64,000 nt of DNA, from contig JAHJTV010000025.1 of NCBI GenBank assembly GCA_018829445.1, positions 1 through 64,000 of the forward strand. Reading direction: 5' to 3'. A program made the position numbers and the translations under genes. Source of the stretch: a bacterium. Its GTDB lineage: Bacteria > SAR324 > XYD2-FULL-50-16. The notes beneath the pieces are model-generated. The model was not told the origin of the DNA. It was given only the letters and a program-made list of their open reading frames with translations, and did not search any database. This document shows, one piece after another, positions 1 through 64,000 of the stretch. Every line of letters starts with the position of its first letter. Position 1 is the first letter of the stretch.

Positions 1-59
1 GGTTGGGCTACTTGTTGCCCAACATTGCTTTCTATTGATGGGCAACAAGTAGCCCATCC
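1..59. repeat. Long inverted repeat (hairpin), arms 1-21 and 39-59
   Basis: The arm GGGCTACTTGTTGCCCA at 5-21 is the exact reverse complement of 39-55, and the pairing continues outward to 1/59 with one mismatch at 3/57. The loop is 17 nt. It lies 130 nt upstream of the ornithine carbamoyltransferase gene and may be the 3' end of an upstream transcript or an interspersed palindromic element. There is no long T-tract directly after the arm, although TTTTT follows at 63-67. Confidence 0.6.
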
Positions 60-191
60 TACTTTTTCTAAACAAGAAATAGCTAAAGTTAAAGTAATGG
101 CGTCTTTGTACATTCCATTATTTTGAAAGCCGTTTCTCATAATTGTTGCAAAAGCCTAACCGGACATTACTGATATAAAGGAGAATTTTTT

Positions 192-1190
192 ATGGCATTC
201 AATCTAAAAAACAGGAATTTCTTAAAACTACTGGATTTTTCCCCTAAAGAGATCCGATTTCTTTTGGATCAGTCGGTTGAAATAAAAAGGGCCTATTATG
301 CCGGTACCGAACAACAATGTCTTTCCGGAAAAAAAATTGCCCTGATATTTGAAAAAGCCTCTACCCGGACGCGGTGTGCATTTGAAACGGCAGCTTACGA
401 CCAGGGGGCTCATATAACATACCTGGGACCTTCGGGAAGCCAGATGGGAGTAAAAGAATCCCTAAAGGACACCGCCAGGGTTCTGGGCCGAATGTATGAT
501 GGCATTGAGTACCGGGGATTTGAACAGGAAAGGGTGGAAATCCTGGGGAAATATGCCGGAGTTCCGGTTTGGAACGGCTTAACGAATGAGTATCATCCCA
601 CCCAGGTGTTGGCCGATTTTTTAACGATCATGGAGTATTCCCATCAACCGTTAAATCAGGTTAAACTTGCGTATCTGGGTGATGCCAGAAACAACATGGG
701 GAATTCCCTGTTGATAGGAGCCGCAAAAATGGGAATGGACTTTCGCTCGATAGCCCCAAAAGAATGCCAGCAGCATCCCGATCTGGTGGCGGAGGCAAAC
801 AAAATTGCCGACTCAACCGGTGCCAGACTTTTAATTACAGACAATCTGGCCGAAGGGTTAAAAGGGTGTGATTTTTTATACACCGATGTCTGGGTATCCA
901 TGGGTGAACCTGCGGATGTCTGGCAAAGCAGAATAGAGTTGCTAAAACCTTACCAGGTAAACAAAGCTGCGATGGAGATGACCGGTAATCCTAACGTTAA
1001 ATTCCTCCATTGCCTGCCTGCTTTCCATAATCGTGAAACCGAGTTGGGTGAAAAAATATATCAGGAATATGGATTGGAAGCCATGGAAGTTACCGAAGAG
1101 GTTTTTGAGTCCGACGCTTCCATCGTTTTTGATCAGGCAGAAAACCGGGTACATACCATAAAAGCCGTAATGATGGCGACATTGGCTTAA
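192..1190 (+). CDS. argF: Ornithine carbamoyltransferase
   Basis: 332 residues, the usual length. It catalyses the reversible exchange between ornithine plus carbamoyl phosphate and citrulline in the cytoplasm. The carbamoyl-phosphate loop STRTR is at residues 57-61, HPTQ at 135-138, the ornithine-binding SMGEP near 236 and the catalytic HCLPA at 273-277. AAAGGAG lies a few bases upstream of ATG 192. Carbamate kinase two genes downstream suggests the catabolic direction (citrulline phosphorolysis, ArcB-like) rather than arginine synthesis, but sequence alone does not separate argF from arcB, and no arginine deiminase is in the window. Confidence 0.95.
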
Positions 1191-1277
1191 ATTCTGTTCA
1201 ACGAGTGGTATATCATTCTGACTGATATGCAGACACCGAACCGGGAAAATATTACACTATAATTTCAGGAGATAACA

Positions 1278-2588
1278 ATGATCGAAAAAGTCATCATTAT
1301 GGGCGCTGCCGGACGTGATTTTCATAATTACAACGTCTATTTTCGCAACAATAAACGGTATGATGTCATCGCATTTACAGCTACCCAGATTCCCGACATA
1401 GATGGTCGATTATATCCGGCTGAACTGGCTGGTGAGATGTATCCCCAGGGAATTCCAATCTATTCGGATAGCAAATTGTCTGAATTGATCAAAGAACACA
1501 AGATTGACATGGTAGCCTTTTCTTACAGTGATGTTCCCCATATTGAAGTAATGCACAAGGCATCAATTGTCACTGCAGCCGGGGCTGATTTCACCATCAT
1601 TGGTGCCCCATACACCATGCTGGAGTCCTCTAAAAAAGTGATTTCAGTTTGTGCCGTCAGAACAGGTTGCGGAAAATCCCAGACTTCCAGAAAGGTATTA
1701 AGAATCCTGCAGGATATGGGCAAGAAAGTGGTATCAGTCCGACATCCCATGCCTTATGGTGATCTGACCAAACAGATTGTGCAGCGGTTTGCCAAATATG
1801 AGGATTTTGACACCCATAAATGTACAATCGAAGAGCGTGAAGAGTACGAACCGGTTGTCGACATGGGAGCCGTGATATACGCAGGTGTGGATTATGAAAA
1901 AATACTAAGACAGGCCGAAACAGAAGCGGACGTCATTATCTGGGACGGAGGGAATAATGATACCTCTTTTTACAAACCGGATATCAACATTGTCGTTTTC
2001 GATCCACACAGAGCTGGACATGAGACTTCCTATCATCCCGGCGAAACCAATATGCTAATGGCAGATATTGCCATCATCAATAAGGTTGACAGTGCCAAGC
2101 CTGCAGATGTGGAAAAAGTGAGGGAAACCATTCGAAAGCATAATCCAAAAGCAGAGATCATCCTGGCGGATTCAGAATTGATTCTGAAAGATGCTGAATC
2201 CATCAAGGGAAAGCGAGTATTGGTGATTGAAGACGGACCAACCCTGACCCACGGTGAGATGGCATATGGTGCCGGTGTTATAGCAGCCCAGCGATATGGT
2301 GCAGCTTCCCTGGTCGATCCGAGACCCTATCTGGTTGGTACACTGAAGGAAACCTTTAAAAAGTATCCGGAGATTGGAACTCTGTTGCCAGCTATGGGAT
2401 ATAGCCCCCAGCAGGTAAAGGATCTGGAAATGACAATTAACCTGTGTGATTGTGATTTGGTATTGGCTGCGACTCCCATCGACATTCTGAAACTGATTAA
2501 TATTAAAAAACCGACGTTGAGAATCCAGTATGAATACAAGGATAACAGTCAGCCAACACTGGAGCAGTTGATTAAGAAAATGCTGTAG
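1278..2588 (+). CDS. Cyclic 2,3-diphosphoglycerate synthetase-like P-loop protein
   Basis: 436 residues. An N-terminal Rossmann-like segment (VIIMGAAGRDFHNYN, residues 6-18) is followed by a P-loop-type motif VRTGCGKSQ (127-135), a DGGNND stretch and an NKVD motif resembling the base-recognition motif of GTPases. This matches the family annotated after the methanogen cyclic 2,3-diphosphoglycerate synthetase. Many bacteria of this family make no such compound, so the real reaction here is unknown. Placement between ornithine carbamoyltransferase and carbamate kinase argues for a role in arginine or carbamoyl-phosphate catabolism. ATG 1278 has AGGAGA upstream, and a strong terminator follows the gene. 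Confidence 0.75.
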   Translation: MIEKVIIMGAAGRDFHNYNVYFRNNKRYDVIAFTATQIPDIDGRLYPAELAGEMYPQGIPIYSDSKLSELIKEHKIDMVAFSYSDVPHIEVMHKASIVTAAGADFTIIGAPYTMLESSKKVISVCAVRTGCGKSQTSRKVLRILQDMGKKVVSVRHPMPYGDLTKQIVQRFAKYEDFDTHKCTIEEREEYEPVVDMGAVIYAGVDYEKILRQAETEADVIIWDGGNNDTSFYKPDINIVVFDPHRAGHETSYHPGETNMLMADIAIINKVDSAKPADVEKVRETIRKHNPKAEIILADSELILKDAESIKGKRVLVIEDGPTLTHGEMAYGAGVIAAQRYGAASLVDPRPYLVGTLKETFKKYPEIGTLLPAMGYSPQQVKDLEMTINLCDCDLVLAATPIDILKLINIKKPTLRIQYEYKDNSQPTLEQLIKKML

Positions 2589-2628
2589 ACTGAATCCAAC
2601 TTGGGATTTTACTTTTTGATTCAACCAA

Positions 2629-2672
2629 AATAAGGCCGGTTTTTGATTACAATAACCGGCCTTATTGTTTTT
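2629..2672 (+). terminator. Rho-independent terminator
   Basis: AATAAGGCCGGTT (2629-2641) pairs perfectly with AACCGGCCTTATT (2654-2666), with a 12-nt loop and then GTTTTTG. It separates the synthetase-like gene from carbamate kinase, so arcC is probably either a read-through product or has its own promoter. Confidence 0.9.
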
Positions 2673-2722
2673 GTGTCATACCGTTTTTTCTAAATTTTTT
2701 ATTTCTGTCAGGTCTTATCTTA

Positions 2723-3667
2723 ATGGGAAAAATGAGTAAAGAGATAAATAAACCGACTCTGATAATCGCTTTAGGGGGGAACGCCCTCATCAGAAAAGGT
2801 CAGACAGGCACAATTGAGGAGCAATTTGATAATCTCAGAGTGCCTATCAGGCAGATTGCCGAACTTTCATTGGATTACAGGATTATTATTACCCATGGCA
2901 ATGGTCCCCAGGTTGGAAACCTGTTATTACAACAGGAATGCTGTGATAAAGTTCCCAAGTTGCCACTGGAAATCCTGGTTGCCCAGACAGAAGGTCAAAT
3001 CGGGTTTATGATCGAGTCTTCTCTTGATGAAGAGTTGATGGCATTGGGAATCGACTACAGACCGTTGGTTAGCTTAATCACTTACGTGGTTGTCTCGGAG
3101 GATGATCCGGCTTTTAGTAATCCCGTTAAGCCGATCGGGCCCATCTTCACAAAGGAGGAAGCGGAAAAACTGGAATATCCCACTGTTAAAACCATGAAAG
3201 GATACCGTCGAGTGGTTGCTTCTCCTCAACCTGTCACTATCGTAGAAAAAAGAGAGATCAAGCAGCTGATGGAAAACGATTTTATCGTAATCTGCTGCGG
3301 AGGCGGCGGTATTCCGGTGATTCGAAAAGGCAGGATGTTCTCCGGTGTTAACGCGGTTATTGACAAAGATCTGGCAAGCCTTTGCCTGGCCAAAGAAGTT
3401 AAAGCTGACATCTTTTTAATCGCAACCGATGTCGAGGGCGTCATCTTAAACTTCGGAACCAAGCAGCAGAAAAAACTGGATACTTTGTCAATCGCCCAAG
3501 CGAATCAACATATGAACGACAATCAGTTCCCACCTGGCTCCATGCTCCCAAAAGTTAGAGCTGCCACAGAATTTATAAAAAACGGTGGAGAGAAAGCGAT
3601 TATCTGTTCAGTTGAGTCGATTGTCACATCGCTGGAGGGAAAAACGGGCACAACTTTTGTTCCATGA
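2723..3667 (+). CDS. arcC: Carbamate kinase
   Basis: 314 residues, normal for the family. It transfers phosphate from carbamoyl phosphate to ADP, giving ATP, carbamate and then NH3 and CO2, the energy-yielding last step of arginine or citrulline fermentation. Family motifs visible: ALGGNALIRKG near the N-terminus, HGNGPQVGNLL, the Gly-rich CCGGGGIPV, and the C-terminal GSMLPKVRAA and GKTGTTFV. No strong ribosome site precedes ATG 2723; ATG 2732 in the same frame is an alternative. It follows the OTC and synthetase-like genes but is separated from them by a terminator. Confidence 0.95.
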   Translation: MGKMSKEINKPTLIIALGGNALIRKGQTGTIEEQFDNLRVPIRQIAELSLDYRIIITHGNGPQVGNLLLQQECCDKVPKLPLEILVAQTEGQIGFMIESSLDEELMALGIDYRPLVSLITYVVVSEDDPAFSNPVKPIGPIFTKEEAEKLEYPTVKTMKGYRRVVASPQPVTIVEKREIKQLMENDFIVICCGGGGIPVIRKGRMFSGVNAVIDKDLASLCLAKEVKADIFLIATDVEGVILNFGTKQQKKLDTLSIAQANQHMNDNQFPPGSMLPKVRAATEFIKNGGEKAIICSVESIVTSLEGKTGTTFVP

Positions 3668-3881
3668 TAGAAATTCTCTTTTTTGATGCCAATGAACTTG
3701 TTCCCAATAATCCTGAACATTTACATAAATTCAAAACATTACACTTGAAAAATAACTGGATTACAATATAATTGGTTCGCCAGATGTGAAATATCTTCAC
3801 AACTCTTGTATTTTTAAGTAAAAAATTGTGACACATTTGGGTTTTATATTTTGACTGTTTAATTCAATTAAAAGGAGCGTA

Positions 3882-5462
3882 ATGAAACGAATACTGGTAC
3901 TTGCCTGCATGATATTTGTATTGGGCGCAACTCAGTCAATGGCCGGAACACCAAAGGATACTTTGGTAATGGCCAATGCGTTTGATGATATTATTACGTT
4001 GGATCCGGCGGAGATCTTTGAGTTTTCAGGCGCCGAACTCGCAGCGAATGCTTATGATCGATTGATCGGCTTTGATGTTGATAATGTCAGCGAGATTTTT
4101 GGCGTTGTTGCAGAAAGCTGGAAAGTTTCAGATGATGGCTTGCTTTATACGTTTAAGATCCGGAAAAATATTGAGTTTGCTTCGGGAAATAAACTGACGG
4201 CAGAGGATGTTGAGTTTTCACTGCAACGGGCGGTTTTGCTTGATAAGTCCCCGGCTTTTATCCTGACTCAGTTTGGTTTTACACCGGAGAACGTCAATCA
4301 GACTATCAAAGCGGTTGACACCTACACTGTAGAGTTAAGAATTGATAAGCCCTACGCGGTTACTTTCTTCTTGTATTGCTTAACTTCAACCGTGGGTTCC
4401 GTGGTGGATAAAAAGCTGGTAATGGAACATGAAGACAATGGCGATTTGGGATATGGCTGGCTGAAAACCAATTATGCCGGTTCAGGACCGTATGAATTAA
4501 AAACCTGGAAACCCTCTGAACTTTTAGTGTTTGAAAGGAATGATAACTATTGGGGAGAAAAAGCAAAGCTGAAACGGATTATCGTACGACATGTTACCGA
4601 ATCAGCTACCCAGCGTTTGCTTCTGGAAAAAGGTGATATAGACATCGCACGAAATATGCAACCCGATGATGTAAAAGGGTTGAGCAAAAATCCAGATGTA
4701 AAAATTCGGACCAAAGCCAAAGGGGCCGTCTGGTATCTTGGATTGAATCAAAAAAATCAATATCTAAAGATCCCGCAAGTCCGCCAGGCATTTAAATATC
4801 TGATTGATTATGAAGGTATGGTCTCAACCATTCTGGATGGTAAAGCAACCATTCATCAAGCCTTCTTACCAAAAGGATTTTTAGGCGCCTATGAAGAACT
4901 CCCTTTTTCATTAGATGTTGAAAAAGCCAAAGCATTGTTGAAAGAAGTTGGATTGGAAAAAGGGTTCACTGTATCCATGGATACTCGAAATACCGAACCA
5001 GCTACCAGTATGGCACTGTCGATTCAATCCACTTTGGCGAAAGCCAATATTACACTTGAAATCATTCCGGGTGAAGGGAAACAGACTTTGACCAAGTATA
5101 GGGCCAGACAACATGATATCTATATCGGTCGGTGGGGTCCCGATTATATGGATCCTCATACCAACGCAGATACCTTTGCCAGAAACCCGGATAATGCCGA
5201 TGATGCCAAGTCCAAACCGCTGGCCTGGCGAAATGCCTGGGATATTCCGGAGATGACCGCGATGGCGGATGCTGCCGTTCTGGAATCAAATACCCAAAAA
5301 CGGGCGGCGATGTATATCGAAATGCAAAAAATTCATCAGAAAACATCGCCATTTGTGATTATGTTCCAGGACATTGAAATCCTGGCCAAGCGTTCGAATG
5401 TAAACGGGTTCATCTTGGGACCAAGCTTTGATAGTAACTTTTATCAGTATACAATCAAGTAA
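3882..5462 (+). CDS. Dpp/Opp-type ABC transporter substrate-binding protein (family 5)
   Basis: 526 residues with a cleavable Sec signal (MKRILVLACMIFVLG, predicted cleavage after SMA near residue 21) and no lipobox Cys at the cleavage site, so it is a soluble periplasmic protein. The body is SBP_bac_5: LDPAEIFEFSGAELAANAYDRL, then AESWKVSDDGLLYTFKIRKN and SGPYELKTW. ATG 3882 has AAAAGGAG upstream. It heads a five-gene importer followed by muropeptide enzymes, so the substrate is probably a short, possibly D-amino-acid-containing peptide. That substrate is inferred from the neighbours. Confidence 0.9.
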   Translation: MKRILVLACMIFVLGATQSMAGTPKDTLVMANAFDDIITLDPAEIFEFSGAELAANAYDRLIGFDVDNVSEIFGVVAESWKVSDDGLLYTFKIRKNIEFASGNKLTAEDVEFSLQRAVLLDKSPAFILTQFGFTPENVNQTIKAVDTYTVELRIDKPYAVTFFLYCLTSTVGSVVDKKLVMEHEDNGDLGYGWLKTNYAGSGPYELKTWKPSELLVFERNDNYWGEKAKLKRIIVRHVTESATQRLLLEKGDIDIARNMQPDDVKGLSKNPDVKIRTKAKGAVWYLGLNQKNQYLKIPQVRQAFKYLIDYEGMVSTILDGKATIHQAFLPKGFLGAYEELPFSLDVEKAKALLKEVGLEKGFTVSMDTRNTEPATSMALSIQSTLAKANITLEIIPGEGKQTLTKYRARQHDIYIGRWGPDYMDPHTNADTFARNPDNADDAKSKPLAWRNAWDIPEMTAMADAAVLESNTQKRAAMYIEMQKIHQKTSPFVIMFQDIEILAKRSNVNGFILGPSFDSNFYQYTIK

Positions 5463-5466
5463 GGGG

Positions 5467-5498
5467 AACAAGGATCGGCCATGCGGCTGATCCTTGTT
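5467..5498 (+). terminator. Intercistronic hairpin after the binding-protein gene
   Basis: AACAAGGATC-G-GCC (5467-5480) pairs with GGC-T-GATCCTTGTT (5485-5498). There is no T-tract, so it is more likely an RNA-stabilising or attenuating stem than a full terminator. Such stems commonly raise binding-protein expression over that of the permease genes. Confidence 0.7.
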
Positions 5499-5574
5499 GA
5501 AGGGGTTTGGGTGGGGTTAGCCCATAAGTGCTCAAATAAAAGAATTTTGGGTATTTGATTTGTGTTTCCTAAAC

Positions 5575-5638
5575 GGTAGGGTTGCCCTACGTGGCCGCCT
5601 TTGGATAAGTACAGGCGGGGATGTAACCCCGCCCTACC
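5575..5638. repeat. 64-bp dispersed palindromic repeat, copy A
   Basis: It begins GGTAGGG and ends CCCTACC, with an internal GGCGGGG-ATGTAA-CCCCGCC type hairpin near the right end and a GTGGCCGCC box. Near-identical 64-bp copies lie at 55086-55149, and a diverged one at 37043-37106. It sits between the binding protein and the first permease of the importer. Confidence 0.8.
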
Positions 5639-5836
5639 ATCATCCCTGCTTTAAACAGAATGTGCTTTGTTAGTTCAGGTGAAGGCCCCATTAGGATTTG
5701 ATATATTTTTCAAGGGGGCGAACCTGTATTCCCAGCGATAGTAAGCATGCCCAGGGTTCAATCTTCAATCTATTTACTGCCCAAAATCATGTCAAAAATT
5801 CGATTGAATGTTCGTCTGACTAAAAAGCTAAAATCC

Positions 5837-6829
5837 ATGTTGCGATTATTTATTATTGTGGCAACTACTTTTCTTGGATTGCTTCTGGTTACGTTTTTGA
5901 TCGGCCGGGTGGTGCCGATTGATCCTGTCCTGGCTGTGGTTGGCGATAAAGCATCAGCAGAAGTTTATGAACGAGCTCGTCAGGAGCTGGGGCTACATCT
6001 CCCGATTTATCAGCAGTTCTGGATTTACATCGTTAAAATATTAAAAGGTGATTTTGGTAAATCGGTTTTAACGGCAAATCTGGTCTTGGATGACATTATT
6101 CGGGTATTTCCGGCAACCTTTGAATTGGCGATTGTAGCGACGTTTATTGGAGTGATCACAGGGATTCCATTGGGTGTTATATCTGCAGTAAAAAGGGGAA
6201 GCTGGATAGATCAGGTTACCCGGGTGGGGGGTCTGTTTGGGTATTCGTTACCAATATTCTGGCTGGGATTAATGGGGCTAATGTTCTTTTATGCCAAATT
6301 GGGAATTCTTCCGGGGCCGGGACGGATTGATGTGTTTTATGAAGGCATTATTGAACCGGTTACGGGAGTCATCCTGGTTGATTCATTGCTGGCTGGTGAG
6401 GTGGATATTTTTTACAATGCGCTGTATCATATTATCCTGCCGGCGTTGCTTCTGGCATACTATAGCCTGGCTTACATCAGTCGCATGACTCGATCTTTCA
6501 TGCTGGAACAACTTCGTCAGGAATACATTCTAACGGCCCGAGTAAAAGGAGTTCCGGAGTGGAAAGTAATCTGGAAACATGCTTTAGGCAATTGTGCCAT
6601 TCCATTAATTACTGTTGTAGCGTTGAGCTTCGCCAATTTACTGGAAGGTTCTGTTTTAACCGAAACCGTGTTTTCCTGGCCCGGTTTGGGATTGTATCTT
6701 ACCCGATCATTGCTTAATGCGGATATGAATGCTGTTTTGGGAGCGACACTGGTGGTTGGCACGATTTTCTTAACCTTCAATCTTTTCTCTGATTTCTTAT
6801 ACCGGGTATTTGACCCGCGGGCACGATAG
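5837..6829 (+). CDS. Dpp/Opp-type ABC transporter permease (DppB-like)
   Basis: About 330 residues if started at ATG 5837, placing the first membrane helix at residues 2-22 as usual for DppB. The same frame also has ATG 5789 and 5747, giving an unusual 30-residue basic N-terminal tail. Six membrane segments are visible. The cytoplasmic EAA loop reads RQEYILTARVKGVPEWKVIW, and the end is DFLYRVFDPRAR, both typical of BPD_transp_1 permeases. It pairs with the permease gene 6 nt downstream. Confidence 0.88.
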   Translation: MLRLFIIVATTFLGLLLVTFLIGRVVPIDPVLAVVGDKASAEVYERARQELGLHLPIYQQFWIYIVKILKGDFGKSVLTANLVLDDIIRVFPATFELAIVATFIGVITGIPLGVISAVKRGSWIDQVTRVGGLFGYSLPIFWLGLMGLMFFYAKLGILPGPGRIDVFYEGIIEPVTGVILVDSLLAGEVDIFYNALYHIILPALLLAYYSLAYISRMTRSFMLEQLRQEYILTARVKGVPEWKVIWKHALGNCAIPLITVVALSFANLLEGSVLTETVFSWPGLGLYLTRSLLNADMNAVLGATLVVGTIFLTFNLFSDFLYRVFDPRAR

Positions 6830-6835
6830 GTAATT

Positions 6836-7759
6836 ATGTCATATGGAGTAAAACAGAAATATCATGCCATGCAGGCTTGGTTTCTGACAGATACCCCAGC
6901 CTCCGCATTTCAGGCAAAAGCCGGGCATGTTTATACCCGCTTGTTGGTTTTTAAATCAAATCAATTGGCCATACTTGGTTTGTTGATTGTTGTGATGTTG
7001 CTTGTAACTGCCCTATTTGCGCCTCTGATTGCGCCGTATGATCCTTTGGCCACAGATTTAGCCAACCGACTGCAACCGCTTTCTTCGGAACACTGGTTTG
7101 GGACAGATGAAATGGGTCGGGATATTTTTAGTCGGATCATCTGGGGAGCACGACTGACCCTTTATGTTGTTGGCTTAGTGGCTATCATTGCCGCACCCGT
7201 TGGGATTCTGGTCGGGACCATTGCCGGCTATCATGGTGGTTGGCTTGATACGGTGTTAATGCGCATCACAGATATATTCCTGGCTTTCCCGAAACTCATT
7301 CTGGCCTTGGCTTTTGTGGCAGCATTGGGACCCGGCATTGAAAATGCGATTATCGCGATCTCCATTACCTCCTGGCCCCCATATGCCAGAATAGCACGGG
7401 CTGAGACTATAACAATCCGTAACAGTGTATTCATCGATGCTATCCGGGTTCAAGGAGCAGGCCCCCTCCGAATTGTTATCCGACATATTATGCCGCTTTG
7501 CCTATCATCACTGATAGTCCGTGTGACTTTGGACATGGCAGGTATTATTCTGACCGCAGCCGGTCTTGGATTCCTGGGACTGGGAGCACAGCCACCATCA
7601 CCCGAATGGGGAGCAATGACATCCTCTGGACGTTCCTATATCCTGGATCACTGGTGGTTAATTACCATGCCAGGTCTGGCTATTTTTGTGGTGAGTCTGG
7701 CCTTTAATCTGTTAGGAGACGGTTTGCGGGAAGTCCTTGATCCAAAAGGTGAAAACTAG
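6836..7759 (+). CDS. Dpp/Opp-type ABC transporter permease (DppC-like)
   Basis: 307 residues. It has the N-terminal OppC-type helix (QLAILGLLIVVMLLVTALF), the signature HWFGTDEMGRDIFSRIIWGAR, an EAA loop around IDAIRVQGAGPLRIVIRHI, and the C-terminal NLLGDGLREVLDP found in almost every DppC. It is the second channel subunit of the importer, 6 nt after the first permease gene and directly abutting the ATPase gene. About six membrane segments. Confidence 0.93.
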   Translation: MSYGVKQKYHAMQAWFLTDTPASAFQAKAGHVYTRLLVFKSNQLAILGLLIVVMLLVTALFAPLIAPYDPLATDLANRLQPLSSEHWFGTDEMGRDIFSRIIWGARLTLYVVGLVAIIAAPVGILVGTIAGYHGGWLDTVLMRITDIFLAFPKLILALAFVAALGPGIENAIIAISITSWPPYARIARAETITIRNSVFIDAIRVQGAGPLRIVIRHIMPLCLSSLIVRVTLDMAGIILTAAGLGFLGLGAQPPSPEWGAMTSSGRSYILDHWWLITMPGLAIFVVSLAFNLLGDGLREVLDPKGEN

Positions 7760-8614
7760 ATGACGACTCAAAACGCAGATACACCGTTACTGGAAGTGGC
7801 AGATCTCAATATCACATTTCCCTCTCCCAAGGGTGATACCCAAGCCTTGCATCATGTCAGTTTTTCCATGGGACGACAAAAACTGGGAATCGTTGGCGAA
7901 TCAGGTTCCGGGAAATCCATCACAGGGCGTGCTATATTGAAACTGTTGCCATCAACGGCAAAAATTGATGCTAAGAAAATTGTGTTTAATGGGATTGACA
8001 TACAAAATGCGACTGAAAAAGAGATGCGGCAAGTCAGGGGGCGGCAGATCGCTATGGTGATGCAGGATCCCAAATACTCTTTAAATCCGGTTATGAAAGT
8101 TGGGGATCAGATTGCAGAAGCGTTTCTAACCCACACCCGTGCCTCAAGAAAGCTGGCAAGGGATGCAACCATCACCATGTTGAAAGCTGTTCGTATCAGA
8201 AATCCGGAACGGGTCTATCATCTTTACCCGCATGAGGTCTCAGGTGGCATGGGACAACGGATCATGATAGCGATGATGCTGATTCCCAAACCCAAATTGC
8301 TTATTGCGGATGAACCAACCTCGGCTTTGGATGTAACGGTACAACTTCAGGTAATGGCAATTCTGGATGATCTTGTTACTGATCGGGGCATGGGATTGAT
8401 TTTTATCAGCCACGATCTGAACCTGGTGGCTTCATTTTGTGATCAGGTGATTATTATGTATGGTGGTCGGATTATGGAAATCTGCGAAGCAAAGACATTA
8501 CATAATTCCACGCACCCCTATACAAAAGGTCTTATTAACTGTTTACCTGATATTACACAGTCCATTGACTTTCTTCCCACTCTGGAGAGGGATGAAGTCT
8601 GGCTTAAGGATTAA
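7760..8614 (+). CDS. Dpp/Opp-type ABC transporter ATPase (DppD-like, short form)
   Basis: 284 residues. Walker A is GESGSGKS, the ABC signature is VSGGMGQR, Walker B is LLIADEPTSALD, followed by the H-loop FISHDLN. It ends soon after HPYTKGLINCLP and lacks the Cys-rich C-terminal tail (CxFxxRCP) that usual DppD/OppD carry, in contrast to the 325-residue paralogue at 17621. The start codon follows the permease stop directly. It couples ATP hydrolysis to import through the two upstream permeases. Confidence 0.92.
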   Translation: MTTQNADTPLLEVADLNITFPSPKGDTQALHHVSFSMGRQKLGIVGESGSGKSITGRAILKLLPSTAKIDAKKIVFNGIDIQNATEKEMRQVRGRQIAMVMQDPKYSLNPVMKVGDQIAEAFLTHTRASRKLARDATITMLKAVRIRNPERVYHLYPHEVSGGMGQRIMIAMMLIPKPKLLIADEPTSALDVTVQLQVMAILDDLVTDRGMGLIFISHDLNLVASFCDQVIIMYGGRIMEICEAKTLHNSTHPYTKGLINCLPDITQSIDFLPTLERDEVWLKD

Positions 8615-8616
8615 TA

Positions 8617-9420
8617 ATGCTGGAAATTGAAAATCTGAATGTTATTTTTGGTACCGGAGAACATGCGATCCGTGCTGTAAATAACGCTTCATTTTTTATT
8701 AAAACTGGTGATTCATTTGGCCTGGTAGGTGAATCGGGATCGGGAAAATCAACGATCTTGACCTGCGTTTCCGGTTTAAATCGAATCTGGTCCGGTCAAA
8801 TTCGGGTAAACGGTAAAATCCAGGATTATAAGCGCAACCGGCAGTTTTTCAGTCAGGTACAGATCGTCTTTCAAGATCCATACGGTTCATTGCATCCTCG
8901 GTTTACGGTTGATCAGACCTTAAAGGAACCTCTGATTATTCATAAAATGGGAGATTATAATCAACGTATCAGCCGAGTTCTGGAAGAAGTGGGGTTGGGA
9001 AACCAGTTTCGTTTCCGCTTTCCCCACCAGCTATCCGGTGGTCAGCGTCAACGGGTTGCCATTGCCCGGGCGCTAATTCTGGAACCCAAACTGCTGTTGC
9101 TGGATGAACCAACTTCTGCGTTGGATGTATCCATTCAGGCAGAAGTATTAAATCTTTTAAAACAGGTGCAATACGAGCGAAATCTGACGTATCTGTTGGT
9201 GAGTCACAATCTGGCAGTGGTTTCCCATATGTGCAATGACATTGCAGTGATGAATCGTGGTTGTATTGTGGAAAAACTGAATAAAAAGCAATTACAACAT
9301 GAAGATCTGAGTCACTCCTATACCAAACAATTACTAACAGCCAGCAAAGGATTTGATCGGCAGATTATAGATGCGTTCAAGGACTTTGATATGGACGAGT
9401 CCGAATCCAATTTGGTTTAA
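8617..9420 (+). CDS. Dpp/Opp-type ABC transporter ATPase (DppF-like, short form)
   Basis: 267 residues. Walker A is GESGSGKS, the signature is LSGGQRQR, Walker B is LLLDEPTSALDV, and the H-loop is LLVSHNLAVV. Like its partner it stops near SHSYTKQLL and lacks the Cys-containing C-terminal extension, so both ATPases of this importer are the compact, NikDE-like size. It follows the other ATPase gene by 2 nt. The next gene, an NlpC/P60 peptidase, starts about 20 nt downstream, so peptide import and cleavage are probably cotranscribed. Confidence 0.92.
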   Translation: MLEIENLNVIFGTGEHAIRAVNNASFFIKTGDSFGLVGESGSGKSTILTCVSGLNRIWSGQIRVNGKIQDYKRNRQFFSQVQIVFQDPYGSLHPRFTVDQTLKEPLIIHKMGDYNQRISRVLEEVGLGNQFRFRFPHQLSGGQRQRVAIARALILEPKLLLLDEPTSALDVSIQAEVLNLLKQVQYERNLTYLLVSHNLAVVSHMCNDIAVMNRGCIVEKLNKKQLQHEDLSHSYTKQLLTASKGFDRQIIDAFKDFDMDESESNLV

Positions 9421-9442
9421 ATTTTATTTGAAATGGAAAAAA

Positions 9443-10225
9443 GTGCAAAAGTTGATTAATGTGAGTGAGGCAAATCTCTATAAATCACCAACCTATAAAA
9501 GTGAAGTAACCACGCAGGCTCTCCTGGGAGAGGTGGTTGATGTGCTGGAAGTGACAGATTCGTTTTCTCTGGTGAAACTGAATGATAGCTATCAGGATTG
9601 GATCGACAATCAACAATTGTGTGACTTTCGAGCTTTTTCCGAAACAACAGTGACCATCCGCAGTCACGTGGTTCGTATTCATATAGAACCGAATCTCACT
9701 TCTCAAACCATTCGGGATGTGACCATCGGACGGAACCTGCCTGTGGCGGATCAGAATGATAATTGGATTCAGATCGTTTTACCCGACGGTCTAAAAGGTT
9801 GGATTGAGAAGGCACATGTGGGAAAATTTCCGCCATTTTCCCGTGAAAATTTAGTCAGACAGGCGATGGAATTTATCGGCTATCCTTATTTTTGGGGCGG
9901 AAAAACCCCAAAAGGTCTTGATTGTTCAGGATTTTGCCAGCTTGTTTTTTCACTCCTGGGAAAAGATATTCCGAGGGATTCATGGATGCAGCACCGGGAT
10001 GCCCAATTTGTATCTCATGATTATCTGGCAGCAAAACCGGGTGATCTTTATTTTTTTGGCGTTTCGGCAGAAAAAATTGATCATGTGGGGATTGCCTTAG
10101 GGGGCGGTCGGATTATCCATGGTAATGGAATGATTCGTATAAACAGTTTAAAAGAAGGCGAGCCCGATTTTAAACAGCGATTGATCCAAAAATTTGTGGC
10201 TGTTAAAACCTTTTTTGATACCTGA
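9443..10225 (+). CDS. ykfC: NlpC/P60 endopeptidase with SH3 domains (YkfC-like)
   Basis: About 260 residues from GTG 9443, which follows a GGAAAA stretch. The longer frame from 9371 would overlap the upstream ATPase gene by 50 nt and is unlikely. Two bacterial SH3-like domains (about residues 1-50 and 65-120) precede an NlpC/P60 domain with catalytic Cys161 in LDCSGF and the His in DHVGIALG. Bacillus YkfC cleaves the gamma-D-Glu-diaminopimelate bond of murein peptides. No signal peptide is seen, matching cytoplasmic recycling of imported peptides. It stands directly before the Ala-Glu epimerase gene. Confidence 0.85.
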   Translation: MQKLINVSEANLYKSPTYKSEVTTQALLGEVVDVLEVTDSFSLVKLNDSYQDWIDNQQLCDFRAFSETTVTIRSHVVRIHIEPNLTSQTIRDVTIGRNLPVADQNDNWIQIVLPDGLKGWIEKAHVGKFPPFSRENLVRQAMEFIGYPYFWGGKTPKGLDCSGFCQLVFSLLGKDIPRDSWMQHRDAQFVSHDYLAAKPGDLYFFGVSAEKIDHVGIALGGGRIIHGNGMIRINSLKEGEPDFKQRLIQKFVAVKTFFDT

Positions 10226-10227
10226 TC

Positions 10228-11313
10228 ATGAAGATCACTGAGATTCAGATCGGACACTTGCCGATTCCCCTGTTAAAGACTTTTAAGACAGCCCTGCGTA
10301 CCATTGACCAGATTGAATGTCTGGTAGTGCGCATGAAAACAGATTCCAACTTGATCGGCTGGGGTGATAGTGCTCCCACTGCTGTTATAACCGGGGACAC
10401 GACAGAATCCATAAAAGGTGCCATTTCCCACATCCGACCTCTGCTACTGGGGCAAAATATACTGGATATTGAAACCATTGGACAAAAGATTCAAAACAGC
10501 ATGGTCGGGAATTTTTCTGCCAAAGCAGCACTTGATATGGCGGTTTATGATCTATTGGCCAAATCCTACCAAGTTCCTCTCTATCAACTGTTGGGAGGAT
10601 TTCGAAATCAGTTAACCACCGATTACACTATCAGTATAGATGATCCTGAAGTGATGGCCAAAGAAAGCCAGGAAATGGTAAGCCAGGGTTTTAAAATTCT
10701 GAAAACAAAAGTGGGAAGCGCAGTTCAAACCGATATCCAACGTTTGTGTGCCATCCGGGAAGCGGTTGGACCGGAAATAAAGATTCTGGTGGACGCCAAT
10801 CAAGGTTGGAAGCCTAAGGAAGCAGTTAATGCTGTTCGGTTGTTACAGCAAGCCGGGGTTAATCTGGAATTTGTGGAACAGCCGGTAAAACGAGAAGATT
10901 TTGAAGGTTTACGGTATGTACGGGAGCATATTGATATCCCGGTTGTGGCAGATGAGAGTGCCTTTTCTCCCCAAGATGTTTTGAGACTGGTTAAGATGCA
11001 TGCGGTGGATGGAATCAATATCAAACTGATGAAATGTGGTGGTATTTACCAGGCTTTGAAAATGGTTGCCATTGCTGAATCAGCTGATATTACCTGTATG
11101 GTGGGATCGATGATGGAGGGGCCCATCGGAGTGACAGCAATTGCTCATCTGGCCATGGCGAAATCCATAATTACCGATGTTGACTTGGACGCACCTCTAT
11201 TCTGTAAGGAGTATCCGGTAAAAGGGGGAATAATATATAAAGGAGCCCACCTGACCTTGCCAGAAAAACCGGGGCTTGGAGTGGAACCCGATGTTACCCG
11301 GATTCGATTTTAA
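10228..11313 (+). CDS. ykfB: L-Ala-D/L-Glu epimerase
   Basis: 361 residues, enolase superfamily (muconate-lactonising subgroup). Catalytic lysines are K159/K161 (LKTKVG) and K266 (NIKLMKCGG); metal ligands are D189 (VDAN), E217 (FVEQP) and D242 (ADES). The C-terminal TDVDLDAPLF carries the acidic D-x-D motif typical of dipeptide epimerases. The enzyme converts L-Ala-D-Glu to L-Ala-L-Glu so that ordinary peptidases can finish degradation. It starts 2 nt after the NlpC/P60 gene, an arrangement like the ykf cluster of Bacillus. Confidence 0.92.
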   Translation: MKITEIQIGHLPIPLLKTFKTALRTIDQIECLVVRMKTDSNLIGWGDSAPTAVITGDTTESIKGAISHIRPLLLGQNILDIETIGQKIQNSMVGNFSAKAALDMAVYDLLAKSYQVPLYQLLGGFRNQLTTDYTISIDDPEVMAKESQEMVSQGFKILKTKVGSAVQTDIQRLCAIREAVGPEIKILVDANQGWKPKEAVNAVRLLQQAGVNLEFVEQPVKREDFEGLRYVREHIDIPVVADESAFSPQDVLRLVKMHAVDGINIKLMKCGGIYQALKMVAIAESADITCMVGSMMEGPIGVTAIAHLAMAKSIITDVDLDAPLFCKEYPVKGGIIYKGAHLTLPEKPGLGVEPDVTRIRF

Positions 11314-11336
11314 TACAACTAAAGTGATTGTCTATT

Positions 11337-12134
11337 ATGAAAGTTTATATCAGTGCTGACATTGAAGGTGTCAATGGTACGACCGTGTGGGACGAAACCC
11401 AAAAGATTCATACTGATTATCCGGAGTTTGCCAGACAGATGACCGCAGAGGTTAAGGCGGCTTGTGAAGGTGCCTTAGCAGCTGGGGCAACTGAGATCTG
11501 GGTGAAAGATGCACACGGTTCCGGAAGAAATGTTATTGCATCGGAACTACCGGAAGAAGCAGTCCTGATTCGTGGTTGGGCTCGTCATCCATACTCAATG
11601 ATGCAGGGAATTGATGCGTCATTTCAAGCGGCCATGATGATCGGTTACCATGCCTCAGCGGATAGTGGAGGAAACCCGCTGTCACATACCATTAACGGGA
11701 AATCCGTTTTCATTCGGATGAACGGTCTGACCGTATCAGAGTTTTTGCTTAATGCATACACTGCCGAAATGAATGGGGTTCCTGTCGTGTACGTTTCCGG
11801 TGACGAATCAATCTGTCGGGATGCTTCTGTTCTGAACCCTTTAATTAAAACGAGTTCGGTCAAAATGGGTGTTGGCGGATCCACCATAAATCTGAATCCC
11901 AAACGGATATTGCATTTGATCCGGGAAAGCACAGAGAATGTTTTAATCGGTGATCTGAATTTACATCGTTTCAAATTGCCTGAATCATATCAAATGGAAA
12001 TCCGGTTTAAAGAACATCCAATGGCTTACCATGCATCTTTTTACCCTGGGGTTGAGCTGACAAATCCCTATACCATTTGTGCACAATACTCAGATTTTTT
12101 TGAAGTTTTACGTCTGCTGCATTTTGTTTTATAA
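11337..12134 (+). CDS. dppA: D-aminopeptidase DppA (M55 family)
   Basis: About 265 residues from ATG 11337; a TTG three codons upstream is less likely. The zinc-peptidase residues known from Bacillus DppA can be placed: D8 and E10 (ISADIEG), H60 (DAHGSGRN), H105 (GYHAS) and E135, with His117 in the catalytic region. The family hydrolyses D-Ala-D-Ala and similar peptides as a self-compartmentalising decamer. Its position after the muropeptide endopeptidase and epimerase genes supports a role in murein-peptide catabolism. Confidence 0.92.
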   Translation: MKVYISADIEGVNGTTVWDETQKIHTDYPEFARQMTAEVKAACEGALAAGATEIWVKDAHGSGRNVIASELPEEAVLIRGWARHPYSMMQGIDASFQAAMMIGYHASADSGGNPLSHTINGKSVFIRMNGLTVSEFLLNAYTAEMNGVPVVYVSGDESICRDASVLNPLIKTSSVKMGVGGSTINLNPKRILHLIRESTENVLIGDLNLHRFKLPESYQMEIRFKEHPMAYHASFYPGVELTNPYTICAQYSDFFEVLRLLHFVL

Positions 12135-12481
12135 CCCGGGCAGAGGTTGAATTTGTTCCAAGAACTACTCAACAGAAACTCCATATTCAGTCTGGAGAAT
12201 GAGAATTCGCTTTTTCGATGTCAATGAATTGACGGATTGAATTTTCGGGTTAAAAAATTCCATTAAAAAAAGGAATAGCAAGCCATTCGAATCATGAATT
12301 CAATCGGGCAAAAACAGCAGGTTGATTCCTTTTCAATCCAACAGAGTCAACTATTTCCAACAAAACTAATGGAAGGTCATTGACAGTATCATACGATAGT
12401 AAAATATAATGAAGTTTTACCTCCGCAAAAAGAAGCTATTCAAACAATTACGCAAGTTTTCTTACGTTAGCACACCGCAAA
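12135..12481. other. Intergenic stretch without a recognised gene
   Basis: 347 nt between dppA and the M20 peptidase. No ORF, RNA gene or strong terminator was recognised; the sequence is AT-rich and probably holds the promoter of the M20 gene. Confidence 0.5.
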
Positions 12482-13564
12482 ATGATAAAAGAGATTGTTG
12501 ACTTAACCAAAGTCCTGGTGCAGTTTCAGACAGTTCACTCCAAACCCGCTGAAATTATTCGTTGTGCCGATTTTATTGAGGAGTACCTCAAAAACATTCC
12601 CGTTCATTATCAGAGAATTAACCAAAATAATACACCCTCTTTCCTGGTAACGCCCGACAGTGGAGTATCAACGGTTCTCCTGATGTCCCATTTTGATGTT
12701 GTAGAAGGGGCGGATCATCTGTTTCAGCCCTTTGAAGAAAACGGTCGTTTGTATGGCAGGGGTGTTCTGGATGATAAGTATGCGGTCGCCCTTTCCCTGG
12801 TATTACTAAAAACTCATATAAAACGACTGGAAAAACTGGGACTAACTCAGAAGCACCTTTCATTTGGAATCCTCTTGACAGGTGACGAGGAAGCGGGTGG
12901 AACAGACGGTGCCAACCATGTATTGCCTTCCGTTAAAACGGATTTTTGTATAGCCTTGGATGGCGGAAGTTTAGATGAAATCATTACAAAAGAGAAAGGA
13001 ATTCTCCTGATAAAACTGATCAATAAGGGAAGGGCTTCCCATTCGGCAAGACCGTGGTTGGGAGATAATGCTGTTGACAGGTTGATTGCTGATTACCAAG
13101 TCATCAAAACATTCTTCGATTTAACAACTCCTGACAATTGGCATCGAACCCTGAATCTCTCAACAATTAATGCCGGAAAATCTCACAACCAGGTTCCTGA
13201 TTATGCGGAAGCAATCATGGACGTCCGCTATACCGAATATGATGATATGGATGAGCTCATTGTACAAATTCGACAAAAAATTCAGGGTGAACTGGTTGTT
13301 TTAAGAAAAGATCCCCTGTTTTTCGGACATTCGACCCGATATCTTGATATGCTGGCGGATTCCAACGCAGAGATACGGATTACTGCAGAGCATGGTTCCA
13401 GTGATGCCAGATACTTATCGGCGTACGGAATTAATGGAATTGTCTGGGGTGCCAATGGTAACCTGAGCCATCATTCAGAAAAAGAACATATTGAAATAGA
13501 AAGTATTTCCATGCTTTATGAAAGATTGGATTCATTTCTTCAAAAAAACTCAGAAATGAATTGA
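12482..13564 (+). CDS. M20 family metallopeptidase
   Basis: 360 residues. Metal-site motifs are LMSHFDVV (His and Asp), YGRGVLDDK (bridging Asp), LLTGDEEAGG (catalytic Glu plus Glu ligand) and a C-terminal LSHHSEKEHI His. The dimerisation-domain signature GRASHSARPW is also present. M20 enzymes include dipeptidases, deacylases and carboxypeptidases; given the surrounding peptide importers a dipeptidase or carboxypeptidase role is plausible, but the substrate cannot be read from sequence. No clear ribosome site precedes ATG 12482. It lies between the two importer operons. Confidence 0.88.
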   Translation: MIKEIVDLTKVLVQFQTVHSKPAEIIRCADFIEEYLKNIPVHYQRINQNNTPSFLVTPDSGVSTVLLMSHFDVVEGADHLFQPFEENGRLYGRGVLDDKYAVALSLVLLKTHIKRLEKLGLTQKHLSFGILLTGDEEAGGTDGANHVLPSVKTDFCIALDGGSLDEIITKEKGILLIKLINKGRASHSARPWLGDNAVDRLIADYQVIKTFFDLTTPDNWHRTLNLSTINAGKSHNQVPDYAEAIMDVRYTEYDDMDELIVQIRQKIQGELVVLRKDPLFFGHSTRYLDMLADSNAEIRITAEHGSSDARYLSAYGINGIVWGANGNLSHHSEKEHIEIESISMLYERLDSFLQKNSEMN

Positions 13565-13814
13565 TTTTGAAGATTTTCTGTTTATATTTAGATTTTAATA
13601 GATTGACAGCTATTGCTGGTTTTGATAGCTCTCAAACGAGCATCCAATCGGATCATTAACAAAAAACAAAAATGATACTGTTTGAATCGGTTAAACCTGT
13701 TTTTTTTTGATAGTCTCAATCAGTTTGTTGAACTGTTAATAAATAAGGGTTATGCTGGATTCATTTCAAGGATCGTTTTTAGTCATTGCATGAAAACTTA
13801 AATGGAGAGTCGTT

Positions 13815-15461
13815 ATGAAGAGATTTACGATTTTATTGTCGGTGATTCTGACGTCACTTGCTCTTATGTTTGCAGGTTGCGAAAAAAAAGATGAACAGGC
13901 AGGAACAACAGAAGTAAAAAAGTCCACAAAAGGAAACACCATGGTTTTTGGACGTGGTGGTGACTCAGTTGGATTAGACCCGGCTTACGAGACTGATGGT
14001 AACTCCTTTATGGTGTGCGATAACGTCTTTGAAGCCCTTGTTTTTTATGCTGATGAATCCACAGCTTTGGAACCCGGACTGGCAGAATCCTGGGAAATTT
14101 CACCCGATGGCTTGAACTATACTTTCAACCTTAGAAAGGGTGTAAAATTTCATGATGGAACTGATTTTAATGCAAATGCCGTCGTTTTTTCCATCGGTCG
14201 GATGATGAAAGACAGAAATCTGGTTTTTTACGGCCAAGGCTGGGAAATCCCCGCACAAGAAAGAACGCCAGAGTACTGGGTATCCATGGAAATGGATGAT
14301 ACTATTGGTTCCATTACGGCAACCGGCGAATATACAGTTGTTTTTAAGCTGAAAAGAGTTGAAGCTCCTTTCCTGGCTAACATGGGAATGGATTTTGCCG
14401 ATATTATCAGCCCGACTGCTTTCCTGAAAAACCCGACAGAATTTTTGAGAAATCCTGTTGGAACAGGTCCTTTCAAGTTTGATAAATGGGTTAAGGATGA
14501 TCGAATCATCCTGACAAAAAACGAAAACTATTGGGACAAGTCAGGCGGACCCTATCTTGATCAAGTTATTTTCAGGTCTATTCCTGAAAACTCAGTACGA
14601 TTTTTAGAACTGAAAACCGGTAATATCGATATTTGTCAATTCCCCAACCCCGCCGATATCGAACTGGCTCGTAAAGATCCAAATATCAAACTTTTGGCTC
14701 AACCGGGTATGAATATTGGTTACCTCTCATTTAATCATACCAAAGAACCCTGGAAGAGTAATGTCAAGCTTCGTAAGGCAATTGCATATGCCATTGATCG
14801 AAAAGCGATTGTTGATAATATCTACCAGGGTATGGGACAACTTGCCAAAAATCCGATTCCTCCAACCATGTGGGGATATAATAATGCTGTTCCCGGTTAC
14901 GAATATAACGTTGAGAAAGCAAAACAGCTGTTAGCCGAAGCTGGTTATCCTGAAGGAAAAGGATTGGGACAGATCACCCTGTGGTCAATGCCGGTTCCAA
15001 GACCCTACAATCCGGATGGCGTTAAAATTGGTGTTGCCATGTCAGCTGATCTGGCCAAAATCGGAGTTATTGCCCAAATCGTTACTTATGATTGGGGTAC
15101 ATACCTGAAGCGTCAAAGAGAACAACCTGACGATATGGATCTTTTCCAACTTGGTTGGACGGGTGATAATGGTGATCCTGATAACTTTCTGGCTGTGTTG
15201 TTTGACGGTGCTGCATCCGACTCAATTCGTACCCAGTGGAAGAATGCCAAATATCACAAGTTGATGCAATTGGGAAAAACAACCATTGATCAGGCCCAAC
15301 GAACAAAAATCTATGAGGACGCACTCCAGCTGATTTATGACGAAGCTCCTGTCATCAGCATTGCTCACTCTACAGTGATCTGGCCTGCACAAAACAATGT
15401 ACAGAATTTTAAACTTCATCCTACCGGATCGGTAAGAATGAAAGATGTAAAATTGCAGTAG
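13815..15461 (+). CDS. Dpp/Opp-type ABC transporter substrate-binding lipoprotein
   Basis: 548 residues. The signal peptide ends in the lipobox MFAGC with lipidated Cys22, so it is membrane-anchored, unlike the soluble binding protein at 3882. SBP_bac_5 signatures are VGLDPAYETDGNSFMVCDNVFEAL, AESWEISPDGLNYTFNLRKGVKFHDG and GTGPFKFDKW. ATG 13815 has TGGAGAG upstream. It heads the second importer (permeases at 15624 and 16691, ATPases at 17621 and 18591). Likely ligands are di- or oligopeptides. Confidence 0.93.
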   Translation: MKRFTILLSVILTSLALMFAGCEKKDEQAGTTEVKKSTKGNTMVFGRGGDSVGLDPAYETDGNSFMVCDNVFEALVFYADESTALEPGLAESWEISPDGLNYTFNLRKGVKFHDGTDFNANAVVFSIGRMMKDRNLVFYGQGWEIPAQERTPEYWVSMEMDDTIGSITATGEYTVVFKLKRVEAPFLANMGMDFADIISPTAFLKNPTEFLRNPVGTGPFKFDKWVKDDRIILTKNENYWDKSGGPYLDQVIFRSIPENSVRFLELKTGNIDICQFPNPADIELARKDPNIKLLAQPGMNIGYLSFNHTKEPWKSNVKLRKAIAYAIDRKAIVDNIYQGMGQLAKNPIPPTMWGYNNAVPGYEYNVEKAKQLLAEAGYPEGKGLGQITLWSMPVPRPYNPDGVKIGVAMSADLAKIGVIAQIVTYDWGTYLKRQREQPDDMDLFQLGWTGDNGDPDNFLAVLFDGAASDSIRTQWKNAKYHKLMQLGKTTIDQAQRTKIYEDALQLIYDEAPVISIAHSTVIWPAQNNVQNFKLHPTGSVRMKDVKLQ

Positions 15462-15485
15462 GCTCATTTTTGATCTGATTTAGTT

Positions 15486-15515
15486 GCCAGGGAGAGGCGT
15501 TGTTTTCTCCCTGGC
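15486..15515 (+). terminator. Intercistronic hairpin after the binding-lipoprotein gene
   Basis: GCCAGGGAGA (15486-15495) pairs perfectly with TCTCCCTGGC (15506-15515) around a 10-nt loop, with no following T-tract. As in the first importer, the binding-protein gene is separated from its permeases by a stable stem, which probably sets a higher level for the binding protein. Confidence 0.75.
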
Positions 15516-15623
15516 GCAAAACAAATCCACTGCTCTTTGATTCTCTTTAACCTCTGAGCATATCTCTTAAATTCTTATCCGACCCGTTTAGTCATTTTTT
15601 AATCTTTCACCAGTTTAACAGCC

Positions 15624-16628
15624 ATGCTTGCTTATATCACTCGGCGCATCCTTATTTTGATACCCACTCTGCTCGGGGTATCCATCATTGTCTTCTTGAT
15701 GCTTCGCCTGACACCCGGAGACCCTGCAGAATTGCTCCTTGGGGAACGCGCGACTGAAAAAGCATTAAACGAAGTTCGTGAGCACCTGGGATTAAATGAG
15801 CCCCTGCATGTGCAATACGGTTTGTTTCTAAAACGCCTGTCTCAAGGAGACCTGGGCGAAACGATTTTTACCAGACAAAAAGTCTGGATTGAGATAAGGC
15901 AAAGATTTCCGGCTACCATTGAATTGTCAATTCTGGCTCTCATGATCAGTTGTTGCCTGGGGACAATTCTCGGAATCGTTTCCGCAACCAAACAATACTC
16001 TATATTTGACTACGCTAGTATGCTCGCTGCTCTAGCCGGGGTGAGTATGCCCATATTCTGGCTGGGCTTGATATTCATGATGATATTTTCACTCAACCTG
16101 GGCTGGCTACCAATATCCGGGAGACTCAGTATCGGTATCGACCTGGAGGTTATTACGAATTTTTACGTGTTGGATTCCATTTTGACCGCAAACTGGGCTG
16201 CCTTTAAAGATAGTCTCTGGCATTTGATCATGCCGGCGGTAACCCTAAGCACAATTCCCACTGCAATTGTTGCCAGAATGACCCGCTCTGCCATGCTGGA
16301 TGTTCTCAGACAAGACTATATCAAAACGGCAAGAGCAAAAGGATTGTCCCAGTTTAAGGTTATTTATAAGCATGCTCTCAGAAATGCCCTGATTCCGGTT
16401 GTCACCACCATCGGTCTTCAGTTTGGAGTTCTCCTGGGAGGGGCTATCCTGACGGAAACCATTTTCGCCTGGCCCGGAGTTGGCAAATGGATGTATGATG
16501 GTGTGATGCAGCGCGATTATATGGTAATCCAGGGTGGAACTCTTTTTATAGCATCCATTTTTATCTTCATTAATCTGATCGTTGATGTTCTATATGCTGT
16601 CATTAACCCCAGGATCAGCATCCAGTAA
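15624..16628 (+). CDS. Dpp/Opp-type ABC transporter permease (DppB-like)
   Basis: 334 residues, standard for DppB. It starts MLAYITRRILILIPTLLGVS with the first membrane helix, carries DPAELLLGERATEKALNEVR in the first periplasmic loop, the EAA loop RQDYIKTARAKGLSQFKVIY, and ends with an INPRI tail. It forms the channel with the next gene. ATG 15624 is 160 nt after the lipoprotein gene. Confidence 0.94.
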   Translation: MLAYITRRILILIPTLLGVSIIVFLMLRLTPGDPAELLLGERATEKALNEVREHLGLNEPLHVQYGLFLKRLSQGDLGETIFTRQKVWIEIRQRFPATIELSILALMISCCLGTILGIVSATKQYSIFDYASMLAALAGVSMPIFWLGLIFMMIFSLNLGWLPISGRLSIGIDLEVITNFYVLDSILTANWAAFKDSLWHLIMPAVTLSTIPTAIVARMTRSAMLDVLRQDYIKTARAKGLSQFKVIYKHALRNALIPVVTTIGLQFGVLLGGAILTETIFAWPGVGKWMYDGVMQRDYMVIQGGTLFIASIFIFINLIVDVLYAVINPRISIQ

Positions 16629-16690
16629 TCAGGGTGCCGTCGTCAGAATTTCATCTATACAACGGTTTAACTGAAAGATTGAAAAGTATT

Positions 16691-17590
16691 ATGAAAGAAA
16701 AAACGATAATATCAACTAAAGATCCCCATGATCGACACCCCATGCTGGAGCAAATCAGCCAGCTCTGGCGGAATAAAACCGCAGTGCTCGGTTTGTTCAT
16801 CATTGTGGTTTTTATTCTGTGCGCCATTTTTGCTCCTTGGATCAGTCCGCATAACCCGGTGGAGACATCACTCTATGATCAGCTGAAACCGCCGGTCTGG
16901 CATGAAACGGGAACCTGGAAGAATATTCTGGGGACTGATGATTTGGGTCGGGACACTCTCTCAAGAATAATCTACGGAGCCCGGGTTTCTCTTTTGGTGG
17001 CTGTGTTCAGTGTCGGATTGGCATTTGTCACAGGAACACTACTGGGAGCTATCTCAGGGTATTTTAAGGGCAAGATCGACAGTGCAATCATGCGGGTGAT
17101 GGATATGATTCTGGCGTTTCCCTACCTGCTGCTGGCCATCGTTGTCGTTGCTTATCTGGGGCCAAACTTGCGAAATGCAATGATGGCAATAGCCATTACC
17201 TACGTCCCGAGGTTCGCCCGTATTGTCAGGGGAAGTGTCCTGGAAGAGGCGGAGAAAGATTACGTCATGGCTGAACATGCCCTGGGCGCTAAAAAACGTC
17301 GAATTATTTTTCTGACCATCTTGCCAAATTGTATGGGCCCCCTGATTGTCCAGACCACTCTCAGTATGGCTTCAGCGATATTGGATGCGGCTGCGCTGAG
17401 CTTTTTGGGCCTTGGAGCTCAACCCCCAACACCGGAATGGGGTGCTATGATTTCCAGAAGTCGTGCTCTAATTCTTCGAGCTTCCTGGGTAATGACATTT
17501 CCAGGGATTGCAATTCTTCTGGCGGTGCTTGGCTTCAACCTCCTCGGTGACGGTTTGCGAGATGCCCTTGATCCGCGATTAAGAGACTGA
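16691..17590 (+). CDS. Dpp/Opp-type ABC transporter permease (DppC-like)
   Basis: About 299 residues from ATG 16691 (MKEKTIISTKDP); a GTG at 16634 would add 19 residues and sits only 5 nt from the upstream stop. It has the N-terminal helix TAVLGLFIIVVFILCAIF, the signature NILGTDDLGRDTLSRIIYGAR, an EAA loop near VMAEHALGAKKRRIIF and the terminal LLGDGLRDALDPR. It pairs with the 15624 permease. Confidence 0.92.
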   Translation: MKEKTIISTKDPHDRHPMLEQISQLWRNKTAVLGLFIIVVFILCAIFAPWISPHNPVETSLYDQLKPPVWHETGTWKNILGTDDLGRDTLSRIIYGARVSLLVAVFSVGLAFVTGTLLGAISGYFKGKIDSAIMRVMDMILAFPYLLLAIVVVAYLGPNLRNAMMAIAITYVPRFARIVRGSVLEEAEKDYVMAEHALGAKKRRIIFLTILPNCMGPLIVQTTLSMASAILDAAALSFLGLGAQPPTPEWGAMISRSRALILRASWVMTFPGIAILLAVLGFNLLGDGLRDALDPRLRD

Positions 17591-17620
17591 TCAGTTTATC
17601 CTTTGTAATAGATAAAACCA

Positions 17621-18598
17621 ATGGACAATAATAATTTACTAGAGATCAAAGACTTACAGACTCATTTTACGATTCATGGGCAGATTGCCAAGGCAGTAGA
17701 CCATGTCAATCTTACCATCGAAAGCGGAAAAACTCTTGGATTGGTTGGAGAATCGGGCTGCGGTAAAAGTGTCACTGCTCATTCTATTATTCAGTTGGTC
17801 CCCACTCCTCCCGGAAAAATCGTTGGAGGTGAGATTCTCTTTGAGGGCAAGGATCTGCTTAAGTACAACGAACAGCAGATGCGTAAGATAAGGGGCTGTA
17901 AAATCTCCATGATTTTTCAGGAACCCATGACCTCACTGAATCCGGTATTCCCTGTTGGTGATCAGGTTGGAGAAGTGATCAGGTTACATAAGAAATTATC
18001 AAAAAATGAAACCAGGGACAGGGTGATCGACATGTTCAAATTGGTCGGAATTCCTGCTGCCGAAAAAAGGCTCAATGATTATCCCCACCAGATGAGTGGT
18101 GGAATGAGGCAACGGATTATGATCGCCATGGCGCTATCCTGCAATCCTAAATTGATGATAGCCGATGAACCCACCACGGCATTGGATGTTACTATTCAGG
18201 CTCAGATTCTGGATCTGATGAACAAGCTTAAAGATGAAACAGGAGCATCCATACTCTTTATCACACACGATCTTGGCGTTATCGCAGAGATGGCCCAGAA
18301 TGTTGCTGTCATGTATGCTGGCAGAATGATTGAATATGCGGATGTTGAAACACTTTTCTCAAGACCAAAGCATCCCTATACAGTTGGCCTTATGAATTCA
18401 ATCCCCGTTTTGGGACGGAAAACTGAAGACGGTAAACTTAGTACCATCAGGGGAGTTGTCCCTTCACTATTCAATCTTCCGAGCGGGTGCCATTTTTGTG
18501 ACCGATGCCCTGATGTATTTGAGGATTGCAGTAGTGTTGAACCACAAATGGTTAATGTTGGTGAGAACCATGTCGCACGGTGCTTAAAATATGCTTGA
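17621..18598 (+). CDS. Dpp/Opp-type ABC transporter ATPase (DppD-like, full length)
   Basis: 325 residues. Walker A is GESGCGKS, the signature is MSGGMRQR, Walker B is [13 protein letters not shown], and the H-loop is LFITHDLG. The C-terminal oligopeptide-transporter tail is complete, with the Cys motif [14 protein letters not shown]. This tail, which in related ATPases can bind an iron-sulfur cluster, is missing from the first importer's ATPases. The 3' end overlaps the next gene by 8 nt. Confidence 0.94.
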
Positions 18599-19580
18599 AA
18601 AAAATAAAGTCTTGTTGGAAGTTAAAAACATTGTCAAATATTATCCTATTCTAGGTGGGGTGTTTCTTAAAGAGGTGGGTGCTGTTCAAGCAGTTGATGA
18701 TGTAAGTATCTCTATAATAGAAGGAGAGACACTGGGACTGGTTGGAGAATCAGGTTGTGGAAAAACAACTCTGGGCAGAGCCATATTAAGACTGGAAGAA
18801 CCCACCTCCGGAGAGGTGCTGTTTGAAGGTGAAGATATCCTCAAATATGACCAGCAACAGATACGATCGCTCCGTAAAAAAATGCAGATTATTTTTCAGG
18901 ACCCTTTTTCCTCTTTAAATCCTCGAAAAACAGCAGGGAGTATTATAGCTGAACCCCTAATTATTCACGGGGTTAAGAGCAGAAACGAACGCAACGACAG
19001 GGTTCAGAAGCTGCTTGAGGTTGTCGGCCTTAAAAAAGAGCACATGAAGCGTTATCCCCATATGTTTTCCGGGGGCCAGCGACAACGGATCGGAGTTGCC
19101 AGGGCATTGGCGTTAAATCCTAAACTGATTGTCTGTGATGAGGCTGTTTCCGCTTTGGATGTATCCATTCAGGCACAGGTTTTAAACCTGTTAAATGATC
19201 TGCAGAGTGAGTTTGGATTAACCTACCTGTTCATTTCCCATGACCTGCATGTTGTTGAACATATAAGCGACAGGGTAGCAGTGATGTATTTGGGTAAAAT
19301 AGTTGAGGCTGCCGGAAGTGAAGAGTTATACAAAAAACCATTTCATCCTTATACTCAAGCCCTTTTATCTGCATCTCCCATGCCTGACCCCAAGAGTAAA
19401 AAGAAACGAATTATTCTGAAAGGGGATGTACCCAGTCCGATTAATCCCCCTTCAGGTTGTCGATTTCATCCCCGCTGCTTGTTTGCCAAGGATATTTGCA
19501 GCCAGCAGGAGCCTGAGACCAAAGAGATTCTGACTGGTCATCAAGTGGCTTGTCATTTTGCAGGTGAGGTTGGTTTATAA
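18591..19580 (+). CDS. Dpp/Opp-type ABC transporter ATPase (DppF-like, full length)
   Basis: 329 residues. Walker A is GESGCGKT, the signature is FSGGQRQR, Walker B is [13 protein letters not shown] (the usual DEP is DEA), and the H-loop is [10 protein letters not shown]. The C-terminal tail has [14 protein letters not shown]. It overlaps the DppD-like gene by 8 nt, indicating translational coupling. It completes the second importer. Confidence 0.94.
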
Positions 19581-19581
19581 T

Positions 19582-19617
19582 CTGAAGATATTCGGCATCC
19601 TGTTCGGATATCTTCAG
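19582..19617 (+). terminator. Hairpin at the end of the second importer operon
   Basis: CTGAAGATAT (19582-19591) pairs with ATATCTTCAG (19608-19617), immediately after the ATPase stop codon. A clear T-tract is lacking, so termination may be Rho-assisted. Confidence 0.65.
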
Positions 19618-19776
19618 AGTAGCCTGCTCCGTTTGGATATATCCTGCCCCCATCTTCGGCCTATCGGCTTCCTTCAATATTGCAGAATACCACCGTCAAT
19701 GGTATAATCAGGCATGCATTCAATTCAAGTTAATCCTTGCCGAAAAAACAAAACAGTACCTTGATATCGGTTCCAG

Positions 19777-21177
19777 ATGAATCTACATTCGCCCGGTTGG
19801 TTAAAACGATATATCAATTTTAGACGCGAAAACCCGCTTTTAATCTGGATGGAATCCCCCCATCTGAAAGAACGATATGAAAGACGTTTTTTTTCTTCGG
19901 ATTATTCCCTGCTTGACAGGCGGCTTTATCAAACCACACGGGAGAATGGCGTGTTGTTCGGATGTCATCTGTTAAATTCGGATTTGATAAATAATCACCA
20001 GGAACTTAAGACTCTTTCTCCGGAAGATCGGATCACGTTTATAAACCTGGAAACATTGTTTGAATGCCTGATGCGGGAAATTTTTCTGCTGGTTCCCCAT
20101 CTAAAGGAATATGACACTTATCTGGCAAGAGTTCTGATAAGGATTATTCAGTTCTACCTGGGAACCGAAATCAAAACCAATCTTTTTTCCTACAGCTGCG
20201 AAAAACTACTGGCTGATTCCGCCTTTATCAACCTGATGAGCAGATTTGAAGAGAGGTTCAGCAAGCGGATAACGATTACAAAAAAATTCAATATTGTAAC
20301 CTCTTTACAAAATAGTTTTATTTTTCTTGAGGTATATGGATTGGTGCGCTGGAATCGGCTATTCCATCAACAAAGTTTGCCTCCAATTCACTTTCTTCAA
20401 AGAATAGAAACCTTACATCTAACCCTGCAAAAACAGCTGGCTCTTATTCTTGCCGGATTGATCTGGCTATCGCACGAAGAGAGTCAACACCGACAAAGCT
20501 TATCTGTCGATTCATCCAAATCTGCTGGAAATGCATTGCGAATCTTCCCAAAGAAGATGAAGATGCTTGAACGCTACATCGCGAACTCACGGTTACCGAA
20601 AAACGAAAAGAAAAGTCTGAAAAGAGTGGTAAGATCTCCTGTAACCATTGAAACAATAGAAATTCTGAAAACCGATGAGGTTATTAACAAGTTTCTGCTG
20701 GAGCAGGCGATACTATTGTCATTAATGGACGGTGAGATAAAACCGGCTTATGTGAACTACATACATGAACTGGGAACGAGATTAACTGTAGGCGAGAAAG
20801 AGCTTCAGGCCAGCCTCAGCTCGGTCGCAGAGTTTTTCCATCAAAACGAAGAAAGATTTGATTTTCTGAGGGAAAACATCGGATTTTCCTATCTTCGGAT
20901 GCGGATTCAAAGTCAGATAGCTCTGGTAGTTAATAAGAACCTGGATCGCATCATGAAGGAGATAAAGCGAACAGGTCAATTGTACTCCCTGCTGGTAAAG
21001 TCTAGTGTCGATGAATTGACAGAGGAGGAGAAGCGGTTTATCCGTCAACAACTATTAAGCATAGCCAAGACAATTCCTGCCCTGGCTATTTTCTGTCTGC
21101 CAGCCGGGGGTATGGTGTTAGCCATCCTGGTAAAGGTATTGCCGTTTAACATCCTGCCCAATTCTTTTGCGGAATAA
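19777..21177 (+). CDS. LETM1-like domain protein with TerB-like segment
   Basis: 466 residues, no signal peptide. The N-terminal 250 residues are helical and not recognised. Residues about 300-370 (LLSLMDGEIKPAYVNYIHEL) resemble a TerB/tellurite-type helical module. The C-terminus (DELTEEEKRFIRQQ, then IPALAIFCLPAGGMVLAIL and LPFNILPNSF) matches the LETM1 core, known from the mitochondrial inner-membrane ion-exchange/ribosome-binding protein; it holds the only convincing hydrophobic segment. Function in bacteria is not established; an inner-membrane role is inferred. It converges on the minus-strand operon with stop codons 1 nt apart. Confidence 0.65.
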   Translation: MNLHSPGWLKRYINFRRENPLLIWMESPHLKERYERRFFSSDYSLLDRRLYQTTRENGVLFGCHLLNSDLINNHQELKTLSPEDRITFINLETLFECLMREIFLLVPHLKEYDTYLARVLIRIIQFYLGTEIKTNLFSYSCEKLLADSAFINLMSRFEERFSKRITITKKFNIVTSLQNSFIFLEVYGLVRWNRLFHQQSLPPIHFLQRIETLHLTLQKQLALILAGLIWLSHEESQHRQSLSVDSSKSAGNALRIFPKKMKMLERYIANSRLPKNEKKSLKRVVRSPVTIETIEILKTDEVINKFLLEQAILLSLMDGEIKPAYVNYIHELGTRLTVGEKELQASLSSVAEFFHQNEERFDFLRENIGFSYLRMRIQSQIALVVNKNLDRIMKEIKRTGQLYSLLVKSSVDELTEEEKRFIRQQLLSIAKTIPALAIFCLPAGGMVLAILVKVLPFNILPNSFAE

Positions 21178-21178
21178 G

Positions 21179-21595
21179 CTAGGTCTTTTCCACGTAAATT
21201 CGGACGCTATCACCACTGGCGCTGGTAATATTCAGAATGTCATCGTCAACTTCATCGACCATGGTCGATATATTCGTGAGAATTTCCCTGAGATTCACAC
21301 CATCCTGATCAAACTCGGTGATCTTATCTTTTGGTATCATCTTTAACGCCAGATTTGCCAGTTTCAGGGGCAGTTTGATTTTGACGTTCTCACCTTTTGA
21401 ACTTTGAATATCAATAATAATTTTTCCTGAAAACGGTGATGATCCCTTGATCTTTTCGGCAAACTTGACAAGGTGATTACTTTGCCTTTCAGTTGAACGG
21501 GCTTCATTGATTGCCTTTAACAGCTTTTCCGCGTCTTCGACACTGATTTTGCCGTCAGCCACCATTTTTAAAATCTTTTCCTTATCTGACATCAA
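21179..21595 (-). CDS. SHOCT/YvlB-N-like domain protein
   Basis: 138 residues. The N-terminal segment KEKILKMVADGKISVEDAEKLL (helix-turn-helix-like, about residues 4-28) is the short module found in YvlB/LiaX-related proteins; the remainder (SPFSGKIIIDI, VKIKLPLKLANLALKMIP) is a small beta-rich domain seen in the same family. It is the last gene of a three-gene minus-strand operon, 13 nt after the DUF4097 gene. In Firmicutes such proteins belong to envelope-stress responses; here that is only an analogy. Confidence 0.7.
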   Translation of the reverse strand: MMSDKEKILKMVADGKISVEDAEKLLKAINEARSTERQSNHLVKFAEKIKGSSPFSGKIIIDIQSSKGENVKIKLPLKLANLALKMIPKDKITEFDQDGVNLREILTNISTMVDEVDDDILNITSASGDSVRIYVEKT

Positions 21596-21608
21596 CTCGC
21601 TCCTCTAA

Positions 21609-22538
21609 TTATTTTTTCCCTAATGCTTTTATAAGCTTTTCAGCCTCTTCGGCAGAAATTTTTCCCTGTGAAAGCATCTCCAGAATCATCTTTACATTGT
21701 CATCATCATCCGGAACTGTCTCTGCATGCACCTCTACTTCATCATCATCCTTTGACATGGAGAAAAAAGAGGCACAGGTATTCTTCATGGAAGGGAAAAA
21801 TGATTTGAACGGGTGATTCTTCAGGAACGGCATCCGACGTTTGATTTGCACCGCATCCTCCGGAAAATCTCCAATGACATCCGGATTGCCACTCATGGTA
21901 CTCACCAGTATCATTGCCTCTCCCTTAAAACTCATAATGTTCAGGTGAATATCACCGGAAAGTGTGTTTACCTCCCCCTCGTTTTCCAATTCAAAATGAC
22001 CGGCCAACCTGACATCGCCGGTAACGCCTCTTATGGACAAATCTTTGAATACCCCCTCTTCAACAACAATTTTACCGGCCATGGATTTTGTTTTTAAAAC
22101 TCCCTCAAACCTATCAATTCCGATATTACCGCCAACATTCTGAATGTCGGCTCCATCTGAAATCAAACTTTTAATTCCGATTGTTCCCATAACCGTTTTT
22201 ATCTTTCCGCAGAAGTTCAATCGATCAGCTGTGATATCTCCTTTTAAAGACGAAATTGTCCCCGATAGCAAAGTCTGAGCCGGAATTTTCAATTTAAGAT
22301 CACTACTCCATCCTGAATTGAAGAGCGTATCAAACATGGGAGAGTTTCTGGGGGATCGCTCTTTGATATACAATCGATTATTCCTGAAACTGATATTAAA
22401 GACCTCATCCACTGTTTTTTTTCTCAAACCGGTGAACTCAATTTCCGCAGTCTCCTCTGCTGTTTCAATAATCTCAATACTCGATTTTGAGAGGGATAGA
22501 TCCAGTCTTAACTGTTTATCCTGAATGGTGAATTTCAT
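21609..22538 (-). CDS. DUF4097-type beta-helix protein with C-terminal SHOCT-like module
   Basis: About 309 residues from ATG 22538, which has GAGGAAG upstream; the longer frame from 22571 is less likely. The central region has repeated short beta strands with alternating polar/hydrophobic pattern (LSGTISSLKGDITADRL, MAGKIVVEEGVFKDLSI, NTLSGDIHLNIMSFKG), typical of the DUF4097 putative adhesin/beta-helix fold. The C-terminus LSQGKISAEEAEKLIKALG repeats the module found in both neighbouring proteins. No signal peptide is visible. Second gene of the operon. Function unknown. Confidence 0.75.
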   Translation of the reverse strand: MKFTIQDKQLRLDLSLSKSSIEIIETAEETAEIEFTGLRKKTVDEVFNISFRNNRLYIKERSPRNSPMFDTLFNSGWSSDLKLKIPAQTLLSGTISSLKGDITADRLNFCGKIKTVMGTIGIKSLISDGADIQNVGGNIGIDRFEGVLKTKSMAGKIVVEEGVFKDLSIRGVTGDVRLAGHFELENEGEVNTLSGDIHLNIMSFKGEAMILVSTMSGNPDVIGDFPEDAVQIKRRMPFLKNHPFKSFFPSMKNTCASFFSMSKDDDEVEVHAETVPDDDDNVKMILEMLSQGKISAEEAEKLIKALGKK

Positions 22539-22588
22539 AATGACTTCCTCTGTAAAAAACGTTGAATGCAATTTAATCTGAACAAAAA

Positions 22589-22945
22589 CTATTTCCGCAA
22601 CTGCTTCAAGGCGTCTTCGACATCAATCTCCCCACTATCCAAACGATCAATCACACTGATATTCTGACTCGTTTTCTCATCCTGAATGCCTAATGCGGTT
22701 TTGGTTTTTTTCAACAGATTCTTAATCTTTGGATAGGAACAATTCAGCATCTTTTCGGATTGCTTGATATTGCCCTCCGCATAAATAAAAATCTTGATAA
22801 AATCTATAATCTCCCTTTCCAAATCCAGATGACCAACCGGCACGTCAAACTCTCCGGATATTTCTGTTCTACAGGCAGTGCACTTAAAAGCCTTGATAAA
22901 AAGCTTATCCGAACAAACGGGACATTGTTTTAATGGTTTTTGCAT
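22589..22945 (-). CDS. DUF2089 family protein (zinc ribbon plus HTH)
   Basis: About 118 residues from ATG 22945, which has GAGGTGA upstream; the frame could extend to 22969, but that codon sits at the predicted transcription start. An N-terminal zinc ribbon (CPVC...CTAC, first 35 residues) is followed by a helix-turn-helix-like segment (EGNIKQSEKMLNCSYPKIKNLLKK) and a C-terminal LDSGEIDVEDALKQL module shared with the next two genes. Probably a DNA-binding regulator of its own operon; that role is inferred. Confidence 0.8.
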   Translation of the reverse strand: MQKPLKQCPVCSDKLFIKAFKCTACRTEISGEFDVPVGHLDLEREIIDFIKIFIYAEGNIKQSEKMLNCSYPKIKNLLKKTKTALGIQDEKTSQNISVIDRLDSGEIDVEDALKQLRK

Positions 22946-22975
22946 GTTCACCTCATTTTTAAAAATCATGATTCA

Positions 22976-23004
22976 ACTATATGGGCATAGATAATACTTG
23001 TCAA
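22976..23004 (-). promoter_or_regulatory. sigma70-type promoter of the DUF2089-DUF4097 operon
   Basis: On the minus strand TTGACA (23004-22999) and TATAGT (22981-22976) are separated by exactly 17 nt, close to the consensus. The predicted start near 22968 leaves a leader of about 23 nt before ATG 22945. The upstream 80 bp is very AT-rich, with repeated TTAATATA/TTAACTA words that could act as an UP element or operator. Confidence 0.85.
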
Positions 23005-23152
23005 ATAAATTTATTAATATAATTAACATTAGTTAAATAAATATTAACTATATTAATATATCAACACGTCAATATAATATTTGCCGATCAATACCAGCGC
23101 CTAAAACTTGATAAGGATGTTGAGTAGAGTTGTTATTGGGGTTGGTTGGGCG

Positions 23153-23181
23153 GGCTAGCTGCGATCAACGCAGCTATGGCC
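23153..23181. repeat. Intergenic hairpin
   Basis: GGC-T-AGCTGCG (23153-23163) pairs with CGCAGCT-AT-GCC (23169-23181, with a small bulge) around ATCAA. It lies between the divergently placed DUF2089 promoter region and the 3' end of the monooxygenase-like gene and may end the latter's transcript; no T-tract. Confidence 0.5.
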
Positions 23182-23234
23182 GTTGAGGAGGTATTGTTGA
23201 CACCACAGAAATGGTAATCCAACACCGGATCAAT

Positions 23235-23522
23235 CTATCTCGAGTAGTAGAGCTTATAAACACTCTCCCGACCCAGGATTTGATCAACCTGATAGCGAAT
23301 CTGTTTGGGTTCATTTGATTCCAGAAAATTTTCCCAATCATCCCTGGATTCCCATGAGCTTATAATTAGTTGATCTTCAAGATTTTCTCCGCTGATTAAT
23401 GATTCGCCGGAGATATAGCCTTTTGATTTAAGAGCAAATTTTCGCAACTCTTTTAAAAGGGGGCGCACCACGGTTTCCTGATCATCAGAGATGGTTCTGT
23501 ATATTAATATCTTTACCGCCAT
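23235..23522 (-). CDS. Antibiotic-biosynthesis-monooxygenase (ABM) fold small protein
   Basis: 95 residues, the usual size of stand-alone ABM-fold proteins. The pattern MAVKILIYRTI at the N-terminus, LKSKGYISGESL in the middle and LIISSWESRDDWENFLES fits the ferredoxin-like dimeric ABM fold, in which the SxW motif is diagnostic. ABM proteins include haem-degrading and quinol monooxygenases, but many are uncharacterised and no cofactor residues can be assigned here. Single gene, with AGGAGAT upstream of the start. Confidence 0.75.
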   Translation of the reverse strand: MAVKILIYRTISDDQETVVRPLLKELRKFALKSKGYISGESLISGENLEDQLIISSWESRDDWENFLESNEPKQIRYQVDQILGRESVYKLYYSR

Positions 23523-23695
23523 AATGTATCTCCTGAAGTATGTTATAGAATCTAGCCTTATTGGAGAACTCTAGGCATCAGTTGAGAAAATATACAAATG
23601 GATAATGACATGAGGGACTGTTTTTCACTGCTATTCAGTCAATAAAATTATAACTCATTTCAGCAATAAAAACTAACTATTATTTTTCTTCTCCA

Positions 23696-26257
23696 TCACT
23701 GGTACCGCCTGGATAACTGTCCCTCAATTGCGGTAATCAATTTGTCACGTTCTATTGGTTTACTAACATAGTCATCCATTCCAACCTCAAGGCATTTTTC
23801 CCGATCACCTTGCATGGCATTGGCAGTCATAGCTATAATCGGGGTGTGTTTTCCCCGATCCTTTTCTAATTCACGGATAGCTTTTGTTGCCTCAAAACCG
23901 TCCATTTCCGGCATTTGACAATCCATTAGCACCAGGTTGTACCGAGATGATTCTTTTATAATATTAAGAGCTTCCAGTCCATTGTTCGCAATGTCACAAC
24001 TGAAGCCAAGTTTTTTCAGAACCTTAATTGCCACCCTCTGGTTAATGAGGTTGTCTTCTGCCAAAAGGATCCTGATTTTTTGGCGTTCTGCCATATTAAG
24101 GGAGATCTGAATTCCGATTTCCCGTTCTTTCTCAGTTCTGCTGTCAATCAGGACTCCCATCGATCGAAGCGCTTTTATATAAAGATCAAGTTGTTTGATT
24201 GGTTTTGTCAGATAGTCACAGAATCCCTGTTCAACAATACTCTTTGCTACATTGCGTTTCCCTTTGGGTGTCAAAAAAACGATGGGAATTTCGGCAATGG
24301 TTTTTTCGTTTTTTATCCGTTTCACTGTCTCGTCCGGTTTGTTTGAGCCCAGGAGGAGATCAATCAAAATTAGATTCACCTTGTTGCGTTTCTGTTCTAG
24401 CAGGGAAATGGCGGTTTCCAGATTATCAGATTGAATCACAGTACAGCCCAGAGCTTCCAGATAATGCATCAGCACTGTTTGAGTGGCTGGACAGTCATCA
24501 ATGGTTAGGATTGTTTTGTTTTTCAGAATTTCAGCGTTATATTTTACATTCGGCTGCATGGTTGTCGGTTTTTTTAGAAGGACTGTGAACCAGAATGTAG
24601 ATCCCACGTTTTCCTTACTTTCAAAACCGATCTCTCCGCCCATCGCTTCACAAAGCTGTTTTGAAATTACCAATCCAAGTCCTGTACCTCCAAATTTCCT
24701 GGTAGTCGAGACATCCACCTGGGAAAAGCTTTTGAAGAGACGATCCATCCTATCGGTTGGAATACCGATTCCGGTATCTTTCACTTCGAACCTGATTTTA
24801 ACGCCATCATCCAATTCCTCCAACAATCTGGCATTGATTGAAATCTCCCCTTCGTATGTAAACTTCAGGGCATTATTCAACAGGTTTAATAACACCTGAC
24901 GAATCCGTCCCGGATCTCCTTGTAATATGGCGGGTATGGACAGCTCCACCAGACAGTTTAATTCCAGCCCCTTCTCTTCAGCCTTTAACGCTAAAAGATC
25001 CACAGCTCTTTCAACGGCTTCCCTGATATCAAAATCTATGATCTCCAGTTCCAATTTACCAGCTTCAATTTTGGAATAGTCAAGAATATCATTAATGACC
25101 GTTAGCAATGCAGCCGCTGATGATCGAATGGCTTCTGTGAACTCTCTCTGTTCATCATCCAGATCCGTTTCAACCAACAGATCAGACATGCCTATAATTC
25201 CATTCATCGGTGTCCTGATCTCATGGCTCATGTTTGCCAGGAACTGGCTCTTGGTGGCGTTAGCCATTTCAGCCTGAAGCATTGACTCTTTTGCAATGGT
25301 GGTTTGTTCGATAAGATGGTTGTTTACCTCCTGCAGAGTCTCTTCCATTTTTCGTCTACGGGTGATGTCTCTTACCACTGAAAACAGGGTAGGCTGGTTT
25401 TCCAGCTCGACCACACGCGAATTGATTTCAACGGGGATGCTCTCTCCTGACTTAGCTACATATTTACTTTCAATGATAGCCCTCTTTTCCTCCTTGCATT
25501 GTAGAAACTGTTGATTAAGATGCTCAGAATGATCCAGCGGACTGATCTTGAACAGGGTCAAACCTTTTAACTCCTGGATTGAATATCCCAGCATCCTGCA
25601 GGCTTCTTCGTTGGCGTCCAGGATATTGCCATCGAAATCATGTAGAAACATCGCATCAGCTGCGTTGTCAAACAGCGCCTTAAATTTTTCCTCACTCTTT
25701 TCTAAATCCAACCGGGCTGCTTTGGATTGATTCAGGGCTTTTCTAAGTGACTCTTTGCTCAGTTCAAGATTTCTGTTCGTAATTTCGTTCTGTCTTGCTT
25801 TTGAAATGGTTTGCCTGAGTTTATCCGTCAATCCCGATGCAAAAAGACGATAGAGGTGATACCCATGGTTCGCCTTCTCGTTAGTAATTATTTGTCTAAG
25901 AATATTACTGCTGATACAGCACACTTGACACTCTTTCGTATCAACCGTCACCGTGTTCGAAGCAGGTGCTTCGCCGACTATTGCCATCTCACCAAAAATA
26001 TCACCCTTCCTCCCCAGTTCAATAATTGCCTCTCCCTTGAAGGACACGATTACCCGCCCCTTCATCAATAAGTAAATCTGGTTCTCTTTGCTGCCCTCAA
26101 CCACAATTTTATCTCCCGATTGAAAGGTCTTAAACTCAGCAAAGGGCAATAGAAATTCCAGAAAGGATTCGGAAAAGTGTTTTGAGAGGCGGCTGTGCAG
26201 GAAGTATTCTATCAGTCTTTTTCGATTCTCAATAATGCCTGTATGTTTGGTTATCAT
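23696..26257 (-). CDS. Hybrid sensor histidine kinase (cNMP-binding, PAS, HisKA, HATPase, two REC)
   Basis: About 853 residues from ATG 26257; a TTG at 26290 would add 11. Numbering from the TTG: cyclic-nucleotide-binding fold 35-150 (GDIFGEMAIVGEAPASNTV), coiled coil 160-205, PAS 200-310, HisKA with phospho-accepting H356 (FLANMSHEIRTPMNG), HATPase (NALKFTYEGEIS, FGGTGLGLVISKQL), a first REC with DLLLG Asp, and a C-terminal REC (LLAEDN, LMDCQMPEMDGF, DDYVSKPI). No membrane helix is seen, so it is probably cytosolic and senses a small molecule. The C-terminal REC probably accepts phosphate; output is unknown, as no partner gene is adjacent. Confidence 0.93.
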   Translation of the reverse strand: MITKHTGIIENRKRLIEYFLHSRLSKHFSESFLEFLLPFAEFKTFQSGDKIVVEGSKENQIYLLMKGRVIVSFKGEAIIELGRKGDIFGEMAIVGEAPASNTVTVDTKECQVCCISSNILRQIITNEKANHGYHLYRLFASGLTDKLRQTISKARQNEITNRNLELSKESLRKALNQSKAARLDLEKSEEKFKALFDNAADAMFLHDFDGNILDANEEACRMLGYSIQELKGLTLFKISPLDHSEHLNQQFLQCKEEKRAIIESKYVAKSGESIPVEINSRVVELENQPTLFSVVRDITRRRKMEETLQEVNNHLIEQTTIAKESMLQAEMANATKSQFLANMSHEIRTPMNGIIGMSDLLVETDLDDEQREFTEAIRSSAAALLTVINDILDYSKIEAGKLELEIIDFDIREAVERAVDLLALKAEEKGLELNCLVELSIPAILQGDPGRIRQVLLNLLNNALKFTYEGEISINARLLEELDDGVKIRFEVKDTGIGIPTDRMDRLFKSFSQVDVSTTRKFGGTGLGLVISKQLCEAMGGEIGFESKENVGSTFWFTVLLKKPTTMQPNVKYNAEILKNKTILTIDDCPATQTVLMHYLEALGCTVIQSDNLETAISLLEQKRNKVNLILIDLLLGSNKPDETVKRIKNEKTIAEIPIVFLTPKGKRNVAKSIVEQGFCDYLTKPIKQLDLYIKALRSMGVLIDSRTEKEREIGIQISLNMAERQKIRILLAEDNLINQRVAIKVLKKLGFSCDIANNGLEALNIIKESSRYNLVLMDCQMPEMDGFEATKAIRELEKDRGKHTPIIAMTANAMQGDREKCLEVGMDDYVSKPIERDKLITAIEGQLSRRYQ

Positions 26258-26536
26258 CTTTAGCAAACGAATCTTAAAACAATTAAACAAAGTAGAGATT
26301 GGCTCGAATATTAAAGATAAAGCTTAGCATCATACGATTAAAAGTAAAACTGAATAAGAAGTGGGAGGATTCTTGATAACCACCAATCTCTTTTTTGCTG
26401 TTATGGTAATAGTCCGTTTATTGGATGAGATAGTGGATCTGTTCAGGTATGAGAAGCTACGGAAGCAGCTTAGTATAAGCCGACGCTGCCAGAACATCGG
26501 CTTTTGGAGAGAATAACGGATTTATTATTCTTAAGT

Positions 26537-27202
26537 TCAGGTATGTGAGACCGCTGAAATTACGTTGTTCATTTTGGTCTTTACCTCCGCGGCCACAGGT
26601 AACAAATCATTTCGTCCAACGACGGATAACAATTTTAAGGGATTAACTGCTGATACCTGGTATTCATTTTCTCCCACTTCCCTTACGACTATATTACAGG
26701 GGAGTAACAAGCCTAAATCCTCTTCAGCCTGTAAAGCCTGGTGGGCAAAACCCGGATTACATGCACCTAAAATGACTTGGCCGGGAACATCAACCCCGAT
26801 CTTTTTCTTTAAGGTTTTTTTCACATCAATCTCGGTCAAGACCCCGAATCCTTCCGTTTTTAGTGCCGATATTGTTTTCTCGATCACCTCTTCATAAGTA
26901 CCCTTGATGAGGGTACTTAATCCATATTCATTGGAAGGCAACCTTTTCTGATCCCCTGTCCCATATGTGTTATCCAGGTATTCAATGATAGCAGCGCTTT
27001 CTGCAATTACCTTCCCATTGTCTACTAAGACCGGCACCGATTTCTGCCCACTGACCCTGATTAATTCTGTTCGATCCCCTCCTCTTTCTTCCACCGGAAT
27101 CAACAAAACAGATAGATTGAGTAGTTCCAGCTTTTTTCGGACAATCTGGCAATAGGGACACGCTTCACGCTGGTAAAGGATGACCGGATTTTTATTTTCC
27201 AT
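26537..27202 (-). CDS. Glutaredoxin/GST-N domain fused to DUF302
   Basis: 221 residues. Residues 5-80 form a thioredoxin-fold glutaredoxin/GST-N domain with the redox motif C15-PY-C18 and the cis-Pro region SVPVLVDNG. Residues about 95-215 are DUF302, with LGACNPGFAHQALQAEEDLG and LLPCNIVV, the most conserved part of that family. DUF302 function is unknown, although its Cys and fold suggest a metal or thiol role. It sits 26 nt downstream of the thioredoxin gene, probably in the same sigma54-driven transcript, and may be a thioredoxin substrate. Confidence 0.85.
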   Translation of the reverse strand: MENKNPVILYQREACPYCQIVRKKLELLNLSVLLIPVEERGGDRTELIRVSGQKSVPVLVDNGKVIAESAAIIEYLDNTYGTGDQKRLPSNEYGLSTLIKGTYEEVIEKTISALKTEGFGVLTEIDVKKTLKKKIGVDVPGQVILGACNPGFAHQALQAEEDLGLLLPCNIVVREVGENEYQVSAVNPLKLLSVVGRNDLLPVAAEVKTKMNNVISAVSHT

Positions 27203-27228
27203 GATTCATTCCCTTATTAATGATTCTG

Positions 27229-27555
27229 TTAAGCTGCCGTAGCAACTGCATTCTTGATTTTGGCCGGATCTGCACCGACTATAACTTCCTTTTGTTGACC
27301 ATTTTCAAAGAGAATCAAGGTGGGAATTCCCCTTACACCGTATTTCATTGCAGACTGTCCGTTTTGATCAACATCCAGCTTGGCAACGACCACTTTGTCC
27401 TTATACTCGTCTGCCAACTCATCAAGATATGGCGCAATCATTTTACAGGGACCACACCAATTGGCAAAAAAATCAACTAAAACAGGTTTATCACTCTTTA
27501 AGACTTTCTCATCAAAATCACTGTCTGATAAATAGATTACATTTTCACTAGCCAT
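27229..27555 (-). CDS. trxA: Thioredoxin
   Basis: About 108 residues from ATG 27555, which has AAGGAG upstream. The active site is WCGPC in [19 protein letters not shown], with the conserved cis-Pro in [12 protein letters not shown]. It is a cytosolic disulfide reductase. It is the first gene of a two-gene unit with the glutaredoxin/DUF302 fusion, and a near-consensus sigma54 promoter lies 72 nt upstream, so it is probably induced by a particular stress rather than constitutive. Confidence 0.95.
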
Positions 27556-27626
27556 GATCAATCTCCTTAATAGTATATTGCGATTACAGGTTTAATCTGA
27601 GTTTAAAATCAAGTAACTCTATTATT

Positions 27627-27641
27627 GCATTGGCTGTGCCA
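27627..27641 (-). promoter_or_regulatory. sigma54-type promoter of the thioredoxin operon
   Basis: On the minus strand the sequence reads TGGCACAGCCAATGC, with the invariant GG and GC dinucleotides separated by exactly 10 nt (-24/-12). It matches the consensus TGGCAC-N5-TTGC except for the first base of the -12 box. Predicted start near 27615. Confidence 0.85.
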
Positions 27642-27711
27642 TGACTTTTTAAAATCGTAAGTGCATGTAATTATGAATAATTATCATATTGAGATTCTTA
27701 AAGTGAAATCG

Positions 27712-27729
27712 GCAACCGTTACTGGTTGC
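27712..27729. promoter_or_regulatory. Candidate enhancer site upstream of the thioredoxin sigma54 promoter
   Basis: GCAACC-N6-GGTTGC, a dyad centred about 80 bp upstream of the -24 box. CCGTTACT occurs twice in this stretch (27717 and 27734). The position suits an activator-binding site, but the motif has not been matched to a known regulator. Confidence 0.4.
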
Positions 27730-27741
27730 GTTATCCGTTAC

Positions 27742-28172
27742 TACAGCAAACAAGTGGCGTTACCGTTCCCTCAAATCGGTTTAGTCACAATCTAATCACA
27801 GCATGCTTGACACCGGAAAACCAAATTTGTTGGAATCAGACATTATACCATTGACATTGTACGGTTTTTAAGTATAGACAATACACACTTACGATTTATT
27901 CATTGTTGTATTCGATAAGGTGATCCTTTTTAGGCCTAAAAGCTGAACGCGGAGGATGAGTGTTTTTAACCTAATCTTAAAAAGGAGCACATTCCACTGC
28001 AATCTCACTTGTAAAGAATCCGTTTAATTGCATATTTCCCTCTGGAGCAAAACTGGAGAAGCTCCCCTTGATATGAAGCATTCAGCTTTGGTTTAATTAA
28101 CTCTTCTCACAATATAAAAAGTGATACTATTAATGAATACATTTTTTCCCAAAATTTAAATTGGAGGACGTT
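27742..28172. other. Intergenic stretch without a recognised gene
   Basis: About 430 nt between the divergent thioredoxin and Liv-binding-protein genes. A 9-bp inverted pair TCCTTTTTA (27924-27932) and TAAAAAGGA (27978-27986) encloses a GC-richer 45-nt segment; this could be a leader structure for the downstream gene, but no riboswitch class was recognised. Confidence 0.4.
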
Positions 28173-29360
28173 TTGAAACCAATCAATAAAAAGATTACTT
28201 GTTTCATCTTGGTTTTGGCATTTTTATCACTCATTTTCTCATCATGCGAACTGGGACAAACGGAACAGAAGTCAAAAATCTACAAGATTGGGGCAATTTT
28301 ATCGCTCACAGGCGGCGCATCCTTTTTAGGTGATCCGGAAAAGAAGACTCTTGAGATGTTGGTAGAGAAAGTAAACCTTGAGGGAGGGGTAAACGGTCAC
28401 CCTCTGAAGCTGATTATTATGGACTCAAACAGTACTTCTCCGGCAACCGTTGCAGCTTTTAATAAACTAGTTTCTGAGGAGAAAGTCCTGGCTATAATAG
28501 GACCTTCGACCAGCGGGACAACAATTGAGATCTTACCGTTAACCATGAAGCATGAAATTCCGCTCATCTCCTGTGCTGCCAGTCATAAAATCGTGCAACA
28601 TACCTACACCAAAACACCATACCCCTGGGTGTTTAAAACCGCACAAAGTGATAGTATGGCGGTCGAAGCCATGTATTCCTTCATGCAGTCCAAGGGAATC
28701 AAAAAAATAGCAGTAATGAACATAAATAGTGGATACGGTTATAGCGGTCTAAAAGAAATTGAGCGATTGGCTCCTGTTTATGGAATCGATATCATTGGTA
28801 AAGAGGTATATGCTCTCCAGGAAAATGATATGAAACTCCCTTTAACGAGGATCAAAGCGCTGAATCCTCAAGCTATTATCAATTGGTCTATTGGCCCCAG
28901 TCAGATTGCGGTCGTTCAAGCCTGGAAAGAGCTAGGCATGGACAAAATAAAGCTATTTCAAAGTCATGGATTTGGCAGTTTGAAAAATGTCCAGTTAGCA
29001 GGCGGGAGTGCAGAGGGGGTCTATTTACCACTTGGTGCCGTAAATGTTGCCGATGTTCTGCCAGCCAACCACCCACAGAAGCAAGTGACCACACAATACG
29101 CTAAAGAATATAATGAAAAATACCAGGAGCCGGTGAGTTCCTTTGGGGGGCATGCCTGGGATGCTTTTTATCTGTTGGTTAACGCGTTGGAAAAAGCAGG
29201 TGCCGACAGAGCCAAAATCCGAGATGAGATCGAGAATACAAAGGGGTTTGTTGGCCAAGGAGGCATATTTAATATGTCAGTGGTTGATCATAACGGATTG
29301 GACAAGACAGCATTCAAAATGACTGTCGTTAAAAATAATACCTGGGCACTAGCGGAATAA
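28173..29360 (+). CDS. Branched-chain amino acid-type ABC binding lipoprotein (LivK family)
   Basis: About 395 residues from TTG 28173, which has GGAGG 8 nt upstream; a TTG at 28161 lies within the ribosome site region. The lipobox is FSSC, with lipidated Cys25. The periplasmic-binding type-1 fold is shown by YKIGAILSLTGGASFLGDPE, LIIMDSNSTSPATVAAFNKL and IIGPSTSGTTIEILP. No Liv permease or ATPase genes are nearby, so it is an orphan binding protein that may use components elsewhere or serve as a sensor input. Ligand unknown. Confidence 0.9.
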   Translation: MKPINKKITCFILVLAFLSLIFSSCELGQTEQKSKIYKIGAILSLTGGASFLGDPEKKTLEMLVEKVNLEGGVNGHPLKLIIMDSNSTSPATVAAFNKLVSEEKVLAIIGPSTSGTTIEILPLTMKHEIPLISCAASHKIVQHTYTKTPYPWVFKTAQSDSMAVEAMYSFMQSKGIKKIAVMNINSGYGYSGLKEIERLAPVYGIDIIGKEVYALQENDMKLPLTRIKALNPQAIINWSIGPSQIAVVQAWKELGMDKIKLFQSHGFGSLKNVQLAGGSAEGVYLPLGAVNVADVLPANHPQKQVTTQYAKEYNEKYQEPVSSFGGHAWDAFYLLVNALEKAGADRAKIRDEIENTKGFVGQGGIFNMSVVDHNGLDKTAFKMTVVKNNTWALAE

Positions 29361-29438
29361 CTCTTATTGCGAACGAGAAGAGTTTTACCTGTTGCTCTAA
29401 TCACCTTAAATTATCCGCAATAAAGATGTGGAAACAGA

Positions 29439-29477
29439 AAACGCAACCCAATCCATTTAGGTTGGGTTGCGTTTTTT
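29439..29477 (+). terminator. Rho-independent terminator, probably bidirectional
   Basis: AAACGCAACCCAA (29439-29451) pairs with TTGGGTTGCGTTT (29462-29473/4), followed by a T-run on the plus strand. The complementary A-run lets it serve the minus-strand ftsH gene, whose stop codon is at 29476. Confidence 0.9.
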
Positions 29478-31437
29478 AGGCGGCTTGGTGTTCTGTTCCC
29501 AAAAAGGAGTTAAAGATCTCGGCATCCATTACTTCGATTTCCAACAATCGTTTTGCTATTTTGTGCAGCAGATCCAACTTCTTTTTCAACAGGTCGAGGG
29601 TTCGTTCATATCTGTTATTGATTGTTTTTGCAATTTCCTCGTCAATATAATTCTGGGTTGATTCCGAATACTCCTTTCTTTCTGAAGTTTGCATTCCACC
29701 CAGATACGAGGTTTGGTTGCTCCCCAAGTAAACATTCTTAAACTTATCACTCATTCCGTATTCGGATATCATCTTGCGGACAATGTCTGTCGCCCGTGAT
29801 AAATCGTTCGAAGCTCCATTTGAAACCCTGCCAAAAATGATCTGTTCTGCGGCTCGCCCTCCAAGTAATACATCAACTCTTCCCAGGAGTTCCTCCTCAT
29901 TAATCAAATAGCGATCCTCTGAAGGCATTTGCATGGTATATCCAAGTGCTGCCAGCCCCCTGGGCACGATTGATATTTTCTGCACCGGATCAGCATCAGG
30001 CGTAAAGGCTGCCATCAAGGCATGACCGGTTTCGTGATAGGCAACAATCTCTTTTTCCTTCTCATTCATCACCCGGCTTTTTTTCTCCAAACCGGCCACA
30101 AGCTTTTCGATAGCCTCGGAGAAGTCAGCTTGCATTACTTTCTTTCGATTGTTACGGACTGCCAGGATTGCAGCTTCATTTACCAGATTTGCCAGGTCAG
30201 CACCAGAAAACCCTACTGTAGCTGCTGCAATTTTTCCCAATTCAACCTTCTCATCAACCTGAACATTTTTTGAGTGTATCTCCAGAATAGCTTTTCTTCC
30301 TTTCAGATCCGGTCGATCGACAAGTATCTGTCTGTCAAACCGTCCCGGTCTTAAAAGCGCAGGATCAAGGATCTCAGGCCTATTGGTAGCAGCCAGTATA
30401 ATGACACCGCCTTTGGAATCAAATCCATCCATCTCGACCAAAAGCTGATTAAGGGTTTGTTCACGTTCATCGTTACCGTTAATGGATGCTCCCCTGCTTT
30501 TACCGATGGCGTCCAATTCATCGATAAAGATGATACAGGGAGCATTCTTACGGGCTTCTTGAAACAGATCCCGAACTCTTGCGGCTCCAACACCAACAAA
30601 CAGCTCGACAAAATCTGCTCCGCTCATTTTAAAAAAGGGAACTCCCACTTCACCGGCAACAGCTTTTGCTAGCATTGTTTTGCCGGTACCCGGAGTACCG
30701 ATTAGAAGTACACCTTTAGGGATCTTTCCTCCTATTTCATCAAACTTGGTAGAATTCTTCAGAAAATCCACTACTTCCACCAACTCCTCTTTCGCTTCAT
30801 CTGCTCCCGCCACATCTTTAAAGGTTACTCCGGTATCCCCTTCCGAAACCAGTTTTGCCTTGTTTTTACCGAATGACATCACACCACCGGCGCCACCTTT
30901 TAATCGAAATGATAAGAACCACCAGAGTCCCATCATCAATCCAAAGGGTAAAATCCAAGTCAAGAACACGTTGCCGAACATTTCACCAAACGAGACAGGT
31001 CGGGTGTAGTATTCAACCCTATTGGCATCCAGAAGTCCAATAAAACCGGAATCATTCACCGGAATGGTGCGGTATACTTGTGTCGAATTCCCGAGCTGCT
31101 GATTGCCCTGCTGATCTGCCTGTACTAAAGAAGAACCAACATAGTATTTATCTCCCAGCTCTACTCTTTTAATCTCCCCACTGATCACTTTTTGTTTGAA
31201 TTCGCTGAATTCAATGGTTTGAGGTTTCTCCCCCAAAAAAGTATTGACCATAGATATCAGAAGGAAAAAACCCACAAAGTACCAGAGATTTAACCTGAAC
31301 CGATTCTGATTGTCGGGTTTTTTAATCCCGGATTTTTGCGGATCTTCCTTTCCCCTACCCTTTACCAGTTGTGAGATTGACTCACGTCTGACATCAGTTT
31401 GATCGTTTTGTTGAGAGGGCTTGATTGTTTCTTCCAT
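29476..31437 (-). CDS. ftsH: ATP-dependent zinc metalloprotease FtsH
   Basis: 653 residues. After a 45-residue charged N-terminus come a first membrane helix ([17 protein letters not shown]), a periplasmic domain and a second helix ([14 protein letters not shown]). The AAA module has Walker A GTPGTGKT, Walker [10 protein letters not shown] and the SRH region [19 protein letters not shown]. The protease zinc site is HETGH (HExxH). It degrades misassembled membrane proteins and short-lived cytosolic ones as a hexamer. SD GGAGAT precedes ATG 31437. It lies downstream of the hsp20 genes but is separated from them by two structured repeats. Confidence 0.97.
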
Positions 31438-31604
31438 GCTATCTCCAAATGGTAATAAAATGAGTTAACAAACCAGGGTTTGTGATACGTTGATCTTGAT
31501 AGTCCTGGAATCTGGCTGCTTGCCTGACAATTATCTCCTGTTTTTAAAACTGACCGTGTCAGACATGAGGTTTTCTTACAAAACAGGTTGGCTTATAAAT
31601 AAAA

Positions 31605-31683
31605 ACAGGTTTGGTAAGGATGACAAAGTAAGTGTGCGGGGGAAGCAGCCCACAAAAAGCCATCCTTAACAAGCCAAACCTGT
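31605..31683. repeat. Large imperfect inverted repeat (possible structured RNA)
   Basis: ACAGGTTTGG-TAAGGATG (31605-31622) pairs with CATCCTTA (31661-31668), then a 5-nt bulge and CCAAACCTGT (31674-31683). The loop holds a smaller hairpin (GTG-C-GGG to CCCAC). On the minus strand the outer stem is followed by TTTTTATTT, so it could terminate the hsp20 transcript; the branched shape also permits a small RNA. No known RNA family was recognised. Confidence 0.55.
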
Positions 31684-31693
31684 CGGGGTAATA

Positions 31694-31774
31694 TTAGCAC
31701 CTTATAATTTTTTTTCTGCGTTTTTTGGCAGGAAAAAATCTGTTAAGGTGCTTATCCAGTTTATCTGGGTTAGG
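31694..31774 (-). repeat. 81-bp dispersed hairpin repeat, copy 1
   Basis: Read on the minus strand it begins CCTAACCCAGATAAACTGG, then forms a stem around CTGCCAAAAAACG and ends TTATAAGGTGCTAA. The same arrangement is at 44980-45060 on the plus strand with only scattered differences. The stop codon of the hsp20 gene at 31770 lies within the element. Confidence 0.8.
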
Positions 31775-32276
31775 CTGCCTTTACTTCAATTCGGCGAACC
31801 TTTTTTTGTGCACTCTCTGATTTTGGCAAGGTTACCTGGAGCACGCCGTTTTTAAATGAAGCCTTGATCTTATCCACCTCAATCTCATCAGGAATTTGAA
31901 TCGATCTCTGGAATGAACCAAAACTCCTTTCAACTTTGTAGAACTCTTTTTCCTCTTTCTTCTCTTCACTTTTCTTTTCACCTTTGATAGTAAGAACCCG
32001 GTTTTTTAAAACCACCTCAATATCTTTTTCTTCCATTCCGGGGAGTTCTGCAGATACTTCAATGGATTTTTCACCTTCGCTGACATTAATACTGGGTGAA
32101 AAAGATGAGAACCTGTCCTTACCGAAAAAGGTAGAAGGGAAGCTACCAAAATCACCAAATACTTCATCAAACATACGATTTACTTCTCTATGGAATGAAT
32201 CAAATGGGCTTAGTGAATCTCTTTTTTCAATAGCATTGTTTTTTCTATTCCAAAGAACCAGATCTTTAAGTGCCAT
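31770..32276 (-). CDS. Hsp20/alpha-crystallin small heat-shock protein
   Basis: 168 residues, the longest of three adjacent Hsp20 proteins. The N-terminal arm contains PFDSFHREVNRMFDEVFGDFG, followed by the alpha-crystallin domain (SINVSEGEKSIEVSAELPGM to PKSESAQKKVRRIEV) with a Lys/Glu-rich stretch KKSEEKKEEKEFYKVE. The C-terminal tail lacks a clear IxI motif. It is an ATP-independent holdase that keeps unfolding proteins soluble. SD GAGAGG precedes ATG 32276. Its stop codon lies inside the 81-bp repeat. Confidence 0.95.
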   Translation of the reverse strand: MALKDLVLWNRKNNAIEKRDSLSPFDSFHREVNRMFDEVFGDFGSFPSTFFGKDRFSSFSPSINVSEGEKSIEVSAELPGMEEKDIEVVLKNRVLTIKGEKKSEEKKEEKEFYKVERSFGSFQRSIQIPDEIEVDKIKASFKNGVLQVTLPKSESAQKKVRRIEVKAA

Positions 32277-32330
32277 GGTTACCTCTCTATTTAAATATGG
32301 TTTTACTTTTACTTGTCTTTAATTGGATCA

Positions 32331-32367
32331 GCTTTGCTGCCTGCCACTAAAAAGCAAGCAGCAAAGC
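32331..32367 (-). other. Hairpin between two hsp20 genes
   Basis: GCTTTGCTGC (32331-32340) pairs perfectly with GCAGCAAAGC (32358-32367). It lies in the leader of the downstream hsp20 gene and could be an mRNA-processing stem, attenuator or thermosensor. It does not match the ROSE or fourU type at the ribosome site. Confidence 0.5.
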
Positions 32368-32381
32368 ATCTATTACAGTTA

Positions 32382-32783
32382 CTAATTTATTTGAATGGTT
32401 CTGGGTTGCATCTCCGGCGCCTTGGGCAATACCAGTGACAGCACTCCGTTTTCCATTCTGGCTTCAATCTTTGACTGATCTATTTTATTTGACAGCTCAA
32501 ACTGTCTTGAATAATTCCCAATATTATACTCGGAATATAGTGGTTTCAGATCGGAGTAAGGTGTTGTCTCAACCAACCCATCAATCTTGATTACATTTTT
32601 CTCCAGTTTGACAGTTATATTGTCCTTACCAACACCCGGCATATCCATGAAAACCATTAACTCTTTATCTGTCTCAACAATATCCGTAGCAGGAACATAA
32701 CGTTTCAAAGGCGTCGTGTGTTCCTTTTTTGCTTCAATCTCTTTTTTCTCTTGGGTTACAAGATCTTTTTTTTCATCGTTCAT
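32382..32783 (-). CDS. Hsp20/alpha-crystallin family protein
   Basis: About 133 residues from ATG 32783, which sits 8 nt from GGGAG; the in-frame ATG 32789 overlaps that site. The alpha-crystallin domain runs from TDKELMVFMDMPGVGKDNITV to NGVLSLVLPKAPE, and the short N-terminus is Lys/Glu-rich. It ends with PRTIQIN, where IQI is a C-terminal IxI-like motif. Middle gene of the three-hsp20 set; the paralogues may form mixed oligomers, which is a guess. Confidence 0.93.
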   Translation of the reverse strand: MNDEKKDLVTQEKKEIEAKKEHTTPLKRYVPATDIVETDKELMVFMDMPGVGKDNITVKLEKNVIKIDGLVETTPYSDLKPLYSEYNIGNYSRQFELSNKIDQSKIEARMENGVLSLVLPKAPEMQPRTIQIN

Positions 32784-32845
32784 CTTCATTCTCCCTATTT
32801 TTTAAGTTGTTTAATTATTTATAACAGACACAAAAACAATGTCTC

Positions 32846-33271
32846 TTATGCGACCTTGATCTGCTTAGGCTTATCACTTTCAGCCCTCGGCAGTTTAACC
32901 TTTAAAACGCCATTGATATATTCAGCTTTGACGTTGTTGCTATCGACTCTGATAGGAAGCCTGATCGTTCTGTCAAACTTCATATTTTGTCTTTCCACCC
33001 TGTGAATACTTGCCTTCTCAGGGTATTCAAGCTTTCTTTCACCATGAATTCGAAAGAGATTCTCCTTCACTTCGATATTGATATCCTCTCTTTTCACGCC
33101 AGGAATTTCTGCTGTTAAAACCGTATCGTCTCCATCTTGAAAAAGATCAACAAACGGAAAAGCACCTCTACAGGTTGTCCCCGTTTCAAAATATTCGTTT
33201 CTACGGGCAGCTTCTACAGCGTTTTGAACAGCAAAAAGAGCATCTATTGTATTTGAAAATCGACCGAACAT
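32846..33271 (-). CDS. Hsp20/alpha-crystallin family protein
   Basis: About 141 residues from ATG 33271, which has GGAGG upstream; the frame extends to 33295 but that start lacks a ribosome site. The N-terminal MFGRFSNTIDALFAVQNAVEAA precedes the alpha-crystallin domain (DTVLTAEIPGVKREDINIEV to NGVLKVKLPRAESDKPKQIKV). First gene of the cluster, with a near-consensus sigma54 promoter 70 nt upstream, so its induction probably differs from the usual sigma32 or HrcA control. Confidence 0.94.
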   Translation of the reverse strand: MFGRFSNTIDALFAVQNAVEAARRNEYFETGTTCRGAFPFVDLFQDGDDTVLTAEIPGVKREDINIEVKENLFRIHGERKLEYPEKASIHRVERQNMKFDRTIRLPIRVDSNNVKAEYINGVLKVKLPRAESDKPKQIKVA

Positions 33272-33338
33272 AATAACCTCCAAAAAAAAGTTCATCCAAA
33301 ATAATAAAACAATTTAATTTAAACTTACTTTTTATATT

Positions 33339-33353
33339 GCATCCGGTGTGCCA
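33339..33353 (-). promoter_or_regulatory. sigma54-type promoter of the hsp20 cluster
   Basis: On the minus strand the sequence is TGGCACACCGGATGC, with GG and GC 10 nt apart, followed by AA. It is almost identical in form to those at 27627 and 47818. The predicted start is near 33327. No CIRCE or sigma32-type promoter was seen in this region. Confidence 0.85.
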
Positions 33354-33380
33354 ACTATTTTTCACCAATTTTTTCAGATT

Positions 33381-33401
33381 GTTAACCATCAAATGGTTAA
33401 C
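33381..33401. promoter_or_regulatory. Palindrome upstream of the hsp20 sigma54 promoter
   Basis: GTTAACCAT-N3-ATGGTTAAC, a perfect 9-bp dyad 28 bp upstream of the -24 box. A second palindrome GGACATGTCC is at 33415-33424 and another TTAACCA at 33431. Activator sites for sigma54 promoters normally lie farther away, so it could also bind a repressor. Confidence 0.5.
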
Positions 33402-33654
33402 ACTAGGCCAAAATGGACATGTCCTGTCAATTAACCACCCAATTAATGGACCCATGATGACCGGTTTCGAATCAAAACGACCCATTTGAATAAATTACTG
33501 AACAAACCGATGTTTCGAGCGAAATAGATGTTATACGGAAAAAAGGGAGAATTGGAGCACCAAAGAATTGGAGCGGTGAAGGGAATAAGACCTTGTGGAG
33601 GCAAACAACACTACAACTGTGGGAAAGGAGCCTGATGGGAAAGTATGAACAAAT

Positions 33655-33924
33655 CTAAGCAATATAGTAGTTGCCCGATTTCAGAGTGTCCATCAATTCC
33701 TGAAAAGAATTGAAAAGAGCTACACCAACGGTCATGGGTTTTACAGGCAGTTTTCTCAGGTATTTACCCTTACTGTCTCGGGTGCTTTTCAACCAGACAG
33801 ACTCAGGATTTCCTTTGAGAGCGGCATCACCCATGAAGAGATTAAATTCTTCTTTATTCCCATTATCTAAATCTAATGTAACGATTAACCTATCTCTGTT
33901 TTTGATATTTGTTTCGATTTGCAT
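33655..33924 (-). CDS. Hypothetical protein, 89 residues
   Basis: Start chosen at ATG 33924, which has AAGGAT upstream; the frame could extend to 33948. The sequence (IKNRDRLIVTLDLDNGNKEEF at the N-terminus, then SVWLKSTRDSKGKYLRKLPVKP) has no Cys, no signal peptide and no recognised domain. It looks like a small beta-rich soluble protein. It lies upstream of the hsp20 promoter on the same strand, 300 nt away, with no link established. Confidence 0.6.
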   Translation of the reverse strand: MQIETNIKNRDRLIVTLDLDNGNKEEFNLFMGDAALKGNPESVWLKSTRDSKGKYLRKLPVKPMTVGVALFNSFQELMDTLKSGNYYIA

Positions 33925-34315
33925 GGTAATCCTTTTTAATTTGTTCAAATTGAAACATTCTTAAAAAGTCATTCCTGCTCTGATGGGAGCCTTTTTAAGG
34001 TTTCTCGCGTCGTTACAGGAATGACTATATTATTATTAGAAAACATTCAAGTTTTATTCCATTTTGATGCATGTAAATCTTTGTTATAATTAAGCTAAAA
34101 AATAACTTTTTATGCCCTTTTTAGGGAAACCAGGCAATTTAATCACTATTTGGTAAAAAACACCTCACCATTTAATGAAGTTGTATATTCCAATTACAAG
34201 GAATCTTCATCAGGTTATCCATAATAGATAACAGATCACTTTTTTGCAGGGTATGGGCACAGCAGAAACAGATAGGACAGTATCGGATGGAAAACAACCA
34301 GTCATCAAGATACTG
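33925..34315. other. Intergenic stretch without a recognised gene
   Basis: About 390 nt between the 89-residue protein's start and the 3' end of cysE. AT-rich; no ORF with a ribosome site, RNA gene or strong hairpin was identified. Confidence 0.5.
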
Positions 34316-35128
34316 CTATCTTTTACGTGGCTTATTCAGCATCTGGTTCATTGCATGAGCCGGGATTTCAGCGAACGGCTTTCCGATGATTTTGGCAGGA
34401 ACTCCGGCAGCAGTACTATGGGGCGGTATATTGGTTAGTACCACACTCCCTGCGGCAATTTTGCTGTACTCACCGATCTCAACATTTCCCAGAATCTTTG
34501 CACCTGCTCCAATCAGCACTCCCTTTCTCACTTTGGGGTGACGATCACCAACAATATTACCCGTACCACCAAGAGTCACTTCGTGGAGAATGGAAACATC
34601 ATCCTCAATCACTGCAGTCTCCCCAATAACAACACTGGTAGCATGATCGATCAAGATCCCTTTCCCGATCTGCGCTGCAGGATGAATATCAACTCCAAAC
34701 AGTTCCGAGATCCTGTTCTGAAGGTGACTGGCCAGTCCTTTTCTTCCTGATTTCCACAACCAATGAGCCACGCGATAAGACTGTAAGGCATGGAACCCTT
34801 TGTAGTGTAAAAACGGTTCGGCGAAGTTGTAGGCTGCAGGATCTCGCTCATGTATTGCTTTTAAATCGGCTCTGAATTCTTCACCTATCTTATTACTCTC
34901 ACAAAAAGCCTGGTCAATTACTTCCCGCATTAACATGGGCTGCAGACTGGAGCTGGCCAATTTCCCCGCCAAGTGAAAAGCTAACGCTTCTTCCAGTGTT
35001 TTGTGGTTTAAAACGATGGCATAGAGATAGCTGGCCAGGATCGGTTCCCGTTTTGCCTCTTCTTCAGCCGCTTTATACAGTTTCAACCACAGTGTATCTT
35101 CTACTGGTTCCTGTTTGCAATTTTTCAT
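34316..35128 (-). CDS. cysE: Serine O-acetyltransferase
   Basis: 270 residues, close to the enteric CysE length. The N-terminal helical SATase domain (LWLKLYKAAEEEAKREPILASYLYAIVLNHKTLE) is followed by left-handed beta-helix hexapeptide repeats (IDHATSVVIGETAVIEDDV, HPKVRKGVLIGAGAKIL, VEIGEYSKIAAGSVV). The catalytic region has the conserved IDHA His and ILHEVTLGGTG. It makes O-acetylserine for cysteine synthesis in the cytoplasm. The C-terminal tail that mediates feedback inhibition is present. Confidence 0.96.
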   Translation of the reverse strand: MKNCKQEPVEDTLWLKLYKAAEEEAKREPILASYLYAIVLNHKTLEEALAFHLAGKLASSSLQPMLMREVIDQAFCESNKIGEEFRADLKAIHERDPAAYNFAEPFLHYKGFHALQSYRVAHWLWKSGRKGLASHLQNRISELFGVDIHPAAQIGKGILIDHATSVVIGETAVIEDDVSILHEVTLGGTGNIVGDRHPKVRKGVLIGAGAKILGNVEIGEYSKIAAGSVVLTNIPPHSTAAGVPAKIIGKPFAEIPAHAMNQMLNKPRKR

Positions 35129-35340
35129 CAGAGTTCATCCGGTTTAATTTTTATTTTTTGTTATTCTCTTCAATAACAGAATTTACGTTGACTAGCAGGG
35201 CGCAATTGTCTATTTAATATCTGACCATATCGAGTTTTTTAAGGGATGGTCAATGCACATTTAAGATATGAGATTCGAGTCCTTGTTGAAAGAATTTATC
35301 AGATTCCACCAAAGACAAACCTTTATTAATTGAGAGTATT

Positions 35341-36117
35341 ATGAGTTTATCCGAAGATCAGTTAAAACGCTATAATCGTCACATTTTGCTTAAGGAATTT
35401 GGAACCGAAGGACAAACCAAAATTGCTGAAGCGAAAGTGCTGGTAATAGGAAGCGGTGGTCTTGGGTCTCCAACTCTTCTATACCTGGCTGCTGCAGGAA
35501 TAGGCACCATTGGTATTGCAGATGGTGACCAATTGGATGTCAGCAATCTTCAGCGACAGATCATTCACTCAACACCCGACATCGGCCGCTCAAAGGTTGA
35601 GTCAGCCGGAGATAGAATTAATGCTTTAAATCCCCATGTGAACCTTAACCTAATCCCCGGTGAGATAAAAGCACACAATATTCTTTCTGTTATCAAGGAC
35701 TATGACTTTGTCATTGACGGAACAGATAACTTTTCCTCCAAGTTCTTGATAAATGACGCGTGTGTGTTATCAGGAAAGCCCTTTGTTCATTCAGGTGTTT
35801 TGCGATTTCACGGCCAGATCATCACGGTTGTTCCACCCTCTTCTGCCTGTTATCGATGCATTTTCATCGAAGCACCGACGGAAGGGACAGTGCCTTCGTG
35901 CAGTCGAGTCGGAGTTTTAGGAACAGTGCCAGGAATACTGGGAACAATGCAGGCAACAGAATGTATAAAATATATTATTGGAAAAGGAGATTTATTAACC
36001 AATCGGCTCCTGGTTTTTGATGCGTTCACCATGACTTTTAACGAGGTCAAAATCAATAAAAACCCCAATTGCCCGGTGTGTGGAAAAAATCCTTCCATTA
36101 CAAAGCCTGAAGATTGA
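35341..36117 (+). CDS. MoeB/ThiF-type adenylyltransferase (E1-like)
   Basis: 258 residues. The adenylation domain has the P-loop-like GSGGLGSPTLLYLAAAG, DGDQLDVSNLQRQI and IGRSKVESA. The usual zinc-binding CxxC pairs are present as CYRCIF and CPVCG near the C-terminus. There is no rhodanese domain, so it matches plain MoeB or ThiF. It activates the C-terminus of a ubiquitin-like sulfur carrier (MoaD or ThiS type) in molybdopterin, thiamine or cysteine synthesis. No carrier gene is adjacent, so the pathway is open; CysE next door hints at sulfur metabolism. Confidence 0.88.
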   Translation: MSLSEDQLKRYNRHILLKEFGTEGQTKIAEAKVLVIGSGGLGSPTLLYLAAAGIGTIGIADGDQLDVSNLQRQIIHSTPDIGRSKVESAGDRINALNPHVNLNLIPGEIKAHNILSVIKDYDFVIDGTDNFSSKFLINDACVLSGKPFVHSGVLRFHGQIITVVPPSSACYRCIFIEAPTEGTVPSCSRVGVLGTVPGILGTMQATECIKYIIGKGDLLTNRLLVFDAFTMTFNEVKINKNPNCPVCGKNPSITKPED

Positions 36118-36137
36118 AAATCCGCGCCCTGGATTAT

Positions 36138-36962
36138 CTATTTTCCGCAAACTTTACAGGTTACCAGTGGATCATTCGATTCGGTCAAATCAAGATCAAT
36201 AATCTCACCGGGAACAACCATCTTCTCAAGAAACTCAAATACTAATCGAAGAATATTAATCTGGCGAAACGCCTGACCTGGGAATGAGAAGGGATGCCCA
36301 AGGGGAAAACCGGTATAGATCGAACGGGGTGGTTTTATTCTTTTAGAGATCTCTTTTGACAACGTAATCGATATGGTAACAATTCCAGCCTCTTCTATTT
36401 TCCGCTGTATCAATCCAACGGATTGATTACATAGCCCTCAGGCAGGGGATAGGACAACTATATCGACCTGTTCCTCTTTCAGACGCTTAATCAGGAGGGG
36501 GATGGAATGGTTTCGCAAAACATCCAGCTGATCCCCTAAAATATGCCCCATGAATGAAAAGTGGTATTGACTCAGCTCTCCAATTTCCCGGTTTCCCTGT
36601 AAATGCTGAACCCGCTCCAACGGAAAAATGATATTAATATCCTTGTCAGCATTCCTATGGTCATAATAATTGTGGGTAATCTTCAGTTCATTTATGGGAG
36701 TGTCGAAAGGAATTTCCCTGAAACCGGCATCTCCATTGGGATCAACCATGTCGAACGGTTCCTGTTTCTTCAGATGCACTCCTCCTGTTGTTACCAGTGC
36801 CAGTTTGGACTCGGCAACCGGCTTTTCCAGATTAACCCAGGGGACATCATTAAAAGCCAACGTTTCACTTTTCTTTTCCCAGGCTGTAAAAAGGGCAGGG
36901 TGACGGAGCAGGATTTTGGCAATCAGCTTATCCTTAGCCTGTCTGATCTTTGTTATCATCAT
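36138..36962 (-). CDS. GrdB/PrdB-related selenoprotein with in-frame UGA (Sec175)
   Basis: Two collinear ORFs in the same frame (36962-36438 and 36413-36138) are joined by a single UGA at 36440-36438, read VVLSPA-U-GLCNQSVG. The 274-residue product resembles the glycine/sarcosine/betaine/D-proline reductase selenoprotein B family: ALVTTGGVHLKKQEPFD, an NYYDHRNADKDINIIFPLERV block, VDIVVLSPA before the Sec, and IEEAGIVTISITLS plus CKVCG after it. Sec175-G-L-Cys178 is a redox UxxC. A hairpin of SECIS type follows the UGA. A true stop and two separate genes is the alternative, but homology continues across the codon. Function is probably a thiol-linked reductase, exact substrate unknown. Confidence 0.85.
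36406..36431 (-). other. SECIS-like hairpin after the UGA codon
   Basis: On the minus strand TGT-A-ATCAATCC pairs with GGATTGAT-ACA around a GTT loop (8 bp perfect, plus 3 bp beyond a single bulged base). 18 nt separate the UGA from the apical loop, inside the range reported for bacterial SECIS elements. The loop begins with G, as is common in bacterial SECIS. Confidence 0.7.
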
Positions 36963-37042
36963 AGTCTGCTGTTTGAGGATTCACATTAATCCCAAATGTT
37001 TGCTCAAGGGCATTTCAGTTCAAAGTATCCGTGTTTTTAAAT

Positions 37043-37106
37043 GGTAGGGTGTACATACATTGACTGCCGTTGAGTAATTCCTGGCGGGGATTTGACCCCG
37101 CACGAT
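37043..37106. repeat. 64-bp dispersed palindromic repeat, copy C (diverged)
   Basis: It begins GGTAGGGTGTACATACATT and retains GGCGGGGATTTGACCCCGC near the right end, but the closing CCCTACC has decayed to CACGATC. It lies in the gap between the selenoprotein and ECF sigma genes. Confidence 0.65.
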
Positions 37107-37271
37107 CATAATGTTGCCTGCAGTTAAATGTATTAGAAATCGCTGAATATCATAATTGAATATAAAATACTGTGCATTTTTATGAAATCAAACTTACAAT
37201 AGAATCGTTCTATTAGCAAAGCACAAAGGGCAGATTAAAAGAAAACTCAACAGAGAGTGTCAAGGAAACAG

Positions 37272-37766
37272 ATGGGAGAAAAGATTTTTTCAGAGGATGA
37301 ATATAATCAAGCATACAGGTACAGTATATCTCTGTGTGGTGACCAGGATGAGGCTTTTGACCTGTTGCAGACTTCCTTTGAAAAACTATTAAAAAAGGGT
37401 GTAAAAGAGTTGGATAATCCCAAGCAGTATCTATATCGGATTATCCGAAACCAGTTTATTGATAATTATCGTAAAAATAAAAACTGGAAGTTCAACGAAT
37501 TCAACGAAGAGTCCAATATTATTCACTTAAATTCAGATCGTTTCGATGATGTTCTGGCAACCGAAGATGAGGTCGCGCAGTTGATGAAGTCGATTTCACC
37601 TTCGGAAAGAGAGCTACTCTACCTTTCAGCAGTAGAAGGGTACAGTATCACTGAAATGTCTGAGTTGAGCGGTACACCAAGAGGGACTCTACTATCAAAG
37701 CTGCATCGTTTGAAAATGCGAATCAAGAAACAGTTTCCAAACAATTCAGCGGAGCAAGCAGGATGA
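37272..37766 (+). CDS. ECF-type RNA polymerase sigma factor
   Basis: About 164 residues from ATG 37272, which has AAGGAA upstream; GTG 37257 is an alternative. Region 2 reads YNQAYRYSISLCGDQDEAFDLLQTSF with KQYLYRIIRNQFIDNYRKNK. Region 4 is LLYLSAVEGYSITEMSELSGT followed by PRGTLLSKLHRLKMRIKK. It is a small two-domain sigma factor. It overlaps the membrane protein downstream by 4 nt (ATGA), the usual sigma/anti-sigma coupling, and the pair probably autoregulates. Confidence 0.9.
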   Translation: MGEKIFSEDEYNQAYRYSISLCGDQDEAFDLLQTSFEKLLKKGVKELDNPKQYLYRIIRNQFIDNYRKNKNWKFNEFNEESNIIHLNSDRFDDVLATEDEVAQLMKSISPSERELLYLSAVEGYSITEMSELSGTPRGTLLSKLHRLKMRIKKQFPNNSAEQAG

Positions 37767-38359
37767 CAACAAATCTGGAAGAATCCACTGATAAGTATTT
37801 CAAATCGTTCAATCTGACGACCAGTCAAATGAGCGAATTGAAAGCCTTGGAAGAAAGTTATACAATGACCAAACCCTTCTTTAACAACAAAATAAGATGG
37901 GTTTGGTCATTATCAGCAATCGTTGCGGGTCTTTTTATCGTATTTGTCACTTTGCAGGAGAAAGAAGAGATAAGCCCGGACGTCATTGCCAATGAGATTG
38001 CCTATAATCATAATAAGACTCTTTCCGTGGAGTTTAAAGGCAATTCAATTAACGAAATTAAACCCCATTTTTCCAAACTGGATTTTAATCTGGTACCGTC
38101 CGATAGAAACAGGATATCCAATTTTCATATTGTCGGTGGACGGTACATCTCTATTAACAAAAGACTGGCAGCACAATTACAGCTCAAAAAACAAGATAAC
38201 AAGGATATCGCAACCTGGTACCAACTGCCGCTCCCTGTAAACCACAGATTATTGGCAGTAGATCCTTTTAAAAAGGATCTTGAAGTATACAGTAATGGTG
38301 TTAAGGTTATTATTTGGGAAGAGAAAGGTGTGCTGCACGGATTGGCTAGAAAACAGTGA
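37763..38359 (+). CDS. Putative membrane anti-sigma factor
   Basis: 198 residues. One membrane helix at about residues 46-63 (WVWSLSAIVAGLFIVFVTL) separates a short cytoplasmic N-terminus, which would bind the sigma factor, from a periplasmic domain of about 130 residues. There is no zinc-binding HxxxCxxC motif and no FecR signature that I could place. The role is inferred from position: the gene overlaps the ECF sigma gene. The signal sensed is unknown; no TonB receptor or other obvious partner is present nearby. Confidence 0.65.
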   Translation: MTTNLEESTDKYFKSFNLTTSQMSELKALEESYTMTKPFFNNKIRWVWSLSAIVAGLFIVFVTLQEKEEISPDVIANEIAYNHNKTLSVEFKGNSINEIKPHFSKLDFNLVPSDRNRISNFHIVGGRYISINKRLAAQLQLKKQDNKDIATWYQLPLPVNHRLLAVDPFKKDLEVYSNGVKVIIWEEKGVLHGLARKQ

Positions 38360-38552
38360 TGCCCCCCAACCCCTGCCGGAAAAGTATCAGCGGTCTTTTT
38401 CCTCCTTTTGCCCGTTGATCGGGGTGTTATAAGACACTCCAATCCAGACATGATTCCATATCATGGTTATTCGGCAGGGGTTACAACCCTTAGTCAGTCA
38501 TACTTTTTTTATGATTGAGAAACAGGGAGTGAGAATCCTGAGGTCTCAATTC

Positions 38553-40112
38553 CTACATCACCAGATAACCTTCGGCCAATTGCTGGTAATCCTTCAGTTG
38601 CTGTTTCTTCCATCGTTTCCCAACGTCCAGTTCCTTCGCCATAATATCAGCCACAGCTGGAGCCATTTCCATACTGGCTTTGGCATCAAGCAGTAAAGCC
38701 CTTGTTCGACGAGACAGAAAGTCCTCGAGGGTTCTTGCCATTTCATATCTTGCAGCCCAAACCACTTCCCCGGCTAACGTTGGAAATTTGGGGGAAAGCC
38801 GTTGAGCGTAGTCTTTTTTCTCTCTTATTAAATCCTGTATTTTGGGAGCATCGGATCCATACAGAGCCAGATCTCCAAATTTTTCCGGATTTTTGTGGTA
38901 ACCATGAATATGCAGGGTTTTTGTAATACATTCTTTCTCATCCAGGCGTGCGATCATCGCTGCCTGTTTGACTGTATCCTCGGCCATTCTCCGGTAGGTT
39001 GTCCATTTACCCCCCGCAATCGTCACCAGACCTGAACGGGAAATGGTAAGTGAATGATCTCTTGACAAAGCAGCCGTATTCGCTTCCTCCTTTGCCTGGA
39101 TTAAAGGTCTAAGACCAGCAAAGGCACTTAAGACATCTTTCCGCATCGGGTCTTTTGTTAAATATCGGGCAGCGTGGTTCAACAAAAACTGTAATTCCTC
39201 TTCAATAGGTCGGGGCTCCAATACCGCTGTTTTTACAGCTGTATCAGTCGTACCGACAATAACCTTGTTGTGCCATGGGATGGCAAACAAAACTCTGCCA
39301 TCATCTGTATGCGGTACCATAATGGCGCTGTCACCAGGAAGAAAGGACCTTTCAAGAACAATATGAACTCCCTGGCTGGGGCTGATCAAATTTGGCGTTT
39401 GAGCATCATCCATTCGGCGAATGGAATCGCTGAAGACGCCAGTAGCATTAATTACGACCTTGGCATCAATTTCATATTCTGTTCCGGATTCCTTATCAAC
39501 AGCGATCACACCGCAAACCTGGTCGTTTCTTTTACACAAACGGGTTACCTCAAAATAGTTCAACAGTGTCGCCCCTTGGTCAACAGCTGTTTGAGCCATA
39601 TTGACCACCAGGCGCGAGTCATCAAACTGCCCATCGTGATAAATCACTCCACCCTTGAGTCCTTCTCTTTCAACCGTAGGAATATGATCGATTGTTTTCT
39701 TTTTGGAAAGATTCTTTGAAGTTCCGAATCCTCTTTTTCCTGCCAGCATATCGTATACTTTCAGTCCGATACCGTAAAACGGCCCTTCCCACCAGTCATA
39801 GTTTGGAACAATAAACAAGAGATTGTGTACCAGATGCGGTGCATTCTGTAACAGCAATCCCCGCTCTTCAAGGGCTTCCAGTACCAGTGAAATATTTCCC
39901 TGCTGAAGATAACGAACCCCTCCATGAATCAACTTAGTGCTCCGACTCGATGTCCCCTTGGCAAAGTCACTTTGCTCCAGCAGTAAAACCTGGTAGCCAC
40001 GCGAGGCAGCGTCAATTGCGACACCGACCCCAGTCGCACCACCACCGATGACAATCATATCCCATTGCCCGGAGTTGTCTTCCAGGCGTGATAGCATTTC
40101 ATTACGTTTCAT
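38553..40112 (-). CDS. glpD: Glycerol-3-phosphate dehydrogenase (FAD, GlpD/GlpA type)
   Basis: About 519 residues from ATG 40112, which has GAGG upstream; the longer frame from 40169 overlaps hgcB. The dinucleotide motif is IVIGGGATGVGVAIDAASRG, followed by LLEQSDFAKGTSSRSTKLIH and GGVRYLQQGN, the substrate and FAD region of the family. The C-terminal DAO_C domain (EVVWAARYEMARTLEDFLSR) is complete. It oxidises glycerol-3-phosphate to dihydroxyacetone phosphate and passes electrons to quinone. It is 47 nt downstream of hgcB on the same strand and may be cotranscribed. Confidence 0.94.
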   Translation of the reverse strand: MKRNEMLSRLEDNSGQWDMIVIGGGATGVGVAIDAASRGYQVLLLEQSDFAKGTSSRSTKLIHGGVRYLQQGNISLVLEALEERGLLLQNAPHLVHNLLFIVPNYDWWEGPFYGIGLKVYDMLAGKRGFGTSKNLSKKKTIDHIPTVEREGLKGGVIYHDGQFDDSRLVVNMAQTAVDQGATLLNYFEVTRLCKRNDQVCGVIAVDKESGTEYEIDAKVVINATGVFSDSIRRMDDAQTPNLISPSQGVHIVLERSFLPGDSAIMVPHTDDGRVLFAIPWHNKVIVGTTDTAVKTAVLEPRPIEEELQFLLNHAARYLTKDPMRKDVLSAFAGLRPLIQAKEEANTAALSRDHSLTISRSGLVTIAGGKWTTYRRMAEDTVKQAAMIARLDEKECITKTLHIHGYHKNPEKFGDLALYGSDAPKIQDLIREKKDYAQRLSPKFPTLAGEVVWAARYEMARTLEDFLSRRTRALLLDAKASMEMAPAVADIMAKELDVGKRWKKQQLKDYQQLAEGYLVM

Positions 40113-40159
40113 AACTCTTTTTCCTCTATTGGAGTTGTTCCGGACTATTGGTAAATCAC

Positions 40160-40447
40160 TCAACAACAATCACAGCCACAGGAAGCGTTCTCTTTTCCCT
40201 TTATCCAGGAACTCAAAATGTAACTTGCGCATCCCACACCGGGCGTAACCTGAATAGCGTTGTCTTTACAATTCAGCACACAAGCTCCGCATTCCATGCA
40301 TCCATTTAAGTCAATAATTGTTGCTTTTTTTTCTGTCATACCAAGCACCCCATGTGGGCAAACTTCCAGGCAGATCTTACATCCGGTGCACTTTTTTATG
40401 TCCAGAGTAAGGGTTGATACATTTTTTAAATAAAAAAAAGACTTCAT
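40160..40447 (-). CDS. hgcB: HgcB, ferredoxin partner of mercury methylation
   Basis: 95 residues from ATG 40447. Two 4Fe-4S motifs are visible: C20-x2-C23-x2-C26-x3-C30-P and C50-x2-C53-x2-C56-x3-C60. A further conserved Cys73 (VGCASYIL) and a C-terminal vicinal pair C94-C95 (GCDCC) match the positions known to be essential in Desulfovibrio/Pseudodesulfovibrio HgcB. This start gives exactly that numbering. HgcB reduces the corrinoid of HgcA and probably handles Hg(II) through the C-terminal thiols. The frame could extend to 40537 and overlap hgcA. It lies directly after hgcA. Confidence 0.95.
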   Translation of the reverse strand: MKSFFYLKNVSTLTLDIKKCTGCKICLEVCPHGVLGMTEKKATIIDLNGCMECGACVLNCKDNAIQVTPGVGCASYILSSWIKGKENASCGCDCC

Positions 40448-40512
40448 ACGATTCATTAAATTGAAATAGTTGACAGTTCTCAGCAAACAACCTGGCAAGT
40501 AAATTATTAATA

Positions 40513-41706
40513 TTATAGAAAAGGTGAGATCATCCACAAAGCCAATGCTGTTAATACTCCAAATACCTGCACGGGAATTCCGATTCTCATCTCTTTTTCT
40601 ACGCCGGAAGGCGAAGTATAAGGTGTTGAACCGGTGAAATTCATGGCGAGAAAAGAACTTAACATGACACTGAATAGAAGCAAGGCAACTGTTTCATAAA
40701 GAGATAAATGAACAAAAACTGTATTAACAGATAACACTCCTGTAATACTTCCTATCCCGATCCCTTTTAAGAAAAACGCCCGAAAAGGGATCCAGGGAAG
40801 AACCAACGGTGTGAGCACCGTACCTGACAGAATTCCGATCAAGCCTGCCATCAAAACATTAGTTCCCCTGGCAAATAAGGCATCTATCGAGAACAGATCC
40901 GGTCCGATACCCGACAGAAGGCCCAAAAAAACCAGAAGAAGACCTGCCGGTTTTAGCAGGTTCTTAATCTCAACGGGAATCAGCACCATTCGATCAATAA
41001 AAGTAAACCTGATTCGCCTCATATCCGGTCCGGTTTTTCCGTGGGATGCAAGATAAGGTTTTATATCTGATGCGCGAATCGGCCCCCAACATACCTTAAA
41101 TCCGCTCTCCTCTTTCACCAAATGTCCCGATACTCCTGTGGCAGATAATTGAGGCAAAATAAGCTTACGGTGACTCACAATTTTGGCCAGTTCGACCGCT
41201 TTGATTTGATGTAACAATTCATTTGTAGCAAAGGTTCCTTTTCCGGCCGCACACCATACATTCACACCTTTGGTGTCTAAAACCAGAATCCAGGCATCAA
41301 CGTCACTTAATTCCTTGCGCAGCGCATCAAAACTTAACTTGTAATTTGCCGTTACCAGAACAGGAGATTTATCATCAGGAGATCCTACACAATACAGCCC
41401 GGGATCAATGGCATAGCAGTCTCGATTGATCCCCAATCTTGTCAGAATGCTCCCCCAAACGTCTTGATAGGATAATACGGTGTCCACCTTAGTTACCTCA
41501 CCAACTGCAGTGTGGTGCTTCCCCAGGATTTTTTTTACATCCAACGCGGTCTCAGAATGCAATTGATTGTCTAAAGCCGCACCACAACATTTATTTGACG
41601 GGCTTACGTCTGTTCCATTTTGTTGAGAACATTCGCATTCCAACTTTTCTGTTTTCTTTTCGGATTTAGACTGGCAACAGTCAGTATTCTTGGTTAGTTT
41701 TTCCAT
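40513..41706 (-). CDS. hgcA: HgcA, corrinoid mercury methyltransferase
   Basis: 397 residues. The diagnostic cap-helix motif is N149-V-W-C152-A-A-G-K, whose Cys ligates cobalt of the corrinoid, within a CdhD-like domain (residues 60-225; YQDVWGSILTRLGINRDCY, DPGLYCVGSPDDKSPVLVTA). The C-terminal half has about five membrane helices (252-272, 282-300, 308-325, 330-352, 375-395). The 45-residue N-terminal tail is Cys-rich (C10, C11, C24, C26, C40, C41). The protein methylates Hg(II) using a methyl group from the one-carbon pool. The corrinoid motif makes confusion with CdhD unlikely. It precedes hgcB. Confidence 0.96.
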   Translation of the reverse strand: MEKLTKNTDCCQSKSEKKTEKLECECSQQNGTDVSPSNKCCGAALDNQLHSETALDVKKILGKHHTAVGEVTKVDTVLSYQDVWGSILTRLGINRDCYAIDPGLYCVGSPDDKSPVLVTANYKLSFDALRKELSDVDAWILVLDTKGVNVWCAAGKGTFATNELLHQIKAVELAKIVSHRKLILPQLSATGVSGHLVKEESGFKVCWGPIRASDIKPYLASHGKTGPDMRRIRFTFIDRMVLIPVEIKNLLKPAGLLLVFLGLLSGIGPDLFSIDALFARGTNVLMAGLIGILSGTVLTPLVLPWIPFRAFFLKGIGIGSITGVLSVNTVFVHLSLYETVALLLFSVMLSSFLAMNFTGSTPYTSPSGVEKEMRIGIPVQVFGVLTALALWMISPFL

Positions 41707-42021
41707 CGGTGATCCTTAATTAAATGTTCCCAGTTCCTATAAATTATATCTTTTAAAGATCCCTGACAAATACTCAAATCATTTAAGGTGTCATTGGACG
41801 AAAATCCCGGATATATCTGAAGTCGTTTGATCATCGAAAAAAAATCATTCCAGGGATGGGAAAATTGTATTCCGATGAAAAGTTTGCCTATCAGCTAATA
41901 TAAGGTGGGAAACAGGAGTATATCTTGAGAGCAGGAACAAAGAGATTGAACGACTGGAAAATCTTGATATTTAAATGTTCCGTTGAATGGTCTTCACGCG
42001 TTCACTTGCGAGCCCTGATAT
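41707..42021. other. Intergenic stretch without a recognised gene
   Basis: 315 nt between hgcA and the binding-protein gene. It holds no recognised ORF, RNA gene or regulator-binding palindrome; no arsR-like regulator precedes hgcA, unlike some hgcAB loci. It presumably contains the hgcA promoter. Confidence 0.5.
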
Positions 42022-42804
42022 TTAATCAATTGATTCCCTGATGTAAAACTGGCGTTTCATTTTAGCGATTTTAGAAGAGTTTTGCATTAAAAACAAATTT
42101 AATTCTTTTATAATATCAGGGTGTGTGACGGTTGACAGATGAAAAGAGGCGATCAGGTGAGGTAAATTAGGGTCCATTAACAAAGCACCCTGCTTGTCAA
42201 GTAGACGGAGATGGTAATTGGCCACGGACAGTTCCACATCGGCTCCATCTATTCGTCCCATTAAAGCTTGGAGCAACAATCGGCCGACATCGGTATCTTC
42301 ATGGATAATTATTTTCTTTGATTCGATCAAATCAGCCCAGTGAAAGGGGGTAAATCCCAGTACTGTTCCCAGTGTTTTAAACGAATCAATGCCTCGCCCT
42401 ACATTTTCCGGCAGTACCATTGTGCCGGCTACAATGTTGACGACCGGTTTGCTGTAGATTACTTTGACATTTTTCTTTATCTCCTTTTGCCACAGTGGGT
42501 GATCCGGATATTTAAAATCAAGTTCTAATGAAACGAATTCGGAAAATAATCGTTTGACCGGTAATGGTCTATATTTAAAGTGATAATTTTTGGATTGAGC
42601 AAATAGATCCAAAATCCTTTTGGCCACTCCCTTATTCTCTTTGGTAAAATCGTAGTGTGGATAATACTCAATATTTTCTACTCCAACAATGAACTCTCTA
42701 TTCTCTGCACTGGCAAACGTTGCCATCATATAAAATGAAATAATGAAAAATCCTATAATAAACTTAAAATTGACATTATCAGCTGAAATACATGGTCTTT
42801 TCAT
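42022..42804 (-). CDS. Periplasmic substrate-binding protein (SBP_bac_3-like)
   Basis: 260 residues. An N-terminal signal sequence with a long n-region (FKFIIGFFIISFYMMATFASA, cleavage near residue 33) is followed by a type-2 binding-protein fold (YFDFTKENKGVAKRI-like start, then GTVLGFTPFHWADLIESKKI and IIHEDTDVGRLLLQALMGRI). ATG 42804 has GGGAG upstream. The ligand is unknown and there are no ABC permease or ATPase genes nearby, so it may be an orphan sensor or binding protein. Confidence 0.7.
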   Translation of the reverse strand: MKRPCISADNVNFKFIIGFFIISFYMMATFASAENREFIVGVENIEYYPHYDFTKENKGVAKRILDLFAQSKNYHFKYRPLPVKRLFSEFVSLELDFKYPDHPLWQKEIKKNVKVIYSKPVVNIVAGTMVLPENVGRGIDSFKTLGTVLGFTPFHWADLIESKKIIIHEDTDVGRLLLQALMGRIDGADVELSVANYHLRLLDKQGALLMDPNLPHLIASFHLSTVTHPDIIKELNLFLMQNSSKIAKMKRQFYIRESID

Positions 42805-43120
42805 AAGTGACTCCCGTGATCCCTCAATGGTTAAATAGGCGTAAAATCCTTTTTCTCTGTGGTGTTTATGAGATTATCATTTTTAAATAAAGATCTCAAA
42901 GTTTAATTCACACTTATTGTCGATTCAGATTGAACTTCAAAACCTCTCCTTCCACTTTTACTGAATAATAGCTAATCATTACAGTTCCGCTTCAACAATC
43001 GAGACTGAACAAATCAGGCGGATTGACCGAACCTGACCCTATCGTTATTATTGATATATCAACCGTATTAAATACTAACTTTCCTATTTTAAAGGAATCG
43101 CCCAATCCAGGATAAAAGGC
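42805..43120. other. Intergenic stretch without a recognised gene
   Basis: 316 nt between the divergent binding-protein and nadE genes. AT-rich; probably carries both promoters, but no confident -35/-10 pair, RNA gene or repeat was identified. Confidence 0.5.
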
Positions 43121-44848
43121 ATGGAAAAACTTCGACTGGCATTAGCCCAGATCAATACAACAGTAGGTGATTTTGCAGGTAATTTTGAGAAAATCAAATC
43201 CGGAATCAAACAAGCCGGCAAGGTGGAAGCGGATATTGTTCTTTTTCCTGAATTGTCCATTTGCGGCTACCCGCCTGAAGATCTTTTGTTGAAACCCGAT
43301 TTTATAAATGCCAATCAAACCTATCTTGAGAAGTTGATCCCACTCTGTAAAAATCTAACAGCTGTTATCGGATTTGTTGAAACAACAGACGATATCTATA
43401 ATTCAGCAGCAGTAATTCAAAACGAAAAGCTGTGCGGAACCTACAAAAAGTATCTCCTGCCTAATTACGGCGTATTTGACGAGGAACGTTACTTTAAAAG
43501 AGGGATAAATCAAGCCATTTACAGTCTTAATGAAATCCCATTCGGAATAAGCATTTGTGAAGATATCTGGTATCCGGCTGGTCCGCCTGAGAATCAAGCT
43601 TTCAATGGAGCCCGGATATTGCTCAATATATCAGCTTCTCCCTTCCACGAAGGCAAAATCCTGGAACGTGAAAGAATGATGACGACCAGGGCTGCGGACA
43701 ATGTTGCGGTGGTCGCATACTGCAATCTTGTCGGCGGTCAGGATGAACTGGTATTTGACGGTTCCAGTGTAATCATTAACGAAAGAGGAGATATTATCGC
43801 CCGTGCGAAATCGTTTGATGAGGATTTCCTTGTTGCTGATGTTGATCTGGCCGGTATTTTCAGGCAACGCTTGCGTGACCCCAGGCGCAGGAAAAGTCGT
43901 TTTGAATCAAACTCAGCTTTGGCAATCGATACCATTCCCCTGCAGAAAATAAAAACAGATATTAAGAAAATCCATCCGCAAACCATAATCCATCCTCATC
44001 GAACGGATATCGAGGATATTTACAGCGCTTTGGTACTCGGTACCAGGGATTATGTAAGGAAGAACGGTTTCAGTAAAGTGACCCTCGGTTTATCCGGAGG
44101 TATTGATTCAGCTTTAACGGCAACCATAGCTGTCGATGCACTGGGCAACGATAACGTAATTGGCGTTTCCATGCCTTCCCGGTACTCTTCGGATCATAGT
44201 AAAAGCGATGCTCAACAGCTGGCAGAAAATCTTTTAATCCGCTATGAAGTTATTCCCATTGAAACTGTTTTTCAATCCTATCTGGATACGTTTCAAAATC
44301 TGTTTTCCGATACCAAACCGAATGAAGCCGAAGAAAACCTGCAAAGCAGAACCAGGGGCAATATTTTGATGGCACTCAGCAATAAATTCGGATGGATGGT
44401 ATTAACCACTGGAAATAAGAGTGAGATGTCCGTTGGATATGCAACACTGTATGGTGACATGGCCGGAGGGTTTGCGGTTATCAAAGATGTTCCCAAGCTC
44501 CTGGTTTATGAACTCTGTTCTTATCGTAATCAATCAGGCGAAATCATCCCCAACAATGTCCTGGTAAAACCTCCGTCAGCCGAACTAAGAGAGAACCAGC
44601 TGGATACCGATTCTCTTCCCGATTATGAAATACTTGATGCAATATTAAAAGCGTATGTGGAAGAGGATCGTCGCTTTGACGAAATTGTTGACCAGGGATT
44701 TGATGAAGCCATGGTGAGAAGAATCATCAAACTGGTCAATCAAAATGAATATAAAAGACGACAATCTCCTCCTGGCGTCAAAATCACCAGTAAAGCATTT
44801 GGAAAAGACAGGAGACTGCCCATTACCAATCGCTATTCCATTATCTGA
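43121..44848 (+). CDS. nadE: Glutamine-dependent NAD+ synthetase
   Basis: 575 residues, the two-domain length. The N-terminal nitrilase-type glutaminase has LFPELSICGYPPEDLLLKP (catalytic Glu), YKKYLLPNYGVFDEERYF (Lys) and GISICEDIW (Cys). The C-terminal synthetase has the PP-loop LGLSGGIDSALTATI and TTGNKSEMSVGYATLYGDM. It converts nicotinic acid adenine dinucleotide to NAD+ using ammonia channelled from glutamine. Single gene in the plus strand, with the 81-bp repeat 130 nt downstream. Confidence 0.97.
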   Translation: MEKLRLALAQINTTVGDFAGNFEKIKSGIKQAGKVEADIVLFPELSICGYPPEDLLLKPDFINANQTYLEKLIPLCKNLTAVIGFVETTDDIYNSAAVIQNEKLCGTYKKYLLPNYGVFDEERYFKRGINQAIYSLNEIPFGISICEDIWYPAGPPENQAFNGARILLNISASPFHEGKILERERMMTTRAADNVAVVAYCNLVGGQDELVFDGSSVIINERGDIIARAKSFDEDFLVADVDLAGIFRQRLRDPRRRKSRFESNSALAIDTIPLQKIKTDIKKIHPQTIIHPHRTDIEDIYSALVLGTRDYVRKNGFSKVTLGLSGGIDSALTATIAVDALGNDNVIGVSMPSRYSSDHSKSDAQQLAENLLIRYEVIPIETVFQSYLDTFQNLFSDTKPNEAEENLQSRTRGNILMALSNKFGWMVLTTGNKSEMSVGYATLYGDMAGGFAVIKDVPKLLVYELCSYRNQSGEIIPNNVLVKPPSAELRENQLDTDSLPDYEILDAILKAYVEEDRRFDEIVDQGFDEAMVRRIIKLVNQNEYKRRQSPPGVKITSKAFGKDRRLPITNRYSII

Positions 44849-44979
44849 TTCGATTTATCTACCTGGCAGCAATCCCTGGAATTTAGCGGATTTTCAGGTG
44901 TTGCTTCCCGAAACTGCGGACATAAAATCCTACCAAACAAAATATAGTCCCCCTTATCTCACCCTTCCCCCTGATTAGA

Positions 44980-45060
44980 CCTAGCCCAGATAAACCGGAT
45001 AAGAACCTCATAAGTTATTTTCTGCCAAAAAAACGTAGAAAATAACTTATAAGGTTCTAA
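44980..45060 (+). repeat. 81-bp dispersed hairpin repeat, copy 2
   Basis: It begins CCTAGCCCAGATAAACCGG and folds as AAGAACCT-C-ATAAGTTATTTTCT paired with AGAAAATAACTTAT-A-AGGTTCT around a CTGCCAAAAAAACG apex. The reverse-oriented relative is at 31694-31774. Its position 130 nt after nadE suggests a mobile or processed repeat rather than a gene-specific terminator. Confidence 0.8.
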
Positions 45061-45718
45061 ATACAAAATCTGTTGAGACAAATCAAAAAAGAAATACCAG
45101 AAGAATTTTCCCGATTGTTATATGTCAATGGCACAAGAAAAATCAAATTAGTATTGGTGAATTTACTTGAAGAGCAAACGCTCTCTATATAATATTATGT
45201 GGAATCGTTTATAGGCAGGTGTTAAAGAGAGCCGTCAATTGAAATTGTCAAAAGACTTTAATAGCAGCAGATTAGATCTGGAAAGCTTATTTCTTCTGCT
45301 CTTTTTATTGACAGGTCTCAGGGGTCGCAAAATCATTGTTCCTCTTAGATTAAACAGTGAATTTGGTACCGGAAACCTTAAACGCTTACTATTAACGACG
45401 ATTTATATACCAGAGGTACGTATCGAGTAGATACGAGTGATCATGCCAATGTATTCTACTCGTTGTAAATCAGGTCGAAAAGGGCGAATTCATAAAGCTT
45501 GGACACCCAATGGTGTATGAGTGAAGCCGATGTCAGAGAATATGATGAGGTTTTCAATATGAAATGGGCAAGGGGCATAACAGGCATATGCTCTGTCGTT
45601 TCCTTTTTTCGTATGATTTTTGGGTCATGCGAGATTGTTTAAAAATACACACTGCATTCTAAACGGAAACTAGGAGGCAGTTCGGGCGAACTATTTATGT
45701 TTTAATACCACGGAGAAA
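45061..45718. other. Intergenic stretch without a convincing gene
   Basis: About 660 nt between the 81-bp repeat and the TauE gene. The one ORF of 63 codons (45239-45430) has no ribosome site or recognisable domain and was not called. Apart from the hairpin at 45424-45462 nothing recognisable is present. AGGAGG at 45672 is too far from the next start to be its ribosome site. Confidence 0.5.
45424..45462. other. Intergenic hairpin
   Basis: CGAGTAGA-TAC (45424-45434) pairs with GTA-T-TCTACTCG (45451-45462) with one bulge around a 16-nt loop. Could be a processing stem or binding dyad upstream of the TauE gene. Confidence 0.4.
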
Positions 45719-46675
45719 ATGATGAGGAAAGATTTGAAGTGGCTTACCATATCAACGATTGGCATATTTTTGGTGATGTTCCTGGCATCCACCGGATTTG
45801 CCGATACGTCTATTTCTGAAGCAATGCCAGGTGATCATGCATGGTGGTACTGGCCAATAGTGTTGTTTTTTGTAACATTTGTTATGGGTATATTTGCTGT
45901 ACTGGGAGGCGTCGGTGGCGGTGTTCTTTACGTTCCCATTATCAGCGGATTTTTCCCATTTCACCTTGACTTTGTCAGGGGAGCAGGTCTTTTGGTAGCC
46001 CTGTCAGGTGCTTTAGCAGCCGGACCAGGGTTGTTAAAATCCAACCTGGCAAGTCTGAGACTGGCCATCCCTGTTGCATTGATCGCTTCAAGTTGTGCTA
46101 TCGTGGGAGCCATGATAGGCCTTGCTTTGCCGACAAATATCGTTCAAATTGCTTTGGGGGCAACAATACTGGGGATTTGCGCGTTAATGCTGACAGCTAA
46201 AAAATCGGAAATCCCGGATGTTCCCAAGGCGGATAACCTTTCAACTGCTTTGAGAATTTATGGTGTCTATCGAGAAGACAGCACCGGTGAAACAATTAAC
46301 TGGAAAATCCATCGTACTCCAGTAGGATTGTTTTTGTTTATCGGTATCGGTCTCATGGCCGGAATGTTCGGGTTGGGAGCCGGTTGGGCCAATGTTCCGG
46401 TATTAAACCTGGTAATGGGTGCTCCTCTAAAAATCAGTGTGGCAACCAGTAAATTCCTCCTTTCGATTACTGATACCTCTGCAGCCTGGGTTTATCTGAA
46501 TCAGGGATGCGTAATCCCCTTGATGGTTATCCCCTCTCTGGTTGGAATTATGCTCGGTTCCTTCATAGGCGTCAGGGTATTGAAAGTTGCAAAACCGACA
46601 TTCATCAGATGGATGGTGATTGCTATTCTGGTTCTAGCAGGTCTGAAAGCCCTATCTAAAGGATTAGGTTTCTAA
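45719..46675 (+). CDS. TauE/SafE family sulfite exporter-like permease
   Basis: 318 residues. The N-terminal hydrophobic segment (TISTIGIFLVMFLASTGFA) may be a signal or first helix; about eight membrane segments follow, with the family feature of two homologous halves marked by GGVGGGVLYVPII and FGLGAGWANVPVL. Such proteins move sulfite, sulfonates or organic anions across the membrane. GGAGA lies upstream of ATG 45719. It is 60 nt before the small DUF1634-like protein, a conserved pairing, and close to the ZraP-like gene. Substrate unknown. Confidence 0.85.
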   Translation: MMRKDLKWLTISTIGIFLVMFLASTGFADTSISEAMPGDHAWWYWPIVLFFVTFVMGIFAVLGGVGGGVLYVPIISGFFPFHLDFVRGAGLLVALSGALAAGPGLLKSNLASLRLAIPVALIASSCAIVGAMIGLALPTNIVQIALGATILGICALMLTAKKSEIPDVPKADNLSTALRIYGVYREDSTGETINWKIHRTPVGLFLFIGIGLMAGMFGLGAGWANVPVLNLVMGAPLKISVATSKFLLSITDTSAAWVYLNQGCVIPLMVIPSLVGIMLGSFIGVRVLKVAKPTFIRWMVIAILVLAGLKALSKGLGF

Positions 46676-46735
46676 AATAAAAAAATGTTTGATTCAATAC
46701 AGATCGAAACCTTGGTTTTATCAGGAGGAAGATAG

Positions 46736-47164
46736 ATGAGTGAAAATAACAATATCACGTTGGAAGCGACCCCGGAACAGGTAATATATGCAAGCCTGCT
46801 GGGTAAGGGTATGCTGATCGGGTTGGCCATGCTGTTTGCCACCTTCGCAATTTATGTTTTCGGTATTATGGACCCCTACATACCGGTGGAGGAGTTATCC
46901 AATTATTGGGGAATGGGCGTTCAGGAGTATCTTCAGACAACCAATATTCCTGCAGGTTGGGGATGGGTAAATATGCTTCAATATGGCGATTTCCTCAATT
47001 TTCTAGGTGTCGCTGTTTTGTCGGGAATCACAATTCTGTGCTACCTGGCAATCATCCCAACTTTGTTGAAAAACAACGATAAAGTATACGCGTTAATTGC
47101 GATTCTGGAAGTTATTGTTCTATCATTGGCTGCCAGTGGAATTCTCTCTGTGGGAGGTCACTAA
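46736..47164 (+). CDS. DUF1634-like small membrane protein
   Basis: 142 residues with three membrane helices (about residues 22-45, 85-108 and 118-138) joined by a loop rich in Trp/Pro (YIPVEELSNYWGMGVQEYL). DUF1634 proteins are commonly found beside TauE/SafE permeases, which fits this position, so a subunit or modulator role is inferred; I am not certain of the family assignment. AGGAGGAAG lies directly upstream of ATG 46736. A terminator follows. Confidence 0.65.
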   Translation: MSENNNITLEATPEQVIYASLLGKGMLIGLAMLFATFAIYVFGIMDPYIPVEELSNYWGMGVQEYLQTTNIPAGWGWVNMLQYGDFLNFLGVAVLSGITILCYLAIIPTLLKNNDKVYALIAILEVIVLSLAASGILSVGGH

Positions 47165-47171
47165 CACAAAA

Positions 47172-47198
47172 AAATCCGGGTAGTTGATACCCGGATTT
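47172..47198 (+). terminator. Terminator after the TauE-DUF1634 pair
   Basis: AAATCCGGGTA (47172-47182) pairs perfectly with TACCCGGATTT (47188-47198) around a 5-nt loop; the A-run before and TTT after give a bidirectional form that may also serve the minus-strand ZraP-like gene. Confidence 0.85.
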
Positions 47199-47244
47199 CT
47201 CACCATTGGATTTCTTCTGTTAATTGGTGCCTAAATTGTCACTG

Positions 47245-47736
47245 TTAATTTTGCTGCCCATAGCCACAGAAACCACGACCTTTACCATAACCCCTACCTT
47301 GACCCCTCATTCCTGATCTGGGGCCGAAAGGACCGTCTTCCATCCGCTTGAGCATAACATCAGCCTGATCCTGCGTTATTTTCCCATCTGCGACAGCCTG
47401 TTTAACAACGTTGCTTGTCTTGTCATGCATTTTTGACTGAAAGTCGGAATAGTCCACTTTATAGTCATCAAGAACTGCCCACATGGGTTTATATTGGATC
47501 TTTGCCCTGATATCCTCTTTGGATTGCCCCGCCAATTCCGCCAAGACTTCAATACGGGCTTCAAACATTTCAGATCTGAGTACTCTTCCCGGTCCGGGAT
47601 TGAACTGTTGCTGTTGTGCATAACGTGGTGTTCTATTAGCATTTCCACCGCCCCAACCTTGAGCGAACACTGCACTGACTGAGATCAAACTAATACTGAT
47701 CAAGGCTGCCGTTACTATTTTTTTAAACCGTTTCAT
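47245..47736 (-). CDS. ZraP-like periplasmic protein
   Basis: About 163 residues from ATG 47736, which has GGAGG upstream. It has a Sec signal (MKRFKKIVTAALISISLISVSAVFA, cleavage after VFA), a helical middle (EARIEVLAELAGQSKEDIRAKI, TSNVVKQAVADGKITQDQADV) and a Gly/Arg-rich end GRGYGKGRGFCGYG. The layout - secreted small protein divergent from a kinase/sigma54-activator pair, both with sigma54 promoters - matches zraP-zraSR of enterobacteria, a zinc/envelope-stress system. The middle also resembles DUF2680, so orthology to ZraP is not certain; its single Cys and lack of His-rich ends differ from enteric ZraP. Confidence 0.7.
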   Translation of the reverse strand: MKRFKKIVTAALISISLISVSAVFAQGWGGGNANRTPRYAQQQQFNPGPGRVLRSEMFEARIEVLAELAGQSKEDIRAKIQYKPMWAVLDDYKVDYSDFQSKMHDKTSNVVKQAVADGKITQDQADVMLKRMEDGPFGPRSGMRGQGRGYGKGRGFCGYGQQN

Positions 47737-47817
47737 AGTATCCTCCAAATATCCTGTTTTTACTTATCCTGCTTGAACCGATTACAGATTCATGAATTGA
47801 ACTTGATATTCTCTATC

Positions 47818-47832
47818 GCATGCAATGTGCCA
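47818..47832 (-). promoter_or_regulatory. sigma54-type promoter of the ZraP-like gene
   Basis: On the minus strand the sequence is TGGCACATTGCATGC, with GG and GC 10 nt apart. The predicted start is near 47806, leaving a leader of about 70 nt. Confidence 0.85.
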
Positions 47833-47952
47833 AAACATGTTTTAGAAAAACAGAACTCAACGTAAATTAATGTTTTTATTTGCATATTTTTTTATTTCAA
47901 GGATTCCAGGCATCCAAAAATAAGAAAATTCTTGATCCGCAGATTTAAAAAA

Positions 47953-47969
47953 TGGATACTTAGTATCCA
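47953..47969. promoter_or_regulatory. Palindromic enhancer candidate between the divergent promoters
   Basis: TGGATACTTAGTATCCA is a perfect 8-1-8 palindrome located 121 bp from the minus-strand -24 box and 161 bp from the plus-strand one, the usual distance for a sigma54 activator site. A half-site TGGATAC recurs at 47995. The linked response regulator at 50002 is the likely binder. Confidence 0.7.
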
Positions 47970-48129
47970 CGGGAGGCGGATAATAAAGTGCCAGTGGATA
48001 CAAATTAGCCATTTCAAATGGAATATAATCCCTTTACCGAATTCTTTGCAACCCGGACAAACGCTGAAATCACTCCTATCTCCGGGGACTACGAATCGAT
48101 AGCTGAGTCTTAATACAAGTCAGAAACAT

Positions 48130-48144
48130 GGGTACAAGGTTTGC
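48130..48144 (+). promoter_or_regulatory. sigma54-type promoter of the kinase/regulator genes
   Basis: GGGTACAAGGTTTGC, with GG and GC 10 nt apart and a consensus TTGC in the -12 box. The -24 box is weaker (GGTAC for GGCAC). The start would be near 48156, about 85 nt before ATG 48243. Confidence 0.65.
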
Positions 48145-48242
48145 AGATAATAAAAGGGATGGCAGTGAAACCTGCCGCTGATCCAATCCGGATCAACCAA
48201 AAAGATATGTGAGTAAACCATTTTTATTCAAAAAAAACCTAA

Positions 48243-50012
48243 ATGAACACATCAATTTCCAGGCGGTTATCCATTCCTCCTTACATCATAATCGGGGCTC
48301 TTCTTATTCTTCTGCCCATCTTTATATTTGTGACCCTGCAGAATATTAAAAGACAGCAAGCCAATACAACCTTTTTGCTCCTGGAAAAAGGAGCCGCCCT
48401 TATCAGGTCATTTGAAGCAGGAACACGGGCGGGGATGAGGGGACGTCTCTGGGGAAATCGCAAACTTCAGCAATTGTTGGAAGAAACCGCCCAACAACCG
48501 GATATCGCTTACCTGATTGTGGCAGATGATGAGGGAACTATTCTGGCACATAGTGATATTACTCAATTGGGGAAAAAACATGGTGCCGGATTGGATATGA
48601 AAAAAGTTGCCATTTCTCCCGATTTGCTCTGGAGAGTGGTGAATCTTGGTGACAATAAACGGATCTTTGAGGTTTTCAGACAGTTTATTCCAACGGGAGT
48701 TCCCGGGAATCCTGCGATGCAAGGTAGAATGTTGCGTCAGCAGGGAAGGGCTGTCCATAATGGCCCCAGGAATATAGGGGAGGGAGCTCAGGTCATTTTT
48801 ATAGCTCTGGATATGAGTTCTCTGGATGAAGCAACAAACGCAACGATCAACAACTCAATCCTTACGGGGATACTCCTTTTTCTGGCTGGTTCAGCAGGTA
48901 TTGTCTTGTTATTTCTTTACCAGAATTATCGCAGCACCCGAACCTCGCTTTCCAGAATCAAAGCTTTTTCCGACAACCTGGTTAATAATATGCCCATTGG
49001 CTTATTGGCCCTGGATACGGATAAAAACATCACAGCTGCAAATATTGGAGCTGAAGAGATATTGGGTCTTTCACAAAAGGAGATGATGGGAAAACCTGTT
49101 TCGGGGGTACTGCCCGGAAATCTTTTAGGATTATTGAACAGAATTGAATTGGCTGGAAAAGTGATAGGAGAAGAATTACCCTGTACAATCAAGCCGGGTA
49201 GAATTACTCCCCTGGAGATCAGTCTTTCAATAATCAAAGATGAACAGGAGAGATCTATCGGGTATGCCTTTCTATTCAAGGACCTCTCAGAAATACATGA
49301 ACTGAGAAAAGAAGTGGCTCGAAGCCAAAGATTGGCGTCTATTGGGAGGCTGGCTGCCGGCGTTGCTCATGAGATCCGCAATCCGCTCAGCTCCATCAAA
49401 GGTTTTGCCACCTACTTCAGAGAACGATACAAAACGGTTCAAAAGGATCAACAGATAGCCAATATAATGATCAGCGAAGTGGAAAGGCTGGACAGGGTGG
49501 TAGGACAATTACTGGAGTTGGCAAGACCGGTCAAAATAGTGGTACAGGAAACCAATCTTGCGGACTTTCTTCAAAACTCCGCCCGTTTGATAGAGCAGAA
49601 AATTGCAGAAAAAAATATCTCCGTACAGTTCCATCTTCCAGATGAACCCTGCAATTTCGGAATCGATCGAGACAAACTGAATCAGGTTTTATTAAACCTC
49701 TACCTGAATGCAATCGATGCCATGGAACCGGAAGGTACACTTGAGCTGGGATTAAACTGTCATCCGACTGAAAGAAAAGCAACCATAACAGTTGCCGATT
49801 CCGGGCACGGAATTCCGGAACATCATCTCACGAAGATTTTCGATCCCTATTTTACCACTAAATCCACGGGAACCGGCCTCGGACTGGCCATTGTTCATAA
49901 CATTCTGGAAGCCCACCAGGGAACAATCAGAGCAGAAAACAGATCTCAGAACGGGGTTGTTTTTACCATAACCATTCCCGACTTAACAAAGGAAACAACA
50001 GATGCAACCTAA
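48243..50012 (+). CDS. Two-component sensor histidine kinase (ZraS/NtrB type)
   Basis: 589 residues. A first membrane helix (residues 13-30) and a second (about 208-230) bracket a periplasmic sensor domain of about 175 residues. Then come a PAS region (250-365), HisKA with phospho-accepting H376 (GVAHEIRNPLSSIKGF) and a HATPase domain (NLYLNAIDAMEPEG, GTGLGLAIVHNILEAHQG). It phosphorylates the response regulator encoded downstream, whose gene overlaps by 11 nt. The periplasmic sensor and divergent ZraP-like gene suggest an envelope or metal signal. The signal is inferred, not shown. Confidence 0.93.
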   Translation: MNTSISRRLSIPPYIIIGALLILLPIFIFVTLQNIKRQQANTTFLLLEKGAALIRSFEAGTRAGMRGRLWGNRKLQQLLEETAQQPDIAYLIVADDEGTILAHSDITQLGKKHGAGLDMKKVAISPDLLWRVVNLGDNKRIFEVFRQFIPTGVPGNPAMQGRMLRQQGRAVHNGPRNIGEGAQVIFIALDMSSLDEATNATINNSILTGILLFLAGSAGIVLLFLYQNYRSTRTSLSRIKAFSDNLVNNMPIGLLALDTDKNITAANIGAEEILGLSQKEMMGKPVSGVLPGNLLGLLNRIELAGKVIGEELPCTIKPGRITPLEISLSIIKDEQERSIGYAFLFKDLSEIHELRKEVARSQRLASIGRLAAGVAHEIRNPLSSIKGFATYFRERYKTVQKDQQIANIMISEVERLDRVVGQLLELARPVKIVVQETNLADFLQNSARLIEQKIAEKNISVQFHLPDEPCNFGIDRDKLNQVLLNLYLNAIDAMEPEGTLELGLNCHPTERKATITVADSGHGIPEHHLTKIFDPYFTTKSTGTGLGLAIVHNILEAHQGTIRAENRSQNGVVFTITIPDLTKETTDAT

Positions 50013-51375
50013 CATATCCATATTAGTCGTTGACGATGATCCCGGGCACCGAACCATGCTGGTTACCCTCCTGGAGGATTGGGGGTATGAAATATTTGAG
50101 GCGGATGATGGCTCCACTGCCATAGAAAAGGTAAAAGCCAGGGCTTACGATTTGATACTGATGGACAACCGGATGTTAAAACTGACAGGTCTTGAAGCCC
50201 TGGAAGAGATAAAAAAAATCAATGCAGCCATCCCTGTTATCATCATGACAGCTTACTCCTCCATTGAAATTGCCGTGGAAGCGATTAAAAAAGGAGCATA
50301 CGATTATCTGACCAAACCCTTGGATTTTGATAAACTTAAGCTGATAATGCAACGGGCGGTTGAACATGTGCAGCTGAAAGAGGAAAATCGTTTGCTCAAG
50401 GAAAATCTGGGAAGACAGTTTGATGATCGCAATATCATCGGCAACAGTCCGATCATGAGAAATCTACTGGAGACGGTAGCTCAAGTTGCCCCCTCTGAAG
50501 CAACTGTCTTGATCAACGGAGATTCCGGCACCGGAAAAGAGCAGATAGCAGGAGCTATTCATTACAACAGCCCAAGAAGGGACAAAGCTTTTATCAAAGT
50601 GAATTGTGCTGCCATCGCGGAAACGCTTTTGGATTCCGAACTATTTGGTCATGAAAAGGGGGCTTTTACCAGTGCTGATCGTCGTAAAGATGGAAAATTC
50701 ATTCAGGCAAGTGGCGGCAGTCTGTTTCTGGACGAAATCGGGGAGATGCCCTTATCCATGCAGGCGAAGCTGCTCAGAGTTTTACAGGAAAAAGAACTCA
50801 CACGGGTGGGCGGAGAACAGGTGATCAAGGTGGATGTCAGGGTAATAACGGCAACCAATCGAAACCTGTCCGCCATGGTGCAGGCAGGTGAATTCAGGGA
50901 AGATCTGTTTTACCGTCTGAATGTTGTCATGCTGAATGTCCCCCTGCTGAAAGAAAGAAGAGAGGATATTCCCCTGCTGGCTCAACATTTCCTTAAAATC
51001 TTCTCGGAGAAGAACCGAAAGCCGGTGAAGGGCTTCACACCCGGCGCTATGGAATACCTGATGAGCCACAACTGGCCTGGTAATGTCAGGGAGTTGATGA
51101 ACACCATCGAAAGAGGAATCGTTCTTTGCCGCAATGAATTATTGGATGAAAGTGATTTTACCCTCCCGGGAAAAAACATGGATTTTGATTCCACTCCGAT
51201 TCATCCGCATGGGAGCCAAGATGGAGCAATTATTCCATTGGAAGAGGTGGAGAAATCAGCGATTCTGATTGCGTTGGATGCCAACGAAGGAAATAAAAGT
51301 GAAACTGCAAGGAAACTGGGAATTACAAGGAGAACACTTCATCAGAAACTGAAAAAATACGGCGTCATGCCTTGA
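50002..51375 (+). CDS. sigma54-dependent response regulator (ZraR/NtrC type)
   Basis: 457 residues. The receiver (ILVVDDDPGHRTM, phospho-acceptor in LILMDNRML, TKPLDFDKL) is followed by the AAA+ domain (DSGTGKEQIAGAIHYNSPRR Walker A, GSLFLDEIGEMPLS Walker B) and a Fis-type HTH (NKSETARKLGITRRTLHQKLKKYG). The sigma54-contacting loop reads GAFTSA instead of the usual GAFTGA. It overlaps the kinase gene. It probably activates the divergent sigma54 promoters and may also act on the thioredoxin and hsp20 ones. Confidence 0.94.
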   Translation: MQPNISILVVDDDPGHRTMLVTLLEDWGYEIFEADDGSTAIEKVKARAYDLILMDNRMLKLTGLEALEEIKKINAAIPVIIMTAYSSIEIAVEAIKKGAYDYLTKPLDFDKLKLIMQRAVEHVQLKEENRLLKENLGRQFDDRNIIGNSPIMRNLLETVAQVAPSEATVLINGDSGTGKEQIAGAIHYNSPRRDKAFIKVNCAAIAETLLDSELFGHEKGAFTSADRRKDGKFIQASGGSLFLDEIGEMPLSMQAKLLRVLQEKELTRVGGEQVIKVDVRVITATNRNLSAMVQAGEFREDLFYRLNVVMLNVPLLKERREDIPLLAQHFLKIFSEKNRKPVKGFTPGAMEYLMSHNWPGNVRELMNTIERGIVLCRNELLDESDFTLPGKNMDFDSTPIHPHGSQDGAIIPLEEVEKSAILIALDANEGNKSETARKLGITRRTLHQKLKKYGVMP

Positions 51376-51523
51376 GATTGCCGTGTTGACTGCAAATTGA
51401 TGTCGGCAAAGAAGAAAACAAATGAAACGCTTGCCGACCGGTTGTAGAACAGATAACACTAAACCATTATGGTTAAAAACAATCTTCACTTTTTTTGCTA
51501 ATTTTTCTTTATTGAAGTGTGAT

Positions 51524-52171
51524 ATGACGGATGAGACAAAAATTCTGGTAATTCGCCATGGAGAGACACAATGGAATATTGAAGGCCGATGGCAAGGTCA
51601 CTTGGACAGCCCTTTGACAGAAAACGGGAATCGACAAGCCCAGGCTGTTGCAAACAGCCTGGTTGAACTTAAGTTTGAAACCTTATACAGCAGCGATCTG
51701 GGCAGGGCTCTCGAAACTGCGGTATATATCTCCAAAGCAACAGGCAAAACAATAATCGAGGACAAAAGAATACGTGAAAGAGGTCTGGGAATTTTCGAAG
51801 GACTCACCACCACAGAAATGAAAAAAAAGTACCCACAGGAGTTCGAGGCTTTCATGAATTTTGAAAAAACTGATCCTGATTTTGCTGTGGAAGGCGCTGA
51901 GAGTATTCGACAACGTTTTGATCGCAATGTGTCTTTTTTCAATGATATTGCAGGGCAGCATCCGGGGAAAACAGTTGTGGTGGTTTGCCACGGGGGAGTT
52001 GTCGACAGCCTGTTCAGATACGTGATTGGCATTCCCCTTATTATCCCCAGAAATTACAAAATCTGGAATTCGGGTAAAAGCCTGTTTTCCTGTTTCAATG
52101 GGAAGTGGCAGCTTCAAACATTCGGAGATATCAGCCACCTCAGCCATTTAAAAACACTTGATGATGTTTAA
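51524..52171 (+). CDS. Histidine phosphatase superfamily protein (phosphoglycerate mutase-like)
   Basis: About 215 residues from ATG 51524; the frame is open from 51422, but the extra 34 residues are not conserved in type. Catalytic RHG is in ILVIRHGETQWN, substrate contacts are in SSDLGRALETA and RERGLGIFEG, and the second His is in VVVCHGGVVDSL. Members dephosphorylate sugars, cobamides (CobC) or nucleotides; without a cofactor gene nearby the substrate stays open. It follows the sigma54 regulator. Confidence 0.88.
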   Translation: MTDETKILVIRHGETQWNIEGRWQGHLDSPLTENGNRQAQAVANSLVELKFETLYSSDLGRALETAVYISKATGKTIIEDKRIRERGLGIFEGLTTTEMKKKYPQEFEAFMNFEKTDPDFAVEGAESIRQRFDRNVSFFNDIAGQHPGKTVVVVCHGGVVDSLFRYVIGIPLIIPRNYKIWNSGKSLFSCFNGKWQLQTFGDISHLSHLKTLDDV

Positions 52172-52628
52172 GGTGTAATGGTGGGATAACCTTCCAAAAA
52201 CCTATTATTTGGATGAGGCAGCAGAAGGAGAGGGTTGAGATGAGCAACAGTCATCTCGATCTCACGCGGTTTATGCCAGCTTGGCAACATCAACAATCCT
52301 TTCTACGGGTAACCTACCCGAACTTCTTGAGTTTCAGGGCAATTTCCGCTTTCTGGTCGGAGGGCAATCCGAAAAAAATCCGCAACTGCTGAGTAAAAGG
52401 ATTCCAGTCAGGATTAGCAGGAGACGTTTGGCATATTTTATTTTAAACCCCATAACAGTTCACTTTTTAGTACTGGTTAAGAAAACAACCCAAAATTCAT
52501 CCATTTTCAGGTTCTACCAATCAAGCTAAAATCAGTAATGCATTCTGCATTCCAATACTTTTTCATCTCCAAAATACCCTCTTCCCTCTCAGTATTAAGG
52601 ATCATTCCAAACGATTACGGGTACTATC
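52172..52628. other. Intergenic stretch, with possible riboswitch remnant
   Basis: 457 nt between convergent genes. An 82-codon frame (52281-52529) has no ribosome site and no recognisable domain. The only notable content is the cobalamin-riboswitch-like sequence described at 52361-52420. Confidence 0.5.
52361..52420 (+). ncRNA. Possible degenerate cobalamin riboswitch
   Basis: In order, AGGGCAATCC (52361), CCGCAACTG (52380) and CCAGTCAGGAT (52404) recall the GGGAATCCGG, CCCGCAACTGT and AAGTCAGGAGACC blocks of the B12 aptamer. The segment between the first two blocks is shortened, and no downstream gene on this strand follows, so if real it is a decayed remnant. I could not fold it reliably. 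Confidence 0.25.
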
Positions 52629-53393
52629 TTACTGATGACTGAACAGGCGATCAACGCACTGCCTGACAGCTTTCATAGATTGAGTTTCCCCCATCTCCAA
52701 CAGACTTTTCCCTTCGATATCAAACTGCCTCAACAGATCATCTTCGGAGAGCCAACCGAATAGATCCAGGTTTATTTTTGAGGTTAAAAGGCTCAACTCC
52801 TCCTGTTTGACCCGGTTGAAAAAAATCCCTTTTGCTTCGTGTTTAATCGACTTATCTGCCACCGCTGCGATGGTGTGAGCCACATTGATCCCTTTTTGAG
52901 ACCCATCGGATACCAGCAGAAGATGCGTAACCGATTCCATTACCCGGCGATTAACCTGCTCTATGCCAGCTTCGCCATCGATAACAACAAAATCGAAATT
53001 CCGGGAGAGAGATGCTATTAAATCCCGCAAAATCGCGTTAACCTGACAATAGCATCCCTCTTTTTCCGGCCTGCCAATGGCTAAAAACGCCAGATTTTCC
53101 CGTTCCTCTATCGCCTCCAGCAAGTCATAATCCAGTTGTTTTGTTATCTGAGAAGAGTCGCCTGCAGTTCTTTTTTTCAAGCGGTCAATCAGTTCATTGC
53201 GAATATTGTCGACCGAATTCCCGATTTTAAAACCAAGCGAGGTGGCCAGGCCGATGGCCGGATCTGCATCAATGGCCAATATCCTGTTGGATCTGTTTTC
53301 CATCAGAACTCTTGTTATCAAGGCTGACAGGGAGGTTTTTCCAACTCCACCTTTACCGCATAGAGCTACTATCTTTGGTTGTTTATCAATCAT
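52629..53393 (-). CDS. CooC/MinD-type P-loop ATPase
   Basis: 254 residues. A deviant Walker A (CGKGGVGKTSLSALI) is near the N-terminus, with AIDADPAIGLATSLG (switch I) and DFVVIDGEAGIEQVNRRV (Walker B) following, as in CooC nickel-insertion and other SIMIBI ATPases. Cys in GRPEKEGCYCQVNAIL is in the position of the CooC CxC metal motif. It is the last gene of the dehydratase-type operon and 1 nt from the preceding gene. It may load a metal cofactor; that is inferred. Confidence 0.85.
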   Translation of the reverse strand: MIDKQPKIVALCGKGGVGKTSLSALITRVLMENRSNRILAIDADPAIGLATSLGFKIGNSVDNIRNELIDRLKKRTAGDSSQITKQLDYDLLEAIEERENLAFLAIGRPEKEGCYCQVNAILRDLIASLSRNFDFVVIDGEAGIEQVNRRVMESVTHLLLVSDGSQKGINVAHTIAAVADKSIKHEAKGIFFNRVKQEELSLLTSKINLDLFGWLSEDDLLRQFDIEGKSLLEMGETQSMKAVRQCVDRLFSHQ

Positions 53394-53394
53394 T

Positions 53395-54126
53395 TCAGGC
53401 GGAGTCCTCTTTCATTTTCTGTTTGCGCATGATCCGCAGTTCCTCAACATCCCTGCAAATATCACTGTAATCACAGGTATCACAATCAACCAGGGCTTCG
53501 TTGAGCATTTTATTCATGGCCTCGATGATTCGTAACACCCGGGCAGCGATGGGCAAGAATCTGTCCAGCAATTCCGGGGAGGTTATAAAGACAATCTCTA
53601 TGGCTTTGACATATTCCAGGTTCCTGTACTGGCGTATTAACACGTTGCCCAATGTACGAAAGGAAAATCCCTTGTCCATGGCGTCGTTGCTGATTCTGCT
53701 CCACTCGCGAAGAAACTGTGAAGCGCCGCGCTTCATATATCCCTTCAAGTCGGTTTGATACTTAACCTCCTCCAATTCCCTGAAAAGCTGATAATCACTT
53801 TTTTGATCGGAATTCTCCAATTCCAGCAAGATCACCTGGCCAAAAGGGATACTCATTCCTTTCGATTCCCGCAATGACGGTCCAAAAACGGAAATAGTAC
53901 CGTCGTTTACTTTACCCGGTTTATCGGTCCAGACCATAAAGGAAGCTGACCTTGTTTTCGGACTGCCCAATTCGACGGCAGTATCCTGTTTTAAAACGAA
54001 GTTTGCACCTCCACCCTTTGGCCAGATGTCAGTTGGTGAATATAGACAACGATCAACAACCTCCTCGACAAGTTCCGTTTTGAGGAGGTTGGACAGATCG
54101 ACAAGCGGTTTATCGAAGATGGACAT
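53395..54126 (-). CDS. Unknown Cys-containing protein (weakly CODH/acetyl-CoA synthase-like)
   Basis: 243 residues. A block TDIWPKGGGANFVLKQDTAVE followed by ASFMVWTDKP and GMSIPFGQVILLELEN is well structured, and the C-terminus carries C-x2-C-x5-C (DCDTCDYSDIC). It gives a vague resemblance to acetyl-CoA synthase beta-subunit regions, which I cannot confirm. Its position between the activase and CooC-type genes, abutting both, suggests an iron-sulfur or metal-linked partner of the operon's enzyme. GAGAGAG precedes ATG 54126. Confidence 0.6.
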   Translation of the reverse strand: MSIFDKPLVDLSNLLKTELVEEVVDRCLYSPTDIWPKGGGANFVLKQDTAVELGSPKTRSASFMVWTDKPGKVNDGTISVFGPSLRESKGMSIPFGQVILLELENSDQKSDYQLFRELEEVKYQTDLKGYMKRGASQFLREWSRISNDAMDKGFSFRTLGNVLIRQYRNLEYVKAIEIVFITSPELLDRFLPIAARVLRIIEAMNKMLNEALVDCDTCDYSDICRDVEELRIMRKQKMKEDSA

Positions 54127-54903
54127 CTATACTCTCTCTTCTGCCAGAAGAGCGGCTCCGATGGCACCGTTAACCTGGGGATCGATACCACTAAGCCTTT
54201 TCAATTCCAGATTCAGTCCCTGCGAAAGAGCTTTAAAAACACCACTGTTTTTCGCCACACCACCGGTCATCACAATATCCTGATCAACCCCGATACTTTT
54301 AGCCAACGAGGCAACCCGGTTTGCCAGCGCAATGTGCAGGGCTTTGACAATGTCACAGGTTTCTTTGCCTTCGTTTTGGAGTGAAACCACTTCTGTTTCA
54401 GCGAAGATAACACACTGATTGGAGATGATAAGCTTTTCAGTGGAACGATCACCGATCTCTCCCATCTTTTCCAGTTCAATTTCCAGGGATTTGGCCATTA
54501 CCTCCAGAAAACGTCCAGTGCCCGATGCACATTTATCATTATAGATATAGCGAATTACCTTTCCCTGCTCATCAAGGCGGATTGCCTTTGCATCCTGCCC
54601 TCCGATATCGATCACCATACGAGTCGATGGTAAGTTCCACCAGGCTCCTTTAGCATGGCAAACAATCTCCGATTCCACTTCGTTGACAAAATCGATTCTC
54701 TCCCTCCCATAACCGGTTCCGATGGCAAAGGAGATATCGCTCATCTTCAGGGAAGCTTTTTCCAGGGCAAGCTGCATCACTTTCCTGGCAGATTCTTCCG
54801 GTTTCGCATGGGCGGGGATCACCACCTGTGATAAAATCCTTCCCTGCTCCAAAATGGCTGCTTTTGCTGTAAGTGATCCGACATCACATCCTGCTACTGG
54901 CAT
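54127..54903 (-). CDS. BadF/BcrA/HgdC-type ATPase (dehydratase activase), copy 1
   Basis: About 259 residues from ATG 54903, which has AGAGGAT upstream; the TTG at 54921 is unlikely. ASKHA-fold motifs are GCDVGSLTAKAAI (phosphate 1) and DIGGQDAKAI (phosphate 2). Cys125 (DKCASGTGRF) and Cys164 (NQCVIFAE) match the two Cys of HgdC that hold a 4Fe-4S cluster between two subunits. It uses ATP to inject low-potential electrons into the partner dehydratase or reductase. It is separated from the other activase gene by a 340-nt gap carrying repeats. Confidence 0.9.
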   Translation of the reverse strand: MPVAGCDVGSLTAKAAILEQGRILSQVVIPAHAKPEESARKVMQLALEKASLKMSDISFAIGTGYGRERIDFVNEVESEIVCHAKGAWWNLPSTRMVIDIGGQDAKAIRLDEQGKVIRYIYNDKCASGTGRFLEVMAKSLEIELEKMGEIGDRSTEKLIISNQCVIFAETEVVSLQNEGKETCDIVKALHIALANRVASLAKSIGVDQDIVMTGGVAKNSGVFKALSQGLNLELKRLSGIDPQVNGAIGAALLAEERV

Positions 54904-55085
54904 GTTAATCCTCTGGTTCAATTTGTAAAATAACCCAAAAGGGGTGACTTTTTTTAATACAAAATCATGAAAGCTAATGGTTAGGAGACTTTACATCGCA
55001 GCCTTAGAGTTAATACAGGCAAGGATGTAACCCCATAAACACTTAAATAAGGATATTTTTGATGCAAAATCCAGTTTTTCAAAAC

Positions 55086-55149
55086 GGTAGGGTGGCCTTA
55101 CATGGCCGCCTTTGAGTTGGTTCTGGCGGGGATGTAACCCCGCCCTACC
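55086..55149. repeat. 64-bp dispersed palindromic repeat, copy B, inside the operon
   Basis: Same 64-bp element as at 5575-5638, beginning GGTAGGG and ending CCCTACC. A degenerate relative at about 54981-55036 (CTTTACATCGCAGCC, AAGGATGTAACCCC) precedes it. Both lie between the two activase genes (54904-55265), the only large gap in an otherwise tightly packed operon. Confidence 0.8.
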
Positions 55150-55265
55150 GTAATCCTTGCTCTTGGTAATATTTGTTTAAGTAAGCGTTTATGGGACGTA
55201 AACCCGCTCTTCCGTGTTCTTTACGCCAGCAAACTGGCAACCTGACTATGCTGTTGTTCTAATGT

Positions 55266-56054
55266 TTATGCTGACAGCAGTTTTTCCTGTGCAAACAAAG
55301 CTGCCCCTATGGCGCCTGCTAACTGGGGATCGCTTTTTCTGATCTTTCTGATACGGCATCCCATCAACTGTTCCAAGAGAGACATCACTCCCTGGTTTTT
55401 AGCAACGCCGCCCGTCATACAGATATCATTCTCAGGCTTGATCGAATTGGCCAAGGTGGCAATTCGTTTTGCCATGGCTAGGTTTATTCCCGCTCCGATA
55501 TCTTCAATGGGAACACCCGAATTAATCTGTTTGATCACATCTGCCTGAGCCCAAACCGTGCAGGTGGATGCCAAAGTCACCGGGGATTTTGACCGGGAGG
55601 ATTGTTGTCCCAGTTCACTGATATCGATTCCCAGAACCTGTGCCATCACTTCCAAAAAACGACCGGTTCCCGAAGCGCATTTGTCATTGGTGACAAACCG
55701 GGTGGCCGTTCCTGATTCATCAATTTTAATCACCTTACAATCCTGTCCGCCGATATCGATAATAGTTTTCACTGAGGGTAGCAGCCATTTTGCTCCTTTT
55801 CCATGGCAGGCAATTTCAGATTTGACTGCATTGACAAAAGCGAGTTTTTCTCTTCCATAGCCGGTACCGACGCAATACTCCATCTCTTTTTCCGAGAGGT
55901 CGGCTTTGGCAAATAACTCCTCCATGGCAATTCGGGCGGATTCCTGTGGCTTGGCTTTTGATCGAATCAGACTGGTGCTGATCAACCGATTGTCTTTTAA
56001 TAACACTGCTTTTGTGGTCAAAGACCCCACATCACACCCTGCCACTATTGTCAT
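55266..56054 (-). CDS. BadF/BcrA/HgdC-type ATPase (dehydratase activase), copy 2
   Basis: 262 residues. GCDVGSLTTKAVL and DIGGQDCKVI are the phosphate motifs; cluster Cys are C126 (DKCASGTGRF) and C165 (STCTVWAQ). It is about half identical in pattern to the neighbouring activase, suggesting duplication into a two-activase system like BcrA/BcrD of benzoyl-CoA reductase. Its start overlaps the stop of the 56051 gene by 4 nt (ATGA), so it is translationally coupled to that subunit. Confidence 0.9.
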   Translation of the reverse strand: MTIVAGCDVGSLTTKAVLLKDNRLISTSLIRSKAKPQESARIAMEELFAKADLSEKEMEYCVGTGYGREKLAFVNAVKSEIACHGKGAKWLLPSVKTIIDIGGQDCKVIKIDESGTATRFVTNDKCASGTGRFLEVMAQVLGIDISELGQQSSRSKSPVTLASTCTVWAQADVIKQINSGVPIEDIGAGINLAMAKRIATLANSIKPENDICMTGGVAKNQGVMSLLEQLMGCRIRKIRKSDPQLAGAIGAALFAQEKLLSA

Positions 56055-57451
56055 AATAATCCCCTGATAGATAAAAACTCTTCCAATCGGTTAACCGTGC
56101 TTTCCCATGATTCAACCCGATCATCAAAGGCATCGCCATTCATAATGTGAACCGGGAACCCTGCCTTTTCCACCTCCCTGGCAAACGGTTTGACCATACC
56201 CCAGGTATTTCGACAGCCAGGTGTGCCGTTATAGACAACGCAATCCGCATGATAGAGGCGTGCCAGGGAAATGGATTCTTCCAGCCACATATTGGGTTTA
56301 TCAAAGGGGCCCCGAATGGACCGAACCATGGGAAGGGTGGCATTCATCTCCGACAGGCTTGTCAACATCGTTTCAAAGGTGCTGGTATCAATGCCGTAGG
56401 TCGATTTCTCAAGTTCTGAAGCATAGCGGGTGTTATCCCGAAAATTTCTCGACAGAATTCCCCCGAGATGACTGATTCCCCGTCGATTAAGCCAGTCGAA
56501 AAAGTCAAGATTCAAGGTGTAATGATCAATATAGCACATAAACACCCTGGCTTTCTCCTGCTCGAAATGCAAACCGGTAATACCCTTTTGAGCATTCTGC
56601 TGAACCTTTTCCAGCATCAGCTCCAGCAATTCTGTGTATTCGGGAAGACCCGCCGAGATAAACCGTCCAATGTAGATGAACAGGTTGAAGATAACCGGAA
56701 TCGGATTGGGAACCAGGCAATAAAAGTCCTCGATTTCGGCTAAAATGTCATCCTGTTTATCAACCTCTTTCAAAACCTCTCTCAGGCGATCCACATCCAG
56801 ATCTTTTCCAGTCTGCTCCTTTAAAAAAGTTATGAGATCCTTGTAATCGTCCAGGTGATACTTCCTGGTCTTCTCATCACCAATAGTCTGAGGGTAATTC
56901 AACTGAAAAAAGGGTTTCTCCATAAAGGTAGATGCAAAAGCAAAGGCATTAGCATTGGTATCGCACACACCCGGGGTATCACACACCAGAAAATCGATCT
57001 CTTCGCCTAATCCGGCCAGGTAAGCCCCCAAAGCTCCCCGCTGCGAGGAACAGGAAGTCTCGGTAAATCCAAGTTCACACCCGTAATCCAGGTAATCATA
57101 AGCTCCCCTTTTCCAGAGCAATCCTGCCAATCCCGTCATGACCTCCAGCGTTACCGGAACAATATTCATGGCGTGAAACAGCGCCGGGGACAAGCAGAAA
57201 GTGATGGCCGAAATCTTTTTACTGTTTTGATGGGCTGTAAGGATGTTATCAAAGTATTTATCCAGCAGTCGAATAAAGCAGGTACCCACTTCGCCTTCCC
57301 TGAGCAGGACACTCAGGGTTCCCTTGAAATAGGGAATATAGTTAGTGAGATACTGAATCTCCTTTTCCGAACTATTACCGATTTCGGAGGCAACCTTCAG
57401 CAGACTTCCCAGCATCCAATCATAGTTATATTCCTTGATCTCCGGTCTCAT
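56051..57451 (-). CDS. 2-hydroxyacyl-CoA dehydratase/benzoyl-CoA reductase-type subunit, large
   Basis: 466 residues. Cys86 (ITFCLSPALFHAMNIVPVTLE), C125 and C134 (FTETSCSSQRGA), C157 and a late Cys in NGTPGCRNTW fit the Fe-S-ligand pattern of the HgdB/BcrB family. Glu and Asn residues around NIVPVTLEVMTG mark the substrate channel. Members carry out radical dehydration of 2-hydroxyacyl-CoAs, reduction of benzoyl-CoA or, as double-cubane proteins, reduction of small molecules. It pairs with the 57466 subunit. The substrate cannot be decided. Confidence 0.85.
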   Translation of the reverse strand: MRPEIKEYNYDWMLGSLLKVASEIGNSSEKEIQYLTNYIPYFKGTLSVLLREGEVGTCFIRLLDKYFDNILTAHQNSKKISAITFCLSPALFHAMNIVPVTLEVMTGLAGLLWKRGAYDYLDYGCELGFTETSCSSQRGALGAYLAGLGEEIDFLVCDTPGVCDTNANAFAFASTFMEKPFFQLNYPQTIGDEKTRKYHLDDYKDLITFLKEQTGKDLDVDRLREVLKEVDKQDDILAEIEDFYCLVPNPIPVIFNLFIYIGRFISAGLPEYTELLELMLEKVQQNAQKGITGLHFEQEKARVFMCYIDHYTLNLDFFDWLNRRGISHLGGILSRNFRDNTRYASELEKSTYGIDTSTFETMLTSLSEMNATLPMVRSIRGPFDKPNMWLEESISLARLYHADCVVYNGTPGCRNTWGMVKPFAREVEKAGFPVHIMNGDAFDDRVESWESTVNRLEEFLSIRGLL

Positions 57452-57465
57452 ATATTTTCCCTGTT

Positions 57466-58605
57466 TTATGAAATACGTTCCAGAAAGGCATCAATCCGCA
57501 TTTTGATACGCCCGGTTTCCGTCAGAGGGCCGTACTCCCGCTCCAGTTTGAGACAGGGCACGCCCACTTTTTCCAAATCTCTTTCAAAAAGTCCATTTTC
57601 CGAGCCATGGAGATCACAGAATCGGATATTCTGCAGAATGACCCCATCCACTTTGCAGGTCTCTATCTTTTTTTTCATCAGGGTCAACCGTTCTCCGTAT
57701 TTTCCGAACATCCGGGGACAGGTCGACTCTCCCAGGTAAAACCGGGCCAGAGCCCTGAGCGGATCATCATTTATTGAAATTTCATTCTCCTCCTGACGTA
57801 CACCGAAACAAAGGTTATCCGCCACCACCACTGCCTTGTTATTGCTTTCAACCAGGCTGACCAGCTCAATATCATCACTGATGCTGCCGATCAGCATCAA
57901 CCTTTTTTTATGTTTGTGGGTATCGGTAGCGTTGGTTTTGAGATTCTCCACATACTGCTTCAACTCGTTATTAAAATCATCTCTCCACATGACTGTGCCT
58001 GCCACTGCTACGGCAAAGGCTTCACTCCCGGAGAGGGGAACCGATTCTTTCCTGCGAAGCCCTTCCAGCTCATCCATCAGCCTGCGACCGGTATTATACA
58101 CTTCAATTGATGCGTTGATTTTATCTTGGTCAAGCCGGAGATTATACTTTTCCTCAACTGCTATTTTCAGGGCGGTGATCTCATCCACAAACCAGTCGAT
58201 CCGATGGGAAACCGTTTTATGGGGCACATCCAGGTAATGGAAAAAACCCGGAACAATACCGTCATAATCTTCACCCGCCTTCTGCCAGCATTCATATAAC
58301 CGTCGCATGGAGTCACATCCCGGGGTAATGACAACACCATCCAATATGGAAAACTTGCCATGCCCGGCCAGTTGCAGAATACATTTGGGAAAAGAGCAGA
58401 TATAAGGGCCAAAATAGGAGTCCCCAATCTCCATCCCTTCCGTTTCAATGCCCCTCAGACGCATTGAGAGGATACCGGCAGCATGGAATATCTCCGAGGG
58501 AACATAGGAACAGCTGTATCCGATGACGGGTTTTCCTTCATCTTTCCACTGCTCCAGATCGGGAAAATTTATACTGGTTGCTGCCTGCAAGAATCTTGAA
58601 TTCAT
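57466..58605 (-). CDS. 2-hydroxyacyl-CoA dehydratase/benzoyl-CoA reductase-type subunit, small
   Basis: 379 residues. The signature GYSCSYVPSEIFHAAGILSMRL (C32) with C70 (GPYICSFPKC) and C97 (ITPGCDSMRR) are the three usual cluster Cys, and the C-terminal ILQNIRFCDLHGSE closes the active-site region. It forms a heterodimer with the 56051 subunit, 14 nt apart. GAGGGG lies upstream of ATG 58605; the gene overlaps the upstream helical gene's stop by 4 nt. Confidence 0.88.
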   Translation of the reverse strand: MNSRFLQAATSINFPDLEQWKDEGKPVIGYSCSYVPSEIFHAAGILSMRLRGIETEGMEIGDSYFGPYICSFPKCILQLAGHGKFSILDGVVITPGCDSMRRLYECWQKAGEDYDGIVPGFFHYLDVPHKTVSHRIDWFVDEITALKIAVEEKYNLRLDQDKINASIEVYNTGRRLMDELEGLRRKESVPLSGSEAFAVAVAGTVMWRDDFNNELKQYVENLKTNATDTHKHKKRLMLIGSISDDIELVSLVESNNKAVVVADNLCFGVRQEENEISINDDPLRALARFYLGESTCPRMFGKYGERLTLMKKKIETCKVDGVILQNIRFCDLHGSENGLFERDLEKVGVPCLKLEREYGPLTETGRIKMRIDAFLERIS

Positions 58606-60041
58606 AATTGCCCCTCATTGCCCAATAACAAGAATCGTAAAGCCTTTCTGGCTTCCGCCGCCTGATCTTCAAATTCATCCTCCTCCGGTTTCAAGATTTC
58701 GCAAACCCCCATGACCAACCTGGGCAAAATGGCCCTGCCCAAGGGTTTGATGGCACCTTCCAACCCGGTGCCAAGATTCAAAACCATCTCCTGCAACTGC
58801 ACAAGATCCACCTGCTGAACAATCTGGTTGCTGAAAGCTGCAAGCAAATCAGGTTGCGCTAAGGAGATCCTTTCAAGCAGACGAGCCGATGATTCCACCA
58901 CTTCCGACAGCTCTTGCTTGTCCAGGTCTGTCATCATTGATTGCAGCAGTTTATCGAACTCCTGATCCTGCAGGTCTTCTATCACCTTTAGCTTTTGGTT
59001 AAGGGACTGCAGCCGACTATTGGATCTGGCTGTTCGATAGGACAGATGCTGATGCAACCGCTCCGGCTCCGAAAAAAGAGTTTCAAAGAGGTGAAACTTG
59101 ATTTTATCCCAATCCTTGAGTAGTGCCAGCCGGGCTTTTATCATTATCGTTTCATCCAGGCCGCTTAAAACGGAGGTTAACAAACTTGAAACATCCGCCG
59201 CTAACCTGGGTGTACCAGGGTCTCCCACAAGGGCACTACCGGTTTCTATTTTTCTTGCAAGTTCAAACAGATTGTTGAGGGAATCGGAGACATCATCAGG
59301 GTTAATCTCTTTAATCAGAGAGAGCACGATATCTGCAACAAGATCGGGAGGGGCTTGATTAAAACCGGAAAGAATCACCGTCAGGCTCTTCAACAGGGTA
59401 TTTGAGCAAAAGGGGACAAAGGAGAGCAGTATCACCAGTTTCGCCGGGTATTTCCAGATGAGGCTGTTGCACGCTTTGACAGCCTCAATCATACTGTCCT
59501 GTGATGTTTCAAGCAGCTCCTTCAACTCACCAAAATCCACCTTGGTAATCCAATTGGAAACCATGGATTCAACCAGGCGGGGCAGAAAGTGCTTATCTGC
59601 TGTCTGGACTGTTTTGAGCAACCCCACAATAGATCCGAAGATTTCACCGGTTTGTGCGGTAGCCAGACTATTCGCAAAATTGGTGAGAGTCGCAATTTTC
59701 AACTCCGGGGATTGTTTCTCAAATTCTCTGAAAAAGGTTTCCAGCAAACCGATGGTGCCCTGTATCACATTTGGGATCTGCCCGGTCAGAAGTTTCATGA
59801 ACTCCGGATCCTTAAAAAGGCTCTGTACCCCGGTTGCTGCTGTTTCATCGGTGCTTAAAAGGTTCTCAACTCGATTGGTGAGGAATCCTGCAGCTTTTTT
59901 TCTGATTGCTTTTTCACCAGCCCATGAGTCTAGAATCTCACCGGTAAATACCCTGGTAAACTTCTTCATTTCAGCTGTTTTCATAATCTCAGCCAGGATG
60001 ATACCCATGGTTTCACTTCCCTTATTGATAGATGCCTGCAT
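58602..60041 (-). CDS. Unknown all-helical protein, 479 residues
   Basis: No family recognised. The sequence is nearly entirely amphipathic helix (AEIMKTAEMKKFTRVFTGEIL, ELKELLETSQDSMIEAVKAC, LDKQELSEVVESSARLLERI), with repeated spacing of Leu/Ile that suggests a HEAT- or TPR-like scaffold. Five scattered Cys do not form a metal motif. It lies between the oxidoreductase and the dehydratase subunits, coupled by ATGA overlap with the latter, so it may be an assembly or membrane-docking partner. Both ATG 60041 and ATG 60008 have ribosome sites. Confidence 0.55.
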   Translation of the reverse strand: MQASINKGSETMGIILAEIMKTAEMKKFTRVFTGEILDSWAGEKAIRKKAAGFLTNRVENLLSTDETAATGVQSLFKDPEFMKLLTGQIPNVIQGTIGLLETFFREFEKQSPELKIATLTNFANSLATAQTGEIFGSIVGLLKTVQTADKHFLPRLVESMVSNWITKVDFGELKELLETSQDSMIEAVKACNSLIWKYPAKLVILLSFVPFCSNTLLKSLTVILSGFNQAPPDLVADIVLSLIKEINPDDVSDSLNNLFELARKIETGSALVGDPGTPRLAADVSSLLTSVLSGLDETIMIKARLALLKDWDKIKFHLFETLFSEPERLHQHLSYRTARSNSRLQSLNQKLKVIEDLQDQEFDKLLQSMMTDLDKQELSEVVESSARLLERISLAQPDLLAAFSNQIVQQVDLVQLQEMVLNLGTGLEGAIKPLGRAILPRLVMGVCEILKPEEDEFEDQAAEARKALRFLLLGNEGQL

Positions 60042-60070
60042 CTTTTTTCTCTCCGGATCTCACTCCTGAT

Positions 60071-61363
60071 TCAATTCTTATCCAAAATGTGTCTGGCCAG
60101 TCTTTTTCCCAGGGCAACCAGTGAAAACGTGGGCGGTAGCCCCCAGGCTTCCGGGATCACCGAACAGTCACAAACATAAAGATTTTCGGTTTTTGTCTGC
60201 AGGTTACTATCCACCACCTCCCCGATTTTAACCGTTCCACCCGGATGAGCCGCCAGATACATACTCCTGTAAATATCCCTGGCCCCTGCCTTTTTTAAAA
60301 TCTCCCTCGCCCGTTCAAATCCTTTGTTAAGCTTGTTTTTGTCTTCCTGGCTGATCCGTTTTTTAACTCCACCGCGCCGGGTTAAGCTCCCCCCCAGATC
60401 ATCCCTGGCTTTCACCATAATCGTGAGGGTTCTGTCATGGGAAAACAATCTCTGCGGTTTTAAAGCCCCCACATTAAAGGCTCGAAACAAGGTTCCGGTC
60501 ATGGTCATATCTGTCATAAGATATCCCTCCTCCTCCATATGAATGCCCGTGGCCATTGGAATTTCCCTGCCACCCCCCGGAATTCTGTCGGTTGTGCCCA
60601 TTACAGCTATCAGGGGATCAAAGAAAAAATCTTTCCCCGTGCCCTCAATGCCGCTATTATTAAGAATTACCGGAGAGCCGATGCCGCCTGCTGAAATAAC
60701 CACCAATGGTGCTTCGATCCGGCTTTTTCTGCCATTTTTTTTGATTTCAACCCCAACCACTTTTCCATTTTCGATCAAAACCTTTTCCACCCTGGTACCG
60801 GGAATCAGGTCTGCCCCATTCTCCAACGACTGTTCCACAAAAAGCCGACCGCTCCATTTGGCACCATGAGGACAGCCATAACTGCAACGCCAGCATTCAG
60901 TCTTACACTTATCCTGGTAAATGAATTTGGGCAGCTTCTTCCAATCGTAGCCCAGTTCCCGGGCACTGTGCATGATCTTCATAGCCATGGGGCCCACCAA
61001 AGAGTCATCCAGGGGTTGAGTGGGAAGCTCTTTTCCGACCTCCATAACCTCTTTGGAGATATCCACGCCATACTTTTTAAAAAGCTCAATGGGAGGCTCA
61101 AAAGCCGTTCCATAATAAAAAACAGAACTACCACCGGAAATAATCCCTCTGAAAACCGCGGCAAAATCAGGCGTGAACAGCAAACTTTTACCAGGTATAC
61201 CGATGGATAACACCGCTTGTATCATATTACCTTTCAGTGGCTTATGCCTCCCCCAATCAACAAGAGCTATCTTTTTACCTGCCTTGGAAAGCTCCCTGGT
61301 AACCGTAGCGCCGCCCGGTCCACTGCCAACCACTATTGCATCATAAGCTTCAGAATTGATCAT
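60071..61363 (-). CDS. GMC-type FAD oxidoreductase with Cys cluster
   Basis: 430 residues. FAD-binding is AIVVGSGPGGATVTRELS at residues 9-26. C153-x3-C157-x2-C160-x3-C164 (within KCKTECWRCSYGCPHGAKWSG region) is a Cys-rich insert seen in GMC-related enzymes of anaerobes and may bind an Fe-S cluster. The C-terminal active-site parts are AAHPGGTVKIG (His) and GLPPTFSLVALGKRLA. It probably dehydrogenates an alcohol or acyl group of the pathway's substrate. GAGGGAAG precedes ATG 61363, 17 nt after the GntR gene. Confidence 0.85.
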   Translation of the reverse strand: MINSEAYDAIVVGSGPGGATVTRELSKAGKKIALVDWGRHKPLKGNMIQAVLSIGIPGKSLLFTPDFAAVFRGIISGGSSVFYYGTAFEPPIELFKKYGVDISKEVMEVGKELPTQPLDDSLVGPMAMKIMHSARELGYDWKKLPKFIYQDKCKTECWRCSYGCPHGAKWSGRLFVEQSLENGADLIPGTRVEKVLIENGKVVGVEIKKNGRKSRIEAPLVVISAGGIGSPVILNNSGIEGTGKDFFFDPLIAVMGTTDRIPGGGREIPMATGIHMEEEGYLMTDMTMTGTLFRAFNVGALKPQRLFSHDRTLTIMVKARDDLGGSLTRRGGVKKRISQEDKNKLNKGFERAREILKKAGARDIYRSMYLAAHPGGTVKIGEVVDSNLQTKTENLYVCDCSVIPEAWGLPPTFSLVALGKRLARHILDKN

Positions 61364-61380
61364 ACTTCCCTCGGATTGAG

Positions 61381-62037
61381 TTATTGTGTGTTTACCAGTT
61401 TTTTAGCAAACCGTTTCTCTGTTTGGGCGTACTCCCTGATCACCATTTCCGCCATCTCACCATTTCGTTTTATCACATACTCAGCAACTCGCTGGAATAG
61501 TTTCACGTTTTCTTTCAAGTCGTCCTCACGCTGTTGTAGGGAAGCGAATTGGATTCTTCTGTTACTTGGCCAGAGATCTTTGATCATTGATTCCAACAGA
61601 GGATTACCGGCTGCTTTCATCCCCGCTGCAGCAAATTTGAAAATATAATCATAATACCCTATGGTATCCCTGTTTTTAACGCAGCGCTCCATATTTGAAA
61701 GTGCCTGCTCAATGGCTTCGATATCTGCAACCGTATGATTTTCGGCAGCTCTCAGTGCCACCAGCGCGTATAATTGTTCAAAAATATCATAAAACCACTC
61801 TATCTGGGCCTCCGATATTTCCGTTACCACAACTCCACGACGTGGAATCAGCTCCACCAGATGATTTCTCTCCAGAATCCTGAAAGCCTCACGGATGGGA
61901 GTGCGACTGATGCCCATCTCTTCAGCTAGCTTTGAATCATATATCCGGGTGCCGGGCTTAAACTCGTTTCTTATTATTTTTTCACTGATATAATGGGTCA
62001 CCTGATCAACCAGATTTCCATTGGGTTGAAACGTCAT
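61381..62037 (-). CDS. GntR family regulator (FadR/FCD subfamily)
   Basis: About 218 residues from ATG 62037, which has AGAGAG upstream. The N-terminal winged helix is GTRIYDSKLAEEMGISRTPI with REAFRILERNHLVE; the C-terminal FCD ligand domain (IFEQLYALVALRAAENHTV, LSNMERCVKNRD) follows. It is the first gene of the nine-gene operon and probably controls it by binding an acyl or organic acid ligand. A near-perfect GntR operator lies upstream. Confidence 0.9.
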   Translation of the reverse strand: MTFQPNGNLVDQVTHYISEKIIRNEFKPGTRIYDSKLAEEMGISRTPIREAFRILERNHLVELIPRRGVVVTEISEAQIEWFYDIFEQLYALVALRAAENHTVADIEAIEQALSNMERCVKNRDTIGYYDYIFKFAAAGMKAAGNPLLESMIKDLWPSNRRIQFASLQQREDDLKENVKLFQRVAEYVIKRNGEMAEMVIREYAQTEKRFAKKLVNTQ

Positions 62038-62154
62038 AATCTCTCTTGTACTCAAAATACGGTTAAAATGAATAATCCGACCAGCTCCGGGTGTCGGCAG
62101 ATATTTCAACAATTCCCTTCATTCATAAATTCCGGAATAAAAATCCTAAAATGA

Positions 62155-62180
62155 ATATTGTATACAAAACACAATATACA
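62155..62180. promoter_or_regulatory. Candidate GntR operator in the divergent intergenic region
   Basis: TTGTATACAA at 62158-62167 is a perfect palindrome of the type bound by FCD-class GntR proteins. The flanks form a second dyad, ATATTGT (62155) with ACAATAT (62171). It is about 120 bp upstream of the GntR gene and 260 bp upstream of the DUF169 gene, so it could control both. Confidence 0.6.
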
Positions 62181-62438
62181 TTTTTGAAAGTTTGTCAATT
62201 ATTAATTTAATAAGTCCACTCCGATGACGTTTTTTCGAATAGCCAATAATCAATTGTTAATTAAAAACAACCAATGTTTTTTGATTGGGTAAGCCTGAAG
62301 GAAGTGCCAGGACATTCCTACTTTTTACTTAAAAGAGTGAAGCCTGTTCAGAATGATTCCTTCAGACTTTGCTTGACTCTGTTTCCGATCCCATATAGGG
62401 TTGGGAACGAATCCTTTTCAATTTAGCCAGGAGTTGTT

Positions 62439-63209
62439 GTGGACGCGGATTTTAAAAACAGATTTATAAGACTGTGGGATGACTATTTCCCCGGCGCAGA
62501 ACTTCCCATGGGATTTTACTATGCAGATCGGGATTGCGGAATAGAAAAAAAGAAAAAGACCGGAAACCATAGTTGTTTAATCGCCGATCTTTCAGCTGTC
62601 CGTCGGGGAAAAGCTCTCTGTTTTAATAAGGAGTCAATCGGTTGTGTCGGAGGTGTTAGATGTTGCGGTTTTCCCTGCGATCAGAGACCGGATTTTGAAT
62701 ACTTTCTTTCCTGCGGAATTCCCGGAAAAGTGGAAGGAATCAGATATAAAAAAACACCGCAACTGGTAAAAGAGACTCAGAATCGGCACCCCCCATTTTC
62801 CGCTCCCAAAAGTACAATTGTTTTTAAACGCTGGGACAGCTTTGAAGAGATGGATAACCCGGATGCCATTATTTTTTTTGCAGCTGCTGATGTCCTTGCC
62901 GGCCTGTTTTCCCTGGCAAATTTTGATGAAGGAGATCCGCAGTCGGTGATTGCACCCTCCTGCGCCGGTTGCGCCTCAGTTGTCCAATATCCTTACCTGG
63001 AATCACAACAGCCTGTACCAAAATCTGTGATGGGTATGTTTGATATTTCAGCACGACCCTACTTGCGGGCAGATCTTTTAACCTTCACCGTTCCGTGGAG
63101 TAAATTCCAACGTATGGTAAATCACATGGAAGAAAGTTTTTTGATTACCGATGCCTGGATTCGAATCCAAAAGCGACTTAAAAAACGATTAACCGGGGAT
63201 ACAACCTGA
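62439..63209 (+). CDS. DUF169 family protein
   Basis: 256 residues from GTG 62439, which has AGGAG 6 nt upstream. Cys-rich: SIGCVGGVRCCGFPCDQRPD and APSCAGCASVVQYPYLES, the blocks that characterise DUF169 proteins of anaerobes, whose role is not known. The Cys suggest Fe-S binding. It is divergent from the GntR operon and 61 nt upstream of the dehydrogenase gene. The sequence near 62295-62366 upstream holds CTGAAGGAA and its complement, 54 nt apart. Confidence 0.75.
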   Translation: MDADFKNRFIRLWDDYFPGAELPMGFYYADRDCGIEKKKKTGNHSCLIADLSAVRRGKALCFNKESIGCVGGVRCCGFPCDQRPDFEYFLSCGIPGKVEGIRYKKTPQLVKETQNRHPPFSAPKSTIVFKRWDSFEEMDNPDAIIFFAAADVLAGLFSLANFDEGDPQSVIAPSCAGCASVVQYPYLESQQPVPKSVMGMFDISARPYLRADLLTFTVPWSKFQRMVNHMEESFLITDAWIRIQKRLKKRLTGDTT

Positions 63210-63270
63210 AAAAAGTTTTTGCCTTAGTTTGTCTGCCTTATAGAAAAACACTTTAACCGAAGGAGATACC

Positions 63271-64000
63271 ATGGGACTATTATCCAATAAAGTAGCGCTT
63301 ATTACAGGATCAAGCAGGGGAATCGGCGCTGCGACCGCCAAATTGTTCGCCGAAAACGGGGCTGCTGTGGTTGTTAATTATGTGTCCAACTCAGAAGCGG
63401 CTGATCTGGTTGTTGCAGATATTGTTGAGGTCGGAGGAAAAGCGATCGCCATTCAGGCTGATGCGGCTGATCAAAATCAGGTAAAGAAGATGGTGTCAAA
63501 AGCTATCAATGAGCTGGGAAAGATAGATATCCTGGTACTGAACGCAAGTATTACGTTTCCGGTTGTCCCCTTTTTAGAGTTCAAGTGGGAAGATTTTGAG
63601 TATAAGCTGACCAGGGAGCTGAAAGCGGCTTTCTTCTGTTGCAAGGAAGTAGTGCCCGGTATGATTGAGAAGAAGAAAGGAACCATCGTCGCAGTTTCAA
63701 GTGGCCTTTCCCGGCAGCCAGGCCCGGGGTTTATTGCACACAGCACAGCCAAATCAGGATTGGATTCGTTTGCAAAATCATTAGCCATGGAACTCGGCCC
63801 CCACGGAATTAGAGTTAATGTCATTGCGCCGGGGCTTACCCTTACTGATGCCACAGCATTTCATCCCGAGGAGATAAAACAAATAATAGCTGCCAATACA
63901 CCTTTGCGCCGGCTTGCGAAGCCGGAAGATATCGCAGGTGCCATTTTGATGATGGCCAGTGATCACAGCGAGTTCGTTTCGGGTACCTACACTCCGGTCA
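63271..64000 (+). CDS. Short-chain dehydrogenase/reductase (FabG-like), partial
   Basis: 243 codons are seen; the gene runs off the window end with probably only a few residues missing. It starts MGLLSNKVALITGSSRGIGA with the NAD(P)-binding TGxxxGIG, and AGGAGA lies upstream of ATG 63271. The NNAG equivalent is ILVLNASITF. The catalytic region reads VSSGLS (Ser) and A156-H157-S-T-A-K161, so the usual Tyr of YxxxK is His157. That may alter or abolish classical SDR chemistry. It follows the DUF169 gene. Confidence 0.85.
   Translation, partial: MGLLSNKVALITGSSRGIGAATAKLFAENGAAVVVNYVSNSEAADLVVADIVEVGGKAIAIQADAADQNQVKKMVSKAINELGKIDILVLNASITFPVVPFLEFKWEDFEYKLTRELKAAFFCCKEVVPGMIEKKKGTIVAVSSGLSRQPGPGFIAHSTAKSGLDSFAKSLAMELGPHGIRVNVIAPGLTLTDATAFHPEEIKQIIAANTPLRRLAKPEDIAGAILMMASDHSEFVSGTYTPV

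What the first reader, a model, noticed from the sequence alone, without database searches (positions are those of the whole stretch)
40160..41706. Complete hgcA-hgcB mercury-methylation pair
Seen: HgcA has the cap-helix motif N-V-W-C-A-A-G-K around Cys152 and a five-helix membrane half; HgcB has two 4Fe-4S motifs, Cys73 and a C-terminal C94-C95. Established: this pair is necessary and sufficient in known methylators for making methylmercury. Inference: the organism can methylate mercury. The pair is followed at 47 nt by glycerol-3-phosphate dehydrogenase, an unusual neighbour.
Basis: partly seen in the sequence, partly recalled or inferred. Interest (0 to 1): 0.8.

Follow-up and report, generated by a model that had tools for sequence, protein, structure and literature searches.

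The report
SAR324 mercury-methylation genes with thiol tail
A bacterium placed in the SAR324 group carries a complete hgcA-hgcB gene pair, which likely lets it turn mercury into toxic methylmercury, and its HgcA has an extra tail with paired cysteines that is predicted to grab mercury ions.

Summary
In detail: 40160-41706 (minus strand) holds a complete hgcA-hgcB pair. Both proteins pass NCBI's curated cut-offs (424.5 against 275 bits; 110.7 against 99), with cap cysteine Cys152, five membrane helices, two ferredoxin motifs, Cys73 and Cys94-Cys95. The host shares a genus with a named SAR324 genome. HgcA passes the cut-off in 3 of 52 genomes held of that phylum, all in this genus. SAR324 hgcA is already in print (PMC8163782), so this is a new member of a known kind. 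The tree puts it inside the Thermodesulfobacteriota HgcAs, suggesting an old transfer. glpD follows hgcB in one congener too, but in another it sits there without hgcAB, so it is probably a bystander. What deserves attention is HgcA's tail: about 58 extra residues with vicinal cysteine pairs, predicted disordered and likely a Hg(II)-binding arm. In relatives one cysteine of a pair is often a UGA (selenocysteine) codon: 34 of 43 loci from one Desulfovibrio-type family. Selenoprotein HgcA is known. In 12 of those 34 the next start codon gives the published Cys93 numbering, so the laboratory enzyme may be described without its tail. Mercury methylation by this organism is untested.

The parts
40513..41706 (-). 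hgcA, 397 aa, corrinoid protein of mercury methylation
   Evidence: NF040863 424.5 bits, cut-off 275; Foldseek best hit is the deposited HgcAB model 9a0b_A, 51% identity
41533..41706 (-). N-terminal tail of HgcA, residues 1-58: C10C11, C24xC26, C40C41; predicted disordered; function inferred
   Evidence: Cys positions; pLDDT under 50 for residues 1-58
41239..41262 (-). cap-helix motif NVWCAAGK, residues 149-156, Cys152
   Evidence: N149-A154 and K156 invariant in 20 aligned HgcAs, G155 nearly so
40519..40983 (-). five-helix membrane half of HgcA, residues 242-396
   Evidence: AlphaFold2 model; hydropathy
40160..40447 (-). hgcB, 95 aa, dicluster ferredoxin with Cys73 and C-terminal C94-C95
   Evidence: NF040864 110.7 bits, cut-off 99; cysteines
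38553..40112 (-). glpD-like glycerol-3-phosphate dehydrogenase/oxidase, 47 nt after hgcB; likely a bystander
   Evidence: PF01266 + PF16901, below the cut-offs of NCBI's GlpD equivalog models; no terminator-like site on this strand between hgcB and glpD; same gene without hgcAB in G004

Best explanation
The window carries a complete HgcA-HgcB pair that would likely methylate Hg(II) to methylmercury at the membrane, and its HgcA has an extra cysteine-paired N-terminal tail predicted to act as a second Hg(II)-holding arm. From work on other species: HgcB is thought to feed electrons to the corrinoid of HgcA, the cap cysteine (here Cys152) is predicted to ligate cobalt, S-adenosylmethionine is the methyl donor, and HgcB's Cys73 and C-terminal cysteine pair are needed for full activity. 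Inferred for this organism: the tail's vicinal thiols (C10C11, C40C41) bind Hg(II) and pass it to HgcB's C94-C95 or to the corrinoid. The pair was probably acquired by an ancestor within this SAR324 genus from a Thermodesulfobacteriota-like source, came to lie upstream of a resident glpD, and was then inherited.
For: Curated HgcA and HgcB models passed. The residues named as important in PMC7305189 (passages read) have counterparts: Cys152, HgcB Cys73, C94-C95. Structure match to the HgcAB model, then to CFeSP 2ycl. The genome has two other, stronger matches to the CdhD family on contig C78, so HgcA is not its only such protein. Tail: at least one CC in 113 of the 120 top homologues, at least two in 95 (picked by similarity to the query, so biased). 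Among 79 named loci, 17 flagged Cys-UGA or UGA-Cys (16 after I drop L029, whose hit lies upstream of the gene), 40 with CC only, 22 with neither. UGA at one Cys of the pair in separate lineages argues that the pair is chemically active. Tree: window, P0002, P0003, P0006 and G005 form one clade (98/89) inside Thermodesulfobacteriota HgcAs. HgcA over the cut-off in 3 of 52 SAR324-phylum genomes, all in the window's genus.
Against: No assay exists for this organism. In G005, the congener that shares the locus, hgcB has an in-frame TAG and no PylS over the cut-off was found in 10 genomes of the family, so the pair may be decaying there. Twenty-two of 79 named loci show neither CC nor Cys-UGA, so the tail thiols cannot be essential for catalysis in the family. 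The tail's role rests on its cysteines alone; its start codons in relatives are not proven. The cap segment 149-158 of the AlphaFold2 model has pLDDT under 50, and 9a0b is itself a computed model. Transfer is inferred from tree and distribution; the family's genomes held are 68-98% complete. G004's HgcA is of another lineage, so 3 of 3 in the genus is not one inheritance.
Confidence: 0.85

Rival explanations
1. The tail has no mercury role: its cysteines protect or reduce the corrinoid or the cap cysteine, or they are drift in a disordered stretch.
For: The tail is predicted disordered, varies in length, and 22 of 79 named loci lack both CC and Cys-UGA.
Against: Vicinal pairs recur in 113 of 120 homologues, and UGA replaces one Cys at different pairs in separate lineages, which drift would not favour.
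Confidence: 0.3
2. hgcAB and glpD form a functional unit, with glycerol-3-phosphate oxidation supplying electrons to HgcB.
For: Same strand, 47 nt apart, no terminator-like site between; the order is kept in G005.
Against: G004 keeps the same glpD (77% identity) at the same place with no hgcAB or remnant. No named relative's locus has it: 0 of 79. Named GlpD homologues at 67-70% identity come from several other phyla.
Confidence: 0.08
3. The pair is a pseudogene or a binning error in a mixed MAG rather than a working SAR324 locus.
For: The genome has 5.35% estimated contamination. G005's hgcB carries an in-frame TAG.
Against: Both genes are full-length open frames here. G005 shares glpD-hgcB-hgcA-NadE, and G004 shares the flanking genes at 47-84% protein identity, so the contig belongs to the genus. 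GC of hgcA is 43.6% against 43.1% for the window.
Confidence: 0.06

Closest known systems
HgcAB of Pseudodesulfovibrio mercurii ND132 (PMC7305189, PMC11588087; passages read)
   Same: Corrinoid domain with cap Cys, five-helix membrane domain, HgcB with two 4Fe-4S sites, Cys73, Cys94-Cys95; 51% identity to the deposited model
   Different: Window HgcA has 59 more residues before the cap cysteine (152 against 93), holding the cysteine pairs; the ND132 protein as numbered in print has no room for them
SAR324 hgcA of Saanich Inlet MAGs (PMC8163782; passages read)
   Same: Same group; described there as a separate HgcA clade; one of those MAGs is 7.85 Mb, like the window's 7.67 Mb genome
   Different: Only 2 of the 8 MAGs had a contiguous hgcB; here the pair is complete. 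Sequences of those MAGs were not compared here
Selenoprotein HgcA (CU) and HgcB (GVGU) listed in PMC13188914 from Haft and Gwadz 2023 (table passage read; the 2023 paper is not held)
   Same: The HgcA motif CU fits the tail pair seen here in relatives
   Different: The window's tail cysteines are all Cys codons; no in-frame UGA

Membership tests
HgcA | Curated equivalog model NF040863 passed | tested here: met
   424.5 bits against 275
HgcA | Cap-helix motif with strictly conserved Cys | tested here: met
   NVWCAAGK, Cys152
HgcA | C-terminal domain of five membrane helices | tested here: met
   AlphaFold2 model, hydropathy
HgcA | Corrinoid binding and methyl transfer to Hg(II) | not testable with these tools
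   needs biochemistry
HgcB | Curated equivalog model NF040864 passed | tested here: met
   110.7 bits against 99
HgcB | Two 4Fe-4S motifs, Cys73, C-terminal Cys pair | tested here: met
   the second motif lacks the Pro after its last Cys
CFeSP gamma subunit (PRK04165) | Passes NF003195 cut-off | tested here: not met
   86.1 bits against 306
HgcAB-like fusion protein NF043039 | HgcA and HgcB halves in one chain over cut-off 285 | tested here: not met
   199.1 and 59.4 bits; two separate genes
Selenoprotein form of HgcA | In-frame UGA at a Cys of the tail pair | tested here: not met
   Window codons for Cys10, 11, 40 and 41 are TGT or TGC

The most novel reading that the evidence does not exclude
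HgcA's true N-terminus is a soft-metal arm of vicinal thiols or thiol-selenol pairs that captures Hg(II) for methylation, kept as cysteines in this SAR324 lineage and as selenocysteine in most Desulfovibrio-type methylators, and it is missing from the enzyme everyone has studied because its start was called just downstream of the UGA.
Probability: 0.35. Interest if true: 0.8.

Novelty: new member of a known kind. Interest (0 to 1): 0.42.

Why it matters
[quoted passage not shown] The tail matters more: how Hg(II) reaches the corrinoid is open, and a recurring thiol or selenol arm on HgcA, seemingly absent from the laboratory enzyme as numbered, makes that question testable.

Tried and rejected
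glpD as a functional partner: rejected, because G004 has glpD at the same place without hgcAB or any remnant.

Pyrrolysine at the TAG of G005's hgcB: no PylS over the cut-off in 10 of 10 family genomes (8 of 10 have weak matches below it), so the TAG is taken as a stop.

RNA elements and promoters: no Rfam match at gathering score in the window. Promoter-like matches were little above shuffles (14 found, mean 9.8, sd 3.5), so none is claimed.

SECIS: RNAalifold on the 14 PCUGP loci gave no consensus pairs, perhaps because the stems shift position. The fold of the G005 stretch was no better than shuffles (z 0.01). A simple stem-and-GG-loop rule, set after I had seen these sequences, found a 7-pair stem after the G005 UGA; 3 of 769 TGAs in L012 reach 7 pairs, this one included. 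By that rule 8 of the 16 Cys-UGA loci reach 5 pairs or more and 8 do not, and the window's own selenoprotein-B UGA reaches 3. A hint only.

G004's HgcA is a different lineage on another contig. A neighbouring protein there is 57% identical to a G000 protein, which does not settle whether the contig is native.

One search lost strand handling for some loci, so its counts (28/2/13) are wrong; one search replaces it.

Full report
Observation. The span 40160-41706 on the minus strand contains hgcA (41706..40513, 397 aa) and hgcB (40447..40160, 95 aa), with 65 nt between them; glpD starts 47 nt after hgcB. The second ferredoxin motif lacks its usual proline.

Identity. HgcA scores 424.5 bits against its curated model (cut-off 275) and HgcB 110.7 (cut-off 99). 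Against the acetyl-CoA pathway gamma subunit HgcA scores 86.1 (cut-off 306), and against the HgcAB-like fusion 199.1 (cut-off 285). Foldseek ranks the deposited HgcAB model first (51% identity) and CFeSP next. The same genome has two other, stronger matches to the CdhD family on contig C78.

Host. G005, which the tool calls the same genus, has hgcA on a contig of 233,644 nt. The named scan returned JANQGX010000027.1, 233,644 nt, 'SAR324 cluster bacterium isolate PL23b_bin.69', and 5,000 bases compared are identical. So the window's genus lies in SAR324 as far as that record's name is right. HgcA is over the cut-off in 3 of 52 genomes held of that phylum, all three in this genus. SAR324 hgcA has been reported from Saanich Inlet: eight MAGs, a contiguous hgcB in two (PMC8163782, passages read). 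A search for SAR324 with hgcA in the held library listed four papers; I read passages in three.

Origin. A first tree held 98 HgcAs (79 named loci, G004, G005, the window and 16 of the 119 other homologues). A careful tree held 58; 40 rows were dropped by hand for redundancy, short length or long and unstable branches. The window, P0002, P0003, P0006 and G005 form one clade (98/89; 95 in the first tree) inside HgcAs of Thermodesulfobacteriota. This placement plus restriction to one genus suggests an old transfer into SAR324. G004, also same genus, has a different HgcA that groups with Planctomycetota, KSB1 and Aminicenantes sequences, on a contig whose nativeness is unsettled.

Locus. Gene names not (ThiF/MoeB, selenoprotein B, RND) are recognised by eye. 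Window and G005 share the ThiF-like gene (69% identity), glpD (76%), hgcB (63%), hgcA (51%), NadE (74%) and a small gene (61%) in matching order. G004's contig C497 shares the ThiF-like gene (71%), the UGA-split selenoprotein-B-like gene (54% and 69%), the ECF sigma gene (57%), the next gene (47%), glpD (77%) and the TauE gene (84%). Between glpD and TauE it has about 1 kb with no hgcA, hgcB or NadE and no remnant by tblastn. So glpD is a resident that happens to lie downstream. None of 79 named relatives' loci has a GlpD match in its flank (flanks up to 4 kb, several cut short).

Tail. The cap cysteine lies at 152 here and at 93 in ND132 as numbered in print (PMC7305189). The difference is a tail with C10C11, C24xC26 and C40C41, predicted disordered. 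At least one CC lies in the tail of 113 of 120 top homologues, two or more in 95 (chosen by similarity to the query). In the 79 named loci, 17 were flagged Cys-UGA or UGA-Cys; L029's hit lies upstream of the gene and I drop it; 40 have CC only, 22 neither. These counts read the open frame upstream without proof of the start. Fourteen Cys-UGA loci form one clade (PCUGP), and two Desulfuromonas-type loci have it at the first pair (GCUPP). G005 has seven CC pairs and then UGA-Cys; no ATG, GTG or TTG lies in frame for the next 108 nt. selB and tRNA-Sec are over the cut-off in 10 of 10 genomes of the family. Selenoprotein HgcA (CU) and HgcB (GVGU) are listed in PMC13188914 from Haft and Gwadz 2023, and PMC11588087 mentions them. 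The 2023 paper is not held, so I cannot say what it states about the tail.

Wider lead. In the family of the Pseudodesulfovibrio MAG L077, 55 of 288 genomes have HgcA over the cut-off. I read 43 of those loci: 34 have a Cys-UGA pair upstream, 7 only CC, 2 neither. In 12 of the 34 the first start codon after the UGA gives Cys93; in seven of these (L115, L146, L149, L150, L152, L153, L156) T60, T66, V91 and A153 also fit the ND132 numbering of PMC7305189. Of the other 22, 21 give positions from 69 to 153 and one has no start in range. The Cys93 start is a GTG at a recurring Val, so agreement is suggestive, not proof; ND132 itself was not found. Searches for HgcA with 'N-terminal extension' (1 paper, unrelated by title), with 'cysteine-rich' (10 listed, none on the tail by title and abstract start) and for five terms together (none) gave no paper on the tail.

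Mechanism. From passages read: HgcB Cys73 and 94/95 matter (PMC7305189), and S-adenosylmethionine is the methyl donor (PMC11588087). PMC7305189 proposes that C94-C95 acquire Hg(II) from an unknown source. I infer that the HgcA tail is a second such arm. Vicinal thiols are known Hg(II) ligands, and UGA at one Cys in separate lineages points to a chemically active pair. Against it: members without tail thiols exist, so it is accessory at most.

Verdict. The finding is real and its reading sound, but hgcAB in SAR324 is known. The tail, and the chance that the reference enzyme is described without it, is the part worth following.

Noticed in passing
window 36138-36962 (-): A selenoprotein-B (GrdB-type, name recalled) like gene split by an in-frame TGA at 36438-36440 (LSPA-U-GLC); the same TGA-split gene lies at the same place in G004 (L112:6761-7582). 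A sign that the host decodes UGA as Sec.
   Followed up: partly
L004:931-2481 (G005): The congener's HgcA tail has seven CC pairs in imperfect repeats, then UGA-Cys, followed by a stem with a GGUCA loop: a metallothionein-like, possibly Sec-bearing tail.
   Followed up: partly
L004:2633-2635 (G005): hgcB of the congener has an in-frame TAG just after CPH in the first ferredoxin motif; decay, assembly error or suppression cannot be told apart.
   Followed up: partly
L114-L156: 34 of 43 Desulfovibrio-type loci have Cys-UGA upstream of the corrinoid domain; in 12 the next start codon gives the ND132 Cys93 numbering.
   Followed up: partly
L029, L033, L034, L039, L043-L046, L049-L051, L053, L055, L056, L060, L065, L070, L071, L074, L082: HgcB with UGA at the Cys73 position (GVGU) in 20 of 68 loci where HgcB was found (81 looked at), exactly one clade of 20 in the tree. 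None has a genuine Cys-UGA HgcA tail; of the 16 Cys-UGA HgcA loci HgcB was found in 8, all GVGC. Perhaps one selenium per pair suffices.
   Followed up: partly
L006 / L013 (G004:C424): A second, distant HgcA lineage in the same genus, its frame overlapping the end of an RND-exporter-like gene (name by eye); its HgcB lacks C-terminal cysteines.
   Followed up: partly
L019, core of hgcA: In-frame TGA at a position that is not Cys in relatives: a reminder that single stops in MAGs can be errors or decay.
   Followed up: no
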